DNA of 26,543 nucleotides from a virus. The position numbers and the translations under genes were made by a program. This document shows positions 1-26,543 of the stretch, piece by piece (position 1 is the first letter of the stretch; each line of letters begins with the position of its first letter). Under the pieces are notes generated by a model. The model saw only the letters and a list, made by a program, of their open reading frames with translations, had not been told where the DNA came from and did no database searches. The stretch lies in IMG/VR virus record IMGVR_UViG_3300035698_002763, positions 1-26,543 of that record. One strand, written 5' to 3'.

Positions 1-5
1 ACCAT
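1..5 (-). CDS. Start of a leftward gene (partial, runs off the window)
   Basis: On the minus strand an ATG occupies positions 5-3. It is preceded by a strong AGGAGG Shine-Dalgarno five bases upstream. Only the first codon lies in the window, so no function can be assigned. It continues the leftward replication operon, 38 bases after the helicase stop codon. Confidence 0.55.
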
Positions 6-43
6 TACAACCTCCTCTGCCTGTTAAAGGTCAGGCGTTACCT

Positions 44-1051
44 TTATACCTTCACGTATCTAGCCGGATTCTCCCCAACATTGACCCTGCGTATCTTCTC
101 CTCACACCGCAGTTGCTGAAGAGCTTTCCTGACAGTCTCTATACTGAGAGCTGTGTGCCCGCACAGTTTCTGGATAGTCAAGGTACCATCTACCCCATAG
201 TTAGTCCTCAGGGCATGGTAGACCAACTCCGTTGAGCGAAGGTCCTCCTTGGCTACCAGATAGAGAAGTGGCACAGGCTCACACAGGAAGATATCCAGTG
301 GGCTTATCCTGACCTTGTTCCTATCCTTCCATTGGCTGAGCCTCTTCCTACCGCCAGCTCCCAGGTCCTCAAGTCTGTACCCGCTGTCTACATGGTTAGT
401 CCAGATAGACGAGCCCATTACAGCATCCATGCCATCCTCATGCACGACCCTGCCTCCGAAGTCCTTCTTGGACTTGTGCTCATGGTGTACCAGTATGATA
501 GAGGCATCCTCATACCTGGAGGATATCTGCTTTAGGTTATTGCAGTACTGACTGACTATCTCATCATCCGAAGTAGACCCCTTTACCGACGAGTAAACCG
601 AGTCGATGATAATGGCTTTTGGACAGGGCAGGTGCTTGGAAGCTAAGTCCTCATCTACAATATTGATGAACTCCCTTAATCCCTGTGCTAGGTTCAGCTT
701 CATCTCGGTGACCCACATCTGTTGCAGGTTCTCCAGGTTACAGTCTATCCCTCTAGCCATAGACACTATCCTGTCTATGTTCATGTCAAAGGGACCCTCA
801 GTCTGGCAGTACAGTACCGGTATAGCCTTCCTTACGTCATAGCATAGGAAGTCAGTACCTGAAGCCATACATATAGCCATCTGCAGGGCCAGTACACTCT
901 TCCCTATCCCAGCCTTCCCGATAAGCATGGAATGTTCCCCGGCGTTTAGCACTCCGGTGATGTAGGACTTGTACTCCACCTTAGGCAACTGGCACAACTC
1001 CGACATCCTGAATACCCTGTTCCGCTGGTCCGGAGGAATATTAACCGGCAT
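44..1051 (-). CDS. RepA/AAA_25-like RecA-fold replicative helicase or ATPase
   Basis: A 335-residue P-loop ATPase. Walker A GKAGIGKS lies at about residues 45-52, a conserved Glu in QTEGP at about 85, Walker B AIIIDS ending in Asp150, and a motif 4-like ILVHHEHK at about 186-193. The C-terminal 60 residues look like a winged helix. This is the layout of RepA/AAA_25 hexameric helicase-like proteins, which sit beside DNA polymerase in many phages. I chose the ATG at 1051 because GAGGTG stands four bases before it; an in-frame ATG at 1078 lacks a good site. It overlaps the polymerase stop by 11 bases, which implies coupled translation. The RepA/DnaB-type helicase role is inferred from family and position; a loader or recombinase-like ATPase is the alternative. 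Confidence 0.8.
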   Translation of the reverse strand: MPVNIPPDQRNRVFRMSELCQLPKVEYKSYITGVLNAGEHSMLIGKAGIGKSVLALQMAICMASGTDFLCYDVRKAIPVLYCQTEGPFDMNIDRIVSMARGIDCNLENLQQMWVTEMKLNLAQGLREFINIVDEDLASKHLPCPKAIIIDSVYSSVKGSTSDDEIVSQYCNNLKQISSRYEDASIILVHHEHKSKKDFGGRVVHEDGMDAVMGSSIWTNHVDSGYRLEDLGAGGRKRLSQWKDRNKVRISPLDIFLCEPVPLLYLVAKEDLRSTELVYHALRTNYGVDGTLTIQKLCGHTALSIETVRKALQQLRCEEKIRRVNVGENPARYVKV

Positions 1052-3380
1052 GAGGCACCTCAATCTTCCGCAGGTCATCCCAGTTAGGGCCAGCTTGCAA
1101 GTCTACCGGTATCCTGCAAGTCCTTATAATGCTATCCAGTCCGGTTATCTCTACAGGATACTCGAGGCAGCCTTTTACCAGCCACAGTACATAGTCCTTA
1201 TCCGATGGATGGCACTCTACCATAACCGAGTCGTGTATCTGAAGCATGAGCTTGAACTTACCCTCAGTCTGATAGTTATACAGCTTGAGCAGTCCGTGGT
1301 TCAGTATATCCGATACCGTAGACTGGGGCACATAGGCATATCCCTCCTTCTTCAGGCTCTCATTGAAGGTACCCATGAACAGTCTCTTCCTACCGAATGG
1401 TGTAGTCAGCATGCGTGCCTTCTGCAGCTGGCTGACCGTCTTCATTTGCCAGAGCTTGATACCAGGGTACGTAGCGAAATACGCATTGAGAAGCCGTCTG
1501 GCCTCCGAGAGTGAGATGCCAGCCTGCTTAGCAAATGTAACAGGTCCCATTCCGTAGTTACTTGCATGTACAACTCTCTTCGCCAGCTGGCGTTGCTTAT
1601 CAGTAACACCCGACTCCCGAACTCTGAATATCGCTGAAGCATTTCTCCTGTGAATGTCGCCACCATCTTCGAACATCCGAATAAGATTGTCTTCTCCAGC
1701 AAGATACGCAACAACCCTTGCCTCAGCCTGAGACAGGTCTCCAGCCACAAATATATCCTCACCATCTGGTATGAAGAGTCTCCTTGCAATTCCTTTAGGC
1801 ACGTTCTGGAGATTTGTCCCAGTCCCATGTACGCTTTCACGAGAGCTGAGTCTACCCGTTTCAGTTCCCGATATGAGATAGGTGGTTCGGATGCGTCCGT
1901 CTTTGTCGATGGTCGCTTCGAGGTATGTGGAAAGCACTTTCCTAGCTGCCCTGATTTCAAGGACAAGGTCAAACTCTCGTCTGGGGTTCGTCCTCGCAAG
2001 CTCCCTGATGGCTTCTTCGTCCGCCGTAACCGTGTTCCCATGTCCCTGTCTCCTTTTATACTTCGGCTTAAATCCAATGTCTTCGTATAACCACTTCTGC
2101 ATCTGCTTCGGACTTGAGACATTTAGCTCATGTCCGACAAGAGCATCCAGTTCTCCCTGTAACTCTATTATCTTCTCCTTATACTCCTTGATAGCCAGCT
2201 TCCTTATTGGAAGGTCCAGCTTCACACCACGTCTGGCCATATCCATCAGAGGCTCGATAAGCTGGTGTATATAGGTGCGATACAACTCCCACATCCCCAG
2301 GTCATTCAACTCCTTCTCTATCTCGAAAGCTACCTCGAAGGTACAACACGCATCCAGGCAGTTATACTGCCAGAACTTATCCCTGTTATCCTCTCTTATC
2401 CAGTCCTTGTAGTAAGGTTGGTCTGTATATATAGATGTGAGGAAGTCCAGTCCCTTCGGAAGTTCCGGATATGCTAGATGCCCCGCTATCATGGTATCCA
2501 TCCACAGGTTCCTGACGTGGATGTCCATAAGGTCGAGAAGCATTGTCATGTCATACTGTGCGTTCTGGGCTATCTTCTGGTTCGGACCTTCGAGCACTTC
2601 CTTTATCCTGAGCCATATCTCAAGCTCCTGCTCCCGAGACCACAGGCTACCCGATGCCCTATACCAGAATGGTATACAGATAGCCCAGTAGGGGGAGTCG
2701 GATATTCCAATACAGTTTATCTGATTGGTTTCTGTCTCTATGTCGAACGCTACGAAAGGACTGGACTTGAGCCTTGTCAGTTCCTCCATTATCTCATTAT
2801 AGGAAGGGTTAATTAGTAGTACCCTCTCTTTGAGCTTGACTTCCGGAAATCCTGCCTGCTTTTCCGCCCTCTGCATATCAAACAGGGCCACCGGACGGTA
2901 CTCCCAGGTACGAAGCACTGCCGCCGGATGGTACGTAGCAAGGCACTTGACTTGCAGTCCATTGGGCATGGTGCAAGCCAGTATGGACCCACGCCATTTG
3001 GTGATTGAGGCTTTACCGATTATAGCTTTGAGGGGTTCATTACCGAGGCATACTACGAGGTTAGGCCGTATCTTCATTATCTCCTCGAGGACTTCAGCTA
3101 TTCCGGCCTTGAGTATAGCTGTCTGTGTCTTGCCCTCATAGAAGCTACCGAAGTCATTGCCCTTTGGTCTGTACTTTACTAGATTAGTAAGATAGCACTC
3201 ATCCCTGTTTAGCCCACTCTCGACGAGTAACTCATCGAGTATCCGTCCCGCTGCTCCCACGAAAGGCCGTTCCAGCTCTTCTTCCTTGGACCCTGGAGCC
3301 TCTCCTATAAGGACTATCCTGGCATCAGATGGCCCTTCCGCAGGTACTAGCTTACTCCCCCACCTTTTCTCCTCCGGCAT
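1041..3380 (-). CDS. Uracil-DNA glycosylase domain fused to family A DNA polymerase with 3'-5' exonuclease
   Basis: A 779-residue replicative polymerase. Residues 1-175 are a family 4/5-type UDG-like domain, with GEAPG at 26-30, a PFVG segment at 39-42 and HPAA at 151-154. Residues 205-355 are a proofreading exonuclease with all acidic residues: DIE at 213-215, Asp277, and Tyr339/Asp343. Polymerase motif A has Asp548, motif B has Arg597, Lys601 and Tyr609-Gly610, and motif C is HDS at 716-718. There is no 5' nuclease domain. UDG-like N-termini on family A polymerases are known from SPO1-type phages. Two oddities: the O-helix residue equivalent to Taq Phe667 is His605, and the N-terminal CxxC expected of an Fe-S family 4 UDG is missing. 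It overlaps its neighbours on both sides. Confidence 0.95.
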   Translation of the reverse strand: MPEEKRWGSKLVPAEGPSDARIVLIGEAPGSKEEELERPFVGAAGRILDELLVESGLNRDECYLTNLVKYRPKGNDFGSFYEGKTQTAILKAGIAEVLEEIMKIRPNLVVCLGNEPLKAIIGKASITKWRGSILACTMPNGLQVKCLATYHPAAVLRTWEYRPVALFDMQRAEKQAGFPEVKLKERVLLINPSYNEIMEELTRLKSSPFVAFDIETETNQINCIGISDSPYWAICIPFWYRASGSLWSREQELEIWLRIKEVLEGPNQKIAQNAQYDMTMLLDLMDIHVRNLWMDTMIAGHLAYPELPKGLDFLTSIYTDQPYYKDWIREDNRDKFWQYNCLDACCTFEVAFEIEKELNDLGMWELYRTYIHQLIEPLMDMARRGVKLDLPIRKLAIKEYKEKIIELQGELDALVGHELNVSSPKQMQKWLYEDIGFKPKYKRRQGHGNTVTADEEAIRELARTNPRREFDLVLEIRAARKVLSTYLEATIDKDGRIRTTYLISGTETGRLSSRESVHGTGTNLQNVPKGIARRLFIPDGEDIFVAGDLSQAEARVVAYLAGEDNLIRMFEDGGDIHRRNASAIFRVRESGVTDKQRQLAKRVVHASNYGMGPVTFAKQAGISLSEARRLLNAYFATYPGIKLWQMKTVSQLQKARMLTTPFGRKRLFMGTFNESLKKEGYAYVPQSTVSDILNHGLLKLYNYQTEGKFKLMLQIHDSVMVECHPSDKDYVLWLVKGCLEYPVEITGLDSIIRTCRIPVDLQAGPNWDDLRKIEVPHAG

Positions 3381-3693
3381 TTGCCCGCTCCGATTTCTTG
3401 GACTGTTCAGCCTGTTTGGCTTTATCCAATTCGCTCTTTATCCTATTAAAGGTAGCTTGGTCTACATATCCCCAGTCTATCCTGGTTATCTGTGTATAAG
3501 GCCATGATAGTATAGGTACCCTGACCTGTGCCATCTCCCTGACCTTTCTTCCCCATTTGATTCTCTTCTCCACCGCTTGCATCTCTACAGCATACGTGCT
3601 GATAAGCTGTGAGCCGTACTCTATCTTATCCTTATTCTCTCTCAGTATAGTACCGTCTCTTAGCGTGACGGTCGCCGGCTTAATTCTTGGCAT
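3352..3693 (-). CDS. Hypothetical protein, 113 aa, upstream of the polymerase
   Basis: I do not recognise this protein. It is basic, opens with PRIKPATVTLRDGTI, and has a Trp/Tyr-rich middle (about residues 62-78) and a Lys/Glu/Ala-rich C-terminal helix of some 30 residues. AAGGAGG lies four bases before the ATG. The 3' end overlaps the polymerase start by 29 bases, so the two are probably made together; a polymerase accessory role is possible but unsupported by sequence. The 117-base spacer before it holds only a short perfect palindrome (AGGTTAACCT) and no gene I can defend. Confidence 0.7.
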   Translation of the reverse strand: MPRIKPATVTLRDGTILRENKDKIEYGSQLISTYAVEMQAVEKRIKWGRKVREMAQVRVPILSWPYTQITRIDWGYVDQATFNRIKSELDKAKQAEQSKKSERANAGGEKVGE

Positions 3694-3810
3694 TGTTCCT
3701 CCTTAAATGTTGGGCGAGGCTTGTAGACATCCGTTCAGCGTGTGTGTGCGTATCCGCTGGATAGGAGGTTAACCTTTCACGTTGTCCCCTGAACCCCGCC
3801 CAAGTATCAG

Positions 3811-4206
3811 TTACTCCTTAACTATTCTGGTAATGACGTTCTTGATATCGCCTTGGTACTCCTCTTCCCCGACGATGCAAGTGACTTCCTTGCCGTATAG
3901 CTCGTTCTCATCAAAGTCTCTCCATGACCCGAGAGCACACTCAACGATAGCCCTTAGCTTCCACTGTTGCTCCGGAGCGAGCATAGTTCGGTAGAAGATA
4001 TTCCCAGGCATACCCTTCAAAGGCTGTCCATTCAGCCCCTGTAACCTGTCAGCTGGGTCCACGAACGAAAGCCTCCAGTTGATGTAGGCATTACCTTTCT
4101 CCGAGGTCTTTTCCTCCGAGGTATCTACTTTCATAAAATACGTACCAGCCTTCACCGGTGCGAAGTTTCTGACTTCCGCTTCCGGATTAACCTTTATCCT
4201 TGCCAT
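3811..4206 (-). CDS. DUF669-like protein, possible single-stranded DNA-binding protein
   Basis: 131 residues with the pattern of the phage DUF669 family: an AGTYFMKVDTSEEKTSEKGN segment at about 20-40, INWRLSFVDP at about 43-52, a central helix around LRAIVECAL, and a C-terminal LYGKEVTCIVGEEEYQG strand pair. DUF669 proteins occur beside Sak4/AAA_24-type ATPases in phage recombination modules, exactly as here, and are thought to have an OB-like, ssDNA-binding role. GGAGG precedes the ATG by about nine bases. The family assignment is from pattern recognition; the ssDNA role is inferred from the neighbourhood. Confidence 0.7.
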   Translation of the reverse strand: MARIKVNPEAEVRNFAPVKAGTYFMKVDTSEEKTSEKGNAYINWRLSFVDPADRLQGLNGQPLKGMPGNIFYRTMLAPEQQWKLRAIVECALGSWRDFDENELYGKEVTCIVGEEEYQGDIKNVITRIVKE

Positions 4207-4254
4207 CTTGAGTTTCCTCCTAGTTATGTTAGTAATGTATCCGGTAGATATATA

Positions 4255-4986
4255 CTACCGTGCTCCTGGTTTCCTGGCCTTGAGCTGCGTCATCATCTTG
4301 TCATAGTTGAATCCCGACTCGATGACATCAAAGCAGTTCAGCCTGGACTTAGCCTTGTACATACGGTCTGCTACCGTCATGACCTGATATACCGGCCGTC
4401 CCCGCTCTCCACGGCCCACTCTCGAGTGATAGACTTCATCGAACCACAGTGCCAGTCTATCGGGTAACTTCTTCCCGACGATGAGAGGTAGTATCATTAC
4501 CTCACTGGTCAACTCGTTCTGTACTATCTGCTCGTGTGCGACTGTTACTATATGCACGTTCAGGCTGGTGAAGGTATAAAGGACATCCTCCATCTTACCT
4601 ACCAGTATTCCCCACTCCTGAAGCGTGGTCTGCTTCCCGACGGTACGGTTGGCGTACTGTATCTGTCTCAAGCACGACTCTTGCATCGTGGTGATAGAAT
4701 CCAGTACCACTGTCTGATACGGCAGGGTACCCGCAGCCAGCTGAGACTTAAACTCCTCTATCTTAGCCTCAAACTTGCTGAAGGCATCCGGCCTCAGTAC
4801 CGACTTATCAGAGTACGTCTCGTACTCTATATCATGGTCACGTAGACTCAATACCCCTCCATCGAAGTCGAAGAAGTACGGCTTGGGAAATGTACCGGCG
4901 AACGTTGTCTTCCCCGTTCCACTTCCTCCGTACATCAGTATCTTCAACTTCATGTTATCGGTAGTGAGTGTCTTAGTGTTTGACAT
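4255..4986 (-). CDS. Sak4-like RecA-fold ATPase (AAA_24), phage recombination
   Basis: 243 residues. Walker A GGSGTGKTT is at 20-28, preceded by the LKILMYG strand. A Walker B-type TVVLDS ends at about Asp96, and VTVAHEQ at about 146-152 matches the RecA-core strand ending in a polar residue. Short RecA-fold proteins of this length in phages are AAA_24/Sak4 single-strand annealing or recombinase-like proteins, which work with an SSB; the DUF669-like protein just downstream would fit. The start overlaps the RlpA-like gene by 14 bases. Confidence is high for the ATPase fold and moderate for the recombination role. Confidence 0.85.
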   Translation of the reverse strand: MSNTKTLTTDNMKLKILMYGGSGTGKTTFAGTFPKPYFFDFDGGVLSLRDHDIEYETYSDKSVLRPDAFSKFEAKIEEFKSQLAAGTLPYQTVVLDSITTMQESCLRQIQYANRTVGKQTTLQEWGILVGKMEDVLYTFTSLNVHIVTVAHEQIVQNELTSEVMILPLIVGKKLPDRLALWFDEVYHSRVGRGERGRPVYQVMTVADRMYKAKSRLNCFDVIESGFNYDKMMTQLKARKPGAR

Positions 4987-5437
4987 TGGTTTCCTCCTTT
5001 CCTGTTGGATTTACCTCTACAACAATAACGCCTTCTTTAAGTTCAGCGAGCTGGCTAAAGGCCATCTTTGACAGGTCAAGCGTGACTCCCCTCGATAACG
5101 CCTTCTTCCCAGGTCCACGGTCATTGACTCTAACGGTGCATAAACGTTTGCCATGCCGGACATGTAGTCGTGTATGAATTGGGTAATCCCAGGTGGCACA
5201 CGTAAGGCCTGCATTTGAGAGGGGCTCACCGGATGCGGTGATGCCTGAGGTGCCTTCTTTCTTACAGCTCTCCGTCGAGTACCACGATGCCCTCGTGCTT
5301 TCCGCATAACTACTTCCCCACCCCAGCAATATAAGACTTGATAGACTCACAGCAAACAACACAGCACTCGACAGTCTTATATATAAGTATCCTCTCAGCG
5401 TCTTTGCCATACCTGTATAGCTCGACGTATCTCTCAT
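4973..5437 (-). CDS. Secreted RlpA-like double-psi beta-barrel protein (putative cell-wall lytic)
   Basis: 154 residues. After a short basic N-terminus there is a hydrophobic segment (about residues 22-42) ending in an SYA-type signal-peptidase site, then an RlpA-like domain: ASWYS, a GITASGEPLSN equivalent of the TASGE box, VNDRGP and LDLSKMAF. RlpA proteins bind or cut denuded glycan strands of peptidoglycan, so the product is expected outside the cytoplasm. There is no lipobox Cys. The ATG at 5437 has AAGGAG five bases upstream; an ATG at 5410 would give the signal peptide a tighter N-terminus but has no clear site. Its first 128 bases lie over the zinc-ribbon gene in another frame. A cell-wall enzyme inside a replication operon is unusual. 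Confidence 0.8.
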   Translation of the reverse strand: MRDTSSYTGMAKTLRGYLYIRLSSAVLFAVSLSSLILLGWGSSYAESTRASWYSTESCKKEGTSGITASGEPLSNAGLTCATWDYPIHTRLHVRHGKRLCTVRVNDRGPGKKALSRGVTLDLSKMAFSQLAELKEGVIVVEVNPTGKEETNVKH

Positions 5438-5486
5438 CACCACTCCTTATCTCCCTATCGCATAGGTCACATGTTACAGTTATCAT
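5310..5486 (-). CDS. Zinc-ribbon miniprotein, 58 aa
   Basis: A short reading frame opening with a CDLC pair (residues 6-9), a GDERY segment and a late CCVVCC cluster (41-46), the layout of a small treble-clef or zinc-ribbon protein. AGGAGGAAGG precedes the ATG, which overlaps the stop of the upstream 32-residue gene as ATGA. Its 3' two thirds overlap the 5' end of the RlpA-like gene in another frame, so this stretch seems to code twice. I support it from start signal, motif spacing and gene overlap; no function can be assigned. Confidence 0.6.
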   Translation of the reverse strand: MITVTCDLCDREIRSGDERYVELYRYGKDAERILIYKTVECCVVCCESIKSYIAGVGK

Positions 5487-5581
5487 TGTATCCTTCCTCC
5501 TAGTAGTATTACCACTGTATATACTACAGCTATACCGAACATCATTGCCAGATTACCTAGTGTCAATATCAATGTTATCAC
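5483..5581 (-). CDS. Single-pass membrane miniprotein, 32 aa
   Basis: A 32-residue frame that is almost wholly hydrophobic (ITLILTLGNLAMMFGIAVVY, then TVVILLGG) with a short basic end. It starts with GTG in a GTGA overlap with the stop of the nuclease gene, and GGAGG lies four bases before it. Its stop overlaps the next gene as ATGA. Coupling on both sides and a clean membrane segment argue that it is real. Role unknown. Confidence 0.5.
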   Translation of the reverse strand: MITLILTLGNLAMMFGIAVVYTVVILLGGRIQ

Positions 5582-6396
5582 GTGTCCTCCTTTCTATCTC
5601 TTGGGTCCCAGTGACTAACCTTGTACTCAGTCTGGGCTATCCTTTCCTGCAACTCCGGTGACTGCATACAGAGAGTCCTATATGGACATTCTCCATAGTA
5701 GGTACACATGGAGTAGTTGGGTACGTATCTCGCCCTCCCCACACTTTCAAGTATATCGAAAGTTACAAGGTTGAACAGCTTTGGGAATTGGGCTATCTCG
5801 TCTTCGGTGCGGGTCTCTATCTTGCGGGCGTAGTCTTCCTTGGTCTTGGCTACGAGAAGGGCATCCATGACACAGCCGTGACACTTGGGGTATTCCTGAC
5901 GGGTAGCGTAGATGTATCCGTCTACCTGCAGGTTGGGCTTGAAACGGTTGAATGTTGCATATCCCATCTGGGACATGGTCTTGTGCTCCAGTACATATAT
6001 AGCACCCTGCCAGTCTACCACTCTGTCACGCCGACCGATGTAGGTCAATCCATTGGGCATGCCGAGCTCGAAAGACTTCTCATTAGCCACCACGGTGAAA
6101 GGCTCCTGTTGATACTTTACCACGTATCCCTTTAATATCCGTTTACCTTTCTCCAGTGTCCTCTTGATATCTTCCTGACAGTCTCCACCAGCAGTCTCCC
6201 AATCCTTCCGGAATGACTCCAGCATACTATCTACACTTGAGGTCTTGAACCATGTATTGAGTCCTTCATGAATGGCGTGTCCAAATTCGAGCGGAGTTTG
6301 TCGTGCGTTGGTCGTGAGGTCTTTAATATGCCTCCAGTAGAATCTCTTCTGACATACCAGATAGCAGTCCATCATACTGAAATCAAAGCAGTCCAT
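5578..6396 (-). CDS. PD-(D/E)XK nuclease, Cas4/RecB-like with Fe-S cluster
   Basis: 272 residues. The catalytic set is visible: GHAIHEG with His40/His43, GRRDR with Asp124, LEHKT with Glu137 and Lys139, and a QxxxY helix (Gln157, Tyr161). One N-terminal Cys15 followed by KRFYWR, plus three C-terminal cysteines (231, 237, 243), is the four-cysteine arrangement of Fe-S Cas4/AddB-type nucleases. Such enzymes resect DNA ends, and phage versions lie in recombination modules with Sak4-like ATPases, as here. It begins the tightly overlapped nuclease-membrane peptide-zinc ribbon-RlpA-Sak4 chain. GGAAAGG stands four bases before the ATG. Confidence 0.88.
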   Translation of the reverse strand: MDCFDFSMMDCYLVCQKRFYWRHIKDLTTNARQTPLEFGHAIHEGLNTWFKTSSVDSMLESFRKDWETAGGDCQEDIKRTLEKGKRILKGYVVKYQQEPFTVVANEKSFELGMPNGLTYIGRRDRVVDWQGAIYVLEHKTMSQMGYATFNRFKPNLQVDGYIYATRQEYPKCHGCVMDALLVAKTKEDYARKIETRTEDEIAQFPKLFNLVTFDILESVGRARYVPNYSMCTYYGECPYRTLCMQSPELQERIAQTEYKVSHWDPRDRKEDT

Positions 6397-6419
6397 CGTA
6401 CCTTTCCGAGAAGGGCAGA

Positions 6420-6448
6420 GGGGGAAGGAGCGAGCAACTCCCTCCCCC
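6420..6448. other. G/A-rich hairpin in intergenic spacer
   Basis: An 11-base arm GGGGGAAGGAG pairs with CTCCCTCCCCC across a 7-base loop with one mismatch. It lies between the small basic gene and the nuclease gene. Neither strand has a following T-run, so it is not a normal intrinsic terminator. It may be an RNA-processing or stability element. Confidence 0.5.
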
Positions 6449-6469
6449 TATCGCAAAGTAGGGGAGCGT

Positions 6470-6589
6470 CTACCTACTTTTGCCTTTGGGCTTGCGGTGT
6501 CTTAGCGAGGGCACTCTCGACCGACGGAGTCGCTCTATAGTTTTGGCGAGCTCAGTCTTAGGAGTACTTATCGGGTTTCCCCTCTCCAC
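6470..6589 (-). CDS. Small basic protein, 39 aa
   Basis: A 39-codon frame starting with GTG 12 bases after the stop of the MerR-like gene, with AGAGAGG six bases before it. The product is strongly basic, with an amphipathic TPKTELAKTIERLRR helix and an Arg/Lys-rich tail (RHRKPKGKSR). It fills what would otherwise be a 200-base gap in a gene-dense operon. Nucleic-acid binding is plausible from charge alone. No family recognised. Confidence 0.45.
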   Translation of the reverse strand: MERGNPISTPKTELAKTIERLRRSRVPSLRHRKPKGKSR

Positions 6590-6600
6590 GCTATCCCTCT

Positions 6601-6921
6601 CTAGTTTGTCACGCTCCATATATCTTGGGCTATAGCCAGTACCTTAGACAGCTTAGCCATCCTCTCCCTAAACTCCACTTCCAGTTCCTCTTTACCTATA
6701 CCTAGTATATACCGACGGACATCATCGAGATGTACGCCCAGTGTTGACAGTATCACAGTCTTTTTAACCTTGTCATAGTCTGTTGCAGTGTAGTTCTTGT
6801 ACTTGCCCACACGTCGAGGAGCCGAAAGCACTCCACGCCTCTCATATTGGTTCAGCCTGGACGGTTCAATGTATATGCCTAGTTCTTGTGCTAGAAGTTC
6901 TGCCAGTTTATGACCTCTCAC
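6601..6921 (-). CDS. MerR-like winged-helix protein
   Basis: 106 residues. The segment at about 18-68 has the MerR pattern: a DNA-binding helix leading to LNQYERRGVL, then YKNYTATDYDKVKK and LGVHLDDVRRYI, the usual wing and second helix-turn-helix. The C-terminal 30 residues form a helix that could mediate dimer contacts. There are no metal-binding cysteines, so it is not a metal sensor. It starts with GTG, with AAAGGAG five bases upstream, and overlaps the previous gene by 14 bases. It may be a phage transcription regulator; its operator is not proven. Confidence 0.65.
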   Translation of the reverse strand: MRGHKLAELLAQELGIYIEPSRLNQYERRGVLSAPRRVGKYKNYTATDYDKVKKTVILSTLGVHLDDVRRYILGIGKEELEVEFRERMAKLSKVLAIAQDIWSVTN

Positions 6922-7129
6922 GTCTTACTCCTTTTTTCTCGCTCCGTTTTATCTGAAGTATCCTACCGTCGAGGGCCTGTCTCACCTCTACCGCTCCGGA
7001 GCCCGTAGCCAATAGTATCTCATTATCCACTATCTCCTGAGCCTTGAATAAGTTCTCCGCTGTGACAACACCACCACCGTCTTCCCACAGTAAGTTATGT
7101 AACGCTATCCATTTATCCAGTAGTTCCAT
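6908..7129 (-). CDS. Hypothetical protein, 73 aa
   Basis: An acidic N-terminal half (LLDKWIALHNLLWEDGG), a helix around AENLFKAQEIVDNEI and a basic C-terminus. I recognise no family. It is the first gene behind the 7219-7253 promoter, separated from it by an 89-base leader with a hairpin. Its Shine-Dalgarno is weak. It overlaps the MerR-like gene, so the two are likely co-translated. Confidence 0.6.
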   Translation of the reverse strand: MELLDKWIALHNLLWEDGGGVVTAENLFKAQEIVDNEILLATGSGAVEVRQALDGRILQIKRSEKKGVRRERS

Positions 7130-7168
7130 AGTTCACTTATTTCTCTTATTTCGCACCCTTAAAAGGGA

Positions 7169-7200
7169 AGGCCAGCTACCCCGAAAGGAGCAACTGGCCT
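7169..7200 (-). terminator. Leader hairpin, possible attenuator or terminator
   Basis: On the minus strand a 7-base perfect stem (AGGCCAG/CTGGCCT) closes an 18-base loop and is followed by TTCCCTTTT. It starts about 18 bases after the expected start of transcription from the 7219-7253 promoter and ends before the first gene at 7129. It could end upstream transcripts, attenuate the new one, or protect the 5' end. Confidence 0.45.
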
Positions 7201-7218
7201 CTTATCTCCCCTCGACAA

Positions 7219-7253
7219 TTGACAAGTCTACCACAGGTACTCATCATTGTCAA
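7219..7253 (-). promoter_or_regulatory. Leftward sigma70-type promoter inside a TTGACA/TGTCAA palindrome
   Basis: On the minus strand, -35 TTGACA (7253-7248), 17-base spacer, -10 TAGACT (7230-7225), then TGTCAA directly after the -10. The outer hexamers make a TTGACA-N23-TGTCAA inverted repeat. The same geometry recurs at 12697-12731. It would drive the genes from 7129 leftward. Confidence 0.6.
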
Positions 7254-7305
7254 GTCTGACTGATATTCCTAACATACTATCGACAATACCACTGCCAAAA
7301 GCTAG

Positions 7306-7596
7306 TTATTGAAGCATTGCTATCGACAGTTTAAACACCGGATAGCCTCGGGAATACAACACCACCGACTTCGTGGAGCTTGTGGCTATCAGGTTCAGGT
7401 AGAAGTATGGTCGCTTGGCGAAGTCTGCCAGTCGTAGCCTATCCGGTAGCTTAGGCTTATCCTGACCCTTGACAGTCGTTACTTCGTAGTCCCTTCCACT
7501 ACACTGACACTCTGTCGGAAGTCCTGCCTCCATTGGATTATCAAACTTAGAAAGTATCTCCTTTCCACAGTTCTTACAGCGTATTTTATATTGCAT
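7306..7596 (-). CDS. Zinc-ribbon protein, 96 aa
   Basis: The N-terminus is a classical ribbon: CKNC at residues 7-10 and a CQC group near 30-32. The remainder is a mixed alpha/beta region without motifs I know. AGAGGAGGG stands a few bases before the ATG. The gene stands alone between two non-coding stretches: about 250 bases upstream with palindromes, and about 175 bases downstream with the promoter and hairpin. Function unknown. Confidence 0.65.
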   Translation of the reverse strand: MQYKIRCKNCGKEILSKFDNPMEAGLPTECQCSGRDYEVTTVKGQDKPKLPDRLRLADFAKRPYFYLNLIATSSTKSVVLYSRGYPVFKLSIAMLQ

Positions 7597-7845
7597 TTTA
7601 CCCTCCTCTCTCTTGACTTGTCTACCAAGTGTATCTCGGTGTCATTACAAGTCTACACTGACCCTCATACTCACCTGTCTACTGCTGTGTCTACTTCCCT
7701 GTAGAAGGAGAGTATGAGTATTGCTATAACTCCTTTACTATCTACCACTTGTGGACTATACCAACTTTAGGTATTGTATCACTGTATATATAAGTATACA
7801 GTATCTATTTATAGATACCTAATACCAATTTATCAATACCAATAC
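7597..7845. other. Non-coding AT-rich spacer with palindromes and AATACC repeats
   Basis: No supportable gene. Two adjacent palindromes: ACTGTATA (7781-7788)/TATACAGT (7795-7802), and GTATCTAT (7801-7808)/ATAGATAC (7811-7818), sharing bases 7801-7802. Around them AATACC or its complement GGTATT repeats several times between 7760 and 7846. Further upstream in the leftward sense, AAGTCTAC/TTGTCTAC elements resemble those at the promoters. It could be a control region or an origin; no proof. Confidence 0.5.
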
Positions 7846-8079
7846 CTAGGCTGGGGCTATTACCTTGGCCCTTAGCTCTACCTCCAGTTGGTATCGGGTA
7901 TCGATATTGCCACCCTTGATAAAGATAGCATACTTGTCGTCCTTTGTCTTACGGATAACAGCATGGTCGTCCTTATCGTCCTTGAAAGGGGCTAGCACGT
8001 GGGCCAGCTCCTTTAGGTCATGCCACCATATTGAAAGCTGATAGCAGTATTCATACTTATGGTCTTGGCTGAGTACCAT
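7846..8079 (-). CDS. Hypothetical protein, 77 aa
   Basis: I chose the internal ATG at 8079 over the one at 8118 because GAGGTG lies four bases before it; it then overlaps the previous gene by 23 bases, like its neighbours. The product has a Tyr/Trp-rich N-terminus, an Asp/Lys-rich KDDKDDH centre and beta-strand-like KYAIFIKGG and YQLEVELRAKV segments. No known family. Confidence 0.55.
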   Translation of the reverse strand: MVLSQDHKYEYCYQLSIWWHDLKELAHVLAPFKDDKDDHAVIRKTKDDKYAIFIKGGNIDTRYQLEVELRAKVIAPA

Positions 8080-8434
8080 TAGGCACCTCGAAGTCCTTAC
8101 CATTGACTGGTAACCCATCAGGCTTAACCCAATGTACTTTACCTTCTACATCAAGTACTCGGCTACAACCCTTTAGCTTGCATGCCGATTTACCTTTAGC
8201 AGGGTATACCGTTTGTCCATTGTTATACTGAATAGGAGTACGGCAGAATGGACATATCTGCATTTTAGCCGTGAGTCGTGAACCTCTATGCCCTACTAAC
8301 CACCGCAACTCAGCACAGCACCATTTCTGTATCTTATGCAGATACTTATTGCCACCCTGAGACATGCTCACATCTTTACCACATGCCAATAGCTTGGCTC
8401 TTTCCAGTGTCCAGTATAGTGTTATCCGTTCCAT
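8057..8434 (-). CDS. Cysteine-rich hypothetical protein, 125 aa
   Basis: Contains a CC pair near residue 40 followed by a GHRG segment, a CPFC knuckle near 61-64 and a CKLKGC group near 85-90, so it probably binds zinc. The N-terminus (MERITLYWTLERAKLLACG) is helical. Its ATG shares one base with the stop of the upstream membrane miniprotein (TAATG), and GAGAGG lies six bases before it. Function unknown; it belongs to a chain of five overlapping small genes. Confidence 0.6.
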   Translation of the reverse strand: MERITLYWTLERAKLLACGKDVSMSQGGNKYLHKIQKWCCAELRWLVGHRGSRLTAKMQICPFCRTPIQYNNGQTVYPAKGKSACKLKGCSRVLDVEGKVHWVKPDGLPVNGKDFEVPNGTQPRP

Positions 8435-8526
8435 TATCTACCTCTCTTTAGGTACTGTCTATTACGTATCTTCCTGATACCCACTATCAGGAGGTGTACA
8501 CATAGGAAAAACAAGATTACTTCCAT
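8434..8526 (-). CDS. Membrane miniprotein, 30 aa
   Basis: A 30-codon frame: a hydrophobic stretch (VILFFLCVHLLIVGI) followed by a very basic tail, as in a single-pass protein with its C-terminus inside. Both ends sit in TAATG overlaps with neighbours, and AAAGGGG lies four bases before the ATG. Overlap geometry and the membrane segment support it. No family recognised. Confidence 0.5.
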   Translation of the reverse strand: MEVILFFLCVHLLIVGIRKIRNRQYLKRGR

Positions 8527-8660
8527 TAGTCCCCTTTCTTCTTATCTTTCGGGAAGTCCCAGAACAACTGACCCTTCTTATCTACCCTCACTGGTATAGT
8601 GATAGTAGTCTTGTCCTTCTCTACTACCAGCTTACCCTTTCTTTTCTGCAGTCTTACCAT
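8526..8660 (-). CDS. Small charged protein, 44 aa
   Basis: A 44-codon frame with Lys-rich ends and an alternating beta-like TTITIPVRVDKKGQLFWDF core. It begins inside the 3' end of the double zinc-ribbon gene (29-base overlap) and ends in a TAATG overlap with the membrane miniprotein. The GGGGGTGAT site before the ATG is acceptable but not strong. Function unknown. Confidence 0.45.
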   Translation of the reverse strand: MVRLQKRKGKLVVEKDKTTITIPVRVDKKGQLFWDFPKDKKKGD

Positions 8661-8853
8661 CTTTATCATCACCCCCTCGTTTTAGTCCGCACTTAGGACA
8701 GTACTTGTCACTTGGCACAAGCTCTCTGCCACATGGACAGTTACACTCTATAGATACTAGACTACTACCACAGTACCAACAGTATTTATCCTCTCCCCCA
8801 TGTGTGATGTTGCTGGTGTTGCACATCTTATTAACACAGCTCTTAAACTTCAT
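8632..8853 (-). CDS. Double zinc-ribbon protein, 73 aa
   Basis: Cysteine pairs: C6/C11, CWYC at 25-28, CNCPC near 37-41, and CPKC at 52-55 followed by GLK, then a charged tail. This matches small double zinc-ribbon (DZR-like) proteins. Such modules bind nucleic acid or proteins; nothing here says which. It is the first gene of the chain of five overlapping leftward small genes. Confidence 0.7.
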   Translation of the reverse strand: MKFKSCVNKMCNTSNITHGGEDKYCWYCGSSLVSIECNCPCGRELVPSDKYCPKCGLKRGGDDKDGKTAEKKG

Positions 8854-8955
8854 AGCAACCCCCCGTTTTTAGTGTCCAGCTGGCCTCAGGTTGAGACTTT
8901 AGCTTTCGACCCAATCTGAGCCCACCCAGCCACAGAAGTCCCCTCTAATAGGCCA

Positions 8956-9126
8956 TTAGGCCCCATACTGCACTTTATGACCAGCCTTGACCAAACACTT
9001 CTCACATAGGAATATACTCCATTTATATCCCTTAGACTGTAGACTATCAGTCCATTCCCTACCCACCCTTGCCCACTTGTGACACTTCCGACACTGCTTT
9101 TCATCTCGGTATGTATCCAATACCAT
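8956..9126 (-). CDS. Zinc-binding miniprotein, 56 aa (CxxC...CxxC)
   Basis: A 56-codon frame with CRKC at residues 12-15 and CEKC at 41-44, the two knuckles of a small zinc ribbon. TAGGAGAGG precedes the ATG with good spacing. It begins nine bases after the SWIM gene stop. A longer frame over the same bases has no motif or clear start site, so I prefer this one. About 100 bases downstream before the next gene contain nothing convincing. Confidence 0.6.
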   Translation of the reverse strand: MVLDTYRDEKQCRKCHKWARVGREWTDSLQSKGYKWSIFLCEKCLVKAGHKVQYGA

Positions 9127-9135
9127 AGCCCTCTC

Positions 9136-9519
9136 CTATCTGGCCTTGGCCTCTATTTTATCCTTTTTACCGTGATAGCTTACCAGTTTAGCCAATACGT
9201 CCGCTTTCGAGTAACCGCTTACCGCTCCTATCTGCACACCATTGGTATAGACTTGCCACTTCTTGAGTGGGCCTCTTGTTTCAGCCTCCCCTTGAGGCAT
9301 TATCCACTCCGATGAGGATATCAAGGATGCACGGCTTATACCTTCCCCACTACGTATCAGGTAATTGTCAAGGTGCCTACACGTACGTCGAAACCTCCAC
9401 GCTGGACATGTACAGTAGATTATTCCGTCACCACCCCGACGTATCTCATGTGTAACAGCAGGATTACTAGCACTGGAGTTAGTCTCCAAGACCTCAAATT
9501 CCCTTATATGTATCATCAC
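9136..9519 (-). CDS. SWIM zinc-finger protein, 127 aa
   Basis: Residues 36-49 read CTC...C.H (C-x-C-x7-C-x-H with an RFRRT insert), the SWIM-finger signature, preceded by an EIRRGGDGIIY strand typical of the family. The rest is basic, including a KKDKIEAKAR end. SWIM domains bind DNA or proteins. It overlaps the preceding gene by 26 bases. The exact partner is unknown. Confidence 0.7.
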   Translation of the reverse strand: MMIHIREFEVLETNSSASNPAVTHEIRRGGDGIIYCTCPAWRFRRTCRHLDNYLIRSGEGISRASLISSSEWIMPQGEAETRGPLKKWQVYTNGVQIGAVSGYSKADVLAKLVSYHGKKDKIEAKAR

Positions 9520-9679
9520 CCGTCTCGGTATTGTCCAGTCCTTTCAGTTTTATATACCTACCATTACAGTCTATCTTGACATACTTACTTAAATCAAGAC
9601 TATACACAAGCTCAACTAGTAGCTCACGTTGACTCGTACCTAAATCAGTCCACCACTTCAATACATTAGCATGCAACAT
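9494..9679 (-). CDS. Hypothetical protein, 61 aa
   Basis: Begins with a helical segment (LKWWTDLGTSQRELLVELVYSL) and continues with a short beta-rich region. AAGGGGG precedes the ATG. It overlaps the SWIM gene and lies nine bases after the zinc-ribbon gene. No family recognised. Confidence 0.55.
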   Translation of the reverse strand: MLHANVLKWWTDLGTSQRELLVELVYSLDLSKYVKIDCNGRYIKLKGLDNTETGDDTYKGI

Positions 9680-9688
9680 AGTACCCCC

Positions 9689-9904
9689 TTAGCAAATCTC
9701 CGCTCCCTTGACTATCACCATACCGTCAACAGCCATGAACCCACAAGCCTGGCAGTGTGTATGTACTTCTTCGCCCTCGTCCATTACCTCGGCATATCCC
9801 CAACAGTTAGGGCAGTCTACCAGTTTACCTGACATCTTAGCCCTCGACTTCATACAGTTAAGTATGTAATCATCTAGCGATATCTTACTCTTAAACGTTC
9901 CCAT
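9689..9904 (-). CDS. Zinc-ribbon protein, 71 aa
   Basis: CPNC near residues 31-34 and CQAC near 51-54, about 16 residues apart, form a standard zinc ribbon; the first 30 residues are basic and helical. GGAGG precedes the ATG by six bases. Another member of the small zinc-protein set of this arm. Function not assignable. Confidence 0.65.
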   Translation of the reverse strand: MGTFKSKISLDDYILNCMKSRAKMSGKLVDCPNCWGYAEVMDEGEEVHTHCQACGFMAVDGMVIVKGAEIC

Positions 9905-9959
9905 TATAGACCTCCAGTATTATACGCTCCAATGTGCTTAACTCACCCCACCCTAGACT

Positions 9960-9998
9960 CTAGCCAGCCTAGAGAACGTGTCTCTAATAGCCAGCTAG
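9960..9998. other. Structured intergenic element
   Basis: In the 113-base gap between two leftward genes, AGAGA (9971-9975) and TCTCT (9981-9985) form an inner stem and CTAGC (9960-9964) with GCTAG (9994-9998) an outer one. There is no T-run. It may be a transcript processing or stability structure. Confidence 0.35.
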
Positions 9999-10017
9999 AG
10001 CCTATTCTCCGACGGTA

Positions 10018-10464
10018 TTATATCAGAGAACTTACTTTCACCATTGAGCCAGTGAAGTCACCAGTAGTAGCCTCTTCGACATTCTCAACAGCTTGTCTTA
10101 CCTTCAAGCCCAACACGTGAGCCAGTATCCTATTCACTGACACCCCACCAAATAGAGCCTTGAATTGCCTGTCGACCAAAGCTGGTAACGTTTTACCATT
10201 ACATTCTACCTTTACCACGTCACCAATCTCTACACCTAGAGCCTTACGGTTAGCCCTTGACAATAGTACTATAGGCGTTAGCTCATTTACACCTTCCCAG
10301 CTGACTTGAAGTACCTCATAGTCCGCACTGTTCAGGGCCACATAGTCACCAGTGTAAAAGTGACTAATGCACTCTGATATGCGTTGTCTACGCTCAAGCT
10401 CCTGCTTCATTGCCCTTTCCAGCTCCGGCGGAATACCGCCCATACCACTATCATTACCACTCAT
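10018..10464 (-). CDS. Hypothetical protein, 148 aa, possible double-psi barrel
   Basis: After a charged helical N-terminus, residues 60-120 read as LTPIVLLSRANRKALGVEIGD, a VKVECNG strand, then ILAHVLGLKV. The R-x(3)-LGVEIGDVV pattern resembles the double-psi beta-barrel found in CDC48-N-like and related small domains, but I would not name a family. AGGAG lies six bases before the ATG. It follows the amidoligase/glutaminase pair in the same direction, so a connection is possible but unproven. Confidence 0.5.
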   Translation of the reverse strand: MSGNDSGMGGIPPELERAMKQELERRQRISECISHFYTGDYVALNSADYEVLQVSWEGVNELTPIVLLSRANRKALGVEIGDVVKVECNGKTLPALVDRQFKALFGGVSVNRILAHVLGLKVRQAVENVEEATTGDFTGSMVKVSSLI

Positions 10465-10488
10465 AACACGCTCCTGTCTGCTGGCAAT

Positions 10489-10563
10489 TCACCGTCCAGC
10501 TTTCGGTTTCGAGACTTCTAGAAAGCCGGCTACACGCTGGCCTGACTGTCTCGACCCAGCCAT
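10489..10563 (-). CDS. Possible 24-aa basic microprotein
   Basis: The ATG follows the glutaminase stop with no gap (TAAATG), GGGGA lies six bases before it, and the frame ends 25 bases before the next gene. The product is basic (seven Arg/Lys in 24 residues). The same bases hold GCTTTC/GAAAGC and CCAGC/GCTGG inverted repeats, so the stretch could be a structured spacer rather than a gene. Low confidence. Confidence 0.3.
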   Translation of the reverse strand: MAGSRQSGQRVAGFLEVSKPKAGR

Positions 10564-11457
10564 TTAATATCCCCAGCACTTATTTACGTTATCCCAGTAC
10601 ACCTCGCTAGTCCTTACCACTTCCCGACCACCACGCACTGAGCCACGTTTACCCTTAGAATTGTAGTACTTGGAATAGCTAGTCAACCTACTAGTATCCC
10701 AGTATCTAACACTCACAGGATTAACCTGCTTATGCTCTACCTCGACGGTATTCCGGATTATCTTACCGTGTACCAACCTGATACACAGTATGTTATCATC
10801 ATTCCAGTAATACCCTTTACAAGACCAGCCCTCAGTGAGCCCTGACTCTTTACAGGCAGTTTCGAATATATCCCGTGTACTACAGAATACCAGCAAGTCC
10901 AGCTCCGTATGATAATTCAGGAATATAGGATTCCCGTAATTCCGCCATAGCCACATTCTGAGCTTACGTGTATCCAGCATGGCACAAGCTATATTGCCTT
11001 CCGCCTCTTTATAGACTGACTGTATCCCAGCTATCCGTCGAGGAGCACGTTCAATAATTCTGAGTAAAACTTCGCTATCGCACTCGCTATAACAAGGATA
11101 CTCCGCCCTGAGACTGTCATAATTGGATATCACTCCATTATGTATAAACTGGAGTGTCCTAGACTTGAAGGGGTGATTATTCCTGTTATCCTCAGGCTTT
11201 CCATGTGTAGCCCAACGGTTATGCCCGATTATCATATAAGGCCTGTCCCTTTCTATCCTTTCAAACTCAGGCCTCATGACAAACTCACTAGCAGTTTCAC
11301 CATACTTGAAGTATCGCTCATGCGTACCGTCACTGTACGCAAAGCCCGTAGCGTGTCTACCACGTATTTCAGTAGCCACAGCTAGGGCCTTGTATAGCTG
11401 ATACTTCTTAGCATAGTTAGACTTCTTTCCTGTTGTAAAGCCATATATTCCACACAT
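10564..11457 (-). CDS. Class II glutamine amidotransferase (Ntn-hydrolase glutaminase)
   Basis: 297 residues. Starts MCGIYG, so removal of Met exposes the nucleophile Cys2. Further GlmS/PurF-type landmarks: RGRHATG at 32-38, GHNRWATHG at 78-86, FIHNGVISN at 104-112 and CDSEVLL at 126-132. This domain hydrolyses glutamine to release ammonia. There is no sugar isomerase or phosphoribosyltransferase domain; the C-terminal 110 residues are a basic extension. The ATG shares one base with the amidoligase stop (TAATG), so the two are made together. Known family logic: a stand-alone GAT-II supplies nitrogen to a partner ligase, here the adjacent amidoligase. Confidence 0.92.
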   Translation of the reverse strand: MCGIYGFTTGKKSNYAKKYQLYKALAVATEIRGRHATGFAYSDGTHERYFKYGETASEFVMRPEFERIERDRPYMIIGHNRWATHGKPEDNRNNHPFKSRTLQFIHNGVISNYDSLRAEYPCYSECDSEVLLRIIERAPRRIAGIQSVYKEAEGNIACAMLDTRKLRMWLWRNYGNPIFLNYHTELDLLVFCSTRDIFETACKESGLTEGWSCKGYYWNDDNILCIRLVHGKIIRNTVEVEHKQVNPVSVRYWDTSRLTSYSKYYNSKGKRGSVRGGREVVRTSEVYWDNVNKCWGY

Positions 11458-12467
11458 TAAGCTGTCACCTCGTCTCTAGCTAACCACTGACTTCGACCTA
11501 CACATATTTCATTATTACAACACACACCGTTTGCTACGTGTCTACAAGTGAGCCAGTATCCTATAGTACAAGCCCTATTACGAATCATCTGATTTGGCCT
11601 TTCTCGTCTAGTCCTGATATTCTCACGTGTAGCCCGTTCAAACTTCCACCACCGCTTGACTAGATAATCACGTACCAAGTTAAGCCTCATATCTATAGTA
11701 GTATATATTCTATTGTTAGGCTTGAGCCCTACCGCACATAGAAAGTTACGTAGATTCCCTGAGCTATTAGGTAGCTTAGACTTCGACGTGCACCGTCTAG
11801 CTTTCGCATGCTCGTATAATCGTAAGCATAGCATACACCAGTTAAGTACCTTATCACTGTCCACCGTGGGCGAGTGATACCTAAATTCAATAGTTTTACG
11901 CTCATTCTTAGACCAGCTGGAAAGATTTAGTCCGAATTGCCTATCATAGCATTTATTCATAACCTCACTAACTGACCTAGACCTAGCTATTAACTCCCTA
12001 TCTCCGGCCCCCCGTAGCTTGGCATAGTTACGTCCACGTGAAGCTGGCGGTATGAAACCAGCTATGATGTTTTCATACTTATAGCATAGATTATATAGTG
12101 ACTTCATGTGCTCCAGCGTGCTATCACGTCCATCTACGTGTACATGAAACCCACAACTACTATTGACCCTCATACCTAACATAGTAAGTATAGAGCACAG
12201 CTTTTTTACAAACTCCACTCCCTCACTGTCCATTGGCATGTGCCATATCAACTCATAGGCATGGTAGCTATAGTTATCCTCAGGCCTGATAGACCCGTCC
12301 GGCTTTATAACCACCTGAAAGCTCCTGTCTACATTAGCTGAGTATGAACCAACCCTGCTATCTATACCATTACGTTCAAGTATAGACTTCAATGTAGTAC
12401 CATCCACCAGCCCAAACATCTCAAGCTCACAGCCCACAAGCCGTGACTCATTAACTATTGCTATCAT
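11457..12467 (-). CDS. Amidoligase_2-type COOH-NH2 ligase
   Basis: 336 residues. GS-fold amidoligase signatures are visible: GCELEMF at 12-18, YELIW with Glu72, CGFHVHVD at 105-112, an SRGRNYAKL helix near 143-151 and IEFRYHSPT at 193-201. These ligases use ATP to activate a carboxylate and form an amide. Comparative genomics has linked the phage members to class II glutaminases and to peptide or protein tagging. The C-terminal third is basic and ends in a Cys/His cluster (about residues 295-323) that could bind metal. It begins in an ATGA overlap with the 54-aa CxxC gene. The substrate is unknown. Confidence 0.85.
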   Translation of the reverse strand: MIAIVNESRLVGCELEMFGLVDGTTLKSILERNGIDSRVGSYSANVDRSFQVVIKPDGSIRPEDNYSYHAYELIWHMPMDSEGVEFVKKLCSILTMLGMRVNSSCGFHVHVDGRDSTLEHMKSLYNLCYKYENIIAGFIPPASRGRNYAKLRGAGDRELIARSRSVSEVMNKCYDRQFGLNLSSWSKNERKTIEFRYHSPTVDSDKVLNWCMLCLRLYEHAKARRCTSKSKLPNSSGNLRNFLCAVGLKPNNRIYTTIDMRLNLVRDYLVKRWWKFERATRENIRTRRERPNQMIRNRACTIGYWLTCRHVANGVCCNNEICVGRSQWLARDEVTA

Positions 12468-12628
12468 AAGTCACCGCACTTAATGCAACTGTCACACCCA
12501 CCAGTGACTACGCTAGCTATACTGATATCCCTAGCAGTATCCAATCCCATACCTATTAACTGTAAGGCCTTATTCATGTCCCCTTCGTCCAATGCTCGTT
12601 GAACGTGTACTACATCTATTACCTTCAT
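12464..12628 (-). CDS. CxxC miniprotein, 54 aa, first gene of the leftward operon
   Basis: A 54-codon frame with AAGGAG six bases before the ATG and an ATGA overlap with the amidoligase start. The N-terminal 35 residues are helical (VVHVQRALDEGDMNKALQLI); the end carries a CDSCIKC cluster, a Gly-Asp-Leu terminus and a GG pair before the first Cys. It is the first gene after the central leftward promoter. It could be a partner or substrate of the amidoligase; that is speculation from linkage only. Confidence 0.6.
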   Translation of the reverse strand: MKVIDVVHVQRALDEGDMNKALQLIGMGLDTARDISIASVVTGGCDSCIKCGDL

Positions 12629-12653
12629 GATACGCTCCTTGGTTAAGTTTCCC

Positions 12654-12672
12654 GACGGTGACCACCACCGTC
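12654..12672. promoter_or_regulatory. GACGGTG/CACCGTC inverted repeat in the leftward leader
   Basis: Seven-base perfect arms with a 5-base loop. It lies between the leftward promoter and the first ribosome site, so in RNA it makes a leader hairpin; as DNA it is a palindrome sharing the GACGGT half-site with 12778-12792. Confidence 0.5.
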
Positions 12673-12696
12673 ACCCGACTATTTATTTACCAGTCA

Positions 12697-12731
12697 TTGA
12701 CAAGTATACATCAACGAAGTGTATCTGTCAA
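12697..12731 (-). promoter_or_regulatory. Central leftward sigma70-type promoter in a TTGACA/TGTCAA palindrome
   Basis: On the minus strand, -35 TTGACA (12731-12726), a 17-base spacer, -10 TATACT (12708-12703), then TGTCAA immediately after. The arms extend beyond the hexamers with partial matches. Expected start of transcription is about 12696, some 68 bases before the 54-aa gene. It should drive the amidoligase operon. Confidence 0.7.
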
Positions 12732-12777
12732 GGGTATATAACTAACTATTTTCTTTCAACTCCCATGCCCCTAGCCC

Positions 12778-12792
12778 GACGGTAACACCGTC
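12778..12792. promoter_or_regulatory. GACGGT-AAC-ACCGTC palindrome, possible operator
   Basis: Six-base perfect arms around a 3-base centre, located between the two divergent promoters. The GACGGT half-site is the same as in the inverted repeat at 12654-12672, with N3 instead of N7 between the halves, so a shared regulator is possible. Confidence 0.4.
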
Positions 12793-12891
12793 CTGCAACC
12801 CTGTATAGCTGGAGTAGAGCTGGCTTTCATGACAACGATGCACACTGTAAGAGCATGGCATATATCCTTGTCAAGTCTAACCCCCTTGCCC

Positions 12892-12919
12892 TTGACAGCT
12901 AGCAATACTCATGTATACT
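12892..12919 (+). promoter_or_regulatory. Central rightward sigma70-type promoter
   Basis: -35 TTGACA at 12892-12897, a 16-base spacer, and -10 TATACT at 12914-12919. A TTGTCAAGTCTA element lies just upstream (12869-12880). It is the only strong rightward promoter I can see before the packaging and capsid genes, leaving a leader of about 95 bases before 13022. Confidence 0.65.
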
Positions 12920-13021
12920 TTTAGTTGAAGGGTATGTCGAAAGCTAGACTGGACTGGTAGATATAGCCTAGACTGTTAAGCTGGTAACACTTCCAGTAAT
13001 AGCTTGTAACCATTATCAGTA

Positions 13022-14035
13022 ATGAAAGCAAGACTAATCAATATGACTAAAGTAATCCATAGTAAGCTATACAGGGAGGACGGTAGACTGAATGTAGTCA
13101 CCAGTCCCCGATGTAAGTCTACTTACTCCGACGGTAGACAGTGTAAGAATCCAGCTATCAGACTTAATAAGTGTGAGAAGCCGGAGATATATACTAATCA
13201 TTGTTATAAGCATGGCGGTAAACAAGAGCGCGAGGCACACCGTCGAGCTTTAGCACGTGCTTCCGTCGATAGTGGGCAGGCGAAAGTCACTGACCAGCTG
13301 GCTAGTGTACTCAATGTCTCGACGGAGACTGACAGCTTGCGACCTGCTACCCCGACGACAGCTGATAATACAGAAGGACTGACAGACAACAGCTTGCATG
13401 CTAGCACCGACGTGCCAGCTACTTTATTTGCCACGCCACCCGACGCTGGACTTGCTGTTGGGACGAAACCCGAAAGCCACGGGAGGGTCTCTCTACATAA
13501 CTTAACCCCTCAGTCTCCCTCGAATCAGCCTCCCTCGAATCAGTCTCCCTTGAATCTGTCACCGGGGGGCGGGTCTGAAATATTACCTTCCAGAAATTTT
13601 GGGGGTAAGGAAAATGGGGAGAACATGTACACCATCCCCAACACGACACTCAGGAAGTCATTCGAGAAAAAGCTGAAAGGCAGTCTCAATCTCAACGAGG
13701 AGTTGGCACTCATCAGAGCACTCATACAGCAGATACTCTCGTCGCTGAACACATCCAACCCATCGGCAGAAGTACTCGGTAAGTTAGACAAGCTATGGGC
13801 TAGGGCTGACAAGATACTCAACACCATCCACAAGATAGAGTCCACCAGGAAGGTACAGTACACACGTGAGTCACTGAGGATGGAAGTAATGAAGGTGGTC
13901 GGTATCATCAGGAAACTGGTACCCGAAGAGGATAGACGCAGGACCATGGCCACAGAGCTTGCTCGGGTACTCGGGCCTTCTCTGGCTGAATCAGGTGACA
14001 TCATTGTGACCAAGGAGACCTTCCAACGTGGCTAG
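13022..14035 (+). CDS. Zinc-motif protein, candidate small terminase subunit
   Basis: 337 residues in three parts. Residues 28-66 carry a C-x-G-x-QCKNPA...C...HC-x-KHGGK motif seen in many phage proteins next to terminase genes. Residues 75-200 are low-complexity (Ser/Thr/Pro/Asn), including a five-residue tandem repeat. Residues 210-337 are helical, with paired helices such as LALIRALIQQILSSL and LDKLWARADKILNTI. First gene of the rightward arm, shortly before the large terminase, hence the small-subunit guess; a regulator is an alternative. No clear Shine-Dalgarno at 13022; an ATG at 13043 is possible. Confidence 0.5.
   Translation: MKARLINMTKVIHSKLYREDGRLNVVTSPRCKSTYSDGRQCKNPAIRLNKCEKPEIYTNHCYKHGGKQEREAHRRALARASVDSGQAKVTDQLASVLNVSTETDSLRPATPTTADNTEGLTDNSLHASTDVPATLFATPPDAGLAVGTKPESHGRVSLHNLTPQSPSNQPPSNQSPLNLSPGGGSEILPSRNFGGKENGENMYTIPNTTLRKSFEKKLKGSLNLNEELALIRALIQQILSSLNTSNPSAEVLGKLDKLWARADKILNTIHKIESTRKVQYTRESLRMEVMKVVGIIRKLVPEEDRRRTMATELARVLGPSLAESGDIIVTKETFQRG
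13511..13555 (+). repeat. Three tandem 15-base repeats inside the candidate small terminase gene
   Basis: Three consecutive near-identical 15-base units of the form CAGTCTCCCTCGAAT, differing at one position each, encode Q-(S/P)-P-(S/L)-N three times. They lie in the low-complexity linker and probably grew by slippage. Confidence 0.8.
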
Positions 14036-14198
14036 AGAAGACAGACCTGGATACGAGGACATATCAATGAAAGAAGGACTGCCTGACAAGATAATGAATA
14101 TACTGCTTTGGCCCGTCAGCATCCTAGCCTATATCATGATTATCCTAGCCATGGTCAATATCATCATGTGGCTGGTTACTATACTTAGGGGAGGCTAA
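14028..14198 (+). CDS. Small membrane protein, 56 aa (holin-like size)
   Basis: A short polar N-terminus (about 20 residues), then a hydrophobic stretch long enough for one or two passes (ILLWPVSILAYIMIILAMV, then NIIMWLVTIL) and an RGG end. The GTG at 14028 overlaps the previous stop and has AAGGAG ten bases upstream; an internal ATG at 14067 with GAGGA seven bases before it would give 43 residues. It could be a holin by size, but no lysis enzyme lies next to it. Confidence 0.5.
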   Translation: MAREDRPGYEDISMKEGLPDKIMNILLWPVSILAYIMIILAMVNIIMWLVTILRGG

Positions 14199-14199
14199 C

Positions 14200-14346
14200 A
14201 TGCTGGCAGGTGTATACCGATACCTCACTACCACAGTCTCCGGTACAGCCACAGGTACTACTGTAGTGCGGTTTCAAGGGGAACGGGTGGTGAGTTTATT
14301 ATGCAGCAAGGTAGTAAGTATCTATTTAGGTATACTAACGGCATAA
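14200..14346 (+). CDS. Hypothetical 48-aa protein
   Basis: The ATG follows the membrane protein stop by one base and has GGGGAGG just upstream. The product has a Thr/Gly-rich beta-like first half and a hydrophobic second half (VVSLLCSKVVSIYLGILT). No family recognised; support is the start signal and tight packing. Confidence 0.4.
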   Translation: MLAGVYRYLTTTVSGTATGTTVVRFQGERVVSLLCSKVVSIYLGILTA

Positions 14347-14404
14347 ACGCCAATACCATACAATTTGTAATGCAGTGGTACGAACATACAAACCTGGTGG
14401 CATA

Positions 14405-15094
14405 ATGGAAGATACTCTAAGACAAGGCCAGTTCACAGAAGACCTGATAGGTCAGCTCGGCGGAGACGACGTCCTGAAGTTCCACGAGATACTAAATCCA
14501 CACGACTTCATCTTCAAGTACTGCTACACCCTCGACCCACACGATGAGCTGAACGCCGTCAAACTCATGCCGGACCATAGATACCTCCATGTCCTTGTCG
14601 ACGAGTGGCTAGCCTCCAAACAACTCCTGATAGTCAAGTCCCGTCAGATGATGGTCACCTGGCTCATGTGCTCCCTACACCTATGGGACTGCATGATACA
14701 CCATGGACGTATAGCCTTCTTAGTTTCCAAGAATGAGAATGACGCCAACTACTCCCGTGAGCTATCCCTGCTATCCCGTGTAGACTTCATATACGACAAG
14801 CTCCCACCCCACATCCGTAAGATGAGCTACCGAATCAAGACCCTGAAACCAGCCTGCTTCAAGTTCCCAAAGATGGACTCCGCTATCTATGGCATGTCCC
14901 AGGACTCCGATGCTCTCAGACAATACACAGCTACCTCAGTCCTCTGGGACGAGATGGCTTTCCACGAGCACGCATACTCGGCCTATGCTGCCGTTAAACC
15001 CACTCTCATGGGCGGTGGTCGCCTGTGTGGAGTATCTACCCCAAACGGTAAGAAGAACCTGTTCTATGACCTGGTAACCAACACCAAGAAGTAG
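14405..15094 (+). CDS. terL: Large terminase, N-terminal ATPase part (split gene)
   Basis: 229 residues from the ATG at 14405 (an in-frame GTG at 14375 is less likely). It has a degenerate Walker A (LLIVKSRQMMVTW; Lys78 and Arg80 present, but the usual Gly-Lys pair before Ser/Thr is missing), Walker B VLWDE with Asp182/Glu183, and the coupling motif STPNG at 211-215. It stops at TAG 15 residues after STPNG, inside the ATPase domain, where a normal large terminase continues for about 70 residues to the nuclease. The continuation is found 411 bases downstream at 15506. It translocates DNA into the prohead in complex with the portal. Confidence 0.85.
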   Translation: MEDTLRQGQFTEDLIGQLGGDDVLKFHEILNPHDFIFKYCYTLDPHDELNAVKLMPDHRYLHVLVDEWLASKQLLIVKSRQMMVTWLMCSLHLWDCMIHHGRIAFLVSKNENDANYSRELSLLSRVDFIYDKLPPHIRKMSYRIKTLKPACFKFPKMDSAIYGMSQDSDALRQYTATSVLWDEMAFHEHAYSAYAAVKPTLMGGGRLCGVSTPNGKKNLFYDLVTNTKK

Positions 15095-15112
15095 GACTGG
15101 GAGGAGAAGACG

Positions 15113-15388
15113 ATGGAAGATGTAAAGGTTAAGATGGACCCGAAGCAGGACATATTGTATAAGGCAGCATGCGAGCGTCAGCGTAAGTACTGGACAGACA
15201 AGTTACCTACCCTGGCCGATGAGCAGATAGTTATACTCATGGAGTCTATAGCTCAGGTCACAAACCTCGTGACAGCCTTGGACATGTCAGACGGTATCCG
15301 TAGCCAAGTACCGTTCCGCTCCAAGCTCGGCAACTCCATGCGTTTGGTCCTTGAACTACTGACAGCACCTGAACCCCCAAAGGAGTAG
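15113..15388 (+). CDS. Small protein inserted between the two terminase parts, 91 aa
   Basis: Has its own GGGAGG site before the ATG. The product is helical, with ILYKAACERQRKYW, DEQIVILMESIAQVTNLV and LGNSMRLVLELL segments and an acidic, Pro-rich end. I recognise no family and no HNH, GIY-YIG or LAGLIDADG motif, so it does not look like a homing endonuclease. Codon use resembles the neighbours. Confidence 0.6.
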   Translation: MEDVKVKMDPKQDILYKAACERQRKYWTDKLPTLADEQIVILMESIAQVTNLVTALDMSDGIRSQVPFRSKLGNSMRLVLELLTAPEPPKE

Positions 15389-15390
15389 CC

Positions 15391-15516
15391 ATGTCTGCAT
15401 ACAAATTATTGATGTACGCTAAAGACGGTGCCAGTTGGTTACTAGACCTGAAGGACACCCCTGACACCCCAATAGAAGAACTACTAGCCTGTTTCTGGAG
15501 CCAATATGGGACGTGA
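15391..15516 (+). CDS. Second small protein within the terminase gap, 41 aa
   Basis: AAAGGAG lies five bases before the ATG. The 41-residue product is acidic (DLKDTPDTPIEELL) with aromatic ends. Its stop overlaps the start of the terminase nuclease part by 11 bases, in another frame, so translation of that part may depend on it. No family known. Confidence 0.5.
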   Translation: MSAYKLLMYAKDGASWLLDLKDTPDTPIEELLACFWSQYGT

Positions 15517-16342
15517 TTACACGCCAATAGATAAAGGAATAAGTAAACTTGGACAGGACAATGGATTTACAATCGTACGTCTACACTACTCCGCTGACCC
15601 CGTCAAGGACGATGTCTGGATTAAGCGAGAGCGTGCTGCATATCCTTACGCTGAACTATGGCAGCAGGAAATGGAACTTGACTTCATCTCTACCGCTGGC
15701 AAGAGGGTGTATCCTGAGTTCTCACTCGAGCGGAATGTTACTGAACTGAAACGTCAACCCTTCAACGAGATATGGAGAGGATGGGACTTTGGCTATGGCC
15801 ACCCTGCAGTCGTCTGGACACAGCGTACCTATGAAGGACGCTTCCATGTCCTGGCCTGCCTGATGGGCACTGACCGCACAATTCAGTCCTTTGCCAAGGA
15901 GGTTATAGATGTCGGAGAGAAGATGTTCCCCGGTGCAAAGTATAAGGATGCTGGTGACCCGGCTTGCCGTCAGCATAATGACAAGAGTGAGCAGACGACA
16001 GCAGACATTCTCAGAGTCATATACGGAATCCGGATGCAGTCAAAGCCTGCCCGTGTTGCCGACGGTGTCCGCCTCGTACGGACCTTGCTCACACCACGAC
16101 CTGATGGCTTCATGCGAATGAAGATAGACAAGTCCTGTGAACTCGTGGTAGACGGATTCCTTGGGGGCTACATCCGTGATGATGATGACGACCCCGTGAA
16201 GGACAACTACTACGACCACGTGATGGACGCACTTCGCTACGTAGCCGTAATCCTATTTGACATACGCACAGGAGACGCAATGAAACCCTTTCGGGCATGG
16301 GCCCCGAAGCGTCCTACCGCCTCTCCCGTGACAGGATATTAG
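15506..16342 (+). CDS. terL: Large terminase, C-terminal part with RNase H-like nuclease
   Basis: 278 residues. The first 60 (NGFTIVRLHYSADP..., then AYPYAELWQQEMELDF) match the end of a TerL ATPase domain, and the rest is the nuclease: GWDFG with Asp94, KDAGD with Asp148/Asp151, and YYDHVMDALRY with Asp237/Asp241. It cuts concatemers into genome units. A TGGAG site lies five bases before the ATG, so it can be translated as a separate chain; the frame stays open upstream to 15488. Two chains acting together, or joining at the RNA level, are both possible. Confidence 0.88.
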   Translation: MGRDYTPIDKGISKLGQDNGFTIVRLHYSADPVKDDVWIKRERAAYPYAELWQQEMELDFISTAGKRVYPEFSLERNVTELKRQPFNEIWRGWDFGYGHPAVVWTQRTYEGRFHVLACLMGTDRTIQSFAKEVIDVGEKMFPGAKYKDAGDPACRQHNDKSEQTTADILRVIYGIRMQSKPARVADGVRLVRTLLTPRPDGFMRMKIDKSCELVVDGFLGGYIRDDDDDPVKDNYYDHVMDALRYVAVILFDIRTGDAMKPFRAWAPKRPTASPVTGY

Positions 16343-16350
16343 GAGTCTAT

Positions 16351-16533
16351 ATGTCCAAGAGATGGATACAGAAGGACATTAAAAGTAAAGGTGCCCTGAG
16401 ACGTAAGGCCAAGAAAGCCGGCAAGACCGTTCAGCAGCTTATTCGCACCTACAAGGGCAAGGATACCCGTACACTTCGTCAGATTAACCTGGCCAAGGCC
16501 TTAAACAAGATACGAGGAGGCAAGAAGAAATGA
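16351..16533 (+). CDS. Small basic phage protein, 60 aa
   Basis: Start chosen at the ATG at 16351, with TAGGAG six bases upstream. The sequence WIQKDIKSKGALRRKAKKAGKT followed by LAKALNKI resembles a widespread family of very basic small phage proteins (I/V-x-K-A-I-K-x-P-G-A-L type) encoded near portal and capsid genes, of unknown role. It ends in an ATGA overlap with the next gene. Confidence 0.65.
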   Translation: MSKRWIQKDIKSKGALRRKAKKAGKTVQQLIRTYKGKDTRTLRQINLAKALNKIRGGKKK

Positions 16534-16730
16534 GCAGAAAAGACATAGCTAATAAGGTAAACAGTGCCTTCGGGCGTAATATGGCTGCTTACTCCCGTGG
16601 TGAGGTCAAGCCTGTGGCCAAAGACCACACTAAAAAGACAGTATCCGACAGGCTTTACAAGGCCTCCAAGCTGGAAGCCATGAAGGAAGAGAGGAAACAT
16701 GTCAAAGCTGACAAGCACTCCCTCCGTTAA
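16530..16730 (+). CDS. Hypothetical basic protein, 66 aa
   Basis: Lys/Arg-rich throughout with a helical second half (DRLYKASKLEAMKEERKHVKAD). GGAGG lies about ten bases before the ATG. It overlaps the previous gene by four bases and the portal by 32. Position suggests a packaging or head role; sequence does not prove one. Confidence 0.6.
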   Translation: MSRKDIANKVNSAFGRNMAAYSRGEVKPVAKDHTKKTVSDRLYKASKLEAMKEERKHVKADKHSLR

Positions 16731-18972
16731 GTCCATGAACGATGCTCTGAAAGAGGAGCGTGGACGTGTCCAGGAATTGATGTACAATGACAAGCTGGGC
16801 GAGATGCCTAAGAAGATACTCACCCGCCGTATCCTGGAAGACGTGAAGGCCGATGAGGGAGCCCGTAAAGAGTTCATGGACATCCGTCAGGAGATACTCG
16901 AGCTCTATGAAGGCAAGAAGAAGCCCAAGTCCGACCCCTTCCCAGGCTGTGCCAATATCCAGACCATGCTCACAGCCATGGTAGCCGAGCTTCTGCACTC
17001 CAAACTCTTCCCTATAGCCTACAACGAGGACCTGACCTATTGGGTCCCTGTTGAATCTACCGATGTAGAGCAGTCCGATGGCGTTTCCAAGTTCATGAAG
17101 TGGGATGTACGCTCCAACAAGCTGGCTGACTTTGTAGACGACTACGTCCATAACATGGTACTCGAGGGCACCACAGTTTCCAAGACCTACTGGGACTCCG
17201 AGTTCAAGTGGGTCCAACGCCGCATAATCAAGCCTGAGAGCATAATGAAGAAAGTACAGTCTAAGTTCAATAAGCTCTTGGGTAATGAAGCCGAGATAGA
17301 ACTAGACGATAAGGCCTATGAGTTAAAGTATGAGTACAAGAAGTTCGAGTTCGTCAAGACAGAGCTCCTACCGCTCGAAGACGTAGGCTTCCCATGTTGG
17401 TCAGTACCCGGTTCCAATGAGGACCAACTTCCCCACATCTGGCATCGTACCCGTCCCTATCTCCGTGACCTGAAAACTAAGGCCAGACTAGGCTATTATG
17501 ACAACGTGGACAAGGTAGCTAAGGACACCGAGACCAGAATGATAACCGAAGGCCAGCTCCAGGTAGCCCGTGCCGACGCTGAAGGCACCGAATTTATAGT
17601 AAATAAGGAAGTGAAGCTGGAAGGTTACCCTCTAGCCGTAATAGAGTGGTACGGTAAGGTCGATATCCCCAGTGAAGGTCCCATGGAGATGATAGTCTGG
17701 GTAGAAGCCAAGACCCAGACCTTCCTAGGTATGATGCCACTTGTCAAAGTCTCCCGAATATGCAAGCGTCCCTTTGTTATAGGCCAGTTTATCCGTCGAG
17801 CCCATAGACTATACGGTAAAACAGTCCTAGACATGATAAAAGAGCTGAATAAGGAGGCAGATACCATCCATGACCAAAGACTCGATATCGGTACTATGGC
17901 TATTGTGCCTCCTGGCGTATATCGTGCTGCGTCAGGGACAGAGGCTGAGCAGATAAAGCTCCAACCGGGCATCATGACCCCCGTTGATGATGTCAATGAC
18001 GTCAAATGGCTCTCTGTACCCAACAACGTGCTGGTCTCCTTCCAGGAAGAACGTATGTTGATGGAACTTGTCGAGAAGATTTCCTCCGTCGGCTCCTACC
18101 AATCCGGTCAAGAGTCCGATATTAACCGTACACGTGCAACAGCCAGAGGGACACTGGCAATTATAGCCCAATCCGACCAGCGTTTCCAAGTGCTTGGTAA
18201 GCGGATTCAAGGTCCCCTGGCTCGAATACTCCTCAAGCGGCTTAGTCTGTACCAACAGAACATCCCGCCTGGGTTAGAAAATAGAGTCCTCGGTGAGGAC
18301 GGCAAGAAGATATTCCCTATCGGCGTCTCCGTCGAGGACCTAGCCGGTAACTTTGACGTAGTCCAGGGAATGGACACTGCCGGTGGCTCCAAGATAGTCA
18401 AGAAAGAGCAGGATGTTCAGCTCTTTCAGATGATGATGGCTTCACCCTTAGTCCAACAGAACCCCACCGGTATGTGGGAACTACACAACAACGTCCTGAT
18501 AGACTACGGTATCATAGACCCCGAACGTATCATAGGCCCACGTCCAGTCCAGGCTCAGCAAATCAAGGACCAGGCTGACCTTATCCGTAAGGAGATAACC
18601 CTGATACGTGAAGGCAACATGACCAAGACAGAAATGGGTGCAGACCCAATGACAATCCTTCAGGCACTTATGGCCTATAAGGTCAGTTCCGAAGGAAAGA
18701 CCCTGGAGCCTGAGAAAGTGGCCCTCCTTGACGCAAGGATAGCCAATCTCCGTCTTGAGCTCCTAAACAAGACCGTTGAGGCCCAGACAATGGGACAAGT
18801 GGCGGGAGGGATGCAGGATGCAAGAACGCAATTTGAAGGAGCTGGAGTGGGACTTCCTTCAGCACCCGGTATGGCACAAGCTCCAGGAGCGGCTCAAGCT
18901 CCAATGCCGGGACAGAACCAAGAAGTCCCAGGAGCTGCTCAAACAGGGCCAGTACCACCAGTCGGTGTATGA
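16699..18972 (+). CDS. Portal protein
   Basis: 757 residues, the size of P22-like or large podovirus/siphovirus portals. Landmarks: DPFPGCANIQTMLTAMVAELLHSKLFP at about 80-105 (the conserved 'pFPGasN...' portal region, with Ala/Met-rich helix), the NTK/WDSEFKWVQ region, a central wing, and the long helix-rich segment around GKTVLDMIKELNKEADTIHDQRL at about 380-400. The last 60 residues are Ala/Pro/Gly/Gln-rich, and their bases also encode part of another gene in the +1 frame. The portal is the dodecameric vertex ring through which the terminase pumps DNA. GAGAGG precedes the ATG. Confidence 0.9.
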   Translation: MSKLTSTPSVKSMNDALKEERGRVQELMYNDKLGEMPKKILTRRILEDVKADEGARKEFMDIRQEILELYEGKKKPKSDPFPGCANIQTMLTAMVAELLHSKLFPIAYNEDLTYWVPVESTDVEQSDGVSKFMKWDVRSNKLADFVDDYVHNMVLEGTTVSKTYWDSEFKWVQRRIIKPESIMKKVQSKFNKLLGNEAEIELDDKAYELKYEYKKFEFVKTELLPLEDVGFPCWSVPGSNEDQLPHIWHRTRPYLRDLKTKARLGYYDNVDKVAKDTETRMITEGQLQVARADAEGTEFIVNKEVKLEGYPLAVIEWYGKVDIPSEGPMEMIVWVEAKTQTFLGMMPLVKVSRICKRPFVIGQFIRRAHRLYGKTVLDMIKELNKEADTIHDQRLDIGTMAIVPPGVYRAASGTEAEQIKLQPGIMTPVDDVNDVKWLSVPNNVLVSFQEERMLMELVEKISSVGSYQSGQESDINRTRATARGTLAIIAQSDQRFQVLGKRIQGPLARILLKRLSLYQQNIPPGLENRVLGEDGKKIFPIGVSVEDLAGNFDVVQGMDTAGGSKIVKKEQDVQLFQMMMASPLVQQNPTGMWELHNNVLIDYGIIDPERIIGPRPVQAQQIKDQADLIRKEITLIREGNMTKTEMGADPMTILQALMAYKVSSEGKTLEPEKVALLDARIANLRLELLNKTVEAQTMGQVAGGMQDARTQFEGAGVGLPSAPGMAQAPGAAQAPMPGQNQEVPGAAQTGPVPPVGV

Positions 18973-19069
18973 ACTCGGTTGGGCAGATGCTGTCGTGTGG
19001 ATGGCAGAACTCCCGAAAGCGATGCTGAAATCAGTGTCAAATAATAAGGAGAATACCAATGTTACCTAA
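18818..19069 (+). CDS. Overprinted helical protein, 83 aa
   Basis: Starts inside the portal gene in another frame; GGGAGGG lies just upstream of the ATG at 18818. The product has well-formed helices, ELEWDFLQHPVWHKLQERL and KKSQELLKQGQYHQSVYELGWADAVVWMAELPKAML, while the portal frame over the same bases is low-complexity. That contrast argues this frame is the constrained one. It runs 97 bases past the portal stop and overlaps the scaffold start by 11 bases. No family named; position suggests head assembly. Confidence 0.65.
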   Translation: MQERNLKELEWDFLQHPVWHKLQERLKLQCRDRTKKSQELLKQGQYHQSVYELGWADAVVWMAELPKAMLKSVSNNKENTNVT

Positions 19070-19958
19070 TGAGAAGATAGAGCCGACAGGCGAAGAACTA
19101 CTGAAGACTGCTAAGACCGAGGCACCTCCAGCTTCCGAGGAGACTACTCCCCCGAAAGCTGCCCCTGAGGAAACCCCTCCAGCTAAGCCTGCATCTGAGG
19201 AAACCCCGAAAGCTGCGGAGCCGCAGGAACGTACTATCGAAGAGATAGAAGCTGAGGTCAATGCTTTCTTGGGAACAGGTGCTAAAGTCCCTGCCCCTAA
19301 GCTGGACACCGCTCCAATCTCCGCCAAGTCCGCCGATGGCAAGACTATTAGGGAACTGGTAGAGGAAGGCCGTACAGATGAAGCCATCATGATAGGCTCT
19401 CAGATAGTAGCCAAGGCTGAACGTGACAAGGTCTTAGCCGAACTCGGAGCCAGTCGTGCTCAGCAAGACCAGGCAGAGAAACGCAACAACGCCAATAGAA
19501 AGGTCTACCTCTCTCATCCTGAACTCCTTGACATCGACAAAGGTGCGAAGAAGGCCGATGAAGTTCCCTTTGCCAAGGCCATACAACAAGTATACACAGA
19601 ATATCCAAACCTTCTCGAGACCGCTGAGGGACCGCTCATGGCTATGGAAATAGCTGAGAAACGCCTAGGCATAACCAAGAAGGTTACAGATAAAACTACT
19701 CAGACCGCCCGTTCCGAGGGTGCTGATGCTGAGAAGACCCGTCAAGACGCTACGAGAGCTGCAGCGGCACTGGCGAGTTCCTCAGCAGGTGCCCCACCGC
19801 CGGCTGCCAAGGAAGTCAATCTATCCGACTCCGAGAAGGTAGTGGCTGGCAGACTGGGAATGACTGAGCAGGACTACGGTACTATGAAAGGCAAGCGGAC
19901 GGTCTTCGGCCCGGCCTACTATGCTAAATACCGTGGTGGACCAAAGCCGAAAAGATAG
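19059..19958 (+). CDS. Scaffold protein (putative)
   Basis: 299 residues, highly charged. An N-terminal Pro/Glu/Ala/Lys region has an imperfect EETPPAKPAS-type repeat (residues 15-55). A helical middle follows, then an Ala-rich linker, and a conserved-looking C-terminus (residues 255-299, with AGRLGMTEQDYGTMKGKRTVFGP and a basic end) of the type that contacts capsid. It lies between the portal and the capsid genes, the normal scaffold place. No protease is seen, so it may leave intact. Family inferred from composition and location. Confidence 0.75.
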   Translation: MLPNEKIEPTGEELLKTAKTEAPPASEETTPPKAAPEETPPAKPASEETPKAAEPQERTIEEIEAEVNAFLGTGAKVPAPKLDTAPISAKSADGKTIRELVEEGRTDEAIMIGSQIVAKAERDKVLAELGASRAQQDQAEKRNNANRKVYLSHPELLDIDKGAKKADEVPFAKAIQQVYTEYPNLLETAEGPLMAMEIAEKRLGITKKVTDKTTQTARSEGADAEKTRQDATRAAAALASSSAGAPPPAAKEVNLSDSEKVVAGRLGMTEQDYGTMKGKRTVFGPAYYAKYRGGPKPKR

Positions 19959-19970
19959 GGGAAGAGTGAC

Positions 19971-20285
19971 ATGGAAATACTGAGACGCAGACAATCCACC
20001 CGTCAAAGTGGAGACCTGTGTTGCCAAAACACCTTGGTCATACATGGACTGAAGGTGCCGTGCAGGTCAAGACGTCTGAGGTTCCTCACATCTGAGGGGC
20101 CTGTGGACATCTACAAGTGCAAGGACTGTGGCTGCCAGCTTCGGTATCATACCGTTCCTCTTGACTCTCACGGTTCCCAGCAAGAATTGCTGGAACGTCG
20201 GTTCGAGGGCGTGCACTCAAAACAGCTAGGACTTCCAAACCTCGGTAACTTCAAGGTAACTAAGAAGATACTCGGGGCAGTATAA
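19971..20285 (+). CDS. Zinc-binding protein, 104 aa, between scaffold and head genes
   Basis: Cysteines at 17-18 and about 31, then CKDC plus a third Cys at about 50-55 and a His shortly after, suggest a zinc ribbon. The N-terminus is very basic. GGGGAAGAG lies before the ATG. No family recognised; the location among capsid genes is unusual for a ribbon. Confidence 0.5.
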   Translation: MEILRRRQSTRQSGDLCCQNTLVIHGLKVPCRSRRLRFLTSEGPVDIYKCKDCGCQLRYHTVPLDSHGSQQELLERRFEGVHSKQLGLPNLGNFKVTKKILGAV

Positions 20286-20312
20286 CTGCCAAGGGCAATC
20301 CCAAGGCAGATA

Positions 20313-20328
20313 GCAGGGCAAACCCTGC
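20313..20328 (+). other. Small perfect hairpin before the head gene
   Basis: GCAGGG-CAAA-CCCTGC, six-base perfect stem with a four-base loop in the 63-base spacer before 20349, just ahead of a strong AAAGGAG site. No T-run, so not a terminator. Confidence 0.45.
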
Positions 20329-20348
20329 ACAACCTAAAGGAGTAAGTC

Positions 20349-21095
20349 ATGAGATGGCATTACAATCTAGTAAACCAGGGCGGTGGTCCGCTCGTTCGTG
20401 ACCTGGACATATACGCAGCCTCAGGGCTCGTAGCCGGTGAAGCTATCACAGCTATCGCTGGTGCTAATCAGTCATGTCTCCAGGCCCCGAGTGGTGCAAC
20501 AGTACCTGACTTCGTTGGCGTGCTTGCAGAGACTCCAGCTAGCCAGGCTTCAGCTGTAGCATCAGGTACACTGTATCAAGCTAAGATTATTCTTAACCCC
20601 GATGCAATTTACATCGCTCAGTACGACCCGTCTACATCAGCTGACGTTGATGTTGTCAGTTCTACCAGCACTGCCACAACACTCGGCACGTGCGATGACA
20701 ACCTTGATGGTGGCTGGCTGTACTGTAACTCGGGCACTGGCATAGGACAGCTTGCTTTCGTGGGAGCTGCTTCAACGACAGTCTTCACGCTCGATACCAC
20801 AGACCCTTGGGGAACGACTCCAGATAGCACTACGGATATCCTCCTCATCAGGCCTGCGTGGGCACTGAATCAGGACCTCGATTCTACCTATACGATGATA
20901 GCTTCAGATGAGGATTGTACCGGTCTCGTCATGACGTTGGGTAACTACATCGAGAGCTCCAAGGTTCCGTTTGGACCGCTTCGTCCGAGACAGCATCACA
21001 TGAAGTCAGGTCTTAACAGCGATGCCGTCAAGTTCTATGCCGACGTCCGTTTCATCGACAACATGTTCAATAAGGTAGTCGTATTCACATCGTAA
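20349..21095 (+). CDS. Probable head or capsid-associated structural protein, 248 aa
   Basis: Rich in Ala, Gly, Ser, Thr and Val with no long charged helices, as is usual for a beta-rich virion protein. GGGPLVRDLDIYAASGLVAGEAIT at the N-terminus and ADVRFIDNMFNKVVVF at the C-terminus are its most distinctive parts. It has a strong AAAGGAG site and lies immediately before the major capsid gene, the usual place of decoration proteins. No catalytic motif. The role is inferred from composition and position. Confidence 0.6.
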   Translation: MRWHYNLVNQGGGPLVRDLDIYAASGLVAGEAITAIAGANQSCLQAPSGATVPDFVGVLAETPASQASAVASGTLYQAKIILNPDAIYIAQYDPSTSADVDVVSSTSTATTLGTCDDNLDGGWLYCNSGTGIGQLAFVGAASTTVFTLDTTDPWGTTPDSTTDILLIRPAWALNQDLDSTYTMIASDEDCTGLVMTLGNYIESSKVPFGPLRPRQHHMKSGLNSDAVKFYADVRFIDNMFNKVVVFTS

Positions 21096-21116
21096 CATAA
21101 CGCAAAGGAGTAAGTT

Positions 21117-22052
21117 ATGGCAAGAGCAGGAATAGCACTCAGCGAGAACTTCGGCGATTTGTTAACGCCGGGTCTTTGTAAGATATACACGGAGCAGTTC
21201 AATATGCTCCCTGAGATGCGTCCTCTTCTGTTCAACGTCCAGGGTTCATCGACCAGCTACGAGAAATCCTCGTCAGTCGGTTCATTCGGTGACATGGAAG
21301 TGTTCAAAGGGACCATCCAGTACGACGACATCGAACAGGGTTACGATGTCACCTATCGCCATGTTCAGCTGGCGAAGGGCTTCAAGGTCGAACGGGCCCT
21401 CTTCGACGATGACCTTTATAACGTCATCGCCAGAAAGCCCCGTGGCCTAGCTATCTCAGCCAACAGGACCTACGAAAAGTACGGAGCGTCATTGTTCAAC
21501 AATGCGTTCACAGGTTCTGGCACCATCGTGGTAGACGGAGAAACCATCCTCTCGAACTCTGAGGGACAGGCTCTCTGTTCCACGTCTCACCCGTACTCGC
21601 CGTCAGACTCGTCTGTACAGTCGAACTACGGTACCTCAGCCATGTCTCCTGCGGCAATCGAAGCCACCAGAATAGCGATGGCAGCGACCAAGGACGACAG
21701 AGGCCAGTTGATTACCGTCATGCCTGACCTCATCCTCTGTCCGAGGAACCTCGAGGAAACGGGCTGGGAAATCATCAGCACGAAAGGTAAAGTGGATTCG
21801 GCGGAAAACAACGCCAACTTCCACTTCGGTAAGTATAAGCTCGCAGTGTGGGATTTCCTGACCGATTCCAACGATTGGTTCATGATAGATTCCACAATGA
21901 TGAGACAGTACCTGAACTGGTTTGACCGTATCCCTCTCGAGTTCTACAAGGACCAAGAGTTCGATACGCTTCTCTCCAAGTTCGCCAACTACGCTCGTTG
22001 CAGCTACGGCTTCGACGACTGGCGTTGGATTTACGGCCATAAAGTAACATAA
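21117..22052 (+). CDS. Major capsid protein, HK97 fold (Mu gpT-like)
   Basis: 311 residues. The Mu gpT-type pattern is visible: an N-terminal ENFGDLLTPGL helix, RHVQLAKGFKVERALFDDDLYNVI as the spine region (about 82-105), ALCSTSHPYSPSDS at about 157-170, a MSPAAIEATRIAMAATKDDRG helix, VMPDLILCPRNLEE, and a C-terminal FDDWRWIYGHKV. These form the capsid shell together with the portal and scaffold. A strong AAAGGAG site precedes the ATG. Two hairpins follow the stop, which may set high expression. Confidence 0.9.
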   Translation: MARAGIALSENFGDLLTPGLCKIYTEQFNMLPEMRPLLFNVQGSSTSYEKSSSVGSFGDMEVFKGTIQYDDIEQGYDVTYRHVQLAKGFKVERALFDDDLYNVIARKPRGLAISANRTYEKYGASLFNNAFTGSGTIVVDGETILSNSEGQALCSTSHPYSPSDSSVQSNYGTSAMSPAAIEATRIAMAATKDDRGQLITVMPDLILCPRNLEETGWEIISTKGKVDSAENNANFHFGKYKLAVWDFLTDSNDWFMIDSTMMRQYLNWFDRIPLEFYKDQEFDTLLSKFANYARCSYGFDDWRWIYGHKVT

Positions 22053-22061
22053 CCTCTGCTG

Positions 22062-22110
22062 GGAGGGAGGGCTACTCGCCTTCCCTCCTGGTAGGTCCAG
22101 CGTGACCTAC
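22062..22110 (+). other. Tandem hairpins after the capsid gene
   Basis: First stem GGAGGGAGGGC/GCCTTCCCTCC (22062-22072 with 22078-22088, one G-T pair, loop of five); second GTAGGTC/GACCTAC (22091-22097 with 22104-22110). No T-run. They could protect capsid mRNA ends or slow polymerase. Confidence 0.5.
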
Positions 22111-22129
22111 TGGCAGAAAAGGAGATGCA

Positions 22130-23146
22130 ATGACTAATTTTCCGCATGGACTAAGTTCAAGAGGAGTGTCCCTTGAGGGTGGTGGGAACGGTGGAAGGTA
22201 CACGGGCTGGTGGGGAGCAACCACTTACTTCGTGGACTACGACCACGGTTCTGACAGCTATAGTGGTAAAGAGCCCACGAAGGCAATGAAGAACCTTCAG
22301 ACTGCTCTTGATACCGCAGCGTCTAATGATGTTATTTATGTTAGAAATCGTGACCAGAATGTTGCGGCTACTGACGGTGAGACAATACTGCCAGCGGGTA
22401 CTGCTAACTGGACCACGTCTGCTTCAAAGACACATCTTAGCATCATAGGTGCGAGTAATGTGTCTCATATACCGTATCAGGGTGGGGCATACTCAGTTAT
22501 ATTAAGGGGTACTGCAACAGCCACTGCTACACCTGTACTTACCGTAAATAGTGGATTTACTCTAATTGAGAACTTAGGTTTTCATCAGGGTAGTTCTACT
22601 GCGGGTGGGCTTATCAATCTGGCGGGAACAAGTACGACCTTGGCAGCTCTTGGTTCAGTAGTGAACAACTGCCTGTTTAGGTTGTATGACCTTAACACCC
22701 ATGCCGCTATCTACAATGTAGATAACTGGTTTATTACGATTCATGGTTGCGATTTCCATGATTGTAATGCTGGTGTCATGATGTATGGGTCTAGTTCAAC
22801 TGTTAGAAGAAGTCGTATTTCTAATTGTATCTTTAGAAATCAGACGGCTGCTAGTGTGTCTGCGAATATTATTCTTAGCGGGTCAAGTGGTCAGGATGTT
22901 ACTATTTCTGACTGTGACTTCTTAGGCGAAGTGCCTACTGCTACAGACCATGGTAGTATTACTACCGCTGGTTGTATCGTTGCGACGTCGGCTATTCAAG
23001 GTACAGTTATTCGTTGTAACTACGTTGATGATTCTGTTGAAGGTACGGCTGCAGCTGCTATTACAGCTAACGGCCTTACACAGGTTGCTTGTGACCAGGC
23101 CAAGTGGACTGCTGATGCAGGACGTGGTGGTTTGGAAGGTAGCTAA
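22130..23146 (+). CDS. Right-handed beta-helix protein (tail or capsid surface, DUF1565-like entry)
   Basis: 338 residues. The N-terminal module, YFVDYDHGSDSYSGKEPT followed by a KAMKNLQTALDTAASNDVIYV segment, is the typical lead-in of pectate-lyase-like phage and bacterial beta-helices. The rest repeats short IxxCxFxxxx rungs (INNCLFRLY-type, HGCDFHDC, ISNCIFRN, ISDCDFLG). Such proteins form trimeric fibres or decorate capsids, sometimes binding or cutting host glycans. No catalytic set is obvious. T-ending codons are notably more common than in neighbours from about 22330 on, a possible sign of transfer. A 56-base stretch is repeated in the next gene. Confidence 0.7.
   Translation: MTNFPHGLSSRGVSLEGGGNGGRYTGWWGATTYFVDYDHGSDSYSGKEPTKAMKNLQTALDTAASNDVIYVRNRDQNVAATDGETILPAGTANWTTSASKTHLSIIGASNVSHIPYQGGAYSVILRGTATATATPVLTVNSGFTLIENLGFHQGSSTAGGLINLAGTSTTLAALGSVVNNCLFRLYDLNTHAAIYNVDNWFITIHGCDFHDCNAGVMMYGSSSTVRRSRISNCIFRNQTAASVSANIILSGSSGQDVTISDCDFLGEVPTATDHGSITTAGCIVATSAIQGTVIRCNYVDDSVEGTAAAAITANGLTQVACDQAKWTADAGRGGLEGS
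22224..22279 (+). repeat. 56-base perfect direct repeat, copy 1
   Basis: Inside the beta-helix gene, encoding the YFVDYDHGSDSYSGKEPT module. It is base-for-base identical to 23370-23425, 1146 bases away and in the same frame. Confidence 0.95.
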
Positions 23147-23159
23147 TAGTACGAGGGTA

Positions 23160-23183
23160 GGGAGGGGGAGAAATCCCCTTCCC
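23160..23183 (+). other. G/A-rich hairpin after the beta-helix gene
   Basis: GGGAGGGGGA pairs with TCCCCTTCCC around a GAAA loop (one G-T pair). No T-run. It is similar in type to the hairpins at 6420-6448 and 22062-22088. Confidence 0.5.
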
Positions 23184-23200
23184 ACCTTCTTGGAGGTAAC

Positions 23201-23431
23201 ATGGCAGGTATACCAGAAGTATTAGAGGCAATAGCAGCTCTTGATGTCAAGATAAATGCTATAGCTCAGCGGATAGAAGACCTGGAGATGGATATATATA
23301 GGATATGCACTATGTGTCAGGGTACTGGTACTATCATACCATCCCATAATCATAGTGTACCCCCATCAGCTTACTTCGTGGACTACGACCACGGTTCTGA
23401 CAGCTATAGTGGTAAAGAGCCCACGTTGTAG
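23201..23431 (+). CDS. Coiled-coil plus truncated beta-helix entry module, 76 aa
   Basis: TGGAGG precedes the ATG. Residues 5-34 are a likely coiled coil (EVLEAIAALDVKINAIAQRI), then CTMCQGTG, one DnaJ-type CxxCxGxG knuckle, then a copy of the beta-helix lead-in YFVDYDHGSDSYSGKEPT that ends at once in Leu-stop. The second half is encoded by the 56-base repeat. It looks like the remains of, or an adaptor for, an exchanged fibre gene; the truncated module cannot fold as a helix itself. Confidence 0.6.
   Translation: MAGIPEVLEAIAALDVKINAIAQRIEDLEMDIYRICTMCQGTGTIIPSHNHSVPPSAYFVDYDHGSDSYSGKEPTL
23370..23425 (+). repeat. 56-base perfect direct repeat, copy 2
   Basis: At the 3' end of the 76-aa gene, ending two codons before its stop. 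Identical to 22224-22279; the flanks do not match. Confidence 0.95.
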
Positions 23432-23490
23432 TGGTGCCGGCAAAGTAAAAGTTGGCAGTTCAACAGAGAAAGACTAAGAAGGAGGGTATC

Positions 23491-23610
23491 GTGGCCGAGA
23501 AGAAACCTGGTGGCACGTTTAGCAAGAAAGCGGATAAGACGGTAGAGAAAGATGAGTTGACTACGTCTCAGAAAGCCCATCTTGATAGGATGGAAAAGGC
23601 CGAAGCATAA
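23491..23610 (+). CDS. Small Lys-rich protein, 39 aa
   Basis: A GTG start with GGAGGG four bases before it, ending in a TAATG overlap with the next gene. The product is Lys/Glu-rich and helical (ELTTSQKAHLDRMEKAEA). Small, charged and unrecognised, but well supported by start and overlap. Confidence 0.55.
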   Translation: MAEKKPGGTFSKKADKTVEKDELTTSQKAHLDRMEKAEA

Positions 23611-23813
23611 TGGCTAACATCATCATACCAGACAGACCTGGAAGGTTCGGTAGAACACGTAGTGAGCAGGAGAAGAACCTCCGTAAGGAAGGCATGACTA
23701 CGCTATCTGATGCTCAGCTTGATAAGTGTAAGTATCTTGAGAAGAGGGCCCGTGAACATCTGGGTGTACGTGGGTCCTATTGTGACAAGTCCCAGATAGA
23801 CCAAGTAAGATAG
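23610..23813 (+). CDS. Hypothetical basic protein, 67 aa
   Basis: Opens with MANIIIPDRPGRFGRTRSEQ and continues as a charged helix with two cysteines. Overlaps the previous stop by one base (TAATG). No family recognised. Confidence 0.55.
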   Translation: MANIIIPDRPGRFGRTRSEQEKNLRKEGMTTLSDAQLDKCKYLEKRAREHLGVRGSYCDKSQIDQVR

Positions 23814-23825
23814 AAAGGACTTAAT

Positions 23826-24005
23826 ATGCCAGTTATCCAGTATGGCAAGAGAACACCAAGGTCTGACTTTGACCGACGTAGCTGTGACAAGAACGCTCCT
23901 GGTAAAGTCTCCATCACCAGAGGCAAAGGCAAGATTGGTGCAGGGTCCAACGGTAACTCAGTGACCCAGTCCAAGAAGCACGTCTCGTCAGGCCGAGGTC
24001 AGTAA
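23826..24005 (+). CDS. Hypothetical Gly/Lys/Ser-rich protein, 59 aa
   Basis: AAAGGA precedes the ATG by six bases, and the stop overlaps the next start (TAATG). The product is low-complexity and basic (RGKGKIGAGSNGNS). It lies in a run of four tightly linked small genes after the beta-helix region. Confidence 0.55.
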   Translation: MPVIQYGKRTPRSDFDRRSCDKNAPGKVSITRGKGKIGAGSNGNSVTQSKKHVSSGRGQ

Positions 24006-24265
24006 TGTCCGACGATAACCTCAAGAACAGGATGATTACCAATGCTCCTGACGTGGGGTTTGACAATGTCCACAGTGCCCACCAGAGGGAGTTGAAGAAG
24101 GGTCCAGACCTTCCTCCCTCCGGAGGGTCTGATGGAATAGAAAGCGTATGGATACGCTGCAAACAGTGTAGCTTCCCCATAGACACTACCAAGACTTCTC
24201 CAGGCTCGCCCTGGGGCAACACGCCCGTCGTGACGACCTACAGAAGTGCTACGGTACAACTATGA
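24005..24265 (+). CDS. Hypothetical protein with CxxC, 86 aa
   Basis: GAGGT lies five bases before the ATG. The C-terminal half holds CKQC followed by SFPIDTTKTSPGSPWGN, a half zinc-knuckle pattern I have seen in small uncharacterised phage head-region proteins. There is no second Cys pair, so metal binding would need a dimer. Role unknown. Confidence 0.55.
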   Translation: MSDDNLKNRMITNAPDVGFDNVHSAHQRELKKGPDLPPSGGSDGIESVWIRCKQCSFPIDTTKTSPGSPWGNTPVVTTYRSATVQL

Positions 24266-24286
24266 CAACTCCAGAGGGAGGAGCAG

Positions 24287-24715
24287 ATGGCAAGTTTCAT
24301 ATATAACAGGTTAAAGGCTAACCTCCTGAATGGTGAGATAGATATAGAAGCGGATACCATCAAGGTAGCCCTGATGAAAGCGGCTCATTCTGCCAGCACG
24401 GCTGATGATGATGTATTGACCGACGTCTCAGCTAACGAGCTGGCCAATGGTAATGGTTATACTACCGGTGGTGCTACCTTGGCAGGAAGTGCCATAACAC
24501 AAGGCATCCTTTCTGACGGCTCAGTAACACGATGGACAGCTACCGATACTGCATGGACTACTGCTACCTTTACAGCTTACTACGCAGTCATTTATGACTC
24601 CACAGCTACCGACAACCTCATACTCTCGATAGACTTTGGCCCACTAGGAGTCACAGTAGCCAATGGCACACTTACGATAGACTGGAACGCAGGAGGAATA
24701 CTGACACTTCTATAG
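24287..24715 (+). CDS. Beta-rich virion protein of the 'ADTIKVAL...YAVIYD' family, 142 aa
   Basis: Matches a common phage structural family: an N-terminal FIYNRLKANLLNGEIDIEAD leading to TIKVALM, a GYTTGGATLAG turn, then AYYAVIYDS and LTIDWNAGGILTL at the end. Its precise place (head-tail connection or surface) is not established. A GGGAGGAG site is close to the ATG. Confidence 0.7.
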   Translation: MASFIYNRLKANLLNGEIDIEADTIKVALMKAAHSASTADDDVLTDVSANELANGNGYTTGGATLAGSAITQGILSDGSVTRWTATDTAWTTATFTAYYAVIYDSTATDNLILSIDFGPLGVTVANGTLTIDWNAGGILTLL

Positions 24716-24722
24716 GAGGGTT

Positions 24723-24884
24723 ATGGACGGACTAAGAATGAGTGACAAAGTAATATGTAAGTTAACAAAGCATATAATGGTAAAAGGTAGCCTAGTAGCG
24801 TCACAACCAAAAGGAGATGAGGATGGCAAGAAAGAAGACGGGAGTAAGGATACGGGGATTCCTACGGGGCCAGCTGGTCGATAA
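24723..24884 (+). CDS. Possible small protein, 53 aa, overlapping the next gene
   Basis: GGAGG lies three bases before the ATG, which is closer than ideal. The product is Lys-rich, turning Gly/Asp-rich at the end, where it reads the first 62 bases of the next gene in another frame. The 107-base spacer it fills has no better frame. Weakly supported. Confidence 0.35.
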   Translation: MDGLRMSDKVICKLTKHIMVKGSLVASQPKGDEDGKKEDGSKDTGIPTGPAGR

Positions 24885-25284
24885 GGCCGGCAGGATAGTA
24901 GGCGACTCCGGATGGAAGCAGAATAAGGCCACCAACTATGGCCTGACCAACTTCGCTGACTTCATTACAGGAGCTGGTGTATCAGTAGGCTATGCCGCTA
25001 TAGGTGAGCAGACAGCAGCGGTAAACATGACACAGACAGACTTGGTAGACCGTGAGAACGAGCTTAATGCAGTCTCAACGTCAACATCAGGTACCTGTAC
25101 AGCTACCTTCACAGCCTCATTCGCAGGTTCGGATAACTCCGACACCCTGACAATAGGTGCGGCAGGACTGTACAAGACTGACAGTGCCGGTTCGATGGTC
25201 GCTGCTGCTACGTTCATAGGCAGTCAGATGACCACAGCCCAGGACTTCAACCTGACCTATCAGCTACGCTTTGCGACGGCGTAA
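24823..25284 (+). CDS. Beta-rich virion protein, 153 aa
   Basis: Start chosen at the second ATG (24823), with GGAG six bases upstream; an ATG at 24817 is too close to the site. Basic N-terminus, then a NKATNYGLTNFADFI segment, GYAAIGEQTAA and a Ser/Thr/Ala-rich beta tail ending TYQLRFATA. This is the pattern of common phage tail or head beta proteins encoded next to the 142-aa family above. No enzyme motif. Confidence 0.6.
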   Translation: MARKKTGVRIRGFLRGQLVDKAGRIVGDSGWKQNKATNYGLTNFADFITGAGVSVGYAAIGEQTAAVNMTQTDLVDRENELNAVSTSTSGTCTATFTASFAGSDNSDTLTIGAAGLYKTDSAGSMVAAATFIGSQMTTAQDFNLTYQLRFATA

Positions 25285-25751
25285 TGAAGAAGAACATATT
25301 CAAATCCAAGTCTGGCATCAAGTTGGACCTCGGATGTGGTGAGTGTCGTCAACCTAACTTTGTTACGATGGATAGACGTCCCTTGCCCAACGTGGACATT
25401 GTACACGACGTGACCGTGTTTCCATACCCGATACCAAAGAACACGTGTCTCATGGTTCTAATGAGCCACTTATGGGAACACATTGACCCTAAGTATAGGA
25501 TAGATGTGATGAATGAGCTGCACCGTATTATGAAGCCGGACGGACAGCTTCTTCTCTCCTCCCCCTATGCAGGCTCCTTCGGCAACTGGCAGGACCCTAC
25601 CCATTACATGGGACCCAACGAGGCCACGTTCACGTACTTCGACCCGAAGTACCCATTATACAATGTCTACAAGCCTAAACCATGGAGACTTGTCCGCAAT
25701 GACTACTCCCTGAATGGCTGTCTGGAGGCACTACTTGAAGCCAAGAAATGA
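25284..25751 (+). CDS. SAM-dependent methyltransferase-like protein, 155 aa
   Basis: Class I pattern: KLDLGCGEC at 13-21 (SAM-binding motif I), Asp30 at the end of strand 2, SHLWEHI at 61-67 and a late LLLSSPYAG with DPTHYM at 104-109, matching the short COG4627-type methyltransferases often found beside glycosyltransferases. It has no N6-adenine DPPY or C5-cytosine PC motif, so it is not a standard DNA methylase. The ATG overlaps the previous stop (TAATG). The substrate may be a sugar or small molecule on the virion; inferred from neighbours. Confidence 0.75.
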   Translation: MKKNIFKSKSGIKLDLGCGECRQPNFVTMDRRPLPNVDIVHDVTVFPYPIPKNTCLMVLMSHLWEHIDPKYRIDVMNELHRIMKPDGQLLLSSPYAGSFGNWQDPTHYMGPNEATFTYFDPKYPLYNVYKPKPWRLVRNDYSLNGCLEALLEAKK

Positions 25752-25800
25752 ACTGATATCCGTAATCAGGAACGAGGATAAGGGACCCATCCGTATTCGG

Positions 25801-26529
25801 ATGTACATAGCTACCCCTACCCTTGGTATCATCCGAGCTGAGTGGGCTCAGTGCAGATGGGGAGCAGTGACTCCCTGCAACTGGTCTAACTCAGGTTCCT
25901 TCTACAGCTATGTCCAATCCTTCCCAATGGGATATCTCGTAGCCGACGCCCAGAACGTAGCTGTCATGGACGCACTGAGGTCGAAAGCTGAATGGCTATT
26001 CCTCTTGGAAGATGACGTCCTGATACCCCCAGACACATTCCTGAGACTCAACCAGCACATGCGTGAAGCCAAGACCCCTGTCATCTCAGGTCTCTACTTT
26101 GCCAAGGGAAACTTCCCCGAGCCCCTCATCTACAAAGGCCGAGGTAACTCCTGCTTCACCGACTGGAAGCGTGGCAACATGGTATGGGCTGATGGTGTAC
26201 CTACAGGGTGTCTCCTGATACATACTTCCCTTCTTCAACTGATGAGTGATGAGTCCCCTGAATACATGACCTGCTTCGGCAAGAAGGTAAAGAAGGTATT
26301 CGAGACCCCGGCTAAGTCCTGGACAGACCCCGAGACCGGTGGCATGAAACTAGCCTCCGGCACCTCAGACCTATACTGGTGTGACCGGGTCATCCGTGAC
26401 AAGGTCCTCCAACGTTCAGGCTGGAAGAACATAGCTAAAAGGAAGTATCCCTTCCTTGTAGATACCAACATATTCTGTAAGCACATAGACCTACAAAGCG
26501 GAAAGACATATCCGCTGGGAGCTAAGTAA
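25801..26529 (+). CDS. GT-A-fold glycosyltransferase-like protein
   Basis: 242 residues from the ATG at 25801, which begins directly with MYIATPTLG, the first strand of the fold; an ATG at 25714 would add 29 residues not resembling the family and overlap the methyltransferase by 38 bases. WLFLLEDDVLIP at about 65-76 carries a DxD-like acidic motif (Glu70-Asp72), SGLYFAKGNFPEPLIY and DGVPTGCLLIHTSLL are further landmarks, and DLYWCDRV is the acceptor-side region. Members transfer nucleotide-sugars. Paired with the preceding methyltransferase it may modify virion or other glycans. Neither start has a strong Shine-Dalgarno. Confidence 0.7.
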   Translation: MYIATPTLGIIRAEWAQCRWGAVTPCNWSNSGSFYSYVQSFPMGYLVADAQNVAVMDALRSKAEWLFLLEDDVLIPPDTFLRLNQHMREAKTPVISGLYFAKGNFPEPLIYKGRGNSCFTDWKRGNMVWADGVPTGCLLIHTSLLQLMSDESPEYMTCFGKKVKKVFETPAKSWTDPETGGMKLASGTSDLYWCDRVIRDKVLQRSGWKNIAKRKYPFLVDTNIFCKHIDLQSGKTYPLGAK

Positions 26530-26543
26530 TGGCAGGACTTGAC
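26529..26543 (+). CDS. Start of the next rightward gene (partial)
   Basis: An ATG at 26529 overlaps the glycosyltransferase stop (TAATG), the same junction as many genes here. Only MAGLD is visible, so nothing can be said of its function. Confidence 0.5.

Follow-up and report, generated by a model that had tools for sequence, protein, structure and literature searches.

The window analysed here, a linear virus record of 26,543 bases that is probably a fragment, carries what is probably a phage copy of the known amidoligase-glutaminase module, a pair of enzymes that would form an amide bond on a peptide or small molecule, with a presumably unrelated 54-residue CxxC open reading frame (ORF) in front of it. 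The gene identities, the intact catalytic residues, the predicted fold and the conserved pairing are established in this study. Ammonia transfer, amidation as the reaction, its target and its timing are what we infer from protein families, residues and linkage. Glutamine would be hydrolysed by the glutaminase through the cysteine at its N terminus, and the ammonia so released would be coupled by the GS-fold ligase to a carboxylate that it activates with ATP. The product would be an amidated peptide or small molecule; among published proposals for the target, the leading guess is a peptide of the host cell wall. The 54-aa ORF would be a lineage-specific small gene that stands first in the operon by chance. 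The features of the locus are as follows.

12892-12919, plus strand: divergent twin promoter, a match to TTGACA-N15-19-TATAMT
12703..12731, minus strand: leftward sigma-70-type promoter, TTGACA-17-TATACT, 11 of 12 consensus bases
12464..12628, minus strand: 54-aa ORF with the C terminus CDSCIKCGDL, probably a real, orphan small gene (Shine-Dalgarno AAGGAG and codon score)
11457..12467, minus strand: GS-fold COOH-NH2 ligase of 336 aa, Amidoligase_2 (PF12224), by Pfam, conserved columns and fold match
10564..11457, minus strand: stand-alone class II (Ntn) glutaminase of 297 aa, GlmS/PurF-type, by GATase_6/GATase_7, PDB profile and residues
10489..10563, minus strand: 24-aa basic ORF downstream of the glutaminase, unsupported as a gene

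The gene positions, the overlaps and the upstream promoter of the original prediction were all borne out by ORF and promoter scans. The stop of the 54-aa ORF overlaps the ligase start by 4 bases (ATGA), and the final base of the ligase stop codon is also the first base of the glutaminase gene, a 1-base overlap (TAATG). The pattern TTGACA-N15-19-TATAMT occurs twice in the whole window against 0.07 matches expected, and none of 100 shuffles gave two. Position is the one indication that the unit may act early in infection. An Rfam scan found no RNA family anywhere in the window, the hairpin in the leader ahead of the 54-aa ORF has an ordinary folding energy (z -0.46), and a defence-system library gave no match. 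At the DNA level, a search of 8-14 kb of the window against phages returned nothing, and a search for closer relatives with the portal gene yielded a single 4.1-kb contig (L091) of 66% identity, too short to span the locus. The large terminase of the window lies in two ORFs, 14375-15094 and 15506-16342 (plus strand), which match successive stretches of the TerL profile (PHROG_2 279-413 and 430-596); the 411-nt gap between them holds a 91-aa ORF, all three are in one frame, and no Rfam intron was found at the split. The 148-aa product of the ORF at 10018-10464 (minus strand) resembles the CDC48 N-terminal domain, but scores below threshold (25.5 bits against a cut-off of 35.1).

The ligase and the glutaminase were assigned with Pfam, PHROG and NCBIfam. 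The ligase matched Pfam PF12224 (Amidoligase_2) with 74.5 bits (gathering cut-off 22) and an E-value of 1.6e-20, the match spanning ligase residues 8-217 and profile positions 2-244 of 245. A 37-sequence alignment including the window ligase contained 14 invariant columns, E14, E16, D57, S59, E72, H108, H110, N181, E194 and R196 among them, and the signature residues GxExE, DxS, HVH and EFRxH are all kept. Because these columns are invariant, the window ligase looks catalytically intact. An AlphaFold model built from the same alignment had a mean pLDDT of 77.8, with much of the core above 90 and the C-terminal 90 residues poor. A sequence search of the PDB with the ligase found no match. When the model was compared with the PDB, the top matches included glutamine synthetase, PafA, Dop and YbdK (E 1e-4 for YbdK) at modest TM-scores of 0.3-0.4, which supports a predicted glutamine-synthetase-like fold. 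The basic, Cys/His-rich C terminus had been suggested as a possible means of recruiting the target, an idea that found no support: the tail is unconserved and modelled at low confidence.

The glutaminase matched GATase_6 in Pfam at 3.5e-16, GATase_7 was also matched, and its profile hit GlmS in the PDB at 2e-29, identifying a relative of the GlmS N-terminal domain. The nucleophile C2 as well as R81, T84, N107, G108 and D127 are invariant in 8 aligned glutaminases. The window protein thus has the residues of a class II (Ntn) glutamine amidotransferase, and glutaminase activity is predicted for it. With their residues intact, both enzymes are probably active. Single-protein scans of IMG/VR recovered one relative of the glutaminase (L002) and none of the ligase.

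Relatives of the locus were gathered with ligase alignments, giving 80 IMG/VR and 80 bacterial or archaeal loci besides named phages. The ligase is followed by the glutaminase on the same strand in all 39 loci that hold both, the window included, and the gap is below 100 nt in 38 of them (a negative gap in L006 was an artefact of an upstream start, and its annotated gap of 77 nt was used). Some of the 39 are near-copies of one lineage. Their sources are unrelated phages, among them LUZ24 (gp18/gp19) and Arthrobacter phage Ottawa, viruses from metagenomes, and genomes of bacteria and archaea. Ligases linked to a glutaminase group together in a FastTree tree of 154 sequences, with 7 changes compared with 32.6 in shuffles. 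The window ligase falls in a supported branch of 22 rows, 17 of them glutaminase-linked, and a planctomycete chromosomal pair (L092) is its closest neighbour, its exact place being unsure because of long branches. The window DNA polymerase, of family A and fused to a uracil-DNA glycosylase domain (1041-3380, minus strand), was unmatched in 8 glutaminase-bearing viruses, several of them short fragments searched without a positive control, a weak hint of unrelatedness. The proposal of a glutamine-dependent, amide-forming pair is supported by the protein families, by catalytic residues that are all kept and by the strong conservation of the linkage, and the locus appears to be mostly an ordinary further example of the known phage module of Amidoligase_2 and class II glutaminase.

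Some observations count against this reading. Neither a glutaminase nor a cyclotransferase was present in 107 of 154 Amidoligase_2 loci within the DNA stretch covered per locus, and since most such loci are without a glutaminase, a ligase of this family is able to use a different amine, or ammonia from the host. In addition, YbdK, the closest solved fold of the ligase, joins amino acids, not ammonia. As an alternative, the ligase might, like YbdK, make a gamma-glutamyl or other isopeptide bond to the amine of an amino acid or peptide, the glutaminase serving as a trimming or recycling amidohydrolase. The nearest solved folds of the model are YbdK and other glutamyl ligases; in other phages the same ligase is accompanied by a gamma-glutamyl cyclotransferase, an enzyme whose substrates are gamma-glutamyl amides, in place of the glutaminase, or by both plus an ATP-grasp protein; LUZ24-type cassettes contain the glutaminase as well as the cyclotransferase; and "amidohydrolase" is a label given to the glutaminase domain in some papers. 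On the other hand, all GlmS-type residues for glutamine hydrolysis are kept in the window glutaminase, and neither a cyclotransferase nor an ATP-grasp gene was seen in the window, itself a fragment. Isopeptide formation is considered unlikely, and amide formation with glutamine-derived ammonia remains the preferred reading.

The 54-aa ORF is preceded by the Shine-Dalgarno sequence AAGGAG and has a codon score above that of 95% of wrong-frame pieces, and on these grounds it looks like a real gene. It matched no Pfam or NCBIfam family and no PHROG significantly. Among 50,697 phage records tblastn found a single match, at chance level (E = 10), a pattern-seeded IMG/VR scan found no relatives, and none were present among the ORFs of the ligase and ligase-glutaminase loci. 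Short ORFs with a C-terminal CxxC were found within 600 nt upstream at 6 of 87 ligase loci compared with 27 of 445 random places, which is the chance rate. The structure model of the protein was of low confidence (pLDDT 58.6), with two low-confidence helices predicted. Between 8632 and 9904 on the minus strand the window contains a run of small Cys-rich ORFs, zinc-ribbon, SWIM-like and CxxC types among them. With several such ORFs on the strand of the operon at 8.6-9.9 kb, a CxxC ORF heading the operon is unremarkable.

The peptide had originally been proposed as a partner in the system, in which case it would be a lineage-specific substrate or carrier amidated by the ligase and glutaminase, and the three genes would form one modification system. 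If true, the phage would encode a system for peptide modification together with a peptide dedicated to it. What speaks for such a role is position and overlap only, namely the Shine-Dalgarno sequence and the ATGA overlap with the ligase, and against it stand the lack of homologues in phages, IMG/VR and ligase neighbourhoods, the chance-level frequency of upstream CxxC ORFs and the further small Cys-rich leftward ORFs in the window. No relative of the 54-aa frame was found at the loci that keep the ligase, an outcome that the original prediction had named as its own refutation; the nearest of these ligases are only about 23-38% identical, which leaves room for a lineage-specific role. With no homologues and no counterparts beside other ligase loci, the partnership is not supported, and we regard it as very improbable. 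The suggested 24-aa basic peptide is unsupported both as a gene and as a participant: its codon score of 0.02 falls between the values of coding pieces, with a median of 0.20, and those of wrong-frame pieces, with a median of -0.20.

The module was predicted in 2009, as relayed by citing papers, to modify peptidoglycan or peptides, and the wider gene set is named a peptidoglycan modification cassette in PMC5498523, PMC11945000 and PMC10580990. For phiEco32/LUZ24-type cassettes, peptidoglycan modification and a block of superinfection are put forward as a hypothesis in PMC10580990, PMC5498523, PMC11945000 and PMC11318856, whereas one paper proposes nitrogen metabolism (PMC10945688). An RlpA-like (DPBB) protein with a probable signal sequence is encoded at 4973-5443 (minus strand) in the same leftward early-type block of the window, and such a secreted protein weakly fits a cell-wall setting. 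No biochemical test of any member of the phage module was found in the literature searched, nor a report testing reaction or target, and yet the pairs recur across phages and bacteria. The locus adds little beyond one more example of a known module, and the claimed novelty, a CxxC peptide dedicated to the system, is not supported. It does offer a convenient test case: the uncultured virus has the module in a minimal form of two enzymes, and a relative on a Planctomycetota chromosome is linked to a glutaminase as well.

Among known systems, the LUZ24-like and phiEco32-like podoviruses (LUZ24 gp18/gp19, UFV-P2 ORF23/25) share with the window the order of Amidoligase_2 followed by Gn_AT_II, but in their cassettes these two are joined by a second COOH-NH2 ligase, an ATP-grasp protein and a gamma-glutamyl cyclotransferase. 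No gene for any of the three was seen in the 26.5-kb fragment, and the window ligase is only 18% identical to LUZ24 gp18. YbdK/GCS2, PafA and Dop, which are GS-fold carboxylate-amine ligases, have the same predicted fold as the window ligase and belong to a different sequence family; we know of no partner glutaminase for them. In Arthrobacter phage Ottawa, genes 65-66 (carboxylate amine ligase and glutamine amidotransferase) are adjacent on one strand, and the stand-alone glutaminase is similar in size to that of the window; unlike the window, Ottawa has a cyclotransferase-like gene upstream of the ligase and is without the 54-aa CxxC gene. The nearest ligase found is that of Planctomycetales bacterium ZRK34 (L092), with 34% identity by tblastn and 38% over the tree columns, and as in the window the glutaminase lies downstream of the ligase (3 nt). 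This pair is chromosomal, near an AAA ATPase, an HTH protein and a recombinase-like ORF, whereas the window is viral. With product names judged by eye, the ligase and these three neighbours occur in the same order in three Planctomycetota loci (L092 4992-9475, L094 4905-8631 and L095 4821-8743), and the neighbourhoods look like an integrated mobile element.

Follow-up and report, generated by a model that had tools for sequence, protein, structure and literature searches.

The large terminase (TerL) of this virus and of a large group of uncultivated relatives is probably an old two-chain enzyme, encoded by two genes and reassembled non-covalently, with the genes that lie between the halves as passengers; we put the probability of this reading at about 0.85. 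To our knowledge, phages studied to date have a single-chain TerL in their packaging motor. The window, by which we mean the whole stretch of DNA analyzed, is a 26.5-kb virus record (26,543 nucleotides) in which the two terL halves lie 411 bases apart. The two genes, their conserved motifs and the downstream portal gene are as follows:

14405..15094, plus strand: terL-A, TerL ATPase core (T4-type subdomain I), 229 aa; phrog_2, E 1.7e-9
14636..14659, plus strand: deviant Walker A motif of terL-A, K78-SRQMMVT; K78, S79, R80 and Q81 invariant in 31 split relatives
14936..14953, plus strand: Walker B region of terL-A, D182 and E183; both invariant in 31 relatives
15035..15046, plus strand: coupling motif of terL-A, STPN (S211-N214), conserved across 31 relatives; S211 nearly invariant, 15 residues ahead of the chain end
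15506..16342, plus strand: terL-B, remaining ATPase domain, hinge and nuclease, 278 aa; phrog_10250, E 9e-11, and phrog_2, E 2.8e-10
15506..15565, plus strand: N-terminal extension of terL-B (...DKGISKLGQDNGF); missing from short-loop intact TerLs when C-chain starts are compared with intact proteins
15785..15787, plus strand: nuclease aspartate D94 of terL-B (RGWDFG); invariant in 32 relatives
15956..15958, plus strand: nuclease aspartate D151 of terL-B (GDPA); at least 90% conserved in 32 relatives
16226..16228, plus strand: nuclease aspartate D241 of terL-B (HVMDALRY); at least 90% conserved in 32 relatives
16699..18972, plus strand: portal gene, downstream context; SU10_portal, E 5.5e-26

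A profile of 31 relatives of the N-terminal half matches T4 gp17 (E 6e-25), and a profile of the C-terminal half matches the D6E large terminase (E 5e-16), both far above chance. H238 is nearly invariant among 32 chain B sequences, and capsid genes are also found downstream of the terL halves and the portal gene. Homology, catalytic residues and genomic context together identify the gene pair as a TerL, one predicted to be made as two polypeptides and not as one. As the original prediction had it, the ATPase chain ends 15 residues past the coupling motif, the reading frame closing with VSTPNGKKNLFYDLVTNTKK and a stop codon at 15094 (in a longer view, ...CGVSTPNGKKNLFYDLVTNTKK), and the second half restarts 411 bases on with a ribosome site of its own, at an ATG at 15506 preceded by GGAG, with a product that begins MGRDYTPIDKGISKLGQDNGFTIVRLHYSADP. 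We rejected a recoding of TAG at the terL-A stop, since TAG ends 8 of the 27 window genes and the N-half stops across the split group comprise 17 TGA, 14 TAA and 7 TAG. Elsewhere in the window, the minus strand encodes a 779-aa protein with uracil-DNA glycosylase and family A DNA polymerase domains (1041-3380; UDG, E 1.9e-27; DNA_pol_A, E 1e-68) and a class II glutamine amidotransferase-like protein (10564-11457; GATase_6, E 3.5e-16).

Alignment with intact TerLs, a check that had been proposed with the original prediction, defined the junction as a loop of about five residues. The intact relative L145 reads through the joint as STPNGPLGVFYNLIHDNSGRFSVNRIHY, whereas in the split relative L012 chain A stops at STPNGKRNLFYKLVHDVNE and chain B restarts at MEKPVLLCKGLHKYRNENGFLVMRLHY; this comparison places the cut between the helix that follows the coupling motif and the next strand, in what is a surface loop of about five residues in intact relatives. 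At its start, chain B has gained approximately 6-25 residues, which in many members carry a G[LIVM] motif followed by N-x-x-NGF. An AlphaFold model of chain A (pLDDT 89.5) matches T4 gp17 with a VIA Z of 22, in an alignment that extends to gp17 residue 305. In the model of chain B (pLDDT 85.8), the nuclease starts near residue 64 and matches gp17 from residue 361, with VIA Z scores of 21 to D6E and 19 to P22. Given these fold matches, the first 60 residues of chain B should provide the hinge and the portion of the ATPase domain that chain A lacks. In T4 gp17, the coupling motif sits where subdomains I and II meet (PMC3012670), so the terL split falls at that junction, contrary to the earlier view that the break is not at a domain boundary. 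A mosaic origin, with a T4-like ATPase and a D6E/P22-like nuclease, is not tied to the split, as intact relatives pair the two alike.

Between the two halves, the window contains the following features:

15095..15505, plus strand: spacer of 411 bases between the halves; no intron model, RNA fold no better than shuffles (z 0.40), no counterpart in relatives
15113..15388, plus strand: 91-aa passenger gene; strong Shine-Dalgarno GGGAGGAG, no homologue found
15391..15516, plus strand: 41-aa passenger ORF, weaker; AAAGGAG upstream

Both small frames had been described as well-formed genes. This holds for the 91-aa frame, which has a strong Shine-Dalgarno and uses codons much as the late genes do (+0.37 bits per codon; z 5.0 relative to shuffles), and less well for the 41-aa frame, which has a codon score of z 2.3 and overlaps the terL-B start by 11 bases. 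The 91-aa protein had no match in Pfam, PHROGs, viral contigs, phage records or the relatives fetched, and the 41-aa protein none in Pfam, PHROGs or the relatives fetched. The small ORFs of the window also lack a nuclease motif in Pfam and PHROGs searches, as expected from the earlier reading that no homing-endonuclease motif is present, and the same is true of homing-endonuclease or mobile signatures in all spacer ORFs inspected, those of relatives mostly by reading alone. A near-perfect 13-base direct repeat with one mismatch (15464-15476 and 15519-15531) is shared by the end of the 41-aa ORF and the start of terL-B and may be due to chance. An inverted repeat (15071-15082 and 15434-15445) was set aside, being by our estimate at about chance level for 700 bases.

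The spacer genes tested in relatives encode a C5 methylase, a glycosyltransferase, a zinc-ribbon-like protein and unknown proteins, and the relatives' spacer ORFs are mostly unlike one another. A zinc-finger-like protein of 120-166 aa lies between the halves in six members of one clade (L024, L026, L028, L030, L031 and G001), and the recurrence of this family within a clade suggests that part of the spacer has been inherited over long times. The original prediction had offered a new kind of genetic element as one option; a spacer that differs between lineages, can be missing and is without a mobile or homing signature argues against it. The 91- and 41-aa genes are best read as lineage-specific passengers at a position that other lineages fill differently or leave empty.

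Wider sequence searches, together with profile searches of translated frames, yielded 54 dereplicated split sequences, the window included, all cut alike at one structural joint. The hunt for relatives suggested with the original prediction thus recovered the same split both with varied spacers and without one. In the first relative, G001, the N-half is 46% identical to that of the window, and a DNA methylase comes after an ATPase chain that ends at the matching position; the record has a 127-base terminal repeat, and when it is read as a circle the N-half is followed about 3 kb downstream by the C-half, across a spacer holding the C5 methylase and several small genes. Among the nearest relatives of the window, the halves abut (L016) or are separated by 295 bases (L066) or 1058 bases (L018), and in other relatives the spacer ranges from 0.14 to 4 kb with varying gene content. 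L012 and L013 have N-half DNA that is approximately 90% identical and spacers that are different. The C-half starts inside the N-half stop, through a 4-base ATGA overlap, in ten tree members, and eight others form a single clade (100/100) with swapped order, B upstream of A; in one of these (L108), the C-half is followed by two small genes and then the N-half. One split case (L141) sits in an acidobacterial genome bin, and one further candidate (L045) was excluded for a disrupted N-half frame, likely an assembly error. Overall, the split is independent of the intervening genes and of gene order. To say that the window's terL is broken by its two small genes, as the original prediction did, is therefore misleading: the split is present without them in L016.

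These relatives bear directly on a further explanation, that terL is a dying gene into which two small genes have recently inserted, or else an artifact of faulty sequencing. The spacer genes have no known relatives, as such an event might leave them. The same split nevertheless recurs in dozens of independent contigs and samples, with both halves constrained and provided with ribosome sites, and this explanation, to which we give next to no weight, is already refuted by the relatives.

A second explanation is a self-splicing intron in terL that carries free ORFs, with the exons joined in the mRNA as in the ICP1 and Jug phages. Introns are known in terL (PMC10448857, PMC12363816), the 411-base spacer is divisible by three, and terL-A, terL-B and the 91-aa ORF all share one reading frame. 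The intron models proposed as a check gave no Rfam match at the locus up to E 10, in searches that recovered the group I controls T4 td (3e-8) and nrdB (6e-7). Both controls score below the Rfam gathering threshold, so a default search is not informative here and only permissive searches are. Seven spacer-bearing relatives were likewise negative at E 0.1, in a search that covered more sequence and was somewhat less sensitive. Moreover, each half has its own start, about ten relatives have ATGA overlaps into which no intron could fit, and the swapped order rules out cis-splicing in the relatives that show it. RNA splicing, another option of the original prediction, is thus highly unlikely.

Swapped order would be tolerated if split introns or split inteins brought the halves together in trans, and inteins do occur in this terminase family. 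Against this, chain A ends 5-20 residues past its fold without an intein N-part, the start of chain B (approximately 6-25 residues) lacks an HN-C/S/T junction, and we found no intron half in the window; we consider joining in trans very unlikely. A fused TerL could also still be made by programmed frameshifting or stop readthrough, and slippage is possible at the ATGA overlaps of some relatives. That the window holds no simple frameshift had been correctly recognized, as a 411-base spacer with several stops separates the halves. Such a distance makes a fused product impossible, as do the kilobase spacers and swapped order of relatives, and we regard this route as extremely unlikely.

Judged from their sequences, the two chains evolve under strong constraint and retain every catalytic residue, with dN/dS between 0.02 and 0.12 for both halves in comparisons where synonymous change was unsaturated. 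A phrog_2 search of nine related records, one of them circular, found no TerL beyond the halves, although the search was not exhaustive, as one record with known halves gave no match and most records are fragments. Inteins at active-site motifs are expected only in translated, essential proteins. Chain A of L023 (2399-3979) contains a LAGLIDADG-type intein just ahead of its Walker B acids, and an intein lies at the nuclease GDPA motif in chain B of L032 (3247-5208); their position inside active-site motifs fits translated, essential chains. By eye, two further C-halves (L176:2921-4897 and L177:4399-7296) have intein-like in-frame insertions, two of them in L177, that start with Cys and end with HN-Cys. 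Intein or LAGLIDADG insertions are seen in intact TerLs as well, near the last nuclease Asp in L106 (1558-3783) and within the ATPase in L111 (86-2590).

We reconstructed the history of the split in a final tree of concatenated halves with 54 split and 27 intact rows. On one side of a supported branch (95/89) are 20 short-loop intact TerLs; the 61 rows on the other side comprise the 54 split sequences and seven intact TerLs nested at three places (L102; L181, L189 and L197; L186, L194 and L198). With seven intact TerLs inside the split group, the split must have been reversed or have arisen more than once, and well-supported branches in this larger tree force at least two changes; a smaller tree was compatible with one clade for all split rows (AU p 0.36). 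L102 and the L186 group have a linker of 25-40 residues that ends in ...EGVDVWRNKKNGFVVVQVHYTAD or ...DGLYGYQNQKGMFLVALHYTAD and is similar to the N-terminus of chain B in split relatives, such as IKGLKTWVNEKNGFTVAMLHYTAD in L178. L102 (1055-2938), L186, L194 and L198 are therefore candidate re-fusions. The economical reading of these sequences would be that terL split early and was later re-fused on more than one occasion, retaining the chain B extension as a linker. Alternatively, a long-loop ancestor may have been split repeatedly, and several of the branches are long; we make no claim of a single origin. A different arrangement is seen in L138 (Pectobacterium phage CBB), where an ATPase-only TerL-like ORF (951-1697, E 1.3e-35) lies directly upstream of a full-length TerL (1636-3333) and overlaps it, both being annotated as terminase large subunit.

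In the two-chain model, chain A would be the nucleotide-binding core, or "engine" (subdomain I), and chain B would contribute the subdomain II part of the ATPase domain (the "transmission") together with the hinge and an RNase H-fold domain for nuclease activity and translocation. The two chains would fold together, with a strand and helices of B completing the ATPase domain, and would form the usual ring at the portal as subunits of an otherwise ordinary packaging motor. Instead, the chains could work apart, with A pumping and B acting as a free nuclease that is no stable part of the motor, and the genes are indeed independent, with up to 2-4 kb between them. This division of labor is very unlikely, as A alone is without part of the ATPase domain, B retains ATPase-domain strands and helices ahead of its nuclease, and A and B diverge in parallel (r = 0.87, Mantel p 2e-4, a correlation that shared ancestry alone also gives). 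Reassembly of two chains, which the original prediction had listed among its options, is the one favored by a split that is conserved, constrained and phylogenetically old and that includes a swapped-order clade; the reassembly itself we infer. Three observations count against the two-chain reading, namely the loss of translocation on splitting T4 gp17 at its linker, albeit at another site (PMC3012670), the seven intact TerLs nested in the split group and the shared frame of the halves in the window, as with an in-frame intron. More speculatively, and with considerable doubt, the enzyme might be an obligate two-protein ring in which A and B are separable, B or an alternative B is exchanged as the motor changes between cutting and pumping, and genes are acquired at the joint.

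A two-chain TerL would suggest that the motor can do without a covalent connection between its nucleotide-binding core and its remaining parts. How ATP hydrolysis is coupled to the DNA-gripping domain, a long-standing question, becomes open to experiment with two natural pieces that can be expressed separately; the swapped-order clade, and intact relatives that have a B-like linker, provide natural controls. TerL is also widely treated as a marker that tailed phages universally carry as a single chain, a rule from which the split group departs, and annotation pipelines will miss or mislabel a two-gene TerL that is cut inside the ATPase.

Among known systems, the herpesvirus UL15 terminase gene lies in two parts with other genes between them, which mRNA splicing joins; its two-part layout is like that of the split group, and its splicing is unlike it. 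The terminase nucleases of D6E, P22 and SPP1 share the fold of chain B (VIA Z 16-21) and, unlike chain B, are part of a single-chain TerL. T4 gp17 shares the ATPase-core homology of chain A, the coupling motif and the nuclease fold, again in a single chain. When gp17 was split artificially at its linker, translocation was abolished (PMC3012670); that site differs from the one here, lying at a later linker, whereas the natural cut is at the subdomain I/II junction. In the literature searched, which covered few subscription papers and is thus weak negative evidence, we found no description of a two-chain TerL, only spliced cases. Of these, the terL genes of ICP1 and Jug phages have introns whose splicing is shown by RNA reads (PMC10448857, PMC12363816). 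Like the window, they have terL divided among at least two ORFs that other sequence separates; unlike them, no intron was detected here, and the halves in the split group can overlap, lie kilobases apart or be swapped. A parallel in organization comes from an enzyme unrelated to TerL, the minimal DNA polymerase III of jumbo phages, an essential enzyme that likewise occurs as two standalone proteins and is proposed to reassemble (PMC7824862).
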